Source: Clostridia bacterium (lineage in GTDB: Bacteria > Bacillota > Limnochordia > DTU080 > RSA5). Taken from it: DNA of 59,838 nucleotides. The notes beneath the pieces are model-generated. The model did not search any database. It saw only the letters and a list, made by a program, of their open reading frames with translations, and was not told where the DNA came from. The translations under genes were made by a program, and so were the position numbers. The stretch is from positions 1-59,838 of the forward strand of contig PKEX01000032.1 of assembly GCA_002919235.1 (NCBI GenBank), in the 5' to 3' direction. Below are positions 1 to 59,838 of this stretch, one piece after another (positions within the stretch are counted from its first letter, which is position 1; each line of letters opens with the position of its first letter).

Positions 1-202
1 CCCCCACGACGCGGCGGTGAGCCGCTCGATTCAAGAGCAGAGCCCTTTGGTCATCGCCTATCCCGCGTCGAGGGCCGCCGCCAGCATTGAGTTCATCGCC
101 CGCCGCTTGGTCGCCGGTGCGCCGGTCCAGCAGAGCGCGGGCATCGGCGGCATCTTCCAGCGGATGGCAACGCTTCTTCGCAAGAGGCCTGAGCGCAACT
201 AG
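1..202 (+). CDS. flhG: FlhG/YlxH-type MinD-family ATPase, C-terminal end (partial)
   Basis: The gene enters from the left edge; the frame is open from base 2 and 66 residues are visible. The visible part (DAAVSRSIQEQSPLVIAYP, then SRAAASIEFIARRL) matches the C-terminal region of FlhG/YlxH proteins, where an 'AV..SI..Q.PLV.AYP.S.AA' pattern follows the ParA/MinD ATPase core. FlhG controls number and placement of flagella together with FlhF. The Walker motifs lie outside the window, so the ATPase assignment rests on the tail pattern and on the flagellar sigma gene 79 bases downstream. In Bacillus chemotaxis genes separate ylxH from sigD; here the two are adjacent. Confidence 0.72.
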   Translation, partial: PHDAAVSRSIQEQSPLVIAYPASRAAASIEFIARRLVAGAPVQQSAGIGGIFQRMATLLRKRPERN

Positions 203-280
203 CAAAGAGGGTTCACACGGACGTCTGTCAAAATTAACCTCGAGTCAGTCAGAATTTGGGATGGCGGGAGGCAAAGGGGC

Positions 281-1084
281 GTGGAGGGAGGCGTGTTGGA
301 CGGCACCCACCAAGAAAAAATCGCTCAGGCCTGGGAGCGATACAAGAACGACGGCAGCCTTGAGGCCCGCGACGAGCTGATTTTGGCGTACGTCCCGCTG
401 GTGAAATACGTGGCCGGGCGCATTTCGGTGGGACTTCCCTCCAATGTGGACTTCGACGACCTGGTGAGCTACGGGTTTTTCGGCCTGGTGGACGCCGTGG
501 AGAAGTTTGACCCGGACCGGGGCGTGAAGTTTGAAACGTACGCCGTGGCGCGCATCAAGGGAGCGGTCATCGACGGGCTGCGCTCGGTGGACTGGGTCCC
601 CCGCTCGGTCCGGCAGAAGGCGAAAGAACTGGAGAGCACCGTGGCCGCGCTGGAAGGGAAGCTGGGGCGGCCGGCGACGGACCAGGAGATCAGCGAAGCG
701 CTGGGCATCAGCCTCGAGCAGTATTACGAGCTCCTGTCCCAGGTGAAAGGGATCAGTCTCGCCTCGCTGGATGAAGTGTGGACCGGAGATCCCGATGAAG
801 AAGGGAAGCTCCGCTTCGGCCAAATGATCGAGGACAAGTGGAGCGAGGACCCCGGTGCCACGGTCGAGGACGTGGAAGTGAAGCGGGTGCTGGCCGAAGC
901 CATCGACCAGCTGCCCGAAAGAGAGCGGTTGGTCATCGCTCTGTACTATTACGAAGGGTTGACGCTCAAAGAGATCGGCGAAGTCTTGGGGGTTTCGGAG
1001 TCCCGCATTTCCCAGATTCACACCAAAGCCATCGTGCGCTTGCGCGGGCGTTTGCACCGGTATCGTGAGAGCCTGGTGAGTTAG
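281..1084 (+). CDS. fliA: Flagellar/motility RNA polymerase sigma factor (sigma-28, FliA/WhiG/SigD type)
   Basis: Alternative sigma factor directing RNA polymerase to late flagellar and chemotaxis promoters. The 267-residue length and domain order fit the sigma-28 family. Region 2 (LILAYVPLVKYVAGRIS, then DFDDLVSYGFFGLVDAVEKFD and KFETYAVARIKGAVIDGLR) contains the signature 'IDGLRSVDWVPRSVRQKA' typical of FliA. Region 3 follows, and region 4 has a helix-turn-helix near the C-terminus (LTLKEIGEVLGVSESRISQIH). The GTG at 281 is preceded by GGGAGG; a TTG at 296, also behind a GGAGG, is an alternative start. No anti-sigma FlgM is seen nearby. Confidence 0.93.
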   Translation: MEGGVLDGTHQEKIAQAWERYKNDGSLEARDELILAYVPLVKYVAGRISVGLPSNVDFDDLVSYGFFGLVDAVEKFDPDRGVKFETYAVARIKGAVIDGLRSVDWVPRSVRQKAKELESTVAALEGKLGRPATDQEISEALGISLEQYYELLSQVKGISLASLDEVWTGDPDEEGKLRFGQMIEDKWSEDPGATVEDVEVKRVLAEAIDQLPERERLVIALYYYEGLTLKEIGEVLGVSESRISQIHTKAIVRLRGRLHRYRESLVS

Positions 1085-1128
1085 GAGGGGCGCGAGGCCG
1101 ACTGGAACCGGAGAGGAGGAAGGCGGCA

Positions 1129-1398
1129 GTGGCCATCCGTTTTCCCGACCTTCAGCTTCTCATAGCCCGTTCTGTGCAGGGACCGCAGGCCGTAAGGCCG
1201 ACGAGCCCTGCCGAGACTCCGGAGCACCTGCACGCGCAAGCGGCCGCGATCGAGCAGCAGAACCAGAAGCGGCGGACCACCGTGAACGAAGGGGAGAAGT
1301 CGGAGCGTCCGGTCATGAAGCGCCGGGGTGACGGGCGCCAGCCTCTGCCGCGCGGCGGGTCCGGCGAGAAGGGGCGTCACCTGGACATCAAGGTGTGA
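1129..1398 (+). CDS. Small conserved protein of unknown function downstream of fliA
   Basis: An 89-residue hydrophilic protein with no membrane segment or signal peptide. The N-terminus (MAIRFPDLQLLIARSVQ), the Gln/Glu-rich middle and the basic tail ending in LDIKV resemble short uncharacterised proteins that sit between sigD/fliA and a membrane-anchored coiled-coil protein in Clostridia; I recall that family only from its pattern. The GTG start has a strong Shine-Dalgarno (AGGAGGAAGG) and lies 44 bases after fliA, so co-transcription is likely. Function unknown; a role in motility or sporulation would be guesswork from position. Confidence 0.6.
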   Translation: MAIRFPDLQLLIARSVQGPQAVRPTSPAETPEHLHAQAAAIEQQNQKRRTTVNEGEKSERPVMKRRGDGRQPLPRGGSGEKGRHLDIKV

Positions 1399-1428
1399 AG
1401 CGGGATCGGCTGGGCGGGGGGATGCAGC

Positions 1429-1965
1429 GTGCTGTGGTTGACGCTGGCGTCGCTGGCGGGGTCATGGGCGGCGGTGGTGGCCGCCTTTTTCTTGTGGCGG
1501 CGGGTGCGCCGGCTGGAAGCGGGCCCGGCCAGGAAGGCGCGTACGCCCGCGGAGCTGGAGGGACGGATTTTCGATTCGGTTGAGCTCAGCCTCGAGGCCA
1601 TGCTGGAGGAGCTGGAGCTCAAGGAGCGGGAAATCCTCCGCCGCATCGAGCGGCGGGAGGCGGAGCTCCTGGGCCTTCTGGAGCGGCGCAGCCGGGGTTT
1701 AGGCCCCGCGGCGAGCGGCGCTCTGGAGCAGGGCGGCCGCGGCGAGGAGGGGGCGGTCACGGCGGCAGCTTCCTCCAGCGGAAAGGAGGAGGCCGCCGGA
1801 GCCGGCGAAGCGGCCAGACGGTCCGTCTCCTCGGCGTACCGGGAGAAGGCGGCCGCCGTGTGGCGCCTCGCGGAGGAGGGCCACGACGTGGTCGCCATCG
1901 CCAAGCAGCTGGGGATCGGCAAAGGCGAGGTCGAGCTGATCCTGGAGCTCAAGAAGACTTCGTGA
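1429..1965 (+). CDS. Membrane-anchored coiled-coil protein with C-terminal HTH-like segment (DUF6115-like)
   Basis: A 178-residue protein. An N-terminal hydrophobic helix (about residues 2-22, ending in RRVRRLE) should anchor it with the bulk in the cytoplasm. It is followed by a charged coiled coil (about 35-90, runs of E/L/R heptads), an Ala/Gly/Glu-rich linker, and a conserved end of about 40 residues (YREKAAAVWRLAEEGHDVVAIA, then QLGIGKGEVELILEL). That end resembles a short helix-turn-helix and is typical of the DUF6115 proteins found after fliA in Clostridia. It follows the previous gene by 30 bases. Function is not established. Confidence 0.6.
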   Translation: MLWLTLASLAGSWAAVVAAFFLWRRVRRLEAGPARKARTPAELEGRIFDSVELSLEAMLEELELKEREILRRIERREAELLGLLERRSRGLGPAASGALEQGGRGEEGAVTAAASSSGKEEAAGAGEAARRSVSSAYREKAAAVWRLAEEGHDVVAIAKQLGIGKGEVELILELKKTS

Positions 1966-1991
1966 CGGGCGCTTGCCTGTGAAATCCTTTA

Positions 1992-2020
1992 TTGCTGTGC
2001 GGCAGGCGCTGTGGTATACT
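1992..2020 (+). promoter_or_regulatory. Sigma-A type promoter of the rpsB operon
   Basis: TTGCTG (1992-1997) and TATACT (2015-2020) are separated by 17 bases. This is a near-consensus housekeeping promoter placed just after the preceding gene and about 145 bases upstream of rpsB. Transcription should start near 2027, giving a leader of about 140 nucleotides. Confidence 0.75.
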
Positions 2021-2070
2021 ACTCGTTGGTTTCCATCACGCACGCCAGTCTTTGTGTCCCCGGGCGGGTG

Positions 2071-2102
2071 CCGCAGGCGCCGGTGGCCGGTGCGGCCTGC
2101 GG
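2071..2102 (+). promoter_or_regulatory. GC-rich hairpin in the rpsB leader RNA
   Basis: CCGCAGGC (2071-2078) pairs perfectly with GCCTGCGG (2095-2102) around a 16-base loop that can itself form a short GCCGG/CCGGT stem. It lies inside the leader between the promoter and the rpsB Shine-Dalgarno. S2 is known to control its own synthesis in other bacteria, so this may be an autoregulatory element, but no known motif was recognised. Confidence 0.4.
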
Positions 2103-2165
2103 GCGGCTGCGGTCGCCGGGGAGTCCAGGCTGGCGGAGGCTAAACCCGCGAAAGGAGGTGGACTG

Positions 2166-2951
2166 ATGGCCGTCGTTACGATGAAGCAGCTCCTTGAGTC
2201 GGGCGTTCATTTCGGACATCAGACCCGCCGCTGGAACCCCAAGATGGCTCCGTATATCTTTACGGAGCGGAACGGCATCTATATCATCGACCTGCAGAAG
2301 ACCGTCCGCAAGGTCGAAGAGATGTACCAGTACGTGAAGGAACTGGTGCGAAACGGCGGGACCATCCTGATCGTCGGCACCAAGAAGCAGGCGAAGGAGA
2401 CGGTCCGCCAGGAGGCCGAGCGGTGCGGGATGCCGTACGTCAACGAGCGCTGGCTGGGCGGCATGCTCACCAACTTCAGCACTATCAAGAGCCGGATTGA
2501 ACGCCTCAAGCAGCTCGAGCAGATGGAGACGGACGGCTCGTTCGACCTCCTGCCCAAGAAGGAAGTCCTTCAGCTGCGCAAGGAGAAGGAACGGCTCAAC
2601 CGCTTTTTGCGCGGCATCCGCAATATGGAGAAGCTGCCGGATGCCGTCTTTATCATCGACCCCCGCAAAGAGCGGATCGCTGTCTCCGAAGCGAGGAAGC
2701 TGGGCATCCCCATCATCGCCATCGTCGATACCAACTGCGATCCTGACGAGATCGACCTCGTCATCCCTGGCAACGACGATGCGATCCGGGCGGTGCGCCT
2801 TCTCACGGGCAAGCTGGCTGACGCCGTCCTCGAGGGCAAGGAGGGCCTGCAAGAGGCCGAGACCGGGGACGAGGCGGATCAGGTGGCGAGCCAGGAGGAG
2901 CTCGGGAGCTCCGGGGATGAAGAGGCGGTCGCCGCTTCCGTCGAGTCGTAA
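2166..2951 (+). CDS. rpsB: 30S ribosomal protein S2
   Basis: Component of the small ribosomal subunit, placed late at the back of the 30S platform near S1 or its equivalents. The 261 residues begin [19 protein letters not shown] and contain the family blocks [21 protein letters not shown], then [13 protein letters not shown], and [18 protein letters not shown]. The ATG at 2166 is set by an excellent Shine-Dalgarno (AAAGGAGGTG). About 35 acidic residues at the C-terminus ([18 protein letters not shown] and onward) are a variable tail. The gene leads an operon with tsf, as in nearly all bacteria. Confidence 0.98.
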
Positions 2952-2972
2952 GCGCGGCGTCGAAAGTGTGTG

Positions 2973-3016
2973 GGCGAGCCTGCCGCAGAGATGCGCGATG
3001 CCGCGGCGGGCTCGCC
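2973..3016 (+). promoter_or_regulatory. 14-bp intercistronic hairpin between rpsB and tsf
   Basis: Bases 2973-2986 (GGCGAGCCTGCCGC) pair with 3003-3016 (GCGGCGGGCTCGCC) over 14 positions, with one G-T pair and a 16-base loop. No T-run follows, so it is not a normal intrinsic terminator. It could set the S2/EF-Ts ratio by partial termination, RNA processing or mRNA stabilisation. Confidence 0.5.
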
Positions 3017-3050
3017 TCTCGCGCATCCAAGACCAGGAAGGTGGTTCGAC

Positions 3051-3704
3051 GTGGCACAGATCACGAGCCAGATGGTAAAAGAGCTCCGCGAGCGGACGCA
3101 GGCGGGCATGATGGACTGCAAGCGCGCCCTCGAGGCCACCGGTGGCGACATGGAGAAGGCCATCGACTACCTCCGGGAGAAGGGCCTGGCGCAGGCGGCC
3201 AAGAAGGCGGCCCGCGTCGCCGCGGAGGGCATCGTCGACGCCTACATCCACGGTGACGGGCGCATCGGCGTGCTCGTCGAGGTCAACTGCGAGACCGACT
3301 TCGTCGCGAAGACCGAGGAATTCCGGGAGCTGGTCCGGGAGATCGCGATGCAGATCGCGGCCATGAAGGCGGAGTACGTGGACCGCTCCGATGTTCCCCA
3401 GGCGGTGATCGAGCGCGAGCGGGAGGTGCAGCGCACCCGGGCGCTTAACGAAGGCAAGCCGGAGCACGTGGTCGACAAGATCGTCGAAGGCCGCCTGGAG
3501 AAGTTCTTCCAGGAAGTGTGCCTCCTGGAGCAGCCGTACATGCGGGATCCGGACAAGACCGTCCGGGACTTGATCAACGAGAAGATCGCATCCATGGGCG
3601 AGAACATCCGGGTGCGCCGCTTCGTCCGGTTCGAACGGGGCGAAGGGATCGAGAGGCCCGCCGAGGATTTCGCGAAGGAAGTGATGGCCCAGATGGGCCA
3701 GTGA
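3051..3704 (+). CDS. tsf: Elongation factor Ts
   Basis: Nucleotide-exchange factor that recycles EF-Tu from GDP to GTP form. The hallmark N-terminal block is present ([19 protein letters not shown]) followed by the UBA-like helix region, and EF-Ts core signatures ([19 protein letters not shown]) come later. At 217 residues it is the short form, lacking most of the second dimerisation subdomain of E. coli EF-Ts. The GTG at 3051 was chosen because the family N-terminus starts there and a GGAAGG-type site precedes it; an in-frame upstream extension carries no conserved sequence. It is the second gene of the rpsB operon and is closed by a strong terminator. Confidence 0.96.
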
Positions 3705-3735
3705 GAGAACACGGTCTACGTGTTCTCTTTTTTTT
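3704..3735 (+). terminator. Intrinsic terminator after tsf
   Basis: A perfect 10-bp stem (AGAGAACACG at 3704-3713 with CGTGTTCTCT at 3719-3728), a 5-base loop and a run of eight T. The stem begins at the last base of the tsf stop codon. No clear sigma-A promoter is visible between it and pyrH, so some readthrough is probably needed for the downstream genes. Confidence 0.92.
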
Positions 3736-3792
3736 GCCCAGATAAGGCGCTCCTTGCCTTCCGCGCAAAGGATTGGAAGGAGGAGCCCAGAA

Positions 3793-4548
3793 GTGTGTGA
3801 GGAGCGACCGTCCGTGGCAGCGCCGAAATATCGCCGAGTCGTGCTAAAATTGAGCGGAGAGGCCCTCGCGGGAAATCAGGGGTACGGCATCGACGTCGAC
3901 ATTCTGAAGGGCATCGCGGACCAGATCCGGCGAGTCGTCGCCATGGGCGTCCAGGTCGCGGTGGTGGTCGGCGGCGGCAACATCTGGCGGGGAACCATCG
4001 GCAGCGCCATGGGAATGGACCGCGCCACCGCGGACTACATGGGAATGCTGGCGACGGTCATCAACTCCCTGGCCCTTCAGGATGCATTGGAGAAGGTGGG
4101 TCTCGACACCCGGGTGCTCACGGCCATCGAGATGCGCCAGGTGGCCGAGCCGTACATCCGCCGGCGGGCCATCCGGCACCTGGAAAAGGGCCGGGTGGTG
4201 ATCTTCGCCTCGGGCACCGGCAACCCGTACTTCTCCACCGACACTACTGCCGCGCTGCGGGCCGCCGAGATCGAAGCCGAAGTGATCTTGATGGCGAAGC
4301 GGGGCGTCGACGGGGTCTATTCGGCGGATCCGCGAAAAGATCCCGGGGCGACCAAGTACGAGTCGCTGGACTACCTCGACCTCCTCAAGGAGGGCCTCGG
4401 GGTGATGGACTCGACGGCTACCTCGCTTTGCATGGACAACAAGATTCCGATCATCGTCTTCAACTTCGACGAGAGCGACAACATCGTCAGGGCCGTTCGC
4501 GGCGAGAAGATCGGCACGTACGTGGGAGGGAACGGCGAACGTGATTGA
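3793..4548 (+). CDS. pyrH: UMP kinase
   Basis: Phosphorylates UMP to UDP with ATP in pyrimidine nucleotide synthesis; a hexameric amino-acid-kinase-family enzyme in bacteria. Recognised by [15 protein letters not shown] at the N-terminus, the glycine-rich GGGNIWRG motif, [21 protein letters not shown], and the C-terminal block [16 protein letters not shown]. Two starts are possible: GTG 3793 (251 residues, behind a strong AAGGAGGAG site) and GTG 3814 (244 residues, closer to the usual 240). I chose 3793 for its ribosome site. The stop overlaps frr by 8 bases, implying translational coupling. Confidence 0.96.
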
Positions 4549-5098
4549 AGAAGTTTTGAAGAATGCGGAAGAGAGGATGAAGGGCGCGGTCGCGGCAGCG
4601 AGGCGGGATTTCGCCGCGATCAGGACGGGCAGGGCCAGCGCGGCGCTGCTCGACCGGATCGTGGTCGACTACTACGGCACCCCGACGCCTCTCAACCAGC
4701 TGGCCACCATCTCCGCCCCGGAGCCCAGGCTCCTCACCGTCCAGCCGTGGGACCGGAGCCAGATCCCGGCCATCGAAAAGGCCATCCTCCAGTCGGACCT
4801 GGGGCTCACTCCCAACACGGACGGCGCGATCATCCGCATCGTCGTGCCGCAGCTGACGGAGGAGCGCCGCAAAGAGCTGGTCAAGATCGTCCGCAAGGAG
4901 GCCGAGGAGAAGCGGGTCGCGGTGCGCAACGCGCGGCGCGACGCCAACGAGGAGATCAAGCGGCTTGAGAAGGAGAAGCAGATCTCCGAGGACGAGTCCC
5001 GCCGCGCTCAGGAGAAGGTGCAGGAGCTGACCGACCGCTACATCCGCGAGATCGACCAGCTCCTGGAGGCCAAAGAGAAGGAGATCATGGAGGTCTGA
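4541..5098 (+). CDS. frr: Ribosome recycling factor
   Basis: Splits the post-termination ribosome together with EF-G. The 185-residue length is exactly that of the family. Key blocks are [20 protein letters not shown], then [23 protein letters not shown] and the C-terminal long-helix segment ending EREIDQL-like ([20 protein letters not shown]). The GTG start lies inside the last codons of pyrH (8-base overlap), the standard pyrH-frr arrangement. Confidence 0.97.
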
Positions 5099-5101
5099 CG
5101 G

Positions 5102-5320
5102 GTGCCCGGAGACGTCCGGTTCCTTCTCGACGAGCCCGAAAAGGTGGATTTGGTCGGGTTTGAGTGGGAAGAGGCGGAGAGCAGGGCCGCCGAGATGGGT
5201 GTGGCGGTGGTCCGCGTCGCCCTGGGCGAGTCCGGACCGGACACGCCGTGCCGGGTGATCCGCCAGGTGGAGCGCGACGGCCGCCTCGAGCTGGTGACCG
5301 CGCCCGAGGCGTGGGGCTAA
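5102..5320 (+). CDS. Small conserved hypothetical protein between frr and uppS
   Basis: A 72-residue protein starting with GTG three bases after frr. It has one alpha/beta-looking unit: an LVGFEWEEAESRAAEMG helix followed by strands (VAVVRVALGE, CRVIRQVERDGRLELVTAP). The pattern 'helix, G, strand, turn, RV.RQ, strand' recalls a single PASTA-like unit and short proteins seen at this position in other Clostridia, but I cannot name a family. There are no membrane segments or cysteine motifs (one Cys only). It is almost certainly co-translated with frr. Confidence 0.55.
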   Translation: MPGDVRFLLDEPEKVDLVGFEWEEAESRAAEMGVAVVRVALGESGPDTPCRVIRQVERDGRLELVTAPEAWG

Positions 5321-5366
5321 GCCCCACCGGAGAGCCACTTCACTCGCGAAAGGACCCTTTCTCGTC

Positions 5367-6149
5367 ATGCTCAAGGAGCTCTTTCGAAACGGGTACGGCC
5401 GGGACCACAGCGCCTTTCCGGAGGAACAGCTGGAGGCGATGATCCAGCGGGACCGGCTTCCCAAGCACGTCGCCATCATCATGGACGGCAACGGCCGCTG
5501 GGCGATGCGCCGGGGTATGCCCAGGCTGGCTGGGCACCGTCAAGGCGTGGACGCGCTGAGAGAGGTCACCCGCGCCTGCGGCGAGCTGGGGATCGGGATC
5601 CTCACGGTGTACGCGTTCTCCACCGAGAACTGGCAGCGGCCGAAAGAGGAGGTCGAGTACCTGCTGAACCTCCTCGACGAGGTGCTGGAGAAGGAGCTTC
5701 CCGAGCTGCACGCCCACGGGGTGAAGGTGCGGGTGATCGGCCGGCGGGCCTCGCTCTCGCCCCAGCTGGTAAAGAAGATCGAGGCGGCGGAGGCCCTCAC
5801 CGCCTCCAACCAAAAGCTCCTGCTGAACGTGGGGTTCAACTACGGGGGCAGGGCGGAGATCGTCGACGCGGTGAAGCGCGCGGTGGAGCTGGCCAGGGCG
5901 GGCCGGCTCGACGTGGACGATATCGATGAGGAATGGCTGTCCGGCGCGATGTACACCGCGGGCATTCCCGATCCCGACTTGCTGATCCGCACCGGCGGGG
6001 AGGCGCGGGTGAGCAACTTCCTCCTCTGGCAGCTGGCCTACGCCGAGATCTGGTTCACTCCCGTCTGCTGGCCGGATTTCCGGCGGCGGCATCTCCTCGA
6101 GGCCGTCGTCGACTTCCAGCAGCGGGAGCGCAAGTTCGGGAGGGTATGA
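5367..6149 (+). CDS. uppS: Isoprenyl transferase (undecaprenyl diphosphate synthase)
   Basis: Condenses isopentenyl diphosphate onto farnesyl diphosphate to make the C55 lipid carrier for cell wall synthesis. The 260 residues show the cis-prenyltransferase signatures: IIMDGNGRWA with the catalytic Asp at about residue 40, GHRQGVDALREV, TVYAFSTENWQRP, and the C-terminal block PDPDLLIRTGGEARVSNFLLWQLAYAE. The gene precedes cdsA, dxr and rseP as in Bacillus. The start ATG at 5367 is the first in frame. Confidence 0.97.
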   Translation: MLKELFRNGYGRDHSAFPEEQLEAMIQRDRLPKHVAIIMDGNGRWAMRRGMPRLAGHRQGVDALREVTRACGELGIGILTVYAFSTENWQRPKEEVEYLLNLLDEVLEKELPELHAHGVKVRVIGRRASLSPQLVKKIEAAEALTASNQKLLLNVGFNYGGRAEIVDAVKRAVELARAGRLDVDDIDEEWLSGAMYTAGIPDPDLLIRTGGEARVSNFLLWQLAYAEIWFTPVCWPDFRRRHLLEAVVDFQQRERKFGRV

Positions 6150-6150
6150 C

Positions 6151-6936
6151 GTGCTGCGCCACAGGGTGCTGACGGCCGCCCTTGGGATCCCCGTGTTCCT
6201 CGGTGCCTTGTACTACGGCGGTCCCTATTGGGCCGCTGTTTTGCTTCTCGTCGCGGCGCTGGGCGCCCGGGAAAGCGCCGCCCTGTTCGGCGCGCCCGGG
6301 ACCGGGGGCGCCGCGGCACCGGTCGCGGCTGCATGCGGGCTGGTGTTGGCGGCATACGCTGGAAGCGGGGACGGCCTGGTTCCGGGGCGGCTCTTGGCGG
6401 CGTGCGGCATGGCAGCCCTGCTCTTTTTCACGGGCTACGTGCTGGTGGCCGGGCGGCGCTTCGCCGGCCTCTGGCGCACCGCCGCGGCCGCGGTGTACCC
6501 GGGAATTTTCCTGGCCCAGCTGGCCGCGCTCCGGCAGGCGGGCCTCGCACCCGCGCTGTTCGCGGTCCTGGTCACGTGGGCCACCGACACCTTTGCCTAC
6601 TTCACGGGGTTGGCGCTGGGGAAGCGGGCGCTCTGGCCCAGCGTCAGCCCGAAGAAGACCGTGGAGGGTGCGGTCGGGGGGATCGCCGGGGGCGTGGCGG
6701 CCGGAGCGCTCCTGGGCTGGCTCTACGGCGGCTCTCCTGTGGCGTGGGGGGCCGTCGCGCTGGCGGCGGCGCTGGCCGCCGAGGCGGGTGATCTGGTGGA
6801 GTCCCGCCTCAAACGCCAGGCCGGGGTGAAGGATTCCGGACGGCTCCTGCCGGGACACGGCGGGGCGTTGGACCGCTTTGACAGCCTCTTGTTTTCCGGG
6901 ACGGTCGTCCACTCTCTTCTCTGGCTCATGGGGTGA
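6151..6936 (+). CDS. cdsA: Phosphatidate cytidylyltransferase (CDP-diglyceride synthase)
   Basis: Makes CDP-diacylglycerol from phosphatidate and CTP, the precursor of all phospholipids. The 261-residue protein is almost entirely hydrophobic (about six to eight membrane helices). It ends in the CdsA signature ESRLKRQAGVKDSGRLLPGH followed by GGALDRFDSLLF, which carries the metal-binding Asp residues. GTG start 1 base after uppS; its end overlaps the next gene in a GTGA. Confidence 0.95.
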   Translation: MLRHRVLTAALGIPVFLGALYYGGPYWAAVLLLVAALGARESAALFGAPGTGGAAAPVAAACGLVLAAYAGSGDGLVPGRLLAACGMAALLFFTGYVLVAGRRFAGLWRTAAAAVYPGIFLAQLAALRQAGLAPALFAVLVTWATDTFAYFTGLALGKRALWPSVSPKKTVEGAVGGIAGGVAAGALLGWLYGGSPVAWGAVALAAALAAEAGDLVESRLKRQAGVKDSGRLLPGHGGALDRFDSLLFSGTVVHSLLWLMG

Positions 6937-7979
6937 GGCGCACCGTGCGCCTTCGGGCGAGCCTGCTCTTGGGCGCGGCGCTGGCCGGGCTGGTGGCGCT
7001 GGCCGCGGCGCGCCGGCTCATCGACCTCGTCTACCCTTTCCTAGTGGCCCTCTTTGTGGCGGCGGTGATCGACCCGGTGGTCGATCGCCTGGAGCGGCGC
7101 GGCGTCCCACGGCCCGTCGCCGCGCTGGCGGTGATCGCCGCGGCGGTGCTGGGCGGCGTCAGCCTCCTCTGGGTGCTCCTGGCCAATGTGGCCGCGGAGC
7201 TCGCCCTCCTGCTCGACCAGCTCCCCTCAGCGTCGGCCTACATCGAGTCGTGGGCGGCCCGGACGGCCCGCCTCTTCGGCCCCCTCCTCTCCGCTGCGCC
7301 GCACCCCCTGGACGACGCCCTGAAGGACCTCTCCCGGACGCTCCTCGGCGCCTTGATGGAGTGGGCCGCGCAGGGCCTTTCCAGGATCGGTGCCTTGTCG
7401 CACCTGCCTGCCGTCGTCGCCGTGAGCGGGATGGCGGCTTATTTTTTGAGCCGCGACAAGCGAGAGCTCGGCAATTTCCTGATGAGCCTGCTTCCGAGGG
7501 GCTGGCGCCGGGAAGTCCGCCGCCTCAAAGAGGAGATCGCCGCCGGCCTCATCGGCTACGTGCGCGCGCAGAGCGTGCTCGTGGCCGTGACCGGCGCCCT
7601 TTCCATCGCCGGGCTCACGCTGTTCGGCTACCGCTACGCGTGGCTCTTGGGAGGGCTCGCCGGGCTGCTGGACGTGGTGCCCTTGGTCGGCCCTTCCGCC
7701 GTGTACGCGCCCTTGGTCGCGGTGGGCGTCGCGGCCGGCGACTGGCCGCGCGCCTTGGGGGTCGGCGCCCTGTGGGCGGGCCTTCTCCTCCTCCGCCAGC
7801 TGATGGAACCGGAAATGGTGGCGAGGCACGCCGGGCTGCACCCGCTGACCAGCATCGCCGCGGTGTACGTCGGCGGCAAGCTCTTCGGCATCAACGGCGT
7901 CCTGCTCGGTCCGGTCTTCGCGGTGACGCTGAAGGCGGTCTGCTCGGTCAGCGTGCTCCCCTACTTCAAGCAGGACTGA
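6933..7979 (+). CDS. AI-2E family transporter / YtvI-like permease
   Basis: A 348-residue polytopic membrane protein of the PerM/AI-2E exporter family. The membrane pattern is typical: a pair of helices at the N-terminus, a hydrophilic segment (about residues 85-145), then SRDKRELGNFL, SLLPRGWRREV, and a C-terminal helix cluster with the family motifs GLLDVVPLVGPS and LRQLMEPEMVARHAGLHPL. Related Bacillota proteins include the sporulation permease YtvI; the substrate cannot be read from sequence. It starts with GTG overlapping the cdsA stop by 4 bases. It is an insertion relative to the usual cdsA-dxr order. Confidence 0.85.
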   Translation: MRRTVRLRASLLLGAALAGLVALAAARRLIDLVYPFLVALFVAAVIDPVVDRLERRGVPRPVAALAVIAAAVLGGVSLLWVLLANVAAELALLLDQLPSASAYIESWAARTARLFGPLLSAAPHPLDDALKDLSRTLLGALMEWAAQGLSRIGALSHLPAVVAVSGMAAYFLSRDKRELGNFLMSLLPRGWRREVRRLKEEIAAGLIGYVRAQSVLVAVTGALSIAGLTLFGYRYAWLLGGLAGLLDVVPLVGPSAVYAPLVAVGVAAGDWPRALGVGALWAGLLLLRQLMEPEMVARHAGLHPLTSIAAVYVGGKLFGINGVLLGPVFAVTLKAVCSVSVLPYFKQD

Positions 7980-8071
7980 CGCCGTGCCTTGGGGTAGAAA
8001 ACCGGTGTTTGCCGCGGCCTGCCGTCGAGCCCCGCGGCCGGCTCGCGCGGGCGGGCGCCCGCGGCGGCTGT

Positions 8072-8089
8072 GCTATAATGGATCGGAGG
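8072..8089 (+). promoter_or_regulatory. Extended -10 promoter candidate and ribosome site before dxr
   Basis: TGC directly precedes a perfect TATAAT (8074-8079), an extended -10 element, but no -35 match is seen in the GC-rich DNA upstream. A GGAGG at 8085-8089 gives an 8-base spacing to the TTG at 8098. If transcription starts about 7 bases after the -10, the leader would begin almost at the ribosome site, which weakens the case. Confidence 0.45.
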
Positions 8090-8097
8090 ACGGGAGA

Positions 8098-9264
8098 TTG
8101 GAACGCCGAAAAGTGGCCGTACTGGGCTCCACCGGGTCGATCGGGCGCCAGGCGCTGGAGGTCATTGAGGCCATGCCCGATCGCTTTCAGGTGGTCTCCC
8201 TGGCGGCGGGACGAAATGTCGATCTCCTTGCGAGACAGGTGGCGCGAACCGGCGCCCGGCTCGTGGCGGCGGGGGATCCGGCCAGCGCCGCCGAGCTCAG
8301 GCAGCGGGTCGGTCCCGGGGTCCAGGTGGTGTGGGGCCCTGAGGGCCTGATGCAGGCGGCCCTGGACGCAGGAGCCGACGTCGTCGTGGTCGCCGTAGTG
8401 GGGGCCGCGGGCTTGGTGCCTACGGTGCGCGCCCTTGCCGCCGGCAAGCGAGTCGCGCTGGCCAACAAGGAGGCGCTGGTGGCCGGCGGCCGCTTGGTGG
8501 TGGATGCCCTGCGTTCGGGAGGGGGGACGCTCCTTCCCGTCGACAGCGAGCACTCCGCCATCTTCCAGTGTCTTGAAGGAGAGGAGCGGCGCTCGGTGCG
8601 GCGCCTGGTGCTGACGGCGTCGGGCGGGCCGTTCCGCACCGCCACCTTGGCCGAGATGGAAAGGGCGACCCCCCGGGAGGCGCTGCGCCATCCCACCTGG
8701 TCGATGGGCGGGAAGATCACCGTCGACTCGGCGACGCTGATGAACAAGGGGTTGGAAGTGATCGAGGCCCACTGGCTCTTCGGCGTCGGATACGATCAGA
8801 TCCGGGTGCTGGTCCATCCGCAGAGCATCGTGCACTCCCTGGTGGAGTTCGTCGACGGCAGCGTCAAAGCGCAGCTGGGCACACCCGACATGCGCCTTCC
8901 CATCCAGTACGCGCTGTGCTATCCGGACCGGGTTCCCCGGGTGTGGAGCGAGCTTTCGCTGGCCGCTGCCGGTGCGCTGACGTTTGAAGAGCCGGATTTT
9001 GAGCGTTTTCCCTGCCTCGGCCTGGCGTACGAAGCGGGCAGGGCGGGGGGCACGGCTCCCGCCGTCCTCAACGCGGCCAACGAGGTCGCGGTGCACGCTT
9101 TTCTCGACGGGAAGATCGGCTTTCTCGACATCGCGCGCTGCGTGGAACGGGTGCTCGGAGCGCACACTGTGGAGGAGGCGGAGGACCTGGATACGGTCCT
9201 CGGGGCCGACGCCTGGGCGAGGCGAGAAGCAGAGGCCTTTGTCGCCCGGCTGGCGGGGCAGTGA
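8098..9264 (+). CDS. dxr: 1-deoxy-D-xylulose 5-phosphate reductoisomerase
   Basis: Second enzyme of the MEP isoprenoid pathway: rearranges and reduces DXP to MEP with NADPH. The 388 residues start at the Rossmann loop (KVAVLGSTGSIGRQALEV). They include ANKEALVAGG, the substrate and metal site PVDSEHSAIFQCL, LTASGGPFR, HPTWSMGGKITVDSATLMNKGLE-type sequence and VHPQSIVHSLVEF. TTG at 8098 was chosen: the upstream in-frame extension (from 7984) is low-complexity Arg/Ala, while TTG has a GGAGG and places the family N-terminus correctly. The next gene is rseP. Confidence 0.96.
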   Translation: MERRKVAVLGSTGSIGRQALEVIEAMPDRFQVVSLAAGRNVDLLARQVARTGARLVAAGDPASAAELRQRVGPGVQVVWGPEGLMQAALDAGADVVVVAVVGAAGLVPTVRALAAGKRVALANKEALVAGGRLVVDALRSGGGTLLPVDSEHSAIFQCLEGEERRSVRRLVLTASGGPFRTATLAEMERATPREALRHPTWSMGGKITVDSATLMNKGLEVIEAHWLFGVGYDQIRVLVHPQSIVHSLVEFVDGSVKAQLGTPDMRLPIQYALCYPDRVPRVWSELSLAAAGALTFEEPDFERFPCLGLAYEAGRAGGTAPAVLNAANEVAVHAFLDGKIGFLDIARCVERVLGAHTVEEAEDLDTVLGADAWARREAEAFVARLAGQ

Positions 9265-9306
9265 GGCGCCCGGGCGCAACACTCTTGGGATCGAGGGAGA
9301 TGCCTT

Positions 9307-10380
9307 TTGACGTTCTTGCAGATCGCGGGAGGCGGCTGGGCACAGGGCGCGCTGTTGACTGCCGTCAGTTTCATCGTCGTCTTCGGCACCATCGTCCTCT
9401 TTCATGAACTGGGCCACTTCGCGGTGGCCAAGGCCTTCGGCGTGCAGGTGTTCGAATTTTCCATAGGAATCGGTCCCAAATTGGCCGCCTTCCGCCGGAA
9501 GGGGACCCAGTACTCCGTCCGCATGCTCCCGCTAGGCGGCTTCGTGAAGCTGGCGGGAATGGATGCCGCGCTGGAAGGCCAGGACGACGTCGCGCAAGAC
9601 GACGCGGGATGCTTCAACAACCGCCCGCTGTGGCAGCGGATGGCCATCATCGCGGCGGGACCGCTGATGAACTTCTTCCTGGCCTTCCTGCTCATCGCCG
9701 GCTATTACATGACGGTGCACGTGCCGCCCACCGTCACCCGGGTCGTGGCCGGCTCTCCCGCGGAAGAGGCAGGCTTGATCCCCGGCGACGTCATCGTCGC
9801 CGTGGGGGGAGAGCCCACGGCCACCGCGGAGGACGTCATCGCCCGGGTGAGGCCCAATGCAGGGAACCCGCTGACGGTCACCGTCCGCCGCGACGGCGAA
9901 GTGCGAGAAATCGCGGTGGTTCCCCGCCTGGATCCCGGCGCAGGAGTCGGCGTTTTGGGCATTGAAATCAGGAGCCAGCCGCGGCTGGGCTTTTTCACGG
10001 CGGTCAGCCGGGCGGCTGCTGACACGTGGCGGGGAACGGTGGGCATCGCCCGGGCCGTGGCCGGAATGGTGACGGGCAGGACCGAGCTGGACGTCAGGGG
10101 TCCCATCGGGATCATCACCATCACCGGAGAAGCGGCGCGCCAGGGCATCGACGCCCTGGTCTCGCTGGCGATCGGGCTCAATCTCAACCTAGGCCTTCTC
10201 AACCTTCTTCCCATTCCGATCCTGGACGGCGGCTGGCTGGTCCTGCTGGCCCTGGAAGGATTGAGAGGGCGCCCGCTCGAACCCGAGCAGCGCGGCATGG
10301 CGCAGTTCGTCGGGCTGGTCATCATCGTCCTCTTGATGATGTACGCGTTTTACCAGGACGTGCTCCATCTCAACATGTGA
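9307..10380 (+). CDS. rseP: RIP-type site-2 zinc metalloprotease RseP (YluC/RasP)
   Basis: Intramembrane protease that cleaves anti-sigma factors and signal-peptide remnants. The 357 residues contain the HELGH zinc motif in the first membrane helix (H33, H37), a PDZ domain at about 140-210 (PPTVTRVVAGSPAEEAGLIPGDVIV), and the second active-site motif NLLPIPILDGG (299-309, catalytic Asp 307). About four membrane helices are present. TTG start at 9307, 42 bases after dxr. The neighbourhood dxr-rseP-proS is conserved in Bacillota. Confidence 0.96.
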   Translation: MTFLQIAGGGWAQGALLTAVSFIVVFGTIVLFHELGHFAVAKAFGVQVFEFSIGIGPKLAAFRRKGTQYSVRMLPLGGFVKLAGMDAALEGQDDVAQDDAGCFNNRPLWQRMAIIAAGPLMNFFLAFLLIAGYYMTVHVPPTVTRVVAGSPAEEAGLIPGDVIVAVGGEPTATAEDVIARVRPNAGNPLTVTVRRDGEVREIAVVPRLDPGAGVGVLGIEIRSQPRLGFFTAVSRAAADTWRGTVGIARAVAGMVTGRTELDVRGPIGIITITGEAARQGIDALVSLAIGLNLNLGLLNLLPIPILDGGWLVLLALEGLRGRPLEPEQRGMAQFVGLVIIVLLMMYAFYQDVLHLNM

Positions 10381-10412
10381 GATGACATTCCAGGGACGGG
10401 GTTGGAGATGCG

Positions 10413-12173
10413 ATGAGGTTTTCCGAGCTTTTGGCGCCGACGCTTAGGGAGGTGCCCGCCGAGGCCGAGATCGCCTCGCATCGCTTGATGCTCCGCGCCG
10501 GCCTGATGCGAAAGGCCGCGAGCGGCGTCTACACGTTCCTTCCCTTAGGCTACCGGGTGCTGAAAAAGATCATGGCCATCGTCCGGGAGGAGATGGATGC
10601 CGCGGGCGCCCAGGAGCTGATGCTTCCCATCATCCAGCCGGCGGAGCTGTGGCACGAAAGCGGGCGCTGGTTCGATTACGGCCAGGAGATGTTCCGCCTG
10701 CAGGACCGCCACGGCCGGGAGTTCTGCCTCGGGCCTACCCACGAGGAGATCGTCACCGACGTGGTCCGTTCGGAGGTCCGCTCGTACCGGCAGCTCCCGC
10801 TCATCGTCTACCAGATTCAAAACAAGTACCGCGACGAGATCCGCCCTCGCTTCGGCGTCATGCGCTCCCGGGAGTTTATCATGAAGGACGCCTATTCGTT
10901 CGACCGGGACCAGGAGGGGCTGGAGCGCTCCTACGACAAGATGTACCGGGCCTACGAACGGATTTTCGCGCGCCTCGGGCTCAAGACCCGCGCTGTACTG
11001 GCGGACGCCGGCGCCATCGGCGGCGACGACAACCACGAATTCATGGTGATCGCCGAGACGGGCGAGGCGGAGATCGTCTACTGCACCGAGTGCAGTTATG
11101 CCGCCAACGTGGAGCGGGCCGAGGCGAAACCCGAGCAAGCCTTGCCGCCCGAGACGGAAGCGCCTCCTCTCGAAGCGGTGGCGACTCCGGGCGTGCGGAC
11201 CATTGCGGAGCTGGAAGCGTTTCTTTCCCTGCCTGCGAGCCGCATGATCAAGACATTGATCTACCGCGCCGATGGAAATCCTGTGGCGGTGCTGGTGCGC
11301 GGCGACCGGGAAGTGAACGAAGTGAAGCTCAAGCGGGTCCTGGGAGCGCTCGCGGTGGAGCCCGCCGACGCGGCGACCGTGGAGGCGGTCACCGGAGCCC
11401 CGGTGGGGTTCGCAGGCCCTGTGGGCCTCCAAGGGGTGAAGGTCGTTGCCGATCTCGAGGTGCCGCAGGTCGCGGACGGGGTCACCGGGGCGAACAAGGC
11501 CGACACCCACTGGATCCACGTGCAGTACGGGCGGGACTACGAGGCCGACGTCGTCGCCGACGTGCGGGTGACGGTCGCGGGCGACGCGTGCCCCCACTGC
11601 GGAGGCCGTCTGGAGGCGGCCCGCGGGATCGAGGTGGGACACGTCTTCAAGCTTGGCACCAAGTATTCCGAGGCCCTCGGCGCCACGTACCTGGACGAGA
11701 CCGGGACCGAGCGGCCGATGATCATGGGCTGCTACGGCATCGGCATCAACCGCACCATGGCGGCGGTGATCGAGCAGAACCACGACGAGCGGGGGATCTC
11801 CTGGCCGGTGAGCATCGCCCCGTATCACGTGGACTTGATCGTCATCAATCCCGCCGACGCCCCGCAGCGAGAGGCGGCGGAGGCGCTTTACGAAAAGCTC
11901 TGGCAGACCGGCATCGAAACCGTCCTCGACGACCGGGACGAGCGGGCCGGGGTCAAGTTCAACGACGCAGATCTCATCGGCTTTCCGTTCCGGGTGGTGG
12001 TGGGCCCGAAATCCTTGGCCCAGGGAAGCGTAGAGATCAAGGAGCGAGCCAGCGGCGAGCAGCACGTCCTCGGCGTCGAGGAGGCCATCGAGTTTTTGCG
12101 CGAGCGGATCGCCCCGGCACTGGGGCGTGGGGGGGCTCTTGTTGAAAGTCGCGGCGGTCATCCCGGCTTATAA
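10413..12173 (+). CDS. proS: Prolyl-tRNA synthetase (bacterial type, with editing insertion)
   Basis: Charges tRNA-Pro. The 586-residue length fits the bacterial-type enzyme: class II catalytic core at the N-terminus (motif 2 near [22 protein letters not shown]), an INS editing domain that deacylates Ala-tRNA-Pro (about 230-385, e.g. [16 protein letters not shown] and [12 protein letters not shown]), motif 3 ([22 protein letters not shown]), and a C-terminal anticodon-binding domain. Cysteines of a CPHCGG pair occur between INS and motif 3. There is no T-box leader: only 32 bases separate it from rseP. Confidence 0.97.
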
Positions 12174-12765
12174 CGAAGAAAAGACTGTAGCCCAGGTGGT
12201 CGACGCGGCCAAGCGGTGCCATTTAATCTCCGAAGTGATTGTGGTCGACGACGGGTCGGCCGACGGGACGGCTCAAGCGGCGCGCCGGGCGGGCGCCCGG
12301 GTGGTCTGCCTCGCGGCCAACGTAGGCAAAGGAGGCGCCATGAAAGCCGGCGCCGAGGCCACGGACGCCGAGATCGTCGTCTTCCTCGACGCCGATCTGG
12401 TGGGGCTCACGCCGGACCACGTCCGCCAGCTGGTAGAGCCCGTCCTGCAAGGAGAGGCCGACATCACCCTGGGCATTTTCGACGAGGGCCGTTTTGCCAC
12501 CGATATGGCGCAAAAGATCACCCCGTTCTTGACAGGGCAGCGGGCGCTCTGGCGCTCGATCCTCTTGACCATCCCTCATCTGGAACGGACGCGCTACGGC
12601 GTGGAAGTGGCCATTTCCCGCTATGCGGAGGAAAAGATGCTCCGGGTGACGCGCGTCCATCTCAAGCACGTGGCGCACCTCACTAAGGAAGAGAAGGTCG
12701 GGCTTTGGCGGGGGTTTCGCGCCCGCCTGCGCATGTACTGGGAGATCATCCGGCTTTCCCGCTGA
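12142..12765 (+). CDS. Family 2 glycosyltransferase
   Basis: A GT-A fold glycosyltransferase of about 207 residues. It starts with the family signature ([15 protein letters not shown]), then [13 protein letters not shown] and the DxD metal motif in [11 protein letters not shown]. The C-terminal part ([15 protein letters not shown], then [10 protein letters not shown]) has no membrane helix. The sugar donor and acceptor are unknown. The likely start is TTG 12142, which begins MKVAAVIP; it overlaps the end of proS by 32 bases, and a GTG at 12127 is an alternative. It sits between proS and polC, where Bacillus has no such gene. Confidence 0.8.
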
Positions 12766-12807
12766 AGCCGGCGGCTCATCCACCGCAGTGGAGGGAGCGT
12801 TGCGCGA

Positions 12808-15800
12808 GTGAGCGCGGTGTATCGCGTCCATCCTCATCCGGGCTCGTCGTCCCTTTTGGAACTGATCAAGAACGCCGACGTCGACGTGAGCGGCTACCAG
12901 AGCTTGTCCCAGCTGGTGGTGACCCACGTCGACGTCGATCCCGCGGACCGCTCGTGGGAGATTTACCTGGAAGGAGCGTGCGGCGCCGACCGGGAGACGG
13001 TCCTGGAAGCGCTCCGCCGGCTTGAGGCCGAGCTGGCCCGGGCGGCGGAGGTGGAGAAGGTGCGGCTTATCGCCGACCTGGCCCCGCCGGCGGCGCCGGC
13101 GGGCGCGCCGTCGCAGGCGGGCGGGACGCCGGTCCCGGCAGGGGACGAGATTGACCCGTACATGGAGATGATCTTCCAGCGGGCCAAGGAGTGGTCGCGC
13201 CTTCAGGAAGCGGAAGAGCGGTCCGCCCCGGCCTCAAAGCGCGGCGACGACGTGCTGATGGGGCGGAGGATCACGGAGCCGCCTGTGCCCATCCGGGAAG
13301 TCCAGGACGAAGAGCGCAAGGTGGTCATCGAGGGCGAGGTCATCGCCGTCGACGTGCGGGAGATGCGCTCCGGCAGGAAGCTTCTCACCTTCGACGTGAC
13401 GGACCGGACCGACTCGATCACGGCCAAGGTGTGGGAGAGCGAAGAGCAGCTTTCCAAGGCGCTTTCCGTGGGGGACTGGGTGCGCCTGCGGGGCAGCGCC
13501 CAATTCGACACGTACGCCAACGAACTGATCCTGATCCCCCGAGACTGCATGCGGGTGCCGCGGCCCCCTTCCCGCACGGACCGGGCCCCGGAAAAGCGGG
13601 TGGAGCTTCACCTGCACACCAAGATGAGCGCCCTGGACGGGGCCGTGGACGTGGGAGAACTGATCAAGCTCCTGGCGGAGTGGGGCCATCCGGCCGTAGC
13701 CGTCACCGACCACGGCGTGGTGCAGGCCTTCCCGGAGGCCTACGCCGCGGCCTCCAAAGCCGGGATCAAGCTGATTTACGGGGTCGAAGGCTACCTGGTG
13801 GAAACGCCCCGCAAGGACGAGCGGATGTACCACATCATCCTGCTAGCCAAGAACCGAGAGGGCTTGGTCAACCTCTACAAGCTGATCTCCATCTCGCACA
13901 TGAAGTACTACCACCGCCGGCCCCGCATCCCCCGGGCTGTCCTGGAGGCGCACCGCAGCGGCCTGCTGGTGGGCTCGGCCTGCGAAGCCGGCGAGCTCTA
14001 CCAGGCCATCTTGAACGGCAAGAGCGACGACGAGATCCGGCGCATCGCGAGCTTTTACGACTACCTGGAAATCCAGCCCCTGGCCAACAACTACTTCTTG
14101 CTCGACGAGGGCAAAGTCCGTTCCGAAGAGGATCTGCGGGACATCAACCGGCGCATCGTGGCGCTCGGGAAAGAGCTGGGCAAGCCGGTGGTGGCCACGG
14201 GGGATGTCCACTTCCTCAAGCCGGAAGACGAGATCTTCCGCCAGATCATCATGGCGGGCCACGGGTTCGACGTGGAGCGGGCGACCCCGCTGTACCTGCG
14301 GACGACCGAGGAGATGCTGGAAGAGTTCGCCTACCTGGGCGAAGAGACGGCGCGGGAAGTGGTGATCGAGGCGCCCAGGGCCATCGCCGACAGCGTCGAG
14401 GCGCTGCGGCCGGTGCCGGAAGGCTTCCACCCGCCGCACCTTCCCGGGGCCGAGGAGGAGGTCCGCTCCATGGCCCTCCGGCGGGCGAAAGAGATCTACG
14501 GCGACCCCTTGCCGGAGCTGGTGGCGACTCGCCTGGAAAAGGAGCTGTCGTCCATCATCGGCAACGGCTACGCCTCGCTGTACCTCATCGCCCACAAGCT
14601 GGTGGACCGCTCGCTGAAAGACGGCTACCTCGTCGGCTCGCGCGGGTCGGTGGGCTCGTCGCTGGTGGCCACCATGTGCGGCATCACCGAGGTGAACCCC
14701 CTGCCGCCGCACTACATCTGTCTCACGTGCCACCACTTCGAGGTGTTCGACGACGGCAGCGTCGCGGCCGGCGTCGACCTGCCGCACAAGGACTGCCCCC
14801 GGTGCGGCGCGCCGCTGAAGCGGGACGGCTTTGACATTCCCTTTGAAACGTTCCTGGGCTTTCACGGCGACAAGGTGCCCGACATCGACCTCAACTTCTC
14901 CGGCGAATACCAGCCGCGGGCGCACAAGTACGCGGAGGAGCTGTTCGGCAAGGACCGGGTGTACCGGGCCGGCACCATCGCCCGCCTCGCGGACCGGACC
15001 GCGTACGGCTATGTGAAAAACTTCTTGGATCAAAAGGGGATCAGGGCGCGAAACGCCGAGGTCAACCGCCTGGTGCGAGGATGTACCGGAGTGAGGCGCA
15101 CGACCGGCCAGCATCCCGGCGGGCTGATGATCGTGCCCGAAGGGCGGGAGATCTACGAATTTACGCCCATTCAGCATCCTGCGGACAAAGACGACGCCGA
15201 CGTGATCACCACCCACTTCGACTGCGACACCATCCACGACACCCTGGTGAAGCTGGACATCCTGGGCCATGATGACCCGACGGTCCTCCGCATGCTCCAG
15301 GAGCTCACCGGCGTGGACGTGCGCAGCGTCCCCATCGACGACCCGGATACGCTCAAGCTCTTCTGCGGCCTGGAGAGCCTGGGCATCAGCCCGGAGGATG
15401 CCGGCGGCGAGGTGGGCACCCTGGCCATCCCCGAGTTCGGAACGCGGTTCGTCCGGCAGATGCTGGTAGAGACGCGGCCTTCCACTGTCGGCGAGCTGGT
15501 GCGGATCTCGGGCCTCTCCCACGGGACCAACGTGTGGACGGGGAACGCGCAGGATCTCATCAAGGCGGGCACGTGTACGTTGAAGGACGTCATTGCGACC
15601 CGGGACGACATCATGATCTACCTGATCCGGGCAGGCCTTGAGCCGGGCGACGCCTTTCAGATCATGGAGCGGGTACGAAAAGGAAAGGGGCTTGAGCCCA
15701 AGCACGAAGAGCTCATGAAGCAGCACGGCGTGCCCCAGTGGTACATCGAATCGTGCAAGAAGATCTCGTACATGTTCCCGAAAGCCCACGCCGCCGCGTA

Positions 15801-16296
15801 CGTGATGATGGCCTTGCGCATCGCCTATTTCAAAGTGCACTATCCCCTGGCGTTCTACGCCGCGTACTTCAGCGTGCGGGCGGCCGACTTCGACGCCAAC
15901 CTGGCGGTGGCGGGCCCCCGCCGGTGCCGCCAGGAGATGGAGCGGCTGGAGGCCAAGGGAAACGAGGCCACCGCCAAGGAGAAGGGGACGCTCACCGTCC
16001 TGGAAGTGGTCATCGAAGCCATGGCCCGGGGTGTGCGGTTCCTGCCCGTGGACCTCTACAAGTCCCACGTCGACCGCTTCACCATCGAAGGCGACGCCCT
16101 GCGCTGCCCGCTGGAGTCCCTTCCGGGCGTAGGCCGGGCCGCCGCGTTGGCGATCGCCGAGGCGCGGGAGAAGTCGTTCACGTCCGTGGAGGACCTGCAA
16201 AACCGGAGCAAGGTGAGCCGGACGGTCATCGAAGTGCTCCGTGAGCACGGGAGCCTGGAGGGCCTGCCGGAGACCGACCAGATCGCCCTCTTTTAG
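12808..16296 (+). CDS. polC: DNA polymerase III PolC-type alpha subunit lacking the exonuclease domain
   Basis: Replicative polymerase of low-GC Gram-positive type. Order: PolC N-terminal domain (about 1-95), Pro/Ala linker, OB fold (about 168-250, ERKVVIEGEVIAVDVREMR), PHP domain (about 262-480; HLHTK with H268/H270, TDHG with D301/H302, GDVHF with D466/H468), catalytic palm with PDIDLNFSGEYQP (D692, D694), CHHF...CPRCG zinc-like cysteines just before it, fingers, and a C-terminal HhH and duplex-binding part. It has 1162 residues against about 1440 in Bacillus. The 3'-5' exonuclease usually inserted inside the PHP domain is absent: YGVEGYLVE runs through eight residues (TPRKDERM) straight into YHIILLAKN (331-349). 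The frame is continuous. Confidence 0.95.
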   Translation: MSAVYRVHPHPGSSSLLELIKNADVDVSGYQSLSQLVVTHVDVDPADRSWEIYLEGACGADRETVLEALRRLEAELARAAEVEKVRLIADLAPPAAPAGAPSQAGGTPVPAGDEIDPYMEMIFQRAKEWSRLQEAEERSAPASKRGDDVLMGRRITEPPVPIREVQDEERKVVIEGEVIAVDVREMRSGRKLLTFDVTDRTDSITAKVWESEEQLSKALSVGDWVRLRGSAQFDTYANELILIPRDCMRVPRPPSRTDRAPEKRVELHLHTKMSALDGAVDVGELIKLLAEWGHPAVAVTDHGVVQAFPEAYAAASKAGIKLIYGVEGYLVETPRKDERMYHIILLAKNREGLVNLYKLISISHMKYYHRRPRIPRAVLEAHRSGLLVGSACEAGELYQAILNGKSDDEIRRIASFYDYLEIQPLANNYFLLDEGKVRSEEDLRDINRRIVALGKELGKPVVATGDVHFLKPEDEIFRQIIMAGHGFDVERATPLYLRTTEEMLEEFAYLGEETAREVVIEAPRAIADSVEALRPVPEGFHPPHLPGAEEEVRSMALRRAKEIYGDPLPELVATRLEKELSSIIGNGYASLYLIAHKLVDRSLKDGYLVGSRGSVGSSLVATMCGITEVNPLPPHYICLTCHHFEVFDDGSVAAGVDLPHKDCPRCGAPLKRDGFDIPFETFLGFHGDKVPDIDLNFSGEYQPRAHKYAEELFGKDRVYRAGTIARLADRTAYGYVKNFLDQKGIRARNAEVNRLVRGCTGVRRTTGQHPGGLMIVPEGREIYEFTPIQHPADKDDADVITTHFDCDTIHDTLVKLDILGHDDPTVLRMLQELTGVDVRSVPIDDPDTLKLFCGLESLGISPEDAGGEVGTLAIPEFGTRFVRQMLVETRPSTVGELVRISGLSHGTNVWTGNAQDLIKAGTCTLKDVIATRDDIMIYLIRAGLEPGDAFQIMERVRKGKGLEPKHEELMKQHGVPQWYIESCKKISYMFPKAHAAAYVMMALRIAYFKVHYPLAFYAAYFSVRAADFDANLAVAGPRRCRQEMERLEAKGNEATAKEKGTLTVLEVVIEAMARGVRFLPVDLYKSHVDRFTIEGDALRCPLESLPGVGRAAALAIAEAREKSFTSVEDLQNRSKVSRTVIEVLREHGSLEGLPETDQIALF

Positions 16297-16323
16297 GCCG
16301 GAGGCGGGAAAATGCACTGCCGC

Positions 16324-16352
16324 TTGTCAAATGGAACGAGCGGTGATATACT
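16324..16352 (+). promoter_or_regulatory. Sigma-A type promoter of the rimP-nusA-infB operon
   Basis: TTGTCA (16324-16329) and TATACT (16347-16352) are separated by 17 bases, just after polC. This gives a leader of about 190 nucleotides before rimP. The 253-base interval 16297-16549 holds this promoter and three hairpins and no gene. Confidence 0.78.
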
Positions 16353-16367
16353 ACTGCCGTGAAGGCA

Positions 16368-16420
16368 AAGGCCCCCGTGGGGCCTTGTCCGCTATTATTG
16401 AGGGACTCCGGCCTGGAGTC
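16368..16420 (+). promoter_or_regulatory. Two leader hairpins upstream of rimP
   Basis: AAGGCCCC (16368-16375) pairs with GGGGCCTT (16379-16386), and GACTCC (16404-16409) pairs with GGAGTC (16415-16420). Both lie in the transcribed leader between the promoter and rimP. Neither is followed by a long T-run. They may fold together with the third hairpin at 16475-16499. Confidence 0.45.
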
Positions 16421-16474
16421 TCTTGAATGGCGGCCAGCCTTTCGTCGATGCAGGTCATGGCGTTGTCCTTTGCG

Positions 16475-16499
16475 AGAGAGTGGGCATGTCCCACTCTTT
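16475..16499 (+). promoter_or_regulatory. AGAGTGGG/CCCACTCT leader hairpin before rimP
   Basis: AGAGTGGG (16477-16484) and CCCACTCT (16490-16497) form an 8-bp stem with a 5-base loop, extendable by two weaker pairs. A hairpin of this AGAGTGGG type sits upstream of rimP in many Bacillota as I recall it. Its role is not settled; attenuation or feedback by NusA are possibilities. It lies about 50 bases before the rimP start. Confidence 0.55.
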
Positions 16500-16549
16500 C
16501 GTACTGTTATGCTCAGTCGCTTGTTGGGCACTGGCGGTGATGGTAGAAG

Positions 16550-17017
16550 ATGAGCGGAAGCAGGAAGCAGATCGTGGAGATCTCGACCCGGCTGGCGGAG
16601 GAAGTCGGTGCCCAGCAGGGGGTTGAGGTGGTCGACGTCGAGTACGTCAAAGAGCGGGGCGAGTATTTTCTCAGGGTTTACATCGACAAGCCGGGCGGCG
16701 TCACGCTGGACGACTGCGAAGCGTTCAGCGTGGTCCTGGGCGAGCGGCTCGACGAGGTGGATCCCATCCCCAACAGTTACTCGCTGGAGATCTCGTCGCC
16801 GGGCATCGAGCGGCCCCTGAAAAAGGAGGCGGACTTCGAGAGGTTCGCCGGGCGCCGCGTCGCCGTCCGGACCTATGCGCCGCTGGACGGGCGGAAGAAC
16901 TGGAAAGGCGTGCTCCATGGCCTCAGCGACGGCCATGTGGTCCTGGAAGTCGACGGCCAGCGTGTGACGATCCCTTTGACCTCGATCGCCAAGGCGCACC
17001 TGGTCGCCGAGTGGTAG
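16550..17017 (+). CDS. rimP: Ribosome maturation factor RimP
   Basis: Assists maturation of the 30S subunit. A 155-residue protein with the family pattern: EVVDVEYVKERGEYFLRVYI and DKPGGVTLDDCEAFS in the N-terminal domain, SYSLEISSPGIERPL across the junction, and an SH3-like C-terminal domain (VAVRTY ... WKGVLHGLSDGHVVLEVDG). ATG start with only a weak ribosome site. First gene of the rimP-nusA-ylxR-ylxQ-infB-ylxP-rbfA operon. Confidence 0.96.
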   Translation: MSGSRKQIVEISTRLAEEVGAQQGVEVVDVEYVKERGEYFLRVYIDKPGGVTLDDCEAFSVVLGERLDEVDPIPNSYSLEISSPGIERPLKKEADFERFAGRRVAVRTYAPLDGRKNWKGVLHGLSDGHVVLEVDGQRVTIPLTSIAKAHLVAEW

Positions 17018-17051
17018 ACGGGCAACAACCTGAACAGGGGGAAAGGAAACG

Positions 17052-18725
17052 ATGAATCTTGAGCTTGTGGGAGCCTTAAACGAGCTCGAGCGGGAGCGGG
17101 GCATCTCCAAGGAAATCCTCTTGGAGGCGATCGAGGCCGCCATCGTCTCGGCGTACAAGAGAAGTGACCAGGCGGCGCACAACGTCCGGGTCGAGATCTC
17201 CGACAAGACCGGGCAGATCCGGGTGTTTGCGCAGAAGCGGGTCGTCGAAGAGGTGGCCGACGCCGCGAACGAGATTTCGCTGGAGGCGGCGCGAGAGATC
17301 GACCCCAACTACAGCGTGGGCGATGTCGTCGAGATCGAAGTGCCTCCCAGAGAGTTTGGGCGGATCGCGGCGCAGACCGCCAAGCAGGTGGTGATCCAGC
17401 GGATCCGGGAGGCCGAGCGCGCCCTGATCTACGAAGAATACGCCAACCGCGAGGGCGACGTGGTCACCGGCATCGTCCAGCGCTCCGACTCCCGCAACGT
17501 CCTGGTCGACCTGGGCAAGGTCGAGGCGATCCTTCCCCCCAGCGAGCAGATGCCCAAGGATACGTACACCCACGGCACCCGGCTCAAGGTGTACATCAGC
17601 GAGGTGCGCCAGACCACCAAGGGGCCGCAGGTGATCGTCTCCCGGAGCCATCCGGGGCTCCTCAAGCGCCTTTTCGAACTGGAGGTGCCCGAGATCCACG
17701 ACGGCATCGTGGAGATCCGGGCCGTGGCCCGCGAGGCGGGCAACCGCTCCAAGATCGCCGTCAGCAGCCGGGATCCCAACGTCGATCCGGTGGGCGCCTG
17801 CGTCGGCCCCCGGGGCATGCGGGTGCAGGCCATCGTCCAGGAGCTCCAGGGAGAGAAAATCGACATCGTGGAGTACTCGGCCGACGCCCAGAAGTTCGTG
17901 GCCAACGCGCTGAGCCCGGCGCGGGTGGTGCGGGTCTTCATCAACGAGGCGGAGAAGGCCGCCCGGGCCGTCGTTCCCGACCACCAGCTCTCGCTGGCCA
18001 TCGGGCGGGAGGGGCAGAACGCCCGCCTGGCGGCGCGGCTGACGGGATGGAAGATCGACATCAAGAGCGAGTCGCAGATGGCGGAGCTCGCCCTGCTGGA
18101 AGCCCAGCGGATGCTGGAGATGCGCTCGCTGGCGCAGGTGGTTGAGGAGAGCGAGCGCGCCGCGGCCGCCCGGGCGGAGGCCGCCGTCGAGGAGGCGGAG
18201 GCGCCCGCCGTCGATGCGGCGGCTGTGGCCGAGGTGGAGGCGCCCGTGGAAGAGCCCGCCGTCGAGGAGACGGGCGTCGCCGGCCCGGGTGTCGAGGAGC
18301 CGGCGGCCGAAGCGGCTCCCGAGCCCGAGGAGCCCGAACTGGATCTCGAGATCCCCGAGGACCTGTACGACGAGCTCGAGGAGGGGCGCGAGCGCTCCGA
18401 GCCCGCGGCGCCCAAAGTGAAGAAGGGGCGGGCCGCCAAGAAGGAGCTGCAGACCATCCTGGAAGAGGAGGTCCTCGACGAGGAGGAGCCCTTGCCCTCG
18501 CTGTTTGACGCTGAGGACGAAGAGGAGGACGACGCGGCTCCCGCGGTGTTCGTCATCGACGGCGGCAGCGAGGAGCCCCCGGCGCGGCCCAGCCCGCAGC
18601 CGAAGAGCGCGGCGAAGCCGGCGGCGGGGAAGAAGGGCAAGGAGAAGGTGGTTCTCAAGGACCTCTCGCAGCTGGCAAGCCTGTTGGGTTCCGTGGAGTC
18701 GGATGAAGAGCAGGATCCGTCCTAA
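17052..18725 (+). CDS. nusA: Transcription termination/antitermination factor NusA with long acidic tail
   Basis: Binds RNA polymerase and nascent RNA and modulates pausing, termination and antitermination. Order: NusA N-terminal domain (1-125), S1 domain (about 135-200, GDVVTGIVQRSDSRNVLVDLG), then tandem KH domains (about 205-345; DPVGACVGPRGMRVQAIVQEL and LAIGREGQNARLAARLTGW). The conserved part ends near residue 365. Residues about 365-557 are an unusual low-complexity tail rich in Glu, Ala and Pro, with a basic patch (KVKKGRAAKK) and a short hydrophobic end (KVVLKDLSQLASLLG). Bacillus NusA stops near residue 370. Confidence 0.96.
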   Translation: MNLELVGALNELERERGISKEILLEAIEAAIVSAYKRSDQAAHNVRVEISDKTGQIRVFAQKRVVEEVADAANEISLEAAREIDPNYSVGDVVEIEVPPREFGRIAAQTAKQVVIQRIREAERALIYEEYANREGDVVTGIVQRSDSRNVLVDLGKVEAILPPSEQMPKDTYTHGTRLKVYISEVRQTTKGPQVIVSRSHPGLLKRLFELEVPEIHDGIVEIRAVAREAGNRSKIAVSSRDPNVDPVGACVGPRGMRVQAIVQELQGEKIDIVEYSADAQKFVANALSPARVVRVFINEAEKAARAVVPDHQLSLAIGREGQNARLAARLTGWKIDIKSESQMAELALLEAQRMLEMRSLAQVVEESERAAAARAEAAVEEAEAPAVDAAAVAEVEAPVEEPAVEETGVAGPGVEEPAAEAAPEPEEPELDLEIPEDLYDELEEGRERSEPAAPKVKKGRAAKKELQTILEEEVLDEEEPLPSLFDAEDEEEDDAAPAVFVIDGGSEEPPARPSPQPKSAAKPAAGKKGKEKVVLKDLSQLASLLGSVESDEEQDPS

Positions 18726-18752
18726 ACCGGAGGCACAAGGGGGGCGCGAAGG

Positions 18753-19025
18753 TTGAAACAGCGGAAAGTTCCTATGAGAACCTGCGTCGGCTGCCGCACC
18801 ACCCGCCCCAAGCGCGAGCTGATCCGGATCGTGCGGGATCCTCAGGGTGAACTGCACGTGGACGGAACAGGGAAACTGTCGGGGAGAGGCGCCTACATTT
18901 GCCCGTCCGCCGAGTGTTTCGACGCAGCCGTGAAGGGCAAGCGCCTCGAAAAGGCGCTGGAGCGGCCCATCGGCCCGGACCTGCTCGAGGCGCTGAGGGA
19001 GCGGGTGCAGGCGCTCTCCCAATGA
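18753..19025 (+). CDS. rnpM: RNase P modulator RnpM (YlxR)
   Basis: Small RNA-binding protein of the YlxR family, reported to modulate RNase P activity in Bacillus. The 90 residues carry the family signature PMRTCVGCRTTRPKRELIRIV, followed by GRGAYICPSAECFDAAVKGKRLEKAL. Start TTG 18753 is likely (the family usually begins K-x-R-K-x-P-M-R-T-C); an ATG at 18774 would lose conserved residues. The stop overlaps ylxQ by 4 bases (ATGA). Confidence 0.93.
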   Translation: MKQRKVPMRTCVGCRTTRPKRELIRIVRDPQGELHVDGTGKLSGRGAYICPSAECFDAAVKGKRLEKALERPIGPDLLEALRERVQALSQ

Positions 19026-19324
19026 AGGGGTTGTCGCTTCTCGGTCTTGCGCAGCGGGCGGGCAAGCTCGCTTCGGGCTATGAGGCCGTGCGCCGGGCCG
19101 TGCTCGGCGGAAGGGCCAGGCTGATCGTGATCTCCATGGACGCGTCGGCCAAGACGGCTGAACGCGTGCGGCGGATCGCAGAGGCCAAGCGCGTCCCGTG
19201 CGTCGAGGTCGCGAGCATGCGGGAGCTCGGGCAGGCCATCGGCCAGCCCGACCGGGCCGTGGTCGCGGTGCTCGACCAGGGGTTTGCGCGGGCCGTTCGC
19301 GAGGCTCTTCTCCGCGGGGAATAG
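19022..19324 (+). CDS. ylxQ: L7Ae/L30e family RNA-binding protein YlxQ
   Basis: A 100-residue L7Ae-like protein, a fold that binds kink-turn RNA. Recognised from position and the pattern [18 protein letters not shown], then [18 protein letters not shown], and [17 protein letters not shown]. In Bacillota ylxQ always lies between ylxR and infB. ATG start overlaps the ylxR stop. The exact cellular role is unknown. Confidence 0.92.
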
Positions 19325-19344
19325 AGAAAGGTTGGGGTGATGGT

Positions 19345-21459
19345 ATGTCCAAAATCCGAGTGTACGAGTTGGCGCGCGATCTGGGGCTGGAGAGCAAGGA
19401 CCTGGTGGACTTCCTCGAGGAGCTGGGTGCCGACGTGAAAAACCACATGAGCACCATCGAGGACGACATCGCTGAACTGGTCCGCGAGCATTTCTCCAAG
19501 GCGGGTTCCGCCGGCCAGGCCGCCGGCGGGAAAGCGCCCCAGGACGCCGGCGAGGCCGGCCGCAAGGCGCCGGCTGCCGCCGCTGCTCAGCCGCCTCCTC
19601 GTCGCGCCGGTGAACAGAAGCCCCAGCGTCACGACGATCAGGATCCCGCGCGAGGCAGAGAGCCCCGCCACGGGAAGGGAAGAGGCCCCGGCGGCCGCGG
19701 CGAGGCCGAGGCCGGGCGGGAAACCCGAGGCACGCTGGTGATTCCCGATACCATTACGGTCAAGGATTTCGCGGATAAGCTGGGCGTGCCCGCCGCCGCG
19801 ATCATCAAGACGCTGATGAACGCCGGCGTCATCGCCGGGATCAACCAGAGCATCGATCACGACGCGGCCGCGATGGTCGCCAAGAAGCTGGGCTTCACGG
19901 TGGAGCGGCCGCAAGAGACCAAGATCGAACTGCTGGACACCAGTGAGGACCCGCCTGAGGCGCTCAAGGAGCGGCCGCCGGTCGTCACCATCATGGGCCA
20001 CGTCGACCACGGCAAGACCACGCTCCTGGACGCCATCCGGCAGACCCGGGTGGTGGAGACCGAGGCGGGCGGGATCACGCAGCATATCGGCGCCTACCAG
20101 GTGGAGCGGGGCGGCAAGAAGATCACCTTCATCGACACCCCCGGCCACGAGGCGTTCACGGCCATGCGTTCCCGGGGCGCCCAGGTGACCGACATTGCGG
20201 TCCTGGTCGTCGCCGCGGACGACGGCGTCATGCCCCAGACGGTGGAGGCCATCAACCACGCCAAGGCCGCAGGCGTGCCCATCATCGTGGCAGTGAACAA
20301 GATGGACCGGCCGGGCGCCAACATCGATCGGGTCAAGCAGCAGCTGGTCGAACACGATCTGGTCCCGGAGGACTGGGGCGGCGACACCATCGTGGTTCCC
20401 GTCGTGGCCATCCGGGGCGAGGGCATCGATGAGCTCTTGGAGATGATCCTGCTCGTGGCCGAGCTGCGGGAGCTCAAGGCCAACCCGGACCGGCCCGGCC
20501 AAGCCACCGTCATCGAGTCGGAGCTGGACAAAGGAAAAGGGCCCGTCGCCACCATCCTGGTCCGCAACGGCACGGTGCGGGTGGGCGACGCGGTGGTGGT
20601 AGGCGCCATCGCGGGCCGTGTCCGGGCGCTGATCGACGAGAACGGCAGGCCCGTGAAGGAAGCCGGGCCTTCCATGCCCGTGCAGGTGCTGGGCCTTTCC
20701 GAAGTGCCCCAGGCCGGCGACTTCCTGGAGGTGGTCTCCGACGAGCGGACCGCGCGGGAGATCGCCGCGTCCCGGCAGGAGCAGGCGAAGAACGACGTGC
20801 AGCGTGCCGGCCGCGTCCGCCTGGCCGAGCTGTTCAGCCGTGTCCAGGAGGGGGAGGTCAAGGACCTCAACATCCTGGTGAAGGCGGACGCGCAAGGGTC
20901 GGTCGAAGCGCTTCGCCACTCGCTGGAGAAGCTCTCCACGGATCAGGTCCGGGTCAACGTGATCCACGGCGCCGCAGGCGGGATCACCGAGAGCGACGTC
21001 AACCTGGCGGCGGCCTCCAACGCCATCATCATCGGCTTCAACGTGCGGCCCGAGACGTCCGCGCGGAATCTAGCCGAGCGGGAGGGCGTCGACATCCGGC
21101 TGTACCGGGTGATCTACGACGCCATCGAAGAGGTGCAGAAGGCTATGGAAGGCCTCTTGGAACCGAAGTTCCAAGAGGTGGTCCTGGGCCGGGCCGAGGT
21201 GCGCGCCACCTTCAAGGTGCCGGGTGTGGGTACAGTGGCCGGCTGCTACGTGGTGGACGGCAAGGTGGCGAGAAACGCCCAGGTGCGGCTCCTGCGCGAC
21301 AACGTGGTCGTCTACGAAGGGCGCATCGCTTCGCTCAAGCGGTTCAAGGATGACGTGCGGGAAGTGCAGGCAGGCTATGAGTGCGGCATCGGAATCGAGC
21401 GGTTCAACGACATCAAAGAAGGCGACGTCATCGAAGCCTTCGAGATGCAGCAGGTGTAG
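19345..21459 (+). CDS. infB: Translation initiation factor IF-2
   Basis: GTPase that places initiator tRNA on the 30S subunit. From ATG 19345 it has 704 residues: an IF2-N domain (1-50, [22 protein letters not shown]), a short Gly/Ala/Arg-rich linker (about 52-130), a second IF2-N domain, the GTPase domain (G1 GHVDHGKT at 218-225, then [12 protein letters not shown] and NKMDRP), and C-terminal domains II-IV ending in the fMet-tRNA-binding C2 domain. The linker is shorter than in many actinobacteria. An in-frame upstream extension overlapping ylxQ was rejected. Confidence 0.97.
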
Positions 21460-21492
21460 CCCGGACCGGCGGCGGGCGGGAGGAGTCGTGCC

Positions 21493-21789
21493 ATGGATGA
21501 GGGCCGCCTCTACCTCGGGCTTCTCACTCTGGATCTGGCGACCCGCGCCTGCACCTCCCTCAAGGAGAAGCGCAGGGTGCTCAAAGGGCTCATCGACCGC
21601 ATGAAGGCCCGGCTGGATGTCTCCGTCGCCGAGGTGGGATTTCAGGACGCGCACCAAAGGGCGCGGATCGCTGTCGCGTGCGTCGGGTCGGACCGGGGCT
21701 ACGTGGAACGGACGCTCCAGCGGGCGATGGGGATCGCCGAGGGGCGAGACGGCGCCGAGGTGTGCCAGTGGCGCATGGAGTGGCGCTGA
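21493..21789 (+). CDS. ylxP: DUF503 family protein (YlxP-like)
   Basis: A 98-residue protein of the YlxP/DUF503 family, encoded between infB and rbfA in Bacillota. Diagnostic pattern: [20 protein letters not shown], then [25 protein letters not shown]. Function is uncertain; position suggests ribosome maturation or binding. ATG start 33 bases after infB. Confidence 0.9.
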
Positions 21790-21829
21790 CCCCGCCGTGG
21801 GTGGGGGCGTCGACGGGAGGTTGGATGTC

Positions 21830-22195
21830 ATGGCCGGCCAGCGGATCCAGAGGATTCGCGAGGAGATCAAGCGAGAAGCCAGCGACATCATTCGCAAGCT
21901 CAAGGATCCCCGGGTGGGATTTGTGACGGTGACGGACGTGGAGGTGTCCGGGGATCTCCGCCACGTGAAAATCTTCGTCAGCGTGCTGGGCGACGACGAG
22001 GCCAAGGCCCGGACCATGGAGGCGTTGACCCGGGCCACGGGGTATATCCGGACCGAGATCGGCCAGCGGATCCGCCTGCGCCACACGCCGGAGATCCACA
22101 TCAAGCCTGACGAGTCCATCGCCCGGGGCGCTCGCATCTTCGAGCTCCTGCGCGAGGTGGGCTCGGCCGAGACGAAGGAGACAGGGGCGGAGTGA
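21830..22195 (+). CDS. rbfA: Ribosome-binding factor A
   Basis: KH-domain factor needed for late 30S maturation and 16S rRNA 5'-end processing. The 121 residues contain [20 protein letters not shown], then [21 protein letters not shown] and [22 protein letters not shown] 21830 follows a GGGAGG. The stop overlaps the GTG of the next gene (GTGA). Confidence 0.95.
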
Positions 22196-23172
22196 ACGCG
22201 TACCGGCGTATCGTCGAAGCCCTCTCTTCCGGCGACCGGTTTCTCATCGCCTGTCATGTCGACCCCGATCCCGACTGCATCGGCTCGCTCCTGGCCTTGG
22301 ACTGGCTGCTGGAGCGGCTGGGGAAGAGGTCCCAGCCGCTCTCGCACGACGGGATCCTGCCCCAATGGCGGTTCCTCCCGCGCATTGAGCGGATCGCCTC
22401 GCCTCGCGAGCCGGCGGCCTGGAGCGAGGAGACGTGGGACGCCCTGGTGGTGGTAGACTGCGAGGTGTCGAGGACGGGGAGCGCCGCGGCGTGGGCCGAT
22501 CGGGTGGAGCGGGTGATCAACATCGACCACCACGTGACCAACCCGGGCACCGGCCATATCAACCTCGTCGTCCCCGAGGCCGCCGCGGCCGGGGCCGTCG
22601 TCTACCGGCTGATCCGGGAGGCCGGCGCCGAGCTGGACGCCGACGTGGCGACGCTGCTCTACGCCGCGATCATGTCCGATACCGGGTCGTTCCGCTTCAG
22701 CAACACCACGGCGGAGACCTTTGAGATCGCGGCGGACTTGGTGCGCCACGGCGCGCAGCCCGACGTCATCTCCCGGGAGATCTACGAGACCCGTTCGTGG
22801 GAGTACGTGCGCCTCTTGGGGCGGGTCCTCGAGACGCTGCAGAGGAGCCCGGACGGTTCGGTGGCTTGGATCGTCCTCTCGCAGGAGATGATCCGCGAGG
22901 AGGGGGCCCGGCAGGACGAGTCCGAAGGGTTCATCCAATACCCCCGCATGGTCGATGGGGTAGAAGTAGCCCTCTTTTTCCGGGAGACGGAGTCGGGCGC
23001 GGTCAGGGTCGGCTTCCGGTCCAAGGAGCGAGTGGACGTCAGCCGGCTGGCCCAGGAGTTCGGCGGCGGAGGTCATCCCCGGGCTGCCGGCTGCACCGTC
23101 GAGGGGCCGCTGGAGGACGCGGTGGCGCGGGTGGTGGCGCGCACGGTGGAAGTGGCAGGTGGCGGGGGATGA
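22192..23172 (+). CDS. nrnA: DHH/DHHA1 phosphoesterase NrnA (nanoRNase / pAp phosphatase)
   Basis: Degrades 2-5 nucleotide RNAs, and in this family often dephosphorylates pAp; some members hydrolyse pApA or pGpG. The 326 residues show the DHH metal motifs [22 protein letters not shown] and [10 protein letters not shown]. These are followed by the [12 protein letters not shown] block and the C-terminal DHHA1 motif [12 protein letters not shown]. Placed between rbfA and truB and overlapping both by 4 bases, so translation is tightly coupled. A tandem GGDEF protein is encoded at 48589-49650, but no c-di-GMP link to this gene is shown. Confidence 0.93.
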
Positions 23173-24113
23173 ACAGCGGGGCACCGGCGGTACCCTCCGG
23201 GGTGATCAACCTGCTCAAGCCGCCCGGCATCACCTCCCACGACGCCGTGGCCAAGCTCCGCCGCATGCTGGGGCAGCGGCGCATCGGCCACGGGGGCACC
23301 CTGGACCCGGGCGCAGCGGGGGTTCTGCCTATTTTGGTGGGACAGGCCACCAAGCTGATGCCCTTCGTCTCCGCCATGACCAAGTCGTACCGGGCCGAGA
23401 TGACCCTGGGCATCGTCACCGACACTCAGGACGCGTCGGGCGCCACCGTCTCAGTGAGTGAGAGCTTCTCACTGCCTCCGGCCAGACTGGGCGACGCCAT
23501 GGCGGCGTTCCTGGGCACGGTGGAGCAGGTGCCGCCGATGGTCTCCGCCGTCAAGAGTGACGGCCGGCGCCTCTACGAGCTGGCCAGAGAGGGAAAGGTG
23601 GTCGAGCGGGCGCCCCGCCGGGTGGAGATCTACGAGATGCACGTCGTCGCCGTGCTCCCGCGCGATACGGAGCGGCTGGTGATCGGGACCCGGGTGATCT
23701 TTGACGTCGTCTGCTCCAAGGGGACGTACATCCGCACGCTGTGCCACGACATCGGCCAGCGCTTGGGCTGCGGGGCGCACATGTCGTTCTTGGTGCGGAC
23801 CCGCGTGGGCCCGTACACTTTGGATCAGAGCTGGACCTTTGACGAGATCGAACGGGCCATGCGCCACGGCCGGCTGCCGGACGTGATTCTGAGCCCCGAG
23901 ACCGCGGTGGCCCACCTGCCCCGCTACCCGGTGACCGGCGAGGAGGCGAGCCGGCTGAGGCACGGGCAAAAGATCCGGGCGGAGGCGCGCCGGCTCTCGG
24001 GGGAGCTGGGTCCCTCGGGTTTGGTGCGGGTGGTCCAGGAGGGCGCGGGGCTGGTGTGCATTGGGGCCGTCGACGCCGAGGCGGGGCTTCTTTCGCCCGT
24101 GCGGGTGCTCTGA
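23169..24113 (+). CDS. truB: tRNA pseudouridine(55) synthase TruB
   Basis: Makes pseudouridine 55 in the T-loop of tRNAs. The 314 residues include INLLKPPGITSHDAV, the catalytic motif GHGGTLDPGAAGVL (nucleophile Asp at about residue 46), VPPMVSAVKSDGRRLYELAREG and VVCSKGTYIRTLCHDIG. The C-terminal PUA-like segment spans about 235-314. ATG 23169 overlaps the nrnA stop (ATGA); a longer upstream frame is out-of-frame coding of nrnA. Confidence 0.96.
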   Translation: MNSGAPAVPSGVINLLKPPGITSHDAVAKLRRMLGQRRIGHGGTLDPGAAGVLPILVGQATKLMPFVSAMTKSYRAEMTLGIVTDTQDASGATVSVSESFSLPPARLGDAMAAFLGTVEQVPPMVSAVKSDGRRLYELAREGKVVERAPRRVEIYEMHVVAVLPRDTERLVIGTRVIFDVVCSKGTYIRTLCHDIGQRLGCGAHMSFLVRTRVGPYTLDQSWTFDEIERAMRHGRLPDVILSPETAVAHLPRYPVTGEEASRLRHGQKIRAEARRLSGELGPSGLVRVVQEGAGLVCIGAVDAEAGLLSPVRVL

Positions 24114-24140
24114 GAAGCGGCAGTGGGAGGAAGGTTGCCG

Positions 24141-25133
24141 GTGCAGTGGGAAAACGAGGCGCCGGCCGTAGAGGCCGGCGGCACCAGTTGGTCTTTGTGG
24201 AGCAGCGAGGAGCTCCTCGCCCGGGAGGCGCCCCTTTTTGACGCCAGTGCCGTGGCGCTGGGGACGTTCGACGGAGTCCACCTGGGGCACCGGCGGATAT
24301 TCGCCGAAGCGGCCGCCTTGGCCGGTGCGCGGGGCTGGGCGGCCGTCGCGTTTACCTTTGACCGGCACCCGGCTCAGGTGACGGCGCCGGAGCGCGCCCC
24401 GAGGCTCCTCACCACGTTCCCGCGCCGGCTCCAGCTGATCTTGGGGACCGGCATCGGCCGCGCCGTGGTGGTGCGCTTTGATGCCAACTTCGCCCAGCTG
24501 CCGCCCGAGGAGTTCGTCCGCCGGATCCTCCACGGGGCGCTGGGGGCGCGGGCCGTCGTCGTCGGCCCCGACTTTCGCTTCGGCTTCAGAGCCAGGGGCG
24601 ACGTCCAGCTCTTGGAGCGCATGGCTTCAGAGCTTGGGTACTCCTTGCACGTGGTGCCGCCCGTCACCGTGGACGGGGAGAAAGTGTCGAGCACGTCCAT
24701 TCGCTCCCGCATCGCCCGGGGAGACGTGGAAGGCGCCGCCCGCCTTTTGGGACGGCCCTTTTCCCTCGAAGGGACGGTGGTGCCCGGCGCGGCCCGGGGC
24801 CGGGTCCTCGGCTATCCCACGGCGAACCTCGCGGTGGAGGCGGATCTGGCCGTGCCCGCGGACGGCGTCTACCTGACCCATACCCGGGACCCGGAGGCAG
24901 GGCTCGGGCCGCTGCCGGGGCTGACGGTGATCGGGACGCGTCCCAGCTTTGGCCCGGGCGAGCGGTCCGTGGAGACGTTCCTCTTGGACTTCCAAGGCGA
25001 CCTGTACGGCCGGCGGCTGGAGATTGCCTTTCTGGCCCGGCTTCGCGAGGTCATCCCCTTCAGCGGGGCGGAGTCGCTGGTCCGCCAGATCGAAGCCGAT
25101 GTCGCCCAGGCGCGCGCCTATTTCGGGATGTGA
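24141..25133 (+). CDS. ribF: Bifunctional riboflavin kinase / FAD synthetase
   Basis: Converts riboflavin to FMN and FMN to FAD. The N-terminal adenylyltransferase domain has VALGTFDGVHLGHRRIF and FTFDRHPAQV, then VVVGPDFRFGFRARGD and the VSSTSIRSRIARGDV block. The C-terminal kinase domain starts near residue 205 (GYPTANLAVEADL, DGVYL, SVETFLLDFQGDLYGRRLEI). I chose GTG 24141 (330 residues) because GGGAGGAAGG precedes it at proper spacing; GTG 24123 would add six residues. Confidence 0.95.
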   Translation: MQWENEAPAVEAGGTSWSLWSSEELLAREAPLFDASAVALGTFDGVHLGHRRIFAEAAALAGARGWAAVAFTFDRHPAQVTAPERAPRLLTTFPRRLQLILGTGIGRAVVVRFDANFAQLPPEEFVRRILHGALGARAVVVGPDFRFGFRARGDVQLLERMASELGYSLHVVPPVTVDGEKVSSTSIRSRIARGDVEGAARLLGRPFSLEGTVVPGAARGRVLGYPTANLAVEADLAVPADGVYLTHTRDPEAGLGPLPGLTVIGTRPSFGPGERSVETFLLDFQGDLYGRRLEIAFLARLREVIPFSGAESLVRQIEADVAQARAYFGM

Positions 25134-25164
25134 GCCGGCGGCCGGCTGAAGAGTAATGAAGAGA

Positions 25165-25193
25165 TTTACATCATGCATCCCTTGTGTTATAGT
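25165..25193 (+). promoter_or_regulatory. Sigma-A type promoter of rpsO and leader
   Basis: TTTACA (25165-25170) and TATAGT (25188-25193) are spaced by 17 bases in an unusually AT-rich patch. The leader of about 90 bases to rpsO contains a small AAGCT/AGCTT hairpin (25211-25224). S15 autoregulation through its leader is known in other bacteria; this leader does not match a motif I can name. Confidence 0.72.
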
Positions 25194-25289
25194 AATCGAG
25201 ATGAGACGGTAAGCTAGGGAGCTTGCGGCCTCCTTCGCGGCTCACTTGGCTTTCCGTGACGTGGATGAGCGTTAAGGAGGTGAGCCAGG

Positions 25290-25559
25290 ATGGCCCTGGC
25301 GCGTGAGGCCAAGCAAGCGATCATCGAGAAGTACAAGCTCCACGATAAGGACACCGGTTCGCCTGAGGTGCAGATTGCCATCCTCACCGAGCGGATCAAC
25401 GAGCTGACCCGCCACCTTCAGGTCCACAAGAAAGACCATCACTCCCGGCGTGGCTTGTACAAGATGATCGGCAAGCGGCGCGGTCTCCTCAATTACCTGC
25501 AGGCGAAGGACATCGACCGGTACCGGGTCCTCATCGAGCAGCTCGGATTGCGCAGGTAG
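25290..25559 (+). CDS. rpsO: 30S ribosomal protein S15
   Basis: Primary 16S rRNA-binding protein of the small subunit platform. The 89-residue length is standard. Signatures: [42 protein letters not shown] and [18 protein letters not shown]. The ATG follows a perfect GGAGGTGA ribosome site. Own promoter upstream, terminator downstream, then pnp, the conserved rpsO-pnp pair. Confidence 0.98.
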
Positions 25560-25563
25560 TGCC

Positions 25564-25590
25564 AGAGGGCGGGGCTTCCCGCCCTCTTTG
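25564..25590 (+). terminator. Intrinsic terminator between rpsO and pnp
   Basis: AGAGGGCGGG (25564-25573) pairs with CCCGCCCTCT (25578-25587) around a 4-base loop, starting five bases after the rpsO stop. The T-run is short and interrupted (TTTGTCT), so it may be leaky and pass some transcription into pnp. Confidence 0.78.
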
Positions 25591-25707
25591 TCTATCTCGC
25601 CTTACCGGGCACGGGCGCAGTTGACAGCAGCTGCCGGTTTTGGATCAAGATAAGCGTGGACAGGTTGGCAGGTCAGGTCCAGCGGAATACAGGAGGTTAC
25701 ATTTTGG

Positions 25708-27903
<2,196 letters not shown>

Positions 27904-27945
27904 AGTCACGGCCGCGAACCGACCGCGAGCACGTCGACGAGCGCT

Positions 27946-27969
27946 GCAGGCCGATGGGCCTGCTTTTTT
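27946..27969 (+). terminator. Intrinsic terminator after pnp
   Basis: GCAGGCC (27946-27952) pairs with GGCCTGC (27957-27963), with a 4-base loop followed by six T. It closes the long translation/RNA cluster. Confidence 0.9.
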
Positions 27970-28012
27970 ATAGGCGGCAGGCCCGGGCCGGCGCCGGGCG
28001 AGGAGGCGGGCC

Positions 28013-29143
28013 ATGGCGGGGCGAGCGGGCGCCGAGGTGCGCGAGGGGATTGTCGTCGAGATCATCCAGAGGCGAGAGGGCGCGACCCTGGCCTGGGTCG
28101 AAGTTCAGGGGAGGCGGGAGCGGGCCGTCTGCTATCCCGCCCTGACGGGAGCGATCGAACCGGGCGACCGGGTGGCGCTCAATACCACCGCCGTCACCCT
28201 GGGACTGGGAACCGGCGGCCACCACTTCGTCACCGCCGTCTGGGGCCGCACTGCGGACCTGGAGGGTCCGGGCCACATCATGAAGGTGCGGTACACGCCC
28301 TCGCAGGTGCGGGTCCTCGCCGTCGAGGAGGAAGAGAGCCCTTATCACCACGCCCTTTCCGTCATTCCGGACCTGGCGGGGCTTCCGGTCGCGGCCTGCG
28401 GCCTTCACAGCCAGCTGCCGGTGGTGGCGGCCGCCATCAAAGCCGCGTGCCCCCGGGCGCGGGTGGCCTACGTCATGACCGACGGGGCGGCGCTCCCGGC
28501 GGCCGTCTCGGACGTTCTGGCGCGCCTTCGGAAAAGCGGTTTGGTGGACACGGTCATCACCGCGGGCCACGCCTTCGGCGGCGATTTGGAGGCGGTGACC
28601 GTCCATTCGGCCCTGGCGGCGGCCAAAGTGGCCGCCCGGGCCGACGCCGTGATCGTCGCGATGGGACCGGGCGTGGTGGGCACCGGGACGCCCCTGGGGT
28701 CCACCGCGCTGGAACAGGCCTTGGTCTTGGACGCGGCCTGTGACCTGGGCGGGAGGGGCGTCCCGGTGATCCGGGTGAGCTTCGCCGACGCCAGGGAGCG
28801 GCACCGGGGCATCAGCCACCATGCCCTCACGTGCTTGACCCGGTTTGTGCACCACCGGCTCACCGTGCCGCTTCCGGCGCTCTCCCGGCATGAGTGGCGG
28901 GCGCGGCTCGAGGAGCAGGCGGCCGGGCTTCGGGCCTGTGGCCACCGGATTCGCTGGCGGGACGGGGCGGAAGCGCTCGCGCGGGCGGAGCGGCTCTTGG
29001 CCCGGGAAGGCATTCGCGTCACGTCCATGGGGAGGAGCGCCCGGGAAGATCCGGCGTTTTTCGAGGCCGCGGCGGCAGCGGGCGAGGAGGCCGCCGGACT
29101 CTTGGAACGGCCCGGTCCGCCGCAGGAAGGAGCGGCGCGCTGA
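28013..29143 (+). CDS. DUF3866 family protein
   Basis: A 376-residue soluble protein recognised as DUF3866 by its pattern: an N-terminal beta-rich domain (GIVVEIIQRREGATLAWVEV, then AVCYPALTGAIEPGDRVALNTTA), the motif GTGGHHFV, and a Rossmann-like region (SVIPDLAGLPVAACGLHSQL, VAYVMTDGAALP, TAGHAFGGDLEAV, AVIVAMGPGVVGTGTPLG). The biochemical role is unknown. It is commonly next to an endonuclease Q-like gene and spoIIM in Clostridia, as here. ATG 28013 has a strong GAGGAGG. The next gene starts four bases after its end. Confidence 0.85.
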   Translation: MAGRAGAEVREGIVVEIIQRREGATLAWVEVQGRRERAVCYPALTGAIEPGDRVALNTTAVTLGLGTGGHHFVTAVWGRTADLEGPGHIMKVRYTPSQVRVLAVEEEESPYHHALSVIPDLAGLPVAACGLHSQLPVVAAAIKAACPRARVAYVMTDGAALPAAVSDVLARLRKSGLVDTVITAGHAFGGDLEAVTVHSALAAAKVAARADAVIVAMGPGVVGTGTPLGSTALEQALVLDAACDLGGRGVPVIRVSFADARERHRGISHHALTCLTRFVHHRLTVPLPALSRHEWRARLEEQAAGLRACGHRIRWRDGAEALARAERLLAREGIRVTSMGRSAREDPAFFEAAAAAGEEAAGLLERPGPPQEGAAR

Positions 29144-29146
29144 CGC

Positions 29147-30331
29147 ATGATCGAGTACTTCGCCGACCTCCACGTCCACATCGGCCGCACCCGGCGGGGC
29201 GCTCCCGTCAAGGTGACGGCGTCCCGAGCGCTCACGCTGGAGAACATCCTGCGGGAAGCGGCGGAGCGGAAGGGGATCGACGCCGTCGCGATCGTGGATT
29301 CGGCCTCCCCGGACGTGCTGGACGAGCTGGACGCCTTGCTGCAGTGCGGCGAGATGGAGGCCCAGGAGGGCGGGGGGCTTCGCTACCGGCGGCGCCTGGC
29401 GGTCTTTCTGGCGGTGGAGGTGGGCGTCGACGTGGGCCGGGGCGAGGCTCACTTCATCGCCTACCTGCCCGACCTTCCCGCCGCCGCCGCGTTTTCCCGG
29501 GAACTCTCTCGCCACGTGACCAACGTCCGGCTGAGTTCGCAAAAGGCCCGGTTCCGGGCGGCCGATCTCGCCCGCCTCACCCGGGAGTGCGCCGGCTTTC
29601 TGGTGCCCGCCCACGCGTTCACCCCCCACAAAGGGTATTACGGGCGGAGCGCCGACCGGCTTGCGGACGCGTTCGGCCCCGAGGAGCTGGCGGTCATTCC
29701 CGCCGTGGAGCTCGGGCTCAGCTCGGACACGGCAATGGCCAGCCGCATTAGTGAGCTGGACGCTTTCGCGTTCCTCTCCAACTCCGACGCCCACTCCCTT
29801 TCCAAGATCGCGCGGGAGTACAACCGGATCCGGGCGCGGGACTTGAGCTTTGAGGCGCTCTACGCGGCCCTCAGGGGCGAGCAGGGGGGGATCGTGGCCA
29901 ACTACGGCCTCGATCCCCGCTTGGGCAAGTACTACCGCACCTTCTGCGAGGCGTGCGACGGGCACGTCCCGCTGCTGCCCGAGCGCCGCTGCCCCCGCTG
30001 CGGCAGCGACCGGATCGTGGCGGGGGTGGCAGACCGCCTGGAGGAGGTGGCCGACCGCCCGCCCGGCGGCGCCGCTCCGGCCAGGCCTCCTTACGTTCAC
30101 CAGGTGCCGCTGGAGTACGTCCCCGGCGTGGGCCCCCGTACCCTGGACCGGCTGATCGAAGTCTTCGGCAGCGAGATGCGGGTCCTGCACCACGCCACCG
30201 AGGAAGAGCTTGCCCGGGTGGTCCCGCATCCGGTGGCGCGCGCGATCGTCGCCGCGCGCACCGGCCGGCTCCGGCTGCTGGAAGGCGGCGGAGGGCGCTA
30301 CGGCCGGGTGGATCGCCCGTGCGGATTCTGA
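29147..30331 (+). CDS. Endonuclease Q-like PHP domain protein
   Basis: A 394-residue protein with three parts in the order found in endonuclease Q: a PHP phosphoesterase domain (DLHVHIGR with H9/H11, VPAHAFTPHKGYYG, FLSNSDAHSLSKI), a four-cysteine zinc ribbon (C267, C270, C282, C285), and a C-terminal helix-hairpin-helix (EYVPGVGPRTLDRLIEVFGS). Endonuclease Q cuts DNA 5' to deaminated bases such as uracil, hypoxanthine and xanthine; it was described in Thermococcales and some Bacillota. The domain architecture is seen; the activity is inferred. Confidence 0.82.
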   Translation: MIEYFADLHVHIGRTRRGAPVKVTASRALTLENILREAAERKGIDAVAIVDSASPDVLDELDALLQCGEMEAQEGGGLRYRRRLAVFLAVEVGVDVGRGEAHFIAYLPDLPAAAAFSRELSRHVTNVRLSSQKARFRAADLARLTRECAGFLVPAHAFTPHKGYYGRSADRLADAFGPEELAVIPAVELGLSSDTAMASRISELDAFAFLSNSDAHSLSKIAREYNRIRARDLSFEALYAALRGEQGGIVANYGLDPRLGKYYRTFCEACDGHVPLLPERRCPRCGSDRIVAGVADRLEEVADRPPGGAAPARPPYVHQVPLEYVPGVGPRTLDRLIEVFGSEMRVLHHATEEELARVVPHPVARAIVAARTGRLRLLEGGGGRYGRVDRPCGF

Positions 30332-30432
30332 CCAGGGAGCCCGGCAGGCGGACGACGGCATACTGGGCGGCCGGCCGTCATACCTTCTACCGCGGGCTGG
30401 GGACGAGCCTTGTCCCGAAGGAGGCGGCAGGT

Positions 30433-31077
30433 ATGGGTCTGCGCTGGCTGAAGCTGCGAGTCCGCGAGTACTTTCGCAGCCGGGCGGTGATCTACGCGCT
30501 GGTGGCCGCGCTCCTCGCCGCAGGCGCCGGCGCCGGCGCGGTGGGCGCGGGCCTTCTGGATGGGACGGACCGGGCCGAACTGGCGGAGTTCGTGGACGAG
30601 TACGTACGGCAGGCGGGGGACGGCGGTCTCAGCGCAGCGCCGGCCGACCCCCGGGACTTTTGGACGGAGCTGGCCCGCAGCGCCCTCCTTCCCTGGGTCC
30701 TGGGACTTTCGGTCATCGGCGCCCCTTTGGCCCTGGTCCTGGTCTTCTTACGCGGCTTTGCCGTCGGCTTCACCGTCCGGTTTCTCGTCGAGGAGTTTTC
30801 CGTCCACGGCGCGATCTTGAGCCTGGTCTCGGTGGCGCCGCACAGCGCCCTGATCCTCTTCGGCGTCGCGCTGGCGGCGGGAGCCGGGCTTGCCTTTGCC
30901 GCAGGGGCCGTCCGGATCCTGACCGGCCGGGCGGTGACGGAACCGGTTTACCGGCACCTGGCCGCCGCGATCCTGCTCTGCGCCGTGGCCTCCGGGAGCG
31001 TCGCCGCCGGCGCATGGCTGCAGGCACGCGTGGCCCCGGTCTTGACGGGCATGGTCTTCCGCTGGCTGCCGATGTGA
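30433..31077 (+). CDS. spoIIM: Stage II sporulation protein M
   Basis: Membrane component of the SpoIIDMP machine that drives septal peptidoglycan remodelling and engulfment. The 214 residues match the family: N-terminal helix after REYFRSRAVIYALVA, then LLPWVLGLSVIGAPLALVLVFLRGFAVGFTVRFL, and two further helices, giving about five membrane segments. ATG 30433 is chosen for its GAAGGAGG site; the frame is open upstream but overlaps the preceding gene without conserved sequence. spoIID and spoIIP are not in the window. Confidence 0.88.
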   Translation: MGLRWLKLRVREYFRSRAVIYALVAALLAAGAGAGAVGAGLLDGTDRAELAEFVDEYVRQAGDGGLSAAPADPRDFWTELARSALLPWVLGLSVIGAPLALVLVFLRGFAVGFTVRFLVEEFSVHGAILSLVSVAPHSALILFGVALAAGAGLAFAAGAVRILTGRAVTEPVYRHLAAAILLCAVASGSVAAGAWLQARVAPVLTGMVFRWLPM

Positions 31078-31199
31078 GCCCGGCGCCGGGGGCAGGGCAG
31101 GGGCGGCGGAATCATCCTTCGAAGTTGTTCTCGCCGGCGGGCACCGTCGGGCGCGTCACGACGCCCGCCCGATGAGCCGCCCGCTGGGGGAGGTGCTGC

Positions 31200-32381
31200 A
31201 TGGACATTCGCCGCGTGATCTTGATCGTCTTGGACAGCGTCGGGATCGGTGAGGCGCCCGACGCGGCCCGCTACGGCGACGAAGGCAGCAACACGCTGGC
31301 CAACACCGCCCGGGCCGTGGGCGGGCTCCACCTGCCAAACCTGGCCCGCCTCGGGCTGGGAAAACTGGCGCCGATCCCGGGGGTGCCCGACGAACCTCAT
31401 CCTCAAGGCGCGTACGGGATCATGCAGGAGCAGTCGGCGGGGAAAGACACCACCACGGGCCACTGGGAGATCGCCGGGTTGATCCTGGATCGGCCGTTTC
31501 CTACCTATCCGGAAGGGTTTCCGCCCGAAGTGATCCGCCCCTTCGAAGAGGCCGTCGGCCGCCGGGTGCTGGGGAACAAGCCGGCCTCGGGGACCGCTAT
31601 CATCGAAGAACTGGGCGAAGAGCATATGAAGACGGGCCGGCCCATCGTGTACACCTCGGCGGACAGCGTCTTTCAGATCGCGGCTCACGAAGAAGTGATT
31701 TCCAGGGAAGAGCTTTACCGGATGTGCGCCGTCGCCCGGGAGATCCTGCAGGGCGAGCATGCGGTGGGCCGCGTCATCGCGCGGCCTTTCGCCGGGCGGC
31801 CGGGAGCCTTCCGGAGAACCGACGGGCGGAAGGACTTCAGCCTGCCGCCGCCGCGCCCGACGGTGCTGGACCTGCTGGCGGCAAAGGGCGTGCACGTCCA
31901 CGGGGTGGGCAAGATCAACGACATCTTCGCCGGCCGGGGCATTCAGACGGCGGTGCCGACCCGGGACAACATGGACACCGTCGACAAGACCCTGGAGGCC
32001 ATGCGGAGTCTGGAAGGACCGGCGATGATCTTCGCCAACTGCGTCGACTTCGACAGCGTCTACGGCCACCGCAACGACGCGCCGGGCTACGCCCGGGCGC
32101 TGGAGGCGTTTGACGCCCGGGTGCCCGAGCTCCTGGCCGCGCTGCAGGAAGGCGACCTGTTGATCCTCACGGCCGATCACGGCTGCGATCCCACCACACC
32201 CAGCACCGATCACTCCCGGGAGCGGGTGCCCTTGCTGGTCACCGGCTTCGGAATCCGCCCTGCCGCGCTGGGCCTGCGGCAGACGTACGCCGACGTGGCG
32301 GCGACCGTCGCCGACCTGTTCGGCTGCCCGGCCCCGGAGGCAGGGGAAAGCTTCTATCCGGCGATCCGGGGGAGGGTCTGA
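31200..32381 (+). CDS. deoB: Phosphopentomutase
   Basis: Interconverts (deoxy)ribose 1-phosphate and 5-phosphate in nucleoside salvage; alkaline phosphatase superfamily with two Mn ions. The 393 residues include [41 protein letters not shown] with the catalytic Thr, [16 protein letters not shown] and [19 protein letters not shown]. It precedes the pyrimidine phosphorylase gene by two bases, so the two act in sequence on released pentose 1-phosphate. Confidence 0.97.
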
Positions 32382-32383
32382 CG

Positions 32384-33691
32384 GTGCGCGCGCAGGACCT
32401 CATCGCCAAGAAGCGGGACGGCGGCGAGCTGACCGCGGACGAGATCCGCTATCTGGTCCACGGGTACACCCGCGGGGAGATCCCCGACTACCAGATGGCC
32501 GCCTTCCTCATGGCCGTGTACTTCCGCGGCATGAGCGCCGCAGAGACCACGCACCTCACCTGGGCCATCGTGGAGTCGGGAGAGCGGGTGGACTTGAGCG
32601 GGGCTCCCGGCGTGAAAGTGGACAAGCACTCCACCGGCGGCGTGGGGGACAAGACCACGCTGGCTCTGGTGCCGCTGGTGGCCGCCGCCGGCGTGCCGGT
32701 GGCCAAGATGTCCGGCCGGGCGCTGGGCCACACCGGGGGTACCGTGGACAAGCTGGAGTCCATCCCCGGTTTCCGCACCGGACTCTCACCCGCGGAGTTT
32801 ATTGAACAGCTCCGGCGAGTGGGCGCGGTGATCGCGGGCCAGAGCCGGGACGTGACGCCCGCCGACAAAGCCATCTACGCCCTGCGGGACGTGACCGGGA
32901 CCGTGGAGAGCATCCCGCTGATCGCTTCCAGCGTCATGTCGAAAAAGATCGCGTCGGGCGCCGACGCCTTCGTCCTCGACGTCAAGGTGGGCCGGGGTGC
33001 GTTCATGAAGGAGCTCTCCCAGGCGCAGGCCCTGGCCGAGGCCATGATCGGCATCGCCCGGCTCTCCCGGCGGCGGGCCGTCGCGTGGATCACCTCCATG
33101 GAGCAGCCTTTGGGCTGTGCGGTGGGGAACGCGCTGGAGGTGGCGGAGGCCATCGAGGCGCTGAAGGGCGAGGGCCCCCGCGACGTTGAGGAACTGGTGG
33201 TGGCGCTGGCGGGCGAGATGATCTACCTCGGGGAAAAGGCGGCGGACCCCGGGGAGGGCAAGAAGCGGGCGGCGGAGATCCTCCGCAGCGGCGCGGCGCT
33301 GGCCAAGTTCCGTGAGCTGGTGGCAGCGCAGGGCGGCGACCCGGGCGTGGTCGACGACCCCGAATCGCTCCTGGTCGCACCTGTAAAGGCGGACGTGGCT
33401 GCGCCTTCGGGCGGCTGGGTCGCGGCCGTAGATTCGTACGCCGTCGGCCTGGCCACGATGGCGCTGGGCGCTGGGAGAGTTCGGAAGGAAGACGCGATCG
33501 ACCCGTCGGTGGGCATCGTGCTGCGCAAAAAGGTGGGAGATGCCGTCCGCCCGGGGGAAAGCCTGGCGACCGTCCACGCCCGCAGCGACGAGGAGGCGGA
33601 TACAGCGGCGACGGCGGTTCTCGGCGCGTATTCCATCGAGTCGCAGCCGGCAAAGCCTCCGGCGCTCCTCATTCAAAGGCTTGAAAGCTGA
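32384..33691 (+). CDS. pdp: Pyrimidine-nucleoside phosphorylase
   Basis: Phosphorolysis of uridine, thymidine and deoxyuridine to the base and (deoxy)ribose 1-phosphate, which DeoB then uses. The 435 residues show the phosphate-binding KHSTGGVGDKTT motif, KMSGRALGHTGGTVDKLES, the ALRDVTGTVESIPLIASSVMSKK block and a C-terminal alpha/beta domain. GTG start directly after deoB. B. subtilis has a purine phosphorylase gene at the same place in the dacF-spoIIA region, so this is a functional swap at a conserved site. Confidence 0.95.
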   Translation: MRAQDLIAKKRDGGELTADEIRYLVHGYTRGEIPDYQMAAFLMAVYFRGMSAAETTHLTWAIVESGERVDLSGAPGVKVDKHSTGGVGDKTTLALVPLVAAAGVPVAKMSGRALGHTGGTVDKLESIPGFRTGLSPAEFIEQLRRVGAVIAGQSRDVTPADKAIYALRDVTGTVESIPLIASSVMSKKIASGADAFVLDVKVGRGAFMKELSQAQALAEAMIGIARLSRRRAVAWITSMEQPLGCAVGNALEVAEAIEALKGEGPRDVEELVVALAGEMIYLGEKAADPGEGKKRAAEILRSGAALAKFRELVAAQGGDPGVVDDPESLLVAPVKADVAAPSGGWVAAVDSYAVGLATMALGAGRVRKEDAIDPSVGIVLRKKVGDAVRPGESLATVHARSDEEADTAATAVLGAYSIESQPAKPPALLIQRLES

Positions 33692-33807
33692 GCGTGCTCT
33701 CTCTCCCGCTCCAGCCTCGTATATCCGGGGTCCCGCCGGAATAGGATGGACTAGACAAGCAAGGACGGGACGCCCGGCGCCCCGCCCGAGGGGAGGAGCA
33801 CCGTGCC

Positions 33808-34995
33808 GTGAAGCGTTCCAGAACCGCGATCCGTGTGCTGATACCGTGGCTTCTCACGCTGGCCGCCGCCGTCTGGACCGCGGCGCCTTCGCAGGCGGCC
33901 GCCATCCCGCTGAACTCGAAAGCGGCCGTGCTCATGGATTACCAGACGGGCCGGGTGCTCTACGCCCACAACGAGCACGAACCGCTTCCTCCGGCCAGCG
34001 TCACCAAAGTGATGACGCTCCTCTTGGCGCTCGAGGCCGTCCGTGACGGGAAGGCGAGCCTCGATGACCTGGTGGTGGCGAGCGAGTACGCCGCGAGCAT
34101 GGGCGGGACCCAGATCTGGCTCGAGCCCGGCGAGCGGATGCCCCTGCGCGACCTGCTTTACGCGATCGCCGTCGGTTCCGCGAACGACGCGGCGGTGGCG
34201 GTCGCCGAGCACTTGGGCGGCACGGAGCAGGCCTTTGTCGAAATGATGAACGCGAAGGCACAAGCCTTGGGCATGCGAAACACCCGCTTTGCCAACCCTT
34301 CGGGGCTTCCTCCCCAGACCGTAGGCAAGCAGGGACCTCACGTGATGAGCGCCTACGACATCGCCCTCATGTCCCGCTACGCCGTCTCCCTTCCGGGCTT
34401 TCTCGAGTACACGTCCACCTGGGGGCCCGTCGTCATGCGGCAGGGCACCCTGGAAAAGCCCGTCCTCTGGAACTACAACCGGATGCTGAGGAGCTACTCC
34501 GGGATGGACGGCATCAAGACGGGGATGACCAGCGAGGCGGGGTACTGCCTGGCGGCCACGGCCGCCCGGGACGGGCTGCGGCTGATCGCCGTCGCCTTGG
34601 GGGCGCCGACGGCCGCGGCCAGGGACGAGGACATCCGCAGGCTCCTCGACTTCGGCTTCAGCCAGCTCAAGGCGGAGATCGTCGCCAAGAAGGGCGACGT
34701 CTTGGCGGAGGTGGACGTGATCAAGGGGAGAGAGAAGCGCCTCGCGCTGGTGGCCGGGGCGGACCTCGCGGTCTCGATGCCCCGCGACTCGGAGAGCCGG
34801 CCCGAGACGGAAATCGTGTTCGAGCGCCGGCCGGTCGCGCCCATCGAGGAGGGAGAAGTCCTGGCGCAGTTGGTGGCCCGCCTGGACGGCGAGGAGGTAG
34901 GCCGGGTTCCCTTGATGGCCGAGCGCGGGGTGGCGCGGGCGCCTCTCTTTCTCCTGGTGGGCAGGTATTTCCTGGAGATCACGAGGCTGTTCTAG
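33808..34995 (+). CDS. dacF: D-alanyl-D-alanine carboxypeptidase (DacF/PBP5 type)
   Basis: Trims the terminal D-Ala of peptidoglycan stem peptides at the outer face of the membrane. The 395 residues have a signal peptide (about 1-31, ending SQAAA), the SxxK motif SVTK (S64, K67), the SAND variant of the SxN motif, and KTG in IKTGMTSEAG. A C-terminal beta domain and an amphipathic end (FLLVGRYFLEITRLF) probably attach it to the membrane. In B. subtilis dacF leads the spoIIA operon and is forespore-expressed; the same order is kept here. Confidence 0.95.
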   Translation: MKRSRTAIRVLIPWLLTLAAAVWTAAPSQAAAIPLNSKAAVLMDYQTGRVLYAHNEHEPLPPASVTKVMTLLLALEAVRDGKASLDDLVVASEYAASMGGTQIWLEPGERMPLRDLLYAIAVGSANDAAVAVAEHLGGTEQAFVEMMNAKAQALGMRNTRFANPSGLPPQTVGKQGPHVMSAYDIALMSRYAVSLPGFLEYTSTWGPVVMRQGTLEKPVLWNYNRMLRSYSGMDGIKTGMTSEAGYCLAATAARDGLRLIAVALGAPTAAARDEDIRRLLDFGFSQLKAEIVAKKGDVLAEVDVIKGREKRLALVAGADLAVSMPRDSESRPETEIVFERRPVAPIEEGEVLAQLVARLDGEEVGRVPLMAERGVARAPLFLLVGRYFLEITRLF

Positions 34996-35027
34996 AGAAG
35001 ACGAAACCGCCCGGCGCTCCTCGACAA

Positions 35028-35052
35028 AGGAATCCCGTCCCGAGGCTTGAAG
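35028..35052 (+). promoter_or_regulatory. Possible sigma-H promoter before spoIIAA
   Basis: AGGAATC (35028-35034) followed 14 bases later by GAAG (35049-35052) resembles the sigma-H pattern AGGAWWW ... GAAT with one mismatch and correct spacing. It lies between dacF and spoIIAA, where B. subtilis has its sigma-H promoter. The match is short and could be chance. Confidence 0.33.
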
Positions 35053-35115
35053 GTATGGCTACTCCTACCGGAAGCCCGGGACGTTTCTTTGTGTGCGAGG
35101 AAGGAGGAACCGGCC

Positions 35116-35454
35116 TTGGGCGCATCGATGAAGGTTCTCGGGGAGACGCTCATCGTCACGCTCGACGGCGAATTGGACGTGCACAGCGCGTCGGAGTTTC
35201 GGGCCGCGGTCACCGGCGCCTTCGACGAGCGGCCTCGCCTCAGGAACCTGGTCCTGCTCATGCACGGGGTCACCTTTGTGGACAGCTCCGGCATCGGGGC
35301 GATTCTCGGCCGCTTGAAAGAGGTTTCCGCCCGGGGCGGAAGGCTCGCAGTGGTGGGCTTGCAGACTCCGGTGGAGAGGGCCTTTGCCATGTCGGGCGTG
35401 TTGAAGCGCATCTCCGTGCACGACTCCGAGGGCCAGGCCCTCGCGAGCCTCTGA
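35116..35454 (+). CDS. spoIIAA: Anti-sigma F factor antagonist SpoIIAA
   Basis: STAS-domain anti-anti-sigma factor; unphosphorylated SpoIIAA frees SigF from SpoIIAB in the forespore. The 112 residues contain the phosphorylation-site motif FVDSSGIGAILGRLKEV (the first or second Ser of DSSG is the target in the family) and GRLAVVGLQTPVERAF. TTG 35116 is preceded by AAGGAGGA at good spacing; ATG 35128 is an alternative four codons later. It is followed by spoIIAB and sigF. Confidence 0.94.
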   Translation: MGASMKVLGETLIVTLDGELDVHSASEFRAAVTGAFDERPRLRNLVLLMHGVTFVDSSGIGAILGRLKEVSARGGRLAVVGLQTPVERAFAMSGVLKRISVHDSEGQALASL

Positions 35455-35465
35455 GTAGGAGGGCG

Positions 35466-35936
35466 ATGCAGATGACTCACGCCAGCGACTACGTCATCAT
35501 GGAGTTTCCCAGCCTTCCTGAGAACGTCGGCTTCGCCCGCAGCGCGGCGGCGGTGTTCGCCTCCCGGCTGGATTTCACCTTGGACGAGCTGGACGACATC
35601 CGGATGGCGGTCTCCGAAGCAGTGACCAACGCCGTGGTGCACGCCTACGAGAACGGGCCGGGCATCGTCCGCATCACCGCCGAAGTGGCCGGCGGCCAAC
35701 TGGTCATCACCGTGGAGGACCGCGGCAAGGGGATCCCCGACGTGGAGTGGGCGAAACAGCCCGCCAACACCACTGCGCCCGACGAGCACCTGGGCCTTGG
35801 GTTTCACTTCATCGGCGTCTGCATGGACGGGTACGACGTCGAATCCCGGGTCGGCGGGGGCACCCGCATCCGCATGGTGAAGCGGCCCGCTCAAGCCAAG
35901 AGGCAGGAGCCTGCCGCGTCCTCGTCTTCGCAGTGA
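35466..35936 (+). CDS. spoIIAB: Anti-sigma F factor SpoIIAB (serine kinase)
   Basis: GHKL-type ATPase that binds and inhibits SigF and phosphorylates SpoIIAA. The 156 residues include the N-box (AVSEAVTNAVVHAYE), the G1 box (VEDRGKGIPD) and a glycine-rich lid and G2 region (EHLGLGFHFIGVCMDGYDV, then GGGTRIRMVK). ATG 35466 follows TAGGAGGG. An in-frame extension upstream is out-of-frame reading of spoIIAA. The C-terminal 15 residues are a low-complexity tail. Confidence 0.95.
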   Translation: MQMTHASDYVIMEFPSLPENVGFARSAAAVFASRLDFTLDELDDIRMAVSEAVTNAVVHAYENGPGIVRITAEVAGGQLVITVEDRGKGIPDVEWAKQPANTTAPDEHLGLGFHFIGVCMDGYDVESRVGGGTRIRMVKRPAQAKRQEPAASSSSQ

Positions 35937-36005
35937 CGGGCCGCAGGCGCCCCGCGCCGGCGGCCGCCGGACGCGGGAAGGGCCCTCCACGGAAGGGGGT
36001 GCGCG

Positions 36006-36770
36006 ATGGAGACCAGGCCCCACCTGGCTCTGCCGCCGGGGCCCCGGCTCAGCCCGCCGGAAACCCGGGCGCTGATCGCCCGGGCCCGGGAAGGCGACCG
36101 TGAGGCCAGGGAGCGGTTGATCGAAGCCAACCTGCGCTTGGTGATGAGCGTCGCGCGCCGGTTTCTCGGTCGCGGCCGCGAGCTTGAGGACTTGTTCCAA
36201 GCGGGCTGCGTCGGCCTGATGCGGGCGGTAGACCGGTTCGACCTCGGCTACGACGTGGCGTTTTCCACCTACGCGGTGCCGCTGATCGCCGGCGAGATCC
36301 AGAGGTTCCTGCGGGAGGACCGGCCCTTCAGGGTGAGCCGCGCGCTCCAGGCGCTCGCGAGCCGCGTGGAGGAGGCGAGGAACGCCCTCAGTCACGAGCT
36401 GGGACGTTCGCCCACTCCGGCGGAGGTGGCCGAGCGACTGGGCGTGCCGAAGGAGGACGTCGTCGCCGCCCTGGAGGCGGCGGCGCCCGTGGCCAGCCTG
36501 GACCAGACGCTGGAGGACGATGAAGGCCAGGGGACGCCGCTCATCGACCGGGTCCGGGTGGAGGAAGAGGCTCCCCTGCCCATCGAGCACCTGGCTCTTC
36601 GCCAGGTGCTGCAGGCCTTGAAGGAAGAGGAGCGGGAGTTTGTCATCGCCCGGTTCGTCCGGCGGATGTCGCAAGCGGAGGTGGCCGCGGCGATGGGATG
36701 TTCGCAGCCGCACGTCTCCCGCATGGAACGGCGGATCCTCGACCGCCTCCGCCGCCTGTGGAACGGGTAG
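36006..36770 (+). CDS. sigF: Forespore sigma factor SigF (SpoIIAC)
   Basis: First compartment-specific sporulation sigma factor. The 254-residue length matches B. subtilis SigF. Conserved region 2 (IEANLRLVMSVARRFLGRGRELEDLFQAGCVGLMRAVDRFD, then FSTYAVPLIAGEIQRFLREDR), region 3 (VSRALQALASRVEEARNAL) and region 4 with a helix-turn-helix (MSQAEVAAAMGCSQPHVSRMERRIL) are all intact. It is held inactive by SpoIIAB, encoded 69 bases upstream. The 175 bases after it hold no gene that I can support. Confidence 0.95.
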   Translation: METRPHLALPPGPRLSPPETRALIARAREGDREARERLIEANLRLVMSVARRFLGRGRELEDLFQAGCVGLMRAVDRFDLGYDVAFSTYAVPLIAGEIQRFLREDRPFRVSRALQALASRVEEARNALSHELGRSPTPAEVAERLGVPKEDVVAALEAAAPVASLDQTLEDDEGQGTPLIDRVRVEEEAPLPIEHLALRQVLQALKEEEREFVIARFVRRMSQAEVAAAMGCSQPHVSRMERRILDRLRRLWNG

Positions 36771-36945
36771 TCCCTGCGCTGCCTACAATTGCTTGGAGGT
36801 CGGCTCTTCCGGACGCGAGAATAGCTGCCTCACAACCAGCGATCGGTTCCCCCGAAACGCCGCAGCAGACGACGACCGCGGGGCCCGGAGCGCCTTCCGG
36901 CTGCCCGGACGGCCCAGGGGCAGGTCCGCGTAAGGAGTGGCAGCG

Positions 36946-37515
36946 ATGATCATTCGCGGGGAGAAGGTCTTCCTCAGGCCGATCCGGCCGTCCGACTTTC
37001 CCAAGCTTGCCGCCTGGAGCCGCGACCGGGAAATCGCCCGCTACGTCGGGGGCCAATACCCCACACGCCTGGAAGAGTACGCAGAGTGGCACCGCAGGCT
37101 GCAAAGCGACCGGCACAGCCACCACCTGGCCATTTCCACCCACGACGACGTCCTCATCGGTCACATTGAACTGGACCACATCGCCTGGCGCAGCGGCGAC
37201 GCGGAGCTGCGCATCCGGATCGGCGAGAAGAGCTTTTGGGACCAGGGATACGGCACCGACGCCGTGCGGACCCTGGTGGAGTACGCCTTCCGGTCGATGC
37301 GGCTTTCCCGGGTCTACCTGCGGGTGTTCACCTCCAACGTCCGGGCGATCCGCTGCTACGAGAAAGTGGGATTCCGCAAAGAGGGGCGCTTGACCCGCCC
37401 CGGCCCCGACGGGCGGCTGGCCACCATCCTCCTGATGCGGATCACCCGCGCCGATCTGGCAGCCCGCCGGCGCGGCGGCCGCAGGGATCCCCGCGCGGAA
37501 GCGAAGGCCGGGTAA
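36946..37515 (+). CDS. GNAT family N-acetyltransferase (RimJ/RimL-like)
   Basis: A 189-residue acetyltransferase of the RimJ/RimL/SpeG-like GNAT group. Signatures: VFLRPIRPSDFPKLAAW at the N-terminus, IGHIELDHIAWRSGDAELRIRIGE, the acetyl-CoA loop FWDQGYGTDAVRTLVEYAF, and VFTSNVRAIRCYEKVGFRKEGRL. ATG 36946 has an AAGGAG at 8 bases; GTG 36937 overlaps that site and is less likely. Substrate unknown (ribosomal protein N-termini or small molecules). A terminator follows. Confidence 0.88.
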   Translation: MIIRGEKVFLRPIRPSDFPKLAAWSRDREIARYVGGQYPTRLEEYAEWHRRLQSDRHSHHLAISTHDDVLIGHIELDHIAWRSGDAELRIRIGEKSFWDQGYGTDAVRTLVEYAFRSMRLSRVYLRVFTSNVRAIRCYEKVGFRKEGRLTRPGPDGRLATILLMRITRADLAARRRGGRRDPRAEAKAG

Positions 37516-37592
37516 GTGATCCCCGTCACGCTCCGGGGCGCGAAAATCCCATTTTATCCGACAGGAACAGCGCTTTCCTTGTCGAACCTACA

Positions 37593-37628
37593 CCGGGACG
37601 CACCCCATCCGTGCGTCCCGGATTTTTT
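37593..37628 (+). terminator. Strong intrinsic terminator before the exbB cluster
   Basis: CCGGGACGCAC (37593-37603) pairs perfectly with GTGCGTCCCGG (37611-37621), 11 bp with a 7-base loop, followed by A and six T. It ends transcription of the acetyltransferase gene. The 52 bases between it and the exbB start contain no visible promoter, so it may instead act as an attenuator for the cluster. Confidence 0.9.
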
Positions 37629-37680
37629 CCCCGCACCATTCCTCTTCAGGCACCAGTCGGAATCGGAGGTCGATCGGCAG

Positions 37681-38298
37681 ATGCTCGAGATCATCATCAG
37701 GGGCGGCCCCGTGATGTACCCCCTCTTGCTGTGCTCCGTCATCGCACTCGCCATCACGCTGGAACGGATCTGGTATCTCATGCGCACCCGCACCGACGCG
37801 GAGGAACTGATGGAGGACGTAAAGCTCTGCCTGCAGGAGGGAAAGCTGCTCGAGGCTATGCAGCTTCTGAAGAGGACTAAGGGACCGGTGGCCGCCATCC
37901 TCTCGGAGGGCATCGCCTACAGCGACCGCAGCAAGGACGAGATCCGCGAGCGCCTGGAAGAGGTCGGGAACGAAGAGATCTTCAAGATGGAGCGGGGGCT
38001 CGGGGTCCTCTCCGCCATCGTGACCATCTCGCCCATGCTGGGCCTCTTGGGGACGGTGACGGGGATCATCCGCAGCTTCCGGGTGCTGGGTTCCACCGGG
38101 ATTGAGACCAATCCGGCCGCCCTGGCCGCGGGCATCGCGGAGGCCCTGATCACCACGGCGGTAGGCTTGGTCATCGCCATCCCGTCCCTGGCCGTCTACC
38201 ACTGGCTGACCAGCATGATCGAGCGGCGGGTCCGTGAGATGAGCCGCCGGGCGCTGGAACTCACCGATTTGATCGCCGGCGGGGGGGCGCCGTCGTGA
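37681..38298 (+). CDS. exbB: ExbB/TolQ/MotA-family proton channel protein
   Basis: Proton-channel subunit that couples the proton motive force to TonB or TolA. The 205 residues have three predicted membrane helices (about 10-30, 108-130, 155-178) in the ExbB order. The family block between helices 2 and 3 is clear (SPMLGLLGTVTGIIRSF, then AGIAEALITTAVGLVIAIPSL). ATG 37681 was chosen because the first helix begins there; upstream in-frame sequence overlaps the terminator. The stop overlaps exbD (GTGA). Downstream exbD and tonB make ExbB more likely than TolQ. Confidence 0.92.
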   Translation: MLEIIIRGGPVMYPLLLCSVIALAITLERIWYLMRTRTDAEELMEDVKLCLQEGKLLEAMQLLKRTKGPVAAILSEGIAYSDRSKDEIRERLEEVGNEEIFKMERGLGVLSAIVTISPMLGLLGTVTGIIRSFRVLGSTGIETNPAALAAGIAEALITTAVGLVIAIPSLAVYHWLTSMIERRVREMSRRALELTDLIAGGGAPS

Positions 38299-38711
38299 AG
38301 TTCGCGTGGAACCGCCGGCAGCGGCTGGGCCCACAGGTGAACATCCTCCCGCTCATCGACGTCCTCACCTCCCTGATGTTCTTCTTGATCCTCTTTGTCT
38401 CGTTTAACGTGGCCGAGCTCGGCATCGAGGTGGAGCTGCCGCGCGCCGCCACGGGGGGGCAGCAGCCTCCCGCCAACCTGGTGGTGACCATCACGCAAAA
38501 CGGCGCCCTGTACATGGACGGGAGGCTGACCAACCTCACTGCCATCCGCCAGGCCGCGGCGGAACTGGCCCGGCGCGACCCGCAGGCGACCGTCATCATC
38601 CGGGGAGACAGCCGGTCTTACTGGGAGCATGCGGTGGGCGTCATGGACGCCGCCCGGCAGGGGGGCATCTCTCACTTCGCGTTCGGCACCCAGCCGCCCG
38701 AGAGCTCGTGA
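38295..38711 (+). CDS. exbD: ExbD/TolR-family biopolymer transport protein
   Basis: A 138-residue partner of ExbB. It has a short cytoplasmic N-terminus, one membrane helix (about 18-37) that includes the essential Asp (D22 in LPLIDVLTSLMFFLILF), and a periplasmic domain (IEVELPRAATGGQQ, LVVTITQNGALYMDGRLTN, TVIIRGDSRSYWEHAVGVMD). The start GTG overlaps the exbB stop by 4 bases, implying stoichiometric translation. Confidence 0.93.
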   Translation: MKFAWNRRQRLGPQVNILPLIDVLTSLMFFLILFVSFNVAELGIEVELPRAATGGQQPPANLVVTITQNGALYMDGRLTNLTAIRQAAAELARRDPQATVIIRGDSRSYWEHAVGVMDAARQGGISHFAFGTQPPESS

Positions 38712-38771
38712 CGGCGGTTTCGGGCTTGAGGCCAGGGGCGCCGCCGTAGGCCGGTCCGGGGATGTGATGCC

Positions 38772-39791
38772 ATGTACGACTTCGAAGACCAGCGCAGGAT
38801 GCCGGTTTTCATCTTCATCTCCATGGTGCTGCACGCCCTTCTCTTCTTGATCGCACCGCACGTCATCTCGGGTGTGTTCTCCGTCTCGTATGCCGGCGAC
38901 CAGGGAGGCTTGACGTACCTCACCCTGGTGGACGCCGCGATCCCCGAGCGGCCGCGGGCCGTGGCGGCGCAGGCGGCCCGCAGGCCCCAGGCGACGCCGG
39001 CGCCGCGGCCTTTGCCCGAGCCCAGCGTCCCCGCGCCGGCCCGCACCGAACCGGCGCCCGCGCCGGCCCCCGTGCCGGAGCAGCCCAGAGCGCCCGAAGT
39101 ACAGGCGCCAGCGGCGCAGCCCGAACCGCGGCAGCAGCCCGAGCCGCCCTCGCCGGCTCCGGCGCCGGCTCCGGAAAACCCGGCCGGCGCGCCGGCCGAA
39201 GAGGCCACCGCGGCGCTGCAGCCGGTGCTGACGGCCAGCCAAGGGCCGCCCACCGCCCCCGTGGTGAACGCGCCTCCCAGGGTGGAGGAGCCTGCGGAGG
39301 CCAGCGGCGCGACGGCGGCGTTCAGCGGGCCGCCGGCCCGCACTGACGACGCGGCGGGCGAGCGCTCCGGCGGCGCGGAGCCCGGCGGCACCGGTGCGAC
39401 GGACGATGTGCCGTTGTCGCTGCCGGGTGCCGAAGCCGCCGCGGAGCCGGCGCTGCCGCCGATGGGGGAGTCCATGATCCGGGTGCCGGGCGGCCTGGGT
39501 TACCCCAAGAATGCGGTGGGCCTGATCAGCCGCCCCGTCACGGTGGAGGTGGCGGTGATCGTCGATCCGTCGGGCAGGGTCGTGGAGACCGTGGTGACAC
39601 AGAGCTCCGGGATCGACTACATCGACGACTACTCGCAGACCGTGGCCAGCCGCGGAATCGTTTACCTGCCTTATGACGAAATGTACGAGATCCGGGTGGT
39701 CCTGGTGTACGACCCCCGGGAGAGCAGCCTGACGCACCGGGTCGACGGCTTTATCAAGGCCCCGCCCACGGTGGGTTCGTTCGCCCGGTAG
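38772..39791 (+). CDS. tonB: TonB-family energy transducer
   Basis: Links the ExbBD motor to partners across the periplasm. The 339 residues show a single N-terminal membrane anchor (about 11-34), a very long Pro/Ala/Glu-rich linker (about 55-225, many PAP and PEP repeats) and a C-terminal TonB-like domain (about 243-317: GYPKNAVGLISRPVTVEVAV, then DPSGRVVETVVTQSSGID, and VVLVYDP). The linker is long enough to span a periplasm. In a Bacillota genome a TonB usually implies an outer membrane. No TonB-dependent receptor gene is in the window. Confidence 0.88.
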   Translation: MYDFEDQRRMPVFIFISMVLHALLFLIAPHVISGVFSVSYAGDQGGLTYLTLVDAAIPERPRAVAAQAARRPQATPAPRPLPEPSVPAPARTEPAPAPAPVPEQPRAPEVQAPAAQPEPRQQPEPPSPAPAPAPENPAGAPAEEATAALQPVLTASQGPPTAPVVNAPPRVEEPAEASGATAAFSGPPARTDDAAGERSGGAEPGGTGATDDVPLSLPGAEAAAEPALPPMGESMIRVPGGLGYPKNAVGLISRPVTVEVAVIVDPSGRVVETVVTQSSGIDYIDDYSQTVASRGIVYLPYDEMYEIRVVLVYDPRESSLTHRVDGFIKAPPTVGSFAR

Positions 39792-39821
39792 GCTCGCGCG
39801 CTCGACATGGGAGGAGATCGA

Positions 39822-41975
39822 GTGAAACGCCGTGACGCTTTGAGGTTCCGCTCCGGTCCCGTTCCCGCCCGAATCCTGGCCTGTCTCGCCGTCGCGCTGC
39901 TGTTGAGCGCTCCCGCGGGGGCCCAGGAAGGGGCGAGAGCGTTCCTGGCGGGGCCGGAGGAGCCGGAAGAGGCCGACGAGGGCGTCATCCGGCTGTACAA
40001 CGAGTACATCTCGATCCTAGTCAACACGACCGAGGAGAACACCGGGCGCTTCGCCGTCCAGACCACCGGCGGCGACCCCGACCGGGCGTCGGACGACAAC
40101 AGCCCCTTGATCTACCTGATCCCGGGGCAGAAGCCGTGGACGTCGTACGCGACGGTGCGCATCGACGGCATCGACTACGTGTTCGGGGGCAGGCCCACCG
40201 AGCGGGCGGGGCGTGCGGGCCTTTACGGCGAGATGCTGGTGGCGCCTCACGTGGTGGACGATCGCCGCATCGAGACGGTGTACCGCATCGGGCCCGTGGA
40301 CGTGACGCAGGTGCTCAGCATCATCCGGAGCTCCACCACGGGGCTCTTGGATACGGTGCGCATCGAGTACCGGCTGGTCAACACGTCGGACCAGGTGCAC
40401 CACGTGGGCTTGCGCCTCATGATCGACACCATGCTGGGCGCCAACGACGGGGCCCCCTTGCGCGTCGGGGAGCTGGCCATCACCACGGACACGGTGTTTG
40501 AAGGCGACGCGATCCCCGAATTCTGGCAGGCGTTCGACTCCCTTTCCGATCCGAAAGTGACGGCTCAGGGGACCTTGAAGGGCGACGACGTGACGCCGCC
40601 GGACCGGGTCTACTTCAGCAACTGGGGCGCCCTGGCCGACGGGCTCTGGGAGTTCGACTTTCAACCGGGGCGGGATTTCACGCGCCTCGGCGAGTTTGAA
40701 CTGGACAGCGCGACGGCGCTCTACTGGGATCCCCGGCCTTTGGCTCCCGGCGAGGAGCGGGTTTACGTGACCCATTACGGCCTCGGCGGCATCTCGATCT
40801 CGCCGGGCGACCTTTCCATCGGGGTGACGTCGCCCTCTACCGTGACGGCGGATCCCGACCGGACGGTCACCTTCCCGGTGGTGGCGTACATCCAGAACAC
40901 CGGCGAAGGCGAGGCGAGGAACGTGGTGGCCCGGATCCAGCTGCCGCAAGGCCTGAGGCTGGCCGACGGCGAGCAGGCCGTACGGCAGCTGGGCAACCTG
41001 CCTACGGGCAGGAGCGCTCAGGTGACGTGGCGAGTCGCCGTGGACCGTGCGGTGGGCGGGGAGCTCACCTACACGGTGCGGGTCGAGGCCATCAACGCGG
41101 AGCCCAACCAGGTGAGCCGGGCCGTTCGCATCGTGTCGCCGGCGGCCCTCACCATCACGCTGCTGGAGCCGCAGGGGCGGCTGAGGATGGGTGAATCCGG
41201 CTGGGAGCCGCTGCCGTACCGGGTGACGGCCCGCGTCCAGAACACCGGCGGGGCGGACGCGAACAGCGTCATCGTCCGCTGGGATTCGCCGCTGGGGTTG
41301 GAGCTCGCCCGGGGAAGCCGGGCGGAGAAGCTCATCGGTCCCCTGCTGGAGGGAGAGGCATTCGAGGTCAGCTGGTATATCCAGCCGGTCACTCGCCCGC
41401 AGCCGTACAACGGCAACCTGCCTTATACCGTACAGGGGCAGATTTTCGGGGGCAGCCAGGATTACCGGGCCAACGGGTTCCTGGACGTGCCGCTGTTCGA
41501 GGGCGAAGTGAGGGCCGAACCGGTCCGCGTTGACGGCGCCGCCCCGGTGCGGACGGGCGACCGCGTGCTGGTGGATATCGTCGCCCGCAACGCCCGGAAG
41601 TTCTACGGCGCCGAGATCGTGGTTCGGTATGACCCGACGGCCCTGGAGCTCATCGGCCGGGCGATCTACCCGGGGCGGCTCTTCTTTGAAGAGGTGCGGG
41701 ACGGGGAAGACGCCCGGGTCCTGGCCTGGAAGGCGCCGGAAATCCAGCTTCCGGTCCGGGAGGGGGCCGCGGCCGAGGTGACGCTTAGAGGCGAGCGGGC
41801 CGGCGCCCGGCAGCCGGAGCTCTACTGGGCGACGGACACCATCGCCACGCTGAGTTTCCGGGTCCTCAAGCCGGGAACTCACAGCATCGAGCTGGCTGAA
41901 GTCCGGGTGTACGACGCCGCCGGCCAGGTGGTCAAGGTGGCGGCCGCCGGCGGGCGGATCTCGGTGGGGGAGTAA
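39822..41975 (+). CDS. Secreted multi-domain protein with CARDB/DUF11-like repeats and a cohesin-like C-terminus
   Basis: A 717-residue exported protein. A signal peptide spans about 1-34 (twin Arg in KRRDALRFR, hydrophobic ACLAVALLLSA, AGAQ cleavage). Next is a beta-rich domain of unknown type (about 45-320), two Ig-like units of the CARDB/DUF11 kind (about 325-440 and 445-560, each with VQNTG or IQNTG and a V-x-W strand), and a cohesin-like domain (568-712: GDRVLVDIVARNARKFYGAEI, VVRYDPTALELIG, DTIATLSFRVLKPG). GTG 39822 follows GGGAGGAG. There is no membrane anchor or SLH. It lies between tonB and an SLH protein gene. No dockerin is seen nearby. Function unknown. Confidence 0.7.
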   Translation: MKRRDALRFRSGPVPARILACLAVALLLSAPAGAQEGARAFLAGPEEPEEADEGVIRLYNEYISILVNTTEENTGRFAVQTTGGDPDRASDDNSPLIYLIPGQKPWTSYATVRIDGIDYVFGGRPTERAGRAGLYGEMLVAPHVVDDRRIETVYRIGPVDVTQVLSIIRSSTTGLLDTVRIEYRLVNTSDQVHHVGLRLMIDTMLGANDGAPLRVGELAITTDTVFEGDAIPEFWQAFDSLSDPKVTAQGTLKGDDVTPPDRVYFSNWGALADGLWEFDFQPGRDFTRLGEFELDSATALYWDPRPLAPGEERVYVTHYGLGGISISPGDLSIGVTSPSTVTADPDRTVTFPVVAYIQNTGEGEARNVVARIQLPQGLRLADGEQAVRQLGNLPTGRSAQVTWRVAVDRAVGGELTYTVRVEAINAEPNQVSRAVRIVSPAALTITLLEPQGRLRMGESGWEPLPYRVTARVQNTGGADANSVIVRWDSPLGLELARGSRAEKLIGPLLEGEAFEVSWYIQPVTRPQPYNGNLPYTVQGQIFGGSQDYRANGFLDVPLFEGEVRAEPVRVDGAAPVRTGDRVLVDIVARNARKFYGAEIVVRYDPTALELIGRAIYPGRLFFEEVRDGEDARVLAWKAPEIQLPVREGAAAEVTLRGERAGARQPELYWATDTIATLSFRVLKPGTHSIELAEVRVYDAAGQVVKVAAAGGRISVGE

Positions 41976-42000
41976 ACCGGTGATGAGAAACGAGGTGCCG

Positions 42001-43140
42001 ATGGTGAAAGCTCTGATCAGACCGTTGTCGATGGCGCTTCTCCTGGGGGCCCTGCTCCTTGCGGCTTGCCCGGCCGCAGTTTCCGCCCAGGCGGTGCAGG
42101 ACGTTCCCCGCACCCACTGGGCCTATGAGGCCGTGATGAAGCTGGTGGAACGGGGATACCTGGCCCTGGAGGACGGCCGTTTCCGAGGGGACCAGCCCGT
42201 GGACCGCTTCACCTTGGCCGAAGTGGTCGCCAAGATCCTGAACGAGATCGAGACGGGCGCGGTGGGCCCGCGAAGCCGCGAGGACGTGGAGCTCTTGCGG
42301 CGGCTGGTGACGGAGTTTGAAGCCGAACTCGTCGATATTTACGCGGGGATCGAGCAGAACCAGGCCCGGGCGGAGCGGAACGAGCGGGAGCTCCTGGTGC
42401 TCAAGGCCCAGATGACCGAGTTCATCGACCAGGTGCAAGCGGATCTCGACCAGTTTGACCGGGCGCTGCGGGAAGGCCTCGCCGAGCAGGAGGCGAAGCG
42501 GCAGGCGGAACTCCAGGCGCAGGCCATGGCGCTCCGCGCGGAGATGGGAGCGCTGGAGAGCAGCGTCCGCCAGGCGCTGGCCGAGAGCGGCATCGCTTTG
42601 GGCGACCTCTCGGAGTCGCTGGCGGCCGATTCGGCCCGCCTGGAGGCGCTCCAGTCGGAAGTGCGCGAGCTCTCCCAGGAGCTGGAGGTGGTCCGGAGCG
42701 GGCTCGAAGAGGCGCTGCGGGAGTTCCTGAGTGAGCTCAACGCCCATTCCGAGGCGCTGGCCGCGCAGCAGCTGGCCCTGGACGAGCAGCGCCGGGCGGA
42801 CAGCGATCTCCTGAAGGGCCTGGAGGCCGCCGTGGAGCGGCTCAGCGCGATGCAAGGGCGCCTCGACGCGGTGGAGCGCCAAGTGGTCGCCATGCAGAGC
42901 CAGATCGGCCTTTCCGAGGAGCAGCTGCGGGCTCTCAGCGACCGCCTCATGAGCGAACTGGAATCGCAGTACCAGCACAGCTTCCTCTTTGCGGGCACGG
43001 TGGCGGATGAACTCAAGGCGCTGCGGGAGGAGTTCGCCAGCTACCGCCAGAGGACCGAGCGGGAGCTTCAGGGCGCGAGGAACGCCCAGATCTTCGGCAT
43101 CATCGGCGCCATTTTGGGTCTGATCAGCCTGGCCAACTGA
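42001..43140 (+). CDS. SLH domain-coiled coil-C-terminal hydrophobic segment envelope protein (Omp-alpha-like)
   Basis: A 379-residue exported protein. It has a signal peptide (1-31, ending AVSAQA, with a possible lipobox LAAC at 20-23), one SLH domain (about 33-83: DVPRTHWAYEAVMKLVERGY, then RFTLAEVVAKIL), a continuous Glu/Leu/Ala coiled coil (about 95-350), and a C-terminal hydrophobic helix (about 361-378, IFGIIGAILGLISLAN). This order matches Omp-alpha of Thermotoga, where SLH binds peptidoglycan and the C-terminal helix sits in the outer membrane, and resembles OmpM without the beta-barrel. ATG 42001 follows GAGGTG; GTG 41980 is an alternative start. It is last in the exbB cluster. Confidence 0.8.
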   Translation: MVKALIRPLSMALLLGALLLAACPAAVSAQAVQDVPRTHWAYEAVMKLVERGYLALEDGRFRGDQPVDRFTLAEVVAKILNEIETGAVGPRSREDVELLRRLVTEFEAELVDIYAGIEQNQARAERNERELLVLKAQMTEFIDQVQADLDQFDRALREGLAEQEAKRQAELQAQAMALRAEMGALESSVRQALAESGIALGDLSESLAADSARLEALQSEVRELSQELEVVRSGLEEALREFLSELNAHSEALAAQQLALDEQRRADSDLLKGLEAAVERLSAMQGRLDAVERQVVAMQSQIGLSEEQLRALSDRLMSELESQYQHSFLFAGTVADELKALREEFASYRQRTERELQGARNAQIFGIIGAILGLISLAN

Positions 43141-43178
43141 GTGAACCGGCGGCACACCGGGCACAAGCTTGGGGACGG

Positions 43179-43202
43179 AGAGGGCGCCGGGTGGCGCCCT
43201 CT
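43179..43202 (+). terminator. Hairpin, probable terminator after the envelope cluster
   Basis: AGAGGGCGCC (43179-43188) pairs perfectly with GGCGCCCTCT (43193-43202), 10 bp with a 4-base loop. The following bases (CTTCGCGCTTTGG) are only weakly T-rich, so termination may be partial. A TATGAT at 43216-43221 just downstream is a possible -10 for the next operon, without a clear -35. Confidence 0.6.
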
Positions 43203-43271
43203 CTTCGCGCTTTGGTATGATAGGGAGGGGCGCGAGCTTTGTTTCCTGGAGAAAGGAATGAGGGCGGCGCG

Positions 43272-44432
43272 ATGACCGAAGTGTACTTGGACAATGCCGC
43301 GACGACGCGGGCGCTCCCCAGCGTGGTGGAGGCGGTCTCCCGCGCTCTGGCTCACGCGTACGGCAACCCTTCGTCGCTTCACCGCAAGGGGATGGAGGCG
43401 GAGGCGATCCTCAAGGAGGCGCGGGGCCTCTTGGCCCGGATCCTGGACGTCTCTGCCGGAGAGATCGTCTTCACCTCGGGAGGCACGGAAAGCAACGCGC
43501 TGGCCATTAAAGGGACGGCGTACGCCCGGCGGCGGCGGGGACGCCACCTGGTGACCACCCGGATCGAGCACTCGTCGGTCCTCTCCGCTTTCCGTGATTT
43601 GGAGGCGGAAGGATTTTCCGTGACGTACCTGCCGGTGGACCGGGAGGGCAGGGTGGACCCGGCGGACGTGCGGGCGGCCGTGTCGGACGAGACGACGCTG
43701 GTCAGCGTCATGATGGTGAACAACGAGATCGGCACCGTCCAGCCCATCGGCGCCATCGCCCGGGCGGCGCGAGAAAAGAGGCCGGATGTGGTGGTCCATG
43801 TCGACGCGGTGCAGGCCCTGGGGGTCATGCCGGTGCGGCCCAAGGAGCTGGGCGTCGACTTGGTCTCCGTGAGCGGGCACAAGATCCACGGGCCGAAAGG
43901 CGTGGGCGCTCTCTACGTGCGAAAGGGCCTTCAGATCCAGCCTCTTTTCGGCAAGGGGAGCCAGGAAGGGGGCCTGCGGTCCGGCACCGAGAACGTGCCC
44001 GGCATCGCGGGCTTCGGCGCCGCCCTGAGAGCCCTGGCGGAAGAGACCGGAGAGGAGCGGGAGCGCCTTCGCTCGCTGCGGGAGCGGCTCATCACTGAAC
44101 TGCTGGAGATCGAGGGCGCCCGGCTCAACGGGGCTCGAGGGGAGGGAGCTGCCCCCCACATCGCCAACTTCTCGTTTCCCGGCGTGCGGGGAGAGGTCCT
44201 GGTCCACGCGCTGGAAGAGAGGTCCGTCTACGTCTCCACGGGCTCTGCCTGCACGTCCCGGACGGTGGCGGTCAGCCACGTCCTGAAGGCGCTGGGGCTG
44301 CCGGAGGAGGCACTGGAAAGCTCGATCCGGATCAGCCTGTCGAAGCTGACCACCGAAGACGAGATCGCGTTCGCCGTCGCGGCCATCAAGGACGCAGTGG
44401 CCTCGCTGCGCAGGATGCTGTCGCGCCGCTGA
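43272..44432 (+). CDS. Cysteine desulfurase (NifS/IscS/NifZ family)
   Basis: PLP enzyme that takes sulfur from cysteine as a protein persulfide. The 386 residues include VYLDNAATTRALPSVVEA, IVFTSGGTESNALAIKG, the PLP-lysine motif VSVSGHKIHGPKGVGALYV, GSQEGGLRSGTENVPGIAGF, and the active-site loop STGSACTSRTVAVSHVL with the catalytic Cys. ATG 43272 places the family N-terminus. It is paired with thiI 25 bases downstream, as B. subtilis nifZ-thiI, so it most likely feeds tRNA 4-thiouridine synthesis rather than general Fe-S assembly. Confidence 0.94.
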   Translation: MTEVYLDNAATTRALPSVVEAVSRALAHAYGNPSSLHRKGMEAEAILKEARGLLARILDVSAGEIVFTSGGTESNALAIKGTAYARRRRGRHLVTTRIEHSSVLSAFRDLEAEGFSVTYLPVDREGRVDPADVRAAVSDETTLVSVMMVNNEIGTVQPIGAIARAAREKRPDVVVHVDAVQALGVMPVRPKELGVDLVSVSGHKIHGPKGVGALYVRKGLQIQPLFGKGSQEGGLRSGTENVPGIAGFGAALRALAEETGEERERLRSLRERLITELLEIEGARLNGARGEGAAPHIANFSFPGVRGEVLVHALEERSVYVSTGSACTSRTVAVSHVLKALGLPEEALESSIRISLSKLTTEDEIAFAVAAIKDAVASLRRMLSRR

Positions 44433-44457
44433 CTTTTTCGGAGGAGGGGATGCCGCC

Positions 44458-45654
44458 GTGGCGTCCGTCATCTTGGTACGGTACGGCGAGATCGGGCTCA
44501 AGGGAAAGAACCGGCCGGCGTTCGAAAGGCGCCTGGTCGAGAATGTCCGCAGGGCGCTGGGAAGCGGGGCGGGTGCCGCGGTCCGCAACGAGTACGGGCG
44601 CATCGTGGTGGACTTCGGCGAGGCGGAGGCGGTCCCCGGCTGGGCGCTGGACCGGATTCGCTCCGTCTTCGGCGTCGTCTCGGTGAGCCCGGCGGCCTCC
44701 GTAGAGCTCTCCCTGGAGGCGGCGCGGGAGAAGGCCGCGGCGCTGGTGGAAGAGCGCCTCAAGAGCGCCGCGGGTCCACTCCGCTTCAAGGTGGAGACGA
44801 AGCGGTCCAACAAGCGCTTTCCGCTGACGAGCCCCGAGATGAATGCACGCCTGGGCTCCTTCCTCTTGCGGCGGTTTCCTCTCCTGGAGGTGGACGTGCA
44901 CCGCCCGGATTTCGTCCTCCATGTGGAGGTGCGGGAGAAGGCCATCTACCTCTACACGGAGATCCTCGCCGGGCCGGGAGGCCTCCCTGTGGGGTCGAGC
45001 AGCACGGGCCTCCTGCTCCTTTCGGGCGGCATCGACTCGCCGGTGGCCGGCTGGCTGGCCATGAAGCGGGGAATCCGCGTCCAGGCGGTCCACTACCACA
45101 GCTTCCCGTTCACCAGCGACCGGTCGAAGGAGAAGGTGATCGACCTGGCCGCCGTCTTGAGCCGCTACAGCCCGGAGCCGGTTCCCTTGTACGTGGTCAA
45201 CTTCACTCCGGCGCAGACGGCCATCCGCCAGCACGCCCCGGCGGCCATGGTGATCACGTTGATGCGCCGGATGATGCTGCGCATCGCCGAGCGCTTGGCC
45301 AAAGAGCGGGGGATCCCCGCCCTCATCACCGGCGAGAGCGTGGGCCAGGTGGCCAGCCAGACCCTGGAGAGCATGGCCGCCATCAACGAAGTGACGTCCA
45401 TGCCGATCCTCCGGCCCCTGGTGACGATGGACAAGGCAGAGATCATCGAGCTCGCGGAGCGCATCGGCACCTACGAAATCTCGATCCTCCCGTACGCCGA
45501 CTGCTGCACCGTCTTCGTCCCCGAGCACCCGGAGACCAAGCCCAAGCTGGAAGCAGTGCGCCGGGCCGAGGAGCGCCTGGCCATCCAGGAGCTGGTGGAG
45601 GAAGCGGTGGCCACCGTGGAGCGGATCGAGCCGGCGGCGCTGGCGCTCCGCTGA
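44458..45654 (+). CDS. thiI: tRNA 4-thiouridine synthase ThiI (short form without rhodanese domain)
   Basis: Adenylates and thiolates U8 of tRNA using persulfide sulfur. The 398 residues have an N-terminal ferredoxin-like domain (LVRYGEIGLKGKNRPAFERRL), a THUMP domain (about 60-165) and a PP-loop ATPase domain (LLLSGGIDSPVAGWLAMKRG, then ITGESVGQVASQTLESM). The C-terminal rhodanese domain of E. coli ThiI is missing, as in Bacillus, where the neighbouring cysteine desulfurase supplies sulfur directly. GTG start with GGAGGAGG upstream. Confidence 0.95.
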   Translation: MASVILVRYGEIGLKGKNRPAFERRLVENVRRALGSGAGAAVRNEYGRIVVDFGEAEAVPGWALDRIRSVFGVVSVSPAASVELSLEAAREKAAALVEERLKSAAGPLRFKVETKRSNKRFPLTSPEMNARLGSFLLRRFPLLEVDVHRPDFVLHVEVREKAIYLYTEILAGPGGLPVGSSSTGLLLLSGGIDSPVAGWLAMKRGIRVQAVHYHSFPFTSDRSKEKVIDLAAVLSRYSPEPVPLYVVNFTPAQTAIRQHAPAAMVITLMRRMMLRIAERLAKERGIPALITGESVGQVASQTLESMAAINEVTSMPILRPLVTMDKAEIIELAERIGTYEISILPYADCCTVFVPEHPETKPKLEAVRRAEERLAIQELVEEAVATVERIEPAALALR

Positions 45655-45732
45655 CGGGCGGCGCCGCCGGCGGGCGGTCGCCGGCATATTGGAGGGTTTT
45701 CGACTTTCAATTTCAACAAGGAGTGGAGTCCC

Positions 45733-45957
45733 GTGAAAAAGGGTGACGTCTACACCGTCGTCGACGTGGAGGCGGGTGACGGCGGCGTGCTGATCCGGAC
45801 CGACGCGGGCGACCTCTTGGGCGTCGTCGCCGCCGGCGACGTGGAGGTGGGCGCGAAGATCCAGATCGGTCCGGTCTGCGGCGACTGGTGCAAGCTGTTC
45901 TTGAAGGGGAACAGCTATCGAGCCCAGATCCTTCAGCGCTCGGTCAAGTCTTCGTAA
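45733..45957 (+). CDS. Small hypothetical protein
   Basis: A 74-residue protein with a GTG start behind AAGGAG and Gly/Asp-rich beta-strand pattern (GDVYTVVDVEAGDGGVLIRT, then AGDVEVGAKIQIG) and two cysteines close together (VCGDWCK). It looks like a small beta-barrel or SH3-like fold; no family recognised. Its last 25 bases overlap the 3' end of the convergent ThyX-like gene. It follows thiI by 78 bases and may belong to that operon. Confidence 0.5.
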   Translation: MKKGDVYTVVDVEAGDGGVLIRTDAGDLLGVVAAGDVEVGAKIQIGPVCGDWCKLFLKGNSYRAQILQRSVKSS

Positions 45958-47477
45958 TCCGGATCCACCACCCGGACGAATGGGGCGAAGTCCGGGTAGC
46001 GCTCGACGGTCTTGCGGTACATGTCGTACGCCACTCGCCGGTAGGAAAAATGCCCCGTGGGGCGGGTGCGCAGCTCGGCGATGTAGGCCAGCTCCGCGAG
46101 GTCCATGCTGAAAAGCGCCCGGCAGCGGGTGCCGAGAGGCAGGAGGTAGGCCCCCAGCGGCGGCACGGCCTCGTCGATGTGCTGCGCCGCTTGGAAGGCC
46201 CGCGCCATCGCCTCCCGGTAGGTCTCCTGCACGCCGGCGGCGCGAACGACGTCAGGCTCTTCGTAGCCGAGACGGGTGGTCCACGCCTGGCGGAGCTGGT
46301 GGCAGCGGCGGTGGCGGTGCAGATCCCGGTACGATCCGATGTCCATCACGATGTCGAAATTGAGGTATCCGGTGCGGAATTCGGCCAGCCACTCGTCGTG
46401 CGGGCCCCGCTTCTCGAAGGCGAGCTCCAGGAGCTCCCGGATCTCGGGCCGCGTCAGCGTCTGCACGTGGAGCACGATTTGGCTGAAGGGATGGCGGCCG
46501 ACGCCGTAGAGGAGCTTGGCCACGGCCTCCACCGCCGGGTCGTCCACTTCCACGAGGGAGACCGGCTCCGTTATGCCCACGGGCACCTGGCCCAAGAGCC
46601 CTTCGTAGACCCGGCGCAGCGCCTCTTGAGTCTCCAGCCGGTACCGGTCCGGCGCCGTGTACTTGACCAGGGTGGGGGCGGCCGCGGCAGGAGCCAGCGC
46701 CTCTTTCAGCGCAGAGGCGATGGCGGCGTTCTCGGAGGAAGCCAGCTGCTCCACCAGGGTCAGGGCGCGCTCGTCGCGCGGGCTGCGGGCAGGGGAGCGG
46801 CCCGCGTCCCGCAGGGCCTCGCCCACTCGCCGGACCTCTCCGAACGGGCTGGAGAGAAGGCGGCTGATCTGCTTTTCCAGCGTGCGCGCGGACGTGATCT
46901 GGCCCACGCTGGTATGGGTGGCCAGGGGCAAGAGGTAGCGGCCCACGTCGAAGGCCCGGGCCCGGAGCGTGCGCTCGTAGTCCTTCTGCTCCATCCCCTC
47001 GGGTTTGGGAACCGTCGCGAGATAGTGCCGGTACGCGGCCTGGCTCACCTTCTCATACGCTTCAAAGAGCGCGTCGGCCGTCTCGATGTAGAGCGCCTCC
47101 ACGTCGGATCCCACGATCTCGTCGGGGACCAGGTAGCCCGTCACCGAGAAGTCCTGGTAGCGGGTGCTCCGCTCCTGGCCGTCCCAAAGGGACTCCGCCA
47201 CGATCTCGATCGCGGCCAGGATGCTGACGTTCTCGATCGCGAAGGGCACGTGCGCCATGTCGGCGATGCTGCGGTGGCCGTAGGCGAAGTAAAACGTCTC
47301 GAGAAAGTCGGCCGCCTTTTGGCCGGTGATGAAGGCGTTCGTCTCGAGGAAGCTGCGCTTGCTGCGGGAGTAGGCTGCCATGGTATAGGCCAGCTCCTCC
47401 GGGGGGATCCCCAGCACCGCAAAGATCCGGCGCAGTGATTCATCCCGGGCGTAAGGCGATGCGGCCCGCCTGTCCAT
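45933..47477 (-). CDS. Tandem-domain ThyX-like (FAD-dependent thymidylate synthase family) protein
   Basis: A 514-residue protein built of two ThyX-like halves; a normal ThyX is about 220-250 residues. The N-terminal half has GHRSIADMAHVPFAIENVSI (67 on) and an ERSTRYQD motif (S104, R106, Y107) but no RHR. The C-terminal half has RHR at 388-390 (LHRHRRCHQLRQ) and a ThyX-like ending (DLAELAYIAELRTRP, then GHFSYR), but the Ser residues after RHR are replaced. Normal ThyX uses RHR-x7-S-x2-S-x-R in one chain at subunit interfaces. It may be an active fused enzyme or a diverged FAD/nucleotide protein. ATG 47477 has GGAGGTG. Confidence 0.72.
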   Translation of the reverse strand: MDRRAASPYARDESLRRIFAVLGIPPEELAYTMAAYSRSKRSFLETNAFITGQKAADFLETFYFAYGHRSIADMAHVPFAIENVSILAAIEIVAESLWDGQERSTRYQDFSVTGYLVPDEIVGSDVEALYIETADALFEAYEKVSQAAYRHYLATVPKPEGMEQKDYERTLRARAFDVGRYLLPLATHTSVGQITSARTLEKQISRLLSSPFGEVRRVGEALRDAGRSPARSPRDERALTLVEQLASSENAAIASALKEALAPAAAAPTLVKYTAPDRYRLETQEALRRVYEGLLGQVPVGITEPVSLVEVDDPAVEAVAKLLYGVGRHPFSQIVLHVQTLTRPEIRELLELAFEKRGPHDEWLAEFRTGYLNFDIVMDIGSYRDLHRHRRCHQLRQAWTTRLGYEEPDVVRAAGVQETYREAMARAFQAAQHIDEAVPPLGAYLLPLGTRCRALFSMDLAELAYIAELRTRPTGHFSYRRVAYDMYRKTVERYPDFAPFVRVVDPDYEDLTER

Positions 47478-47499
47478 CGACGACACCTCCGGCTTTAAG

Positions 47500-48537
47500 C
47501 TACCCCGCAAGCCGGGCGAGCGCCCAGGACGCGACCAGGCCGAGCCCGTGGGCGAGCGCCGCGGGGAAGTAGCGGTTGGACACCGCAAAGACCCATCCGA
47601 TTCCTAGAGAAAACCCGAATCCCGCAAGGCGGGGCATGCCGAACGGCCCGTAAACGCCGTGAAGCGCGGCCGCGGCCAAGGCGGCGCAAAGCCGCGCTGC
47701 GGCCGCCTTGAGCCCCGTGCGGCCTGATAAGAGCATCTTCGACAAGCCCGCCTGGAAAATCCCTCGAAACGCCAATTCTTCGAAGAGGGCGGAGAGCCCA
47801 AGACCCAGGAGCAGCCAGCCGGCCAGCTCCCATCCGCCGGCCGGCGCGCCTTCCGGCGGGATCCCGGCGACCAGGAGCCCGGCGGCGCCTCCGGCCACCG
47901 CCAAGAGAACCGCGAGCGCCGCACTCCTCCCGTCGCCGGGGCGAGCCTTGAGGTCCAGGGGAGCCCCGGTCCACGGGCGCACGCCGTAGAAGTACGTCGC
48001 GAGGAGCGCCGGGGCGCCCAGGCTGCCCGGGCCGATGCCGCCTCCCAGAAGACCTCCCGGATGCGCCCCTTCCCAGGCAAACCACGCTCCATCAAAGCCG
48101 GGAATCCGGGAAAGCAGGAGCGCCAGGACGACCACCGCCCCGTCGACCGGATGGGGCCGGGGCGGGAGCCTGCGGACCAGCGGCGGCACGAAGGGGACGA
48201 CGTACACCGCCAGCCGCCAAAAGAAGAGGGCGACGAGGCTCCAACGCCAGGAGGCCGATGCGTCGGCCAGCGTGGACACAAAGGCGGCGCCGAAGGCGAA
48301 ACCGACGCCCAGCAGCGGTCCCCGGCGCTCGATGACGTGGCGGCGCCAGGCAGGGACGTACCAGAGGTAAAAGCTGAGGAGGTGCCACAGCGAAGCCGCA
48401 ACCTGGAGCGCGCGGGCGGGCGGCGCCGCAGCGCTTTGCAGGGCAGGGGAGAAGAGGACGGCGGCCCAGAGCAGCAGCGCGCTGAAGGCCGCTAGGGCTG
48501 GCCAAGGGATGCGGCGAAGAAGGGGAACGGTCGGCAT
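47500..48537 (-). CDS. CPBP (Abi) family intramembrane metalloprotease
   Basis: A 345-residue protein with about eight to nine membrane helices. The CPBP signatures are seen near the C-terminus: FEELAFRGIF (the EExxxR motif), LHGVYGPFG, and a later AHGLG. This family includes the CAAX protease Rce1 homologues and bacteriocin-immunity proteins; the substrate is unknown. ATG 48537 has no clear ribosome site; GTG 48579, 9 bases after the upstream gene, would add 14 residues and allow coupling. It lies between the GGDEF and ThyX-like genes on the minus strand. Confidence 0.82.
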   Translation of the reverse strand: MPTVPLLRRIPWPALAAFSALLLWAAVLFSPALQSAAAPPARALQVAASLWHLLSFYLWYVPAWRRHVIERRGPLLGVGFAFGAAFVSTLADASASWRWSLVALFFWRLAVYVVPFVPPLVRRLPPRPHPVDGAVVVLALLLSRIPGFDGAWFAWEGAHPGGLLGGGIGPGSLGAPALLATYFYGVRPWTGAPLDLKARPGDGRSAALAVLLAVAGGAAGLLVAGIPPEGAPAGGWELAGWLLLGLGLSALFEELAFRGIFQAGLSKMLLSGRTGLKAAAARLCAALAAAALHGVYGPFGMPRLAGFGFSLGIGWVFAVSNRYFPAALAHGLGLVASWALARLAG

Positions 48538-48588
48538 GGCAGGGTATCTTCGACAGGGCCTCGGCAATGCCCTGCTCACGCCGGGCGA

Positions 48589-49650
48589 TTACACCACGAG
48601 ATTCTTGCCTTCGCGCTTGGCGTGGAGATTGGCCCGGATGGCCTTGTTCAGGAGGCGGTCCGCATCCCAGCCCTCGGTCTCGGTGCTGGCGACGCCTACC
48701 GAGACGGTGACCCGCTGCACCCAGTTGGCCGAGGCGTCCCACACTTCCCGCCGGATCCGCTCGGCGACGGCCACGGCCTCCGCCCGCGTGGTGCGGGGCA
48801 GGATCACCAGGAATTCGTCGCCTGAAAGCCACCGGCACGCGAAGTCGCCTCGCCGGATGTTCTGCTGGATCACCCGGCCCAGCATGCGGATCATCTCGTT
48901 GCCGCCCTCATAGCCTAAGAGGGTGTTGTAGCTCTTGAGGTTGTCGCCGTCGATAAAAAGGACCGAGCAGCAGTCCTTGCCCACCTCGCTGGAGGCCAGT
49001 GTCAGCCGGAGGAAGCGCTCGCCCGCGCGGTGGTTGGGCAGGCCCGAGATGGCGTCCGTGTGGGCGGCGTCGAAGGTCTCCTCCAGGAGCTTGATGGTCT
49101 CCTTGATCCGGAGGAGCATGCCGTCGAGGATCCGCATGCCCCACGGCGGCATCGCCGCAGTCCCGAAGTCCCGGTCGCTCAGGGCCTCTCCCATGGCGAT
49201 GAAGAGCTCCGACAGGCTCCCTTTTCCGACGGGATATGGAACGACGCCGATGTGGAGCCCTTCCACCTCGATGCCGCTCTCCCGGGTCTCCGACAGGAAC
49301 CGGCGCTCAAGCCGTTCGCCCAGGCCCTGCGCGTCGTCCTTGGAGATGCCGGGAAGGACCACCACGAACTCATCGCCGCCGGTGCGGTACACCGCCGGCG
49401 GCTCCCCTTTGGACCCGGCTCCGTCCGTCTGGCGAACCGGTGCGTTCTTCAACACGCGCGCCAAGCAGCTGATGACGAAGTCGCCCGCCGTCCGCCCCCG
49501 GCAGGCGTTGATGGACGACAGCCCTTTCACGTCGAAGCAGAGGAGAGAGCCGGCCCCGGTGTGAAGGGCCGTCTCCATGTGAGGGAGAAACGCGAAAAAG
49601 TTGGGCAGTCGCGTGAGCTTGTCGACCGTAAAATGGATGAGACTTTCCAT
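48589..49650 (-). CDS. Tandem GGDEF domain protein (probable diguanylate cyclase)
   Basis: A 353-residue cytosolic protein with two GGDEF domains and no sensor or membrane region. The first (about 1-165) keeps an intact GGDEF (91-95) but its metal/nucleotide loop is unusual (FDVKGLSSINACRGRTAGD). The second (about 185-353) has the ordered loop FIDGDNLKSYNTLLGYEGGN and SGDEF (276-280), then VTVSVGVAS. A helix (about 172-195) joins them. c-di-GMP synthesis needs two GGDEF active sites facing each other, so a fused pair may act as an intramolecular dimer. ATG 49650 follows a GGGGGG-type site. Confidence 0.85.
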   Translation of the reverse strand: MESLIHFTVDKLTRLPNFFAFLPHMETALHTGAGSLLCFDVKGLSSINACRGRTAGDFVISCLARVLKNAPVRQTDGAGSKGEPPAVYRTGGDEFVVVLPGISKDDAQGLGERLERRFLSETRESGIEVEGLHIGVVPYPVGKGSLSELFIAMGEALSDRDFGTAAMPPWGMRILDGMLLRIKETIKLLEETFDAAHTDAISGLPNHRAGERFLRLTLASSEVGKDCCSVLFIDGDNLKSYNTLLGYEGGNEMIRMLGRVIQQNIRRGDFACRWLSGDEFLVILPRTTRAEAVAVAERIRREVWDASANWVQRVTVSVGVASTETEGWDADRLLNKAIRANLHAKREGKNLVV

Positions 49651-49832
49651 ATCCCCCCGCCGCGACGATCGCGGCGCCCCCGGACGGCATGCGGCTTGAA
49701 CGAAAACCGTGCAAACTTCTTATCCATCATGTTCTAGATACTACGGGTGGCGGAAAATTCCTTCCACACGTGACAACTTCGAGACCAGACGCCCGCGGGC
49801 CGCCCGGCGTCGAGCACGGCGGGCCGGAACCA

Positions 49833-49862
49833 TTGTCCGGCTCAGCTCCGCTTTGCTATAAT
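49833..49862 (+). promoter_or_regulatory. Promoter of miaB
   Basis: TTGTCC (49833-49838), 18 bases, then TATAAT (49857-49862) preceded by TGC (extended -10). The predicted start is about 30 bases before miaB. The 251-base interval 49651-49901 between the divergent GGDEF and miaB genes holds this promoter; I found no convincing promoter for the minus strand and no other feature. Confidence 0.72.
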
Positions 49863-49901
49863 GATGTGGACTCGTTGACGACGGGATTGGGGTGACGGAC
49901 G

Positions 49902-51296
49902 ATGATCGAGCTGCCGGTGATCGGGCGGCTGGAGGAGGCGGAGCTGGAGCGGCGCCTTCAGGCGAAGCAGCCCGGGCAAAAGGGCGTCTGGATCCAGACG
50001 CTGGGCTGCCAGATGAACGAGCATGACACCGAGATCATGCTGGGCATGCTGGCCCACATGGGATACGTCGAGGTCGCGTCCCCCGTCGAAGCCGATCTCA
50101 TCCTGTACAACACCTGCGCGGTGCGGGAGAATCCCGAGCGCAAGGTGTACGGCCAGATCCACATGCTGCGCCAGCTCAAAGAGAGAAACCCCAATCTCAT
50201 CATCGGCATCTGCGGGTGCATGGTGCAGCAGAAGGCGGAGCTGGAAAAGATCCGCCAGAGCCTGGAGCACGTCGACCTGGTCTTCGGCACGCACAACATC
50301 CACAGGCTGCCCGAGCTCCTGCACCGGGTAAAGGTGACGGGCGAGCGGGTCATCGAGGTGTGGCACGAAGAGGGCGACATCGTCGAAGGCCTTCCGGTGC
50401 AGCGGGAAGGCAAGCTCAAGGCATACGTCACCATCATCTACGGGTGCAACGAGTTCTGCACCTACTGCATCGTGCCGTATGTGCGGGGAAAAGAGCGCTC
50501 GCGCGCCATGGAGCAGATCCTCGCCGAGTGCCGGGAGCTGGGCGAGGCCGGCTACAAGGAGATCATGCTGCTGGGGCAAAACGTCAACGCCTACGGCAAC
50601 GATCTCCCGGGCGACGTCACCTTCGCCCGCCTCCTGGCCGAAGTAGACCGGGTGCCCGGCATCGAGCGGATCCGGTTCACGTCGCCTCACCCCAAGCATT
50701 TCACGGACGACGTGATTGAGGTGATGGCCCGGGCCGAAAAGGTGTGCGAGCACATTCACCTGCCGGCGCAGGCGGGCAGCGACCGCACGCTGCGCCGGAT
50801 GGGGCGGCGCTACACCCGCGACCAGTACCTGCGGCTGGTCGACAAGATGCGGTCCGCCATCGACGACCTGGCGATCACCACCGACCTGATCGTGGGCTTT
50901 CCCGGCGAGACGGACGAAGACTTCATGGAGACCATCCGCCTGGTGGAAGAGGTGGAGTTTGACGGGGCGTTCATGTTCATCTACTCGCCCCGCATCGGCA
51001 CGCCCGCCACTCGCCTGAAGGACCAGGTGCCGGAGGACGTCAAGCGGGAGCGCATCCACTACCTCATCGACGTGCAGAACGCCATCAGCCGCAAGAAAAA
51101 CGAAGCCTGGGTAGGCCGCACCGTCGAAGTGCTGGTGGAGGGGACGAGCCACAAGGATTCCACCAAGCTCTCCGGGCGTTCGCGCCAGAACAAGCTGGTG
51201 GTCTTCGAAGGCCCTCAGGATCTCATCGGCAAGACGGTGAACGTGCGGATCACGGAAGCCCAGACGTGGAGCCTCACCGGAACACTGGCCCAGTAG
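49902..51296 (+). CDS. miaB: tRNA-2-methylthio-N6-dimethylallyladenosine synthase MiaB
   Basis: Radical SAM methylthiotransferase that converts i6A37 to ms2i6A37 in tRNAs. The 464 residues have the UPF0004 domain with three auxiliary cluster cysteines (QTLGCQMNEHDTEIM, LYNTCAVRENPERK, GICGCMVQQK), the radical SAM motif C182-x3-C186-x2-C189 (YGCNEFCTYCIVPYVRGKE), IHLPAQAGSD, and a C-terminal TRAM domain (about 395-460). MiaA, which makes its substrate, is encoded at 57439-58416 in the same segment. Confidence 0.97.
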   Translation: MIELPVIGRLEEAELERRLQAKQPGQKGVWIQTLGCQMNEHDTEIMLGMLAHMGYVEVASPVEADLILYNTCAVRENPERKVYGQIHMLRQLKERNPNLIIGICGCMVQQKAELEKIRQSLEHVDLVFGTHNIHRLPELLHRVKVTGERVIEVWHEEGDIVEGLPVQREGKLKAYVTIIYGCNEFCTYCIVPYVRGKERSRAMEQILAECRELGEAGYKEIMLLGQNVNAYGNDLPGDVTFARLLAEVDRVPGIERIRFTSPHPKHFTDDVIEVMARAEKVCEHIHLPAQAGSDRTLRRMGRRYTRDQYLRLVDKMRSAIDDLAITTDLIVGFPGETDEDFMETIRLVEEVEFDGAFMFIYSPRIGTPATRLKDQVPEDVKRERIHYLIDVQNAISRKKNEAWVGRTVEVLVEGTSHKDSTKLSGRSRQNKLVVFEGPQDLIGKTVNVRITEAQTWSLTGTLAQ

Positions 51297-51378
51297 TGCG
51301 GAAACGGCCGCCGGCAGGGCGGCATCGTCTCGGAAAAGCGGGGCATCCTTTCCGTGACGGACGAAAGGGGTGGGCGCG

Positions 51379-51804
51379 GTGTCAAGAAGGCGCGTGCGGC
51401 CTCAGGTGCCCAGGGCGATCCCCCTGAATGCCGAGGAGACCCTGTTTGAGACGGGCTCCAGGGAGGTGTGGCAGGCCCTCCTGGTGACGGCGGACGGCGC
51501 CGTGATCGGACCCGTGGTCCGGCAGGTGATCGAGCCGCGCCTTTACACCATCCGCTATCTGGTGGTCTACGACCTCGAGAGAGACCGGCACATCCTGCTT
51601 CCCTCCAACACCGTCGTCGACATCGCGGACGGCCGCGTCCACTCCAACCTCTCGCGCGAGCACATCGCCGGTCTGCCCGCGTTTCATCAAAAGGTGAACC
51701 GCAGCTACGAAGAAGCCCTGTACCGGGCGGTGGGCCGCACCCCGTACTGGCTGGAAGAGCAGGCCGCGATGGGCCAGCCGCCTCCCGACGGCGACGATTC
51801 CTAA
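51379..51804 (+). CDS. PRC-barrel-like small protein
   Basis: A 141-residue soluble protein with one beta-barrel-like region resembling the PRC-barrel (ALLVTADGAVIGPVVRQV, then IRYLVVYDLERDRHILLP and NTVVDIADGRVHSNLS), flanked by a basic N-terminus and an acidic C-terminus. PRC barrels bind RNA-processing or envelope partners (for example RimM or YlmC), but the partner here is unknown. GTG 51379 is 8 bases after GAAAGGGG; GTG 51370 is an alternative. It lies between miaB and mutS. Confidence 0.55.
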   Translation: MSRRRVRPQVPRAIPLNAEETLFETGSREVWQALLVTADGAVIGPVVRQVIEPRLYTIRYLVVYDLERDRHILLPSNTVVDIADGRVHSNLSREHIAGLPAFHQKVNRSYEEALYRAVGRTPYWLEEQAAMGQPPPDGDDS

Positions 51805-51876
51805 ACTCATGGAGGAGCCATCCGGCGCCCGGCGAAGCTTGTCTCACGGCAGAGCCAAGGCAGGTGCCTCCCGTCG

Positions 51877-54642
51877 ATGCAGAACCTCACTCCCATGCTC
51901 CGGCAGTATTACCAGCTGAAGAACGAGTACCCGGGGTGCATCCTCCTGTTTCGCCTTGGGGATTTTTATGAAATGTTTGATGACGACGCGAAGCTGGCGT
52001 CGCGCCTCCTCGAGATCACCCTTACCTCGCGCGAGGCGGGGAAGGGACGCCGCATCCCCATGTGCGGCGTCCCTCACCACTCGGTGGAAAGCTACATCGC
52101 GCTGCTGGTGGCCGCCGGGTACAAGGTGGCCATCTGCGAACAGGTGGAAGACCCCAGGACGGCCAAGGGCGTGGTCCGGCGGGAAGTGGTGCGGGTGGTC
52201 ACGCCGGGCACCGTCCTGGAAGCCGGGATGCTCAAAGAGCGGGAGAACAACTTCCTGGTGGCGGTCACTCGCCGCGAAGCGCGCCGCCCGGGCCCGGAGC
52301 GCTCTGCCCCGGCGCCGTCCGACGGGGCGTGGCAGGAGAGCCTCCTTACTGCCTCAGCGGCGGATTACGGCCTCGCGGTCTGCGACCTTTCCACGGGGGA
52401 GTTTACCTGCACGCAGATCGAGGGAGAACGGGCGCTGGCGGTGACCCGGGACGAGATCAGCCGGCTGAGCCCGGCGGAGCTCTTGTTCGAACCGGCCTTC
52501 GGCGACCCCCGGGCCGCGTTCGAGCTGGAGACCCTTTCCCGGGCCTCGGACGCCGCCACAGAAGTCCTTGCCGGGCCTTCCCTCGGGCATGCTTCGGCCC
52601 GGCGCCGCCTCTTGGAACACTTCCGCGTCGAGTCGCTGGAAGGCTTCGGATGTGAGCACCTGGAGCTGGCCGTGCGGGCGGCCGCCATCGTCCTCGATTA
52701 CCTCTCCAGCACGCAAAAGGGAGCGCTGGGCCAGATCACCCGGCTTTCGACGTACTCCACCGCGTCCTACATGATGCTGGACCAAGCCACCCGGCGCAAC
52801 TTGGAACTGACCCGTACCCTCCGTTCACAGGAGCGGAAGGGCTCGCTGCTGTGGGTGCTGGACAAGACCAAGACCGCCATGGGCGGCCGGCTGATGAGGC
52901 ACTGGATCGAACGGCCCCTTCTGGACGCCGGGCAGATCCAGCGGAGGCTCGACGCCGTGCAGGATCTTGTCGACGACGGGGAGCTGCGGGCCGGGGTCCA
53001 GGAGATCCTCTCGTCGGTGCACGACATCCAGCGGCTCACCGGCCGCATCGCGCACGGCAGCGCGGGCGGGCGGGACCTGGTGGCCCTAAAGAACTCTTTG
53101 GCGCCGCTGCCGCGGCTCAAAGAGCTCATAGAGACCCGGGCCAAGTGCGGCACCCTCAAGGAGCTGGCCGCAGCGCTCGATCCGTGCGGCGACATCCGGG
53201 AAGCCATCGAGGCGGCGCTGGTGGACGATCCTCCCGTCACGGTGACCGAAGGCGGGCTGATCCGGCCCGGCTATAACCGGGATCTGGACGAGCTCCGCAC
53301 GGCCAGCCGGGAAGGGAAAGAGTGGATCGCCGCTCTGGAGCGCAAGGAGCGGGAGCGGACCAACATCCGCTCCTTGAAAGTGGGCTTTAACAAGGTATTC
53401 GGCTACTACATCGAGGTGACCAAGCCCAACCTGCCGCTGGTGCCCCCCGACTACGAGCGCAAGCAGACGCTGGCCAACGCGGAGCGCTTCGTCACGCCGG
53501 AGCTCAAGGAGAAAGAGGCCATGATCCTGGGCGCCGAAGAGCGGATGGTGGAGCTGGAATACCGGCTCTTCGTCGAGCTGCGCTCCAAAGTGGCGGGCGA
53601 AGCGTCACGGCTGCAGCGGCTGGCGGAAGTCCTGGCGGAGCTGGACGTCTACGCCTCATGGGCGGAGACGGCGGTGGAGCGGGGGTATGTCCGCCCGGAA
53701 GTGGACCACGGCGACGTCATCGAGATCAAGGCGGGGCGGCACGCGGTGGTGGAGGCGATGCTGGAACCCGGGGCGTTTGTTCCCAACGACCTGCGCCTCG
53801 ACCCGGAGACCCAGATCATCCTCCTCACCGGGCCGAACATGGCGGGCAAGAGCACGTACCTGCGCCAGGCGGCGCTGACGGTGCTCATGGCCCAGATCGG
53901 CTGCTTCGTGCCGGCCCAGGCCGCCCGCATCGGCATCGTCGACCGGATCTTCACGCGCGTGGGCGCCTCCGATGACCTGGCCACGGGGCAGAGCACGTTC
54001 ATGGTGGAGATGAACGAGGTGGCCAACATCCTGAACCACGCGACCGCCAAGAGCCTGGTGATCCTGGACGAAGTCGGCCGCGGCACCAGCACCTTCGACG
54101 GCCTGAGCATCGCGTGGGCGGTCACCGAGTACCTCCACAACCATGAGACCACCCGCCCCAAGACCTTGTTCGCCACGCACTACCACGAGCTCACCGAGCT
54201 CGAGGGCGCGCTGCCCCGGGTGAAGAACTACTCCGTCGCCGTCCACCGGCAGGGCGGGGAAGTGGTCTTTCTCCGGCGGATCGTGCGAGGCGGCGCCGAC
54301 CAGAGCTACGGCATCGAGGTGGCCAAGCTGGCCGGCCTTCCGGCGGAGGTCATCGAAAGGGCGCGGGAGATCCTCCGCCACCTGGAAGCCGCCGAAGCGG
54401 CCCGCTGGGCTTTGGAAGCGGCGGCGGCCGCCGACGGGGCCGCAACTTCGGGACCGGGGCCGTCGAGAGTGCGGCGCCCGCGCGGCCTGGAAGGGGCGGC
54501 GCTGCAGCTTTCGCTCTTCGACACGGCGAGCCATCCCATCGTGCAGGAGCTCGCGGCGCTGGACGTCGATGCCATGACGCCGCTGCAAGCCCTGAACGTC
54601 CTGGCCCGCTTCGTCCAGCGGGCGCGGGAGGGCGAGCCATGA
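51877..54642 (+). CDS. mutS: DNA mismatch repair protein MutS
   Basis: Recognises mismatches and starts repair with MutL. The 921 residues carry all domains: mismatch-binding domain I with the Phe-x-Glu motif (F30, E32 in LGDFYEMF), connector, lever and clamp (about 265-560, with NIRSLKVGFNKVFGYYIEVT), and the ATPase (Walker A GPNMAGKST at 652-660, VEMNEVANIL, LDEVGRGTSTFDGLSIAWA, FATHYHEL). The extra length is a low-complexity Ala-rich linker (about 835-870) before the short C-terminal part (LSLFDTASHPIVQEL). The stop overlaps mutL by 4 bases. Confidence 0.98.
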   Translation: MQNLTPMLRQYYQLKNEYPGCILLFRLGDFYEMFDDDAKLASRLLEITLTSREAGKGRRIPMCGVPHHSVESYIALLVAAGYKVAICEQVEDPRTAKGVVRREVVRVVTPGTVLEAGMLKERENNFLVAVTRREARRPGPERSAPAPSDGAWQESLLTASAADYGLAVCDLSTGEFTCTQIEGERALAVTRDEISRLSPAELLFEPAFGDPRAAFELETLSRASDAATEVLAGPSLGHASARRRLLEHFRVESLEGFGCEHLELAVRAAAIVLDYLSSTQKGALGQITRLSTYSTASYMMLDQATRRNLELTRTLRSQERKGSLLWVLDKTKTAMGGRLMRHWIERPLLDAGQIQRRLDAVQDLVDDGELRAGVQEILSSVHDIQRLTGRIAHGSAGGRDLVALKNSLAPLPRLKELIETRAKCGTLKELAAALDPCGDIREAIEAALVDDPPVTVTEGGLIRPGYNRDLDELRTASREGKEWIAALERKERERTNIRSLKVGFNKVFGYYIEVTKPNLPLVPPDYERKQTLANAERFVTPELKEKEAMILGAEERMVELEYRLFVELRSKVAGEASRLQRLAEVLAELDVYASWAETAVERGYVRPEVDHGDVIEIKAGRHAVVEAMLEPGAFVPNDLRLDPETQIILLTGPNMAGKSTYLRQAALTVLMAQIGCFVPAQAARIGIVDRIFTRVGASDDLATGQSTFMVEMNEVANILNHATAKSLVILDEVGRGTSTFDGLSIAWAVTEYLHNHETTRPKTLFATHYHELTELEGALPRVKNYSVAVHRQGGEVVFLRRIVRGGADQSYGIEVAKLAGLPAEVIERAREILRHLEAAEAARWALEAAAAADGAATSGPGPSRVRRPRGLEGAALQLSLFDTASHPIVQELAALDVDAMTPLQALNVLARFVQRAREGEP

Positions 54643-56594
54643 GGCAGCCTATCAGGGTGTTGAGCGAGGACGTGAGCAACAAGATCGCGGCGGGCGAGGT
54701 GATCGAGCGGCCGGCGTCAGTGGTGAAAGAATTAGTGGAAAACGCGATCGACGCCGGGGCCCGCCGGATCTACGTGGACGTAAAAGGCGCGGGCAAAGAG
54801 CTGATCCGGGTGGTGGACGACGGCAGCGGCATCCCGGCCGACCAGGCGCCGCTGGCCTTTCAGCGGCATGCCACCAGCAAGATCCAAAAGGCCAGCGACC
54901 TGGCGGCCATTTCGACGCTGGGCTTTCGCGGGGAAGCGCTCCCCAGCATCGCCTCGGTCTCTCGGGTGGAGCTGGTCACCCGGACGCACGACGCCGCGGA
55001 CGGCGTCCGCCTGGAGGTGGCCGGCGGGAACGTGCGGGCTTCGGTGTGCGGCGCCCCGCCCGGCACCCAGGTGAGCGTCTACGATCTGTTTTACAACACC
55101 CCGGCGCGCTTCAAGTTCTTGAAATCAGATACAGCCGAGCGCCGTTACATCGCGGAACTGCTCTCGGCGATGGCCCTGGCCCACCCCGCCATAGCCTTCC
55201 GGCTGTCCCTCGAGGGAAGGCCCGTGCTGAGCACCTCCGGTTCGGGCAACCTCAAAGAAGCGGTGGGCGCCGTCTACGGCCGCCGGGTCTTGGATGACCT
55301 GGTGGCCGTGGAGTGGGAGGCGCCGTGGGGCGCCGTATCGGGCTACGTGGGCAAGCCCGCGCTGGCCAAGGGCAACCGGAGCGCCGAGACCATCTTCGTC
55401 AACGGGCGGTGGGTGCAGAGCCGCACGCTGTACGCCGCCGTGGAAAAGGGGTTTGAGTCGCTCCTGGCGCATCGCCGCTTTCCCCTGGCCGTGCTGCACG
55501 TGACGATCGACCCGGCCTTGGTCGACGTCAACGTCCATCCCGCCAAGACCGAAGTGCGCTTCAGAGACGAAGGCGACCTGTTCCGGACCGTCATGCGCGC
55601 GGTGCGGGCCGCCCTGGTGCAGGCGGACCTGGTGGCCCACATCGGCCCTGCCCGGCCGGGATCCGCCGGGGTCCTGCCGGGTCCGGGATCCGCTCAAGGC
55701 GGAGCGCAGCGAGGCGCAGGACCGGAGGGATGGAACCAGGCCCGCCTGGCATGGGGCGATTGGACGGTCCGCAAGCGGCCTGAAGCGCCGCCGGCGGCTC
55801 CCGAGTGGACGGGCGAGGCCCGGCAAGAGTACGGGCCTTTGGAGACCGCTCACGAGGGAGCCGGCAGGGCCGCCTTCGGCGGCGCCCGCGGGGACGGTGC
55901 CCCGCGCGAAGCCGGGGACGAGGCGGGGACTCACGCCGGGCTGCCCCTGGCCGGGGCGGCCGGCGCCACCAGTCCGCTGGCGGAAGAGGCGGCCCGGCTC
56001 GGGCTGGATCCCAGGGAGCTCTTGGCCACGGCGCCCGTCCTCGGCCAGGCGGTGGGAACATACCTCGTCGTCGCGGTCCCCATGGGGCTTTGGCTGATTG
56101 ACCAGCACGTCGCTCACGAGCGCATCCTCTACGAAGAGGTGCTGCGGGGCGGGGAGAGCGGGGAGGTGGTCTCGCAAGAGCTCCTGGTGCCCTTGGCGGT
56201 GACGCTCTCGCCCGCGCTCTCCAGCGGGCTGGACGAGGTGCGGGGCGAACTGGAGGCCTTGGGGTTCGTTGTGGAACGATTCGGCGGGAACGATGTCCTG
56301 ATCCGGGCGGTACCCGCGGCCGTCGGGCCGCAGCCCGGCCCGGTGCTGCTGAGAATCCTCGAAGAGCTGGCCGCGGCGGCGATGGACGGCGGGCCTTCCC
56401 TCAGGGAGCAGGCCGCGGCGAGCATCGCCTGCCGGGCGGCGGTGAAAGCCGGCCAGAGGCTGCAGCCCGAGGCGATGGAGCGGCTGGTGCGCTCGCTGGC
56501 CGCCGTCGAGAATCCTTTCGCGTGTCCTCACGGGCGGCCGATCATCGTCCAGCTGGGCATCGAGGAGATCGAGCGGAGGTTCGGCAGGCGTTGA
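54639..56594 (+). CDS. mutL: DNA mismatch repair protein MutL (endonuclease type)
   Basis: Matchmaker and nicking endonuclease of mismatch repair. The 651 residues include the GHKL ATPase (KIAAGEVIERPASVVKELVE, DDGSGI, TLGFRGEALPSIASVS), transducer domain (to about 335), a long disordered Gly/Ala linker (about 335-440), and a C-terminal domain with the metal-binding motif DQHVAHERILYE (D488-E499). The usual consensus DQHA has Val in place of Ala. ACR (SIACRAAVKAGQ) and the ACPHGRP motif are intact, so nicking activity is expected. There is no MutH in such systems. Confidence 0.97.
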   Translation: MRQPIRVLSEDVSNKIAAGEVIERPASVVKELVENAIDAGARRIYVDVKGAGKELIRVVDDGSGIPADQAPLAFQRHATSKIQKASDLAAISTLGFRGEALPSIASVSRVELVTRTHDAADGVRLEVAGGNVRASVCGAPPGTQVSVYDLFYNTPARFKFLKSDTAERRYIAELLSAMALAHPAIAFRLSLEGRPVLSTSGSGNLKEAVGAVYGRRVLDDLVAVEWEAPWGAVSGYVGKPALAKGNRSAETIFVNGRWVQSRTLYAAVEKGFESLLAHRRFPLAVLHVTIDPALVDVNVHPAKTEVRFRDEGDLFRTVMRAVRAALVQADLVAHIGPARPGSAGVLPGPGSAQGGAQRGAGPEGWNQARLAWGDWTVRKRPEAPPAAPEWTGEARQEYGPLETAHEGAGRAAFGGARGDGAPREAGDEAGTHAGLPLAGAAGATSPLAEEAARLGLDPRELLATAPVLGQAVGTYLVVAVPMGLWLIDQHVAHERILYEEVLRGGESGEVVSQELLVPLAVTLSPALSSGLDEVRGELEALGFVVERFGGNDVLIRAVPAAVGPQPGPVLLRILEELAAAAMDGGPSLREQAAASIACRAAVKAGQRLQPEAMERLVRSLAAVENPFACPHGRPIIVQLGIEEIERRFGRR

Positions 56595-57415
56595 CGGAGG
56601 AACGGAGTGGATCTGGGCGTCCCCTGGCCGTCGTCACCACCGGGCGCAAGCTGCGAGAAGAGGACGTGGCCCGGGCCGATCGACTTGCGCGCGAGTGGGG
56701 CTTGGTGTACCTTCCCCGCCGGCAGCGGCCTGTCGCCGCACTGGAGGAGGAGGCGAAGGGCCTCGGCGTTCCCCGGGGTGCGGTGCTGGTGGTGGAAGCG
56801 GACGGGCTCACGCTCCACGTGGAAGGCGTCCGGTTCCGCTACCACCCGGGGATGGGCCTGAGCCGGCTGCGGCGGGTGCTCCGGGGCGAGGACGACTGGA
56901 TGCTGCGGGCGATGGACCTCCGCGAGGGCGACGCCGTCCTGGACGCCACTATGGGCCTTGCCAGCGACCTCCTGGTCGCCTCGCACGCGGTGGGCCAAAG
57001 CGGCAGGGCAGTGGGGGTCGAATCGGAGGGGCTCATCGCCCTGGTGGTGAAGGAAGGGCTCTCATCCTACTCTGACCCCGATCCGCGCGTCGTCTCGGCG
57101 ATGCGCCGCATCCAGGTGGTGCGGGCCCGCTACGAAGAGTACCTGGCGGCGCTGCCCGCCCGGAGCTTTGACGTGGTCTACTTTGACCCCATGTTCCGCC
57201 GGCCGGTGGAGGAGAGCGACCAGATCGCGCCGCTGCGGGCGCTGGCCAACCCGGCCCCGCTGGATCCGGCGGCGCTGCGGGAGGCACTGCGGGTGGCCCG
57301 GCGCCGGGTGGTGGTAAAGGACCGCAAGGATGGACCCCACGCCACCGGCGGTTTCTTTGACGAAGTGATTGGGGGAGCGAAGAGCCGCATCGCCTTTTGC
57401 ATCAAGCGGGTTTGA
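56591..57415 (+). CDS. Class I SAM-dependent methyltransferase, RsmJ-like
   Basis: A 274-residue methyltransferase. An N-terminal domain (VVTTGRKLREEDVARADRLA, then GVRFRYHPGMGLSRLRRVLRG) precedes a Rossmann SAM domain (GDAVLDATMGLASDLLVASH) and the acidic NPPF-like position FDVVYFDPMFRRPV. The combination resembles the RsmJ/DUF548 family, which methylates G1516 of 16S rRNA in E. coli; the Bacillota relatives are uncharacterised. TTG 56591 overlaps the mutL stop (TTGA), a coupled start. An upstream in-frame extension inside mutL was rejected. Confidence 0.75.
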   Translation: MTEERSGSGRPLAVVTTGRKLREEDVARADRLAREWGLVYLPRRQRPVAALEEEAKGLGVPRGAVLVVEADGLTLHVEGVRFRYHPGMGLSRLRRVLRGEDDWMLRAMDLREGDAVLDATMGLASDLLVASHAVGQSGRAVGVESEGLIALVVKEGLSSYSDPDPRVVSAMRRIQVVRARYEEYLAALPARSFDVVYFDPMFRRPVEESDQIAPLRALANPAPLDPAALREALRVARRRVVVKDRKDGPHATGGFFDEVIGGAKSRIAFCIKRV

Positions 57416-57438
57416 GCCGGCGTGCTGGAGGTTGGCCG

Positions 57439-58416
57439 ATGACCTGGGAACGGGAACAAGAAAAGCCGCCGCTGGCCGTGATCGTGGGCCCGACGGCGGT
57501 GGGGAAATCGGAGATCGCGGTGGACCTGGCGTTGAGGATGGACGGCGAGGTGGTCACGGCCGACTCGATGCAGGTTTACCGGGGGCTCGACATCGGCACG
57601 GACAAGCCCACGCCCGCCCAGCGGCGGGGCGTGCCCCATCACCTGGTGGACGTGGTCGATCCGGACCAGCGCTTCAACGTCGCGGAATACCGGAAGCTCG
57701 CGCACGAGGCGATCGCCGGGATCCACCGGCGGGGACGCCTTCCCATCCTGGCGGGCGGGACCGGGCTCTACGTCAAGGCGGTGCTGGACGAGTTCCTCTT
57801 TCCGGATGAAGGGGCCGATTACGAGCTGAGGGCGCGGCTTGAGCGAGAGGCGCGCCTTTTGGGCCCCGGCGCGTTGCACCGCCGCCTGCAGGAGATCGAT
57901 CCGGCCACGGCGGCGCGGCTCCACCCCAACGACATCCGGCGGGTGATCCGGGCCATCGAGGTGTACGAGACGACGGGACGTCCGCTTTCGGAGCACCTGG
58001 CCACCGCCCGCGCGGCCGAGCCGCGCTACCGCGTGGCCATGGTAGGGCTCACCAGGCCCCGGGAGGTCCTCTACCGGAGGATCGAGGAGCGGGTGGACCG
58101 GCAGATCCAGAACGGCCTCGTCGACGAGGTGAAGAGGCTGATGGAACGGTACGGCCCGCTGCCGGTGGCCCGGCAGGCTCTAGGCTACAAGGAGATCGCC
58201 GCCTACCTCAAGGGCGAATGCTCGTTGGAGCGGGCTATCGAGATTCTCAAGCGGGATACCCGCCGCTTCGCCAAGCGGCAGTTCACCTGGTTTCGCCGGG
58301 ACGAGCGGATCCGCTGGTTCGACTTGGAGGCGTTCCCGTCCCATGAAGCGGCCGTACAGGCCATCGAAGCGCACCTTCGAGCAGAGCTTCGGCTTGCGCC
58401 GGCAGCCGGCTCCTAA
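57439..58416 (+). CDS. miaA: tRNA dimethylallyltransferase MiaA
   Basis: Adds a dimethylallyl group to A37 of tRNAs, the substrate for MiaB. The 325 residues have the P-loop (VIVGPTAVGKSEIAVDLAL), DSMQVYRGLDIGTDKPT, HHLVDVVDPDQRFNVAEY, ILAGGTGLYVKAVLDE and the C-terminal RQALGYKEIAAYLKGE, then RRFAKRQFTWFRRD. ATG 57439 follows GGAGG. The mutS-mutL-miaA order is common in bacteria; here the methyltransferase gene is inserted. It converges on nadA with 6 bases between stop codons and no visible terminator. Confidence 0.97.
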   Translation: MTWEREQEKPPLAVIVGPTAVGKSEIAVDLALRMDGEVVTADSMQVYRGLDIGTDKPTPAQRRGVPHHLVDVVDPDQRFNVAEYRKLAHEAIAGIHRRGRLPILAGGTGLYVKAVLDEFLFPDEGADYELRARLEREARLLGPGALHRRLQEIDPATAARLHPNDIRRVIRAIEVYETTGRPLSEHLATARAAEPRYRVAMVGLTRPREVLYRRIEERVDRQIQNGLVDEVKRLMERYGPLPVARQALGYKEIAAYLKGECSLERAIEILKRDTRRFAKRQFTWFRRDERIRWFDLEAFPSHEAAVQAIEAHLRAELRLAPAAGS

Positions 58417-58422
58417 GCCCGA

Positions 58423-59427
58423 TCAGCCGATCTCGATCATCCGCTCGATGGCGCGCCGCGCCCGGGCCGCGATTTCGGCGTCGACCTCGATGGGGTAGAC
58501 GTCATCCTTCAGCGAGCGGTACACCTTCTCCAGGGTGATCATCTTCATAAAGGGACAGACGGCCTCTTCCGACGCGGGGACGAATCGCTTGCCTGGGTTT
58601 TCCTGCCGCAGGCGGTGGAGGATGCCCACCTCCGTCGCCACGATGAACGACTGGGCGGGCGAGTTGCGCACGTGCTTGATCATGTTGCCCGTGGAAAGCA
58701 GCGCCGTGTTGGAGGGGAGGCCTCCGGCCGCCACTTCGTACATGGCCGACGTGCTGCAGCCGCACTCCGGGTGCACCAGCAGCTCTGCGTCGGGATGCTC
58801 TTGCGCCAGGCGGGCCACGTCGTCGGGGTGAATCCCGGCGTGGACGTGGCACTCACCCATCCATATGTGCATCTTCCGTCCCGTCATCTTCTCGACGTAG
58901 CTGCCGAGGAACATGTCGGGAAGGAAGAGGATCTCCTTGTCCTCCGGAATGGACTGCACCACTTCCACCGCATTGCTGGAAGTGCAGCAGATGTCGGCTT
59001 CCGCCTTCACCTCCGCCGAGGTGTTGACGTAGGCGACCACCACCGCGCCGGGATGCTGCCTTTTCCACTCCCTCAGCTGTTCGGCGGTGATGGTGTCGGC
59101 CAGCGAACACCCCGCCGCGAGGTCCGGGAGGAGGACCTTCTTTTCAGGGGAGAGGATCTTGGCGGTCTCCGCCATGAAGTGGACGCCGCAAAAGACGATG
59201 ACGTCGGCGTCGGTCTTCGCGGCCTGGCGCGCCAGGGCCAGCGAATCGCCGGTGAAGTCGGCGATGTCTTGAATCTCCGGGATTTGATAGTTATGTGCCA
59301 GGAGCACCGCATTCCGCTCTTTGCGGAGGCGGTTGATCTCCGCGATCAGCTCATCCTGCGTGACAGGGCCGTCTGCGGGAGCGAGGGCAGAGGACCCAAC
59401 CCACCTGTCGACGCTCATCTGCGACAC
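58423..59427 (-). CDS. nadA: Quinolinate synthase NadA
   Basis: [4Fe-4S] enzyme that condenses iminoaspartate with dihydroxyacetone phosphate to quinolinate for NAD synthesis. The 334 residues hold the repeated family blocks: [36 protein letters not shown] (first cluster Cys), [28 protein letters not shown] and the C-terminal [12 protein letters not shown] 59427 was taken as the start; ATG 59418 is three codons later, and both have weak ribosome sites. nadB and nadC are not in the window. Confidence 0.96.
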
Positions 59428-59450
59428 CGCTTTCTCTGATTGTTAATCAC

Positions 59451-59459
59451 ATTATAGCA
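59451..59459 (-). promoter_or_regulatory. Extended -10 promoter of nadA
   Basis: On the minus strand TGC precedes a perfect TATAAT (bases 59456-59451), about 25 bases before the nadA start, inside a short AT-rich gap. No good -35 hexamer is present, so the extended -10 probably carries recognition. Confidence 0.6.
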
Positions 59460-59472
59460 TATAGAAGAGTTC

Positions 59473-59838
59473 TCAGGGCTTCTCGCCCACGTAGAGGGAG
59501 ACGACGCCGCCGGTGAGCGGGATCCGCCGCGTCCGGACGAGCCCGGCTTCCTCCATGAGGCCCAGGATCTCGGCGGGCTGCGGCAAGTGATCCAGGGAGT
59601 AGGGGAGGTAGGTGTACGGGCGCAGGCGGCGCAAGGGACTCCCTTCCGGCAGCCGGCGTTCGGCTATCCGTCCCAGGAGGGGGACGACACGGTAGAAATA
59701 CAGGTGGAAGCCGGCCCTGAGCACGGGGTTGTCCGGCCGGGAGACCTCGAGGCAGACGACGCGGCCGCCGCTCTGGGCGACGCGGGCCATCTCCTCGATG
59801 GCCCGGCGCACGTCGCCCACGTTCCGGAGCGCAAAGCC
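59473..59838 (-). CDS. menG: Demethylmenaquinone methyltransferase (MenG/UbiE), C-terminal part (partial)
   Basis: The gene runs off the right edge; 121 residues are visible. They start inside the SAM-methyltransferase core with GFALRNVGDVRRAIEEMARV, followed by GGRVVCLEVSRPDNPVLRAGF and YFYRVVPLLGRI, the UbiE/MenG signature. The end LTGGVVSLYVGEKP fits the family terminus. The enzyme performs the last step of menaquinone synthesis. It is encoded upstream of nadA on the same strand. Confidence 0.93.
   Translation of the reverse strand, partial: GFALRNVGDVRRAIEEMARVAQSGGRVVCLEVSRPDNPVLRAGFHLYFYRVVPLLGRIAERRLPEGSPLRRLRPYTYLPYSLDHLPQPAEILGLMEEAGLVRTRRIPLTGGVVSLYVGEKP

Follow-up and report, generated by a model that had tools for sequence, protein, structure and literature searches.

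A conserved ExbB–ExbD–TonB cassette with an SLH-domain protein in diderm Bacillota, proposed as a Tol-Pal-like force transducer

What does an ExbB–ExbD–TonB motor drive when the genes that follow it on the same strand encode a secreted multidomain protein and a protein with an SLH domain? The question is raised by positions 37681–43140 of the window, the whole stretch of 59,838 nucleotides analysed here, which forms contig C13 in a draft genome (G000) of 2.24 Mb and 99.45% completeness. A sequence-only reading of this DNA had suggested that the five genes may form one envelope machine in which the proton motive force is passed to an outer-layer structure. Here, we propose that the cassette is a proton-driven trans-envelope force transducer, Tol-Pal-like in its working; it is kept in nearly all sampled two-membraned Firmicutes outside one class.

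Five genes and their products

The sequence-only reading had placed exbB, exbD, tonB and two further genes on one strand. All five open reading frames were found in the sequence, and family matches agree with that description; the two further genes are here called coh and slh. The features of the locus are as follows.

37593–37623, + strand: hairpin resembling an intrinsic terminator, between GNAT and exbB (11-pair stem with 9 G-C pairs, T6)
37681–38298, + strand: exbB, exbB/tolQ-type proton-channel subunit (PF01618, 3.5e-33)
38295–38711, + strand: exbD, exbD/tolR-type subunit (PF02472, 1.5e-23; conserved transmembrane aspartate D22)
38772–39791, + strand: tonB, TonB/TolA-like transducer with an N-terminal transmembrane segment carrying SxxxH, a Pro/Ala-rich span and a TonB-type C-terminal domain
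38820–38834, + strand: SxxxH motor box of the transducer (S17–H21), from the sequence
39807–41975, + strand: coh, signal peptide, supersandwich, two Ig domains and a cohesin fold
39972–40796, + strand: supersandwich of coh (galactose-mutarotase/GH94-N fold), residues 56–330 (Z approximately 16.6 over 223–245 residues, rmsd 3–3.7)
40809–41441, + strand: Ig-like domains 1 and 2 of coh (DUF11/NEW3), residues approximately 335–545, from family search and model
41496–41972, + strand: cohesin fold of coh, residues 564–722 (3l8q, 4e-14; 4fl4, Z 16.4 over 137 residues, rmsd 2.3)
41980–43140, + strand: slh, signal peptide, one SLH domain, coiled coil and hydrophobic C-terminal helix
42091–42249, + strand: SLH domain of slh (SLH 3e-5; SlpA 3e-12, OmpM1 3e-6)
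43081–43137, + strand: hydrophobic C-terminal tail of slh, putative outer-membrane anchor, from the sequence
43180–43201, + strand: hairpin downstream of slh (perfect stem of 9 pairs, no T-run)

The spacing differs from the 25–60 bases first estimated: there is a 4-base overlap between exbB and exbD, and the later gaps measure approximately 60, 15–30 and 4–25 bases, varying with the choice of start codon. A ribosome-binding site (ggagg) precedes the exbB ATG at 37681, and a GTG frame opens earlier, at 37516; ribosome-binding sites likewise suggest alternative starts for coh (GTG 39822) and slh (ATG 42001). The strong terminator said to precede the set is real as a structure, but the terminator scan returned no more terminator-like matches than shuffled sequence did. 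The hairpin said to close it is a perfect stem without a T-run and is not among the terminators called by the scan.

Apart from the exbB product, the window's genome has no non-flagellar MotA/ExbB-family protein; a second PF01618 protein was set aside as flagellar MotA, followed by a MotB-like protein that carries an OmpA-like domain. The C-terminus of the tonB product matches TonB_C weakly (0.007).

Family searches with coh returned DUF11/NPCBM_assoc (approximately 3e-8) and Cohesin (3e-4), and the profile comparison with solved cohesins reached 4e-14 (to 3l8q). In the structure model (mean pLDDT 83, from 21 sequences) the supersandwich spans residues 56–328 and resembles GH94 N-domains and mutarotase relatives. 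Integrins, the top Foldseek rows, were set aside as relatives, their TM-scores lying near 0.2 and their likeness being that of chained beta domains. Mean pairwise identity is 58% in the supersandwich, 43% in Ig1, 36% in Ig2 and 26% in the cohesin domain, and 60 of the 275 supersandwich columns are invariant. The signal peptide, Ig-like repeats and cohesin-like end had been recognized from the outset, but the N-terminal supersandwich, the best conserved part of coh, had been overlooked; the cohesin fold on which stress was laid is present but is the least conserved domain, and the supersandwich is the core. Since it is the best conserved part, the supersandwich appears from sequence comparison to be the likeliest seat of a function shared by coh proteins. 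More distant supersandwich relatives occur inside other large proteins (G071:C29:103648-104856, G127:C25, G130:C201 and G109:C48), in genomes without Omp85.

The description of slh as an SLH, coiled-coil and hydrophobic-tail protein holds in all three parts. By phmmer its SLH domain is nearest to SlpA, then to Veillonella OmpM1. The protein therefore shares an N-terminal SLH domain of the same type with the OmpM/SlpA tethers of Terrabacteria but, to judge by its model, not their C-terminal outer-membrane beta-barrel; it is modelled as two long helices, helical from the SLH domain to the C-terminus. A fold search with this model gave no solved relative below E 0.001, which is expected of a long coiled coil. 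Homologues range from approximately 226 to 1447 residues in length, and the hydrophobic tail is kept in 68 of 69 complete ones, the exception ending in masked sequence. We propose that this tail sits in the outer membrane, although it could insert in the inner membrane instead. An N-terminal SLH domain, a long coiled coil and a hydrophobic C-terminus are also the parts of Thermotoga maritima Omp-alpha (OmpA1), which fastens the outer sheath to the cell wall (PMC3387000, PMC9388160). The likeness is one of architecture; for ompA1, the porin gene ompB is the neighbour on record, with no report of motor genes beside it (PMC3387000).

These features bear on the possibility that the motor serves the outer surface, with slh and coh building or moving an S-layer or adhesin, or powering gliding or secretion. 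Surface layers and cellulosomes are known to contain SLH and cohesin domains, and an S-layer is present in some Limnochordia (PMC11456536). However, the SLH domain is closest to those of the OmpM/SlpA tethers, slh ends in a helix and not in a surface domain, coh shows neither an export route nor an anchor for the outer surface, and the cassette is confined to genomes with BamA. We consider an outer-surface motor quite unlikely.

Conservation of the cassette

A scan of GTDB r220 gave 214 relatives, and cassette contigs were drawn from the best 80 of these, which are labelled Bacillota, Clostridia or unclassified and include Halanaerobacter, Orenia, Halonatronum, Frackibacter and Halanaerobiales MAGs. 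Sixty-six contigs among the best 80 of 214 hold all five genes, and all 66 carry exbB-exbD-tonB-coh-slh in this order on one strand; a strict order-and-strand script passes 65 of them, the last (L100) deviating only through overlapping stop-to-stop frames. Their lineages are Limnochordia, Halanaerobiales and other Bacillota. The order is also kept at 17 of 17 further phylum-wide loci, 15 of them with all five genes called; among the 17, the contig of L209 ends at tonB and in L212 tonB is uncalled. SxxxH lies in the transmembrane segment of 70 of 72 cassette TonB proteins, one miss being a truncated frame and the other, on inspection, a stop-to-stop frame artefact.

In the sample of the window's own class, coh is matched in 59 of 61 genomes (in G048 by a C-terminal fragment only), and 20 wide neighbourhoods keep the cassette order wherever each gene is called, following dacF-spoIIAA-sigF-GNAT; nifS-thiI, downstream of the cassette, is often missing from these 20. 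The flanks change between lineages: Limnochordia have dacF-spoIIA-sigF-GNAT beside the cassette, Halanaerobiales have spmA-spmB-PHP and his genes, and the surroundings are different again elsewhere. Synteny of a larger block is thereby ruled out as the cause of conservation, and it is the cassette itself that is conserved, not its neighbourhood. The gene-neighbourhood search that the sequence-only reading had recommended has therefore found the set kept in relatives, excluding the lack of conservation that was to speak against a single machine. The GNAT acetyltransferase gene (36937–37515 of the window) immediately precedes exbB in the Limnochordia neighbourhoods and in L208, not in the Halanaerobiales loci.

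Conservation of this kind might be explained by a house-keeping operon of two uncoupled halves, a general Ton motor beside a structural coh/slh pair, for shared regulation can keep neighbours together. Gene fusions between any two cassette proteins, sought as evidence of contact, were not found, which is compatible with such an arrangement. Conversely, the five-gene unit persists in several unrelated and changing flanks, and every coh genome has ExbD, which lies 0.8–1.4 kb from coh on one contig in 32 of 33. In the exception, G164, the two genes are on separate contigs, one of which ends at tonB. Two halves with nothing to join them are, in our estimation, very unlikely.

Outer-membrane markers and Ton receptors

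The cassette closely follows a marker of the outer membrane. Omp85/BamA was found in 36 of 149 phylum genomes and ExbD in exactly these 36; coh of full length (E below 1e-150) occurs in 33 of them, spread over 18 families, and in none of the other 113 (Fisher p 5.5e-30, with relatedness not corrected). Within the window's class, 71 of 73 genomes have Omp85. Limnochordia are a class of the diderm Bacillota, and electron microscopy has shown an outer membrane in them (PMC11456536). At one locus of the window's genome (L234; G000:C31:1-6000) bamA stands beside a 1011-residue open reading frame that is TamB/AsmA-like by eye.

The three genomes of the phylum sample with Omp85 and without coh (G088, G129 and G200) are all of one class and all have receptor-linked Ton loci, and full-length coh is found in 0 of 80 genomes of that class. 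A bamA-ompH-lpx cluster in L249 suggests that this class is probably the Negativicutes. A coh relative in this receptor-only class was considered and rejected, the matches being weak ones to Ig domains in unrelated contexts. Two genomes of the window's class (G002 and G054), both drafts in many contigs, likewise have Omp85 and no coh match. The cassette is thus not required by every outer-membrane envelope.

A TonB-dependent receptor (PF00593), for which a search had been advised from the sequence, was not found in the window's 99.45% complete genome, with controls positive. Receptors over the cut-off occur in 7 of 73 genomes of the class and in 10 of the 33 coh genomes. A second ExbD stands near a receptor in six genomes (G010, G122, G139, G160, G174 and G193), and the receptor loci L206, L229 and L231 have their own exbB-exbD beside fec-type genes. 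In a tree of 47 ExbB rows, the receptor-locus proteins all lie on one side of a branch with support 73/94, and the labels could not be accounted for by fewer changes. G174, G139 and G122 each have two motors, which the tree puts in separate places. Receptor-linked Ton loci with receptor, exbB, exbD and tonB (L225–L231) were seen in several cassette genomes and in G129, and several such loci also carry iron-siderophore ABC genes.

The cassette is like the Ton system in its homologous ExbB-ExbD-TonB, its motor residues and its SxxxH box; it differs in that most carriers are without a receptor and that receptor loci use their own exbBD, apart from the cassette motors. It could nevertheless be that the cassette performs ordinary Ton import, the receptor being encoded elsewhere or too divergent, with coh and slh aiding substrate capture, for example of glycans on the supersandwich. 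The typical motor parts and residues would fit, as would a supersandwich fold known from carbohydrate enzymes and the 10 receptor-bearing coh genomes, some of which (G084, G132, G164 and G197) yielded a single ExbD. Set against import are the missing receptor in the window's genome and in 23 of 33 coh genomes, the distinct receptor-linked motors of the six genomes above, the lack of any known import role for a peptidoglycan-binding SLH tether and the co-occurrence of the cassette with BamA rather than with receptors. We judge import unlikely.

A precedent exists in the Halanaerobiales, where exbB-exbD-tonB of Halothermothrix orenii were reported together in 2009, no receptor was found and the authors proposed a different function (PMC2626281). 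We compare this locus by its published description, which includes neither the two downstream genes nor the wide conservation.

Comparison with Tol-Pal and a proposed machine

The order of two motor genes, a transducer, a secreted protein and a peptidoglycan-binding envelope protein is that of E. coli tolQ-R-A-B-pal. As with Tol-Pal, the cassette accompanies an outer membrane and has a proton motor of TolQ/TolR type: the window's proteins score 104.9 bits with tolQ versus 92.4 with exbB, and 55.2 with tolR versus 41.7 with ExbD, all below the equivalog cut-offs. In contrast, the adaptor and tether are of unrelated folds, with no TolB propeller and nothing over the Pal cut-off, and the transducer combines a Pro-rich span with a TonB-like C-terminus. 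TolB (PF04052, TolB_N) was found in 0 of 149 phylum genomes, that of the window included, and Pal (TIGR02802, Pal_lipo) over its cut-off in 0 of 149, with controls positive for both. Sub-threshold OmpA-like matches are present in most phylum genomes, the sole one in the window's genome being motB (C3:151200). The resemblance of coh to TolB is one of position only, not of fold. The best reading is that the cassette is Tol-Pal-like in order and logic without being a member of the Tol-Pal family.

In Tol-Pal, the proton motive force dissociates TolB from Pal, freeing Pal for wall binding (PMC8928145), and this mechanism serves as the model for our proposal. ExbB and ExbD would form the inner-membrane proton motor, and the TonB/TolA-like protein, coupled through its SxxxH transmembrane segment, would carry force across the periplasm. 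There, coh would act as an adaptor in the position of TolB, and slh as a tether in that of Pal, with its SLH end on peptidoglycan or its polymer and its C-terminal helix in the outer membrane. At the division site, for instance, the motor might then load the tether, release it or shift its position. Such a scheme would entail contacts of the tonB product with coh and of coh with slh, remodelling of the tether and a role in division.

The part of the sequence-only claim that concerned one conserved unit is strongly supported; the structure to which force is passed is better read as a tether between outer membrane and peptidoglycan, rather than as an outer S-layer, since the SLH domain is of OmpM/SlpA type and the protein has the Omp-alpha architecture. 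On balance, we lean towards a machine driven by proton motive force that spans the envelope and holds or remodels the attachment of outer membrane to peptidoglycan, as a functional counterpart of Tol-Pal. The job of holding the outer membrane, done in E. coli by the unrelated Tol-Pal, is probably done here by the cassette. Whether diderm Bacillota own a second, independently assembled Tol-Pal-like machine, composed of motor, supersandwich/Ig/cohesin adaptor and SLH tether, we regard as evenly poised.

The sequence-only reading knew of no described system with this combination, and our literature search, with subscription papers outside its coverage, likewise found the five-gene set nowhere described. 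Reports of Tol-Pal come only from Gracilicutes and those of Firmicutes Ton systems only from Negativicutes, and further systems that stabilize the outer membrane are expected by reviews (PMC12204202); atypical diderms are without pal and tolB (PMC8871954). If our proposal is true, the cassette would be the missing energised outer-membrane stabilizer of lineages without Pal and TolB, and would explain why ExbB-ExbD-TonB is retained in species without TonB-dependent receptors. In such diderms it makes the attachment of the outer membrane during growth and division a testable question, and a cassette of motor and SLH tether does the same for the receptor-less ExbB/ExbD/TonB of H. orenii (PMC2626281). 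It also bears on the view that Tol-Pal originated from a Ton paralogue.

The window's genome further encodes a separate OmpM-like protein (L232:4460-7120; G000:C15, about 15459–18119), with a signal peptide, an SLH domain containing FTRYEMA, a coiled coil and a long C-terminal part that is rich in beta structure and has F as its last residue. Therefore, slh is not the sole tether, and bulk tethering may fall to this OmpM-like protein. Another SLH-like open reading frame comes after the OmpM-like gene in L232, and in some lineages an extra SLH-domain protein is encoded upstream of exbB (L208:3811-4401, L219:2030-2764 and L094:5061-5759).
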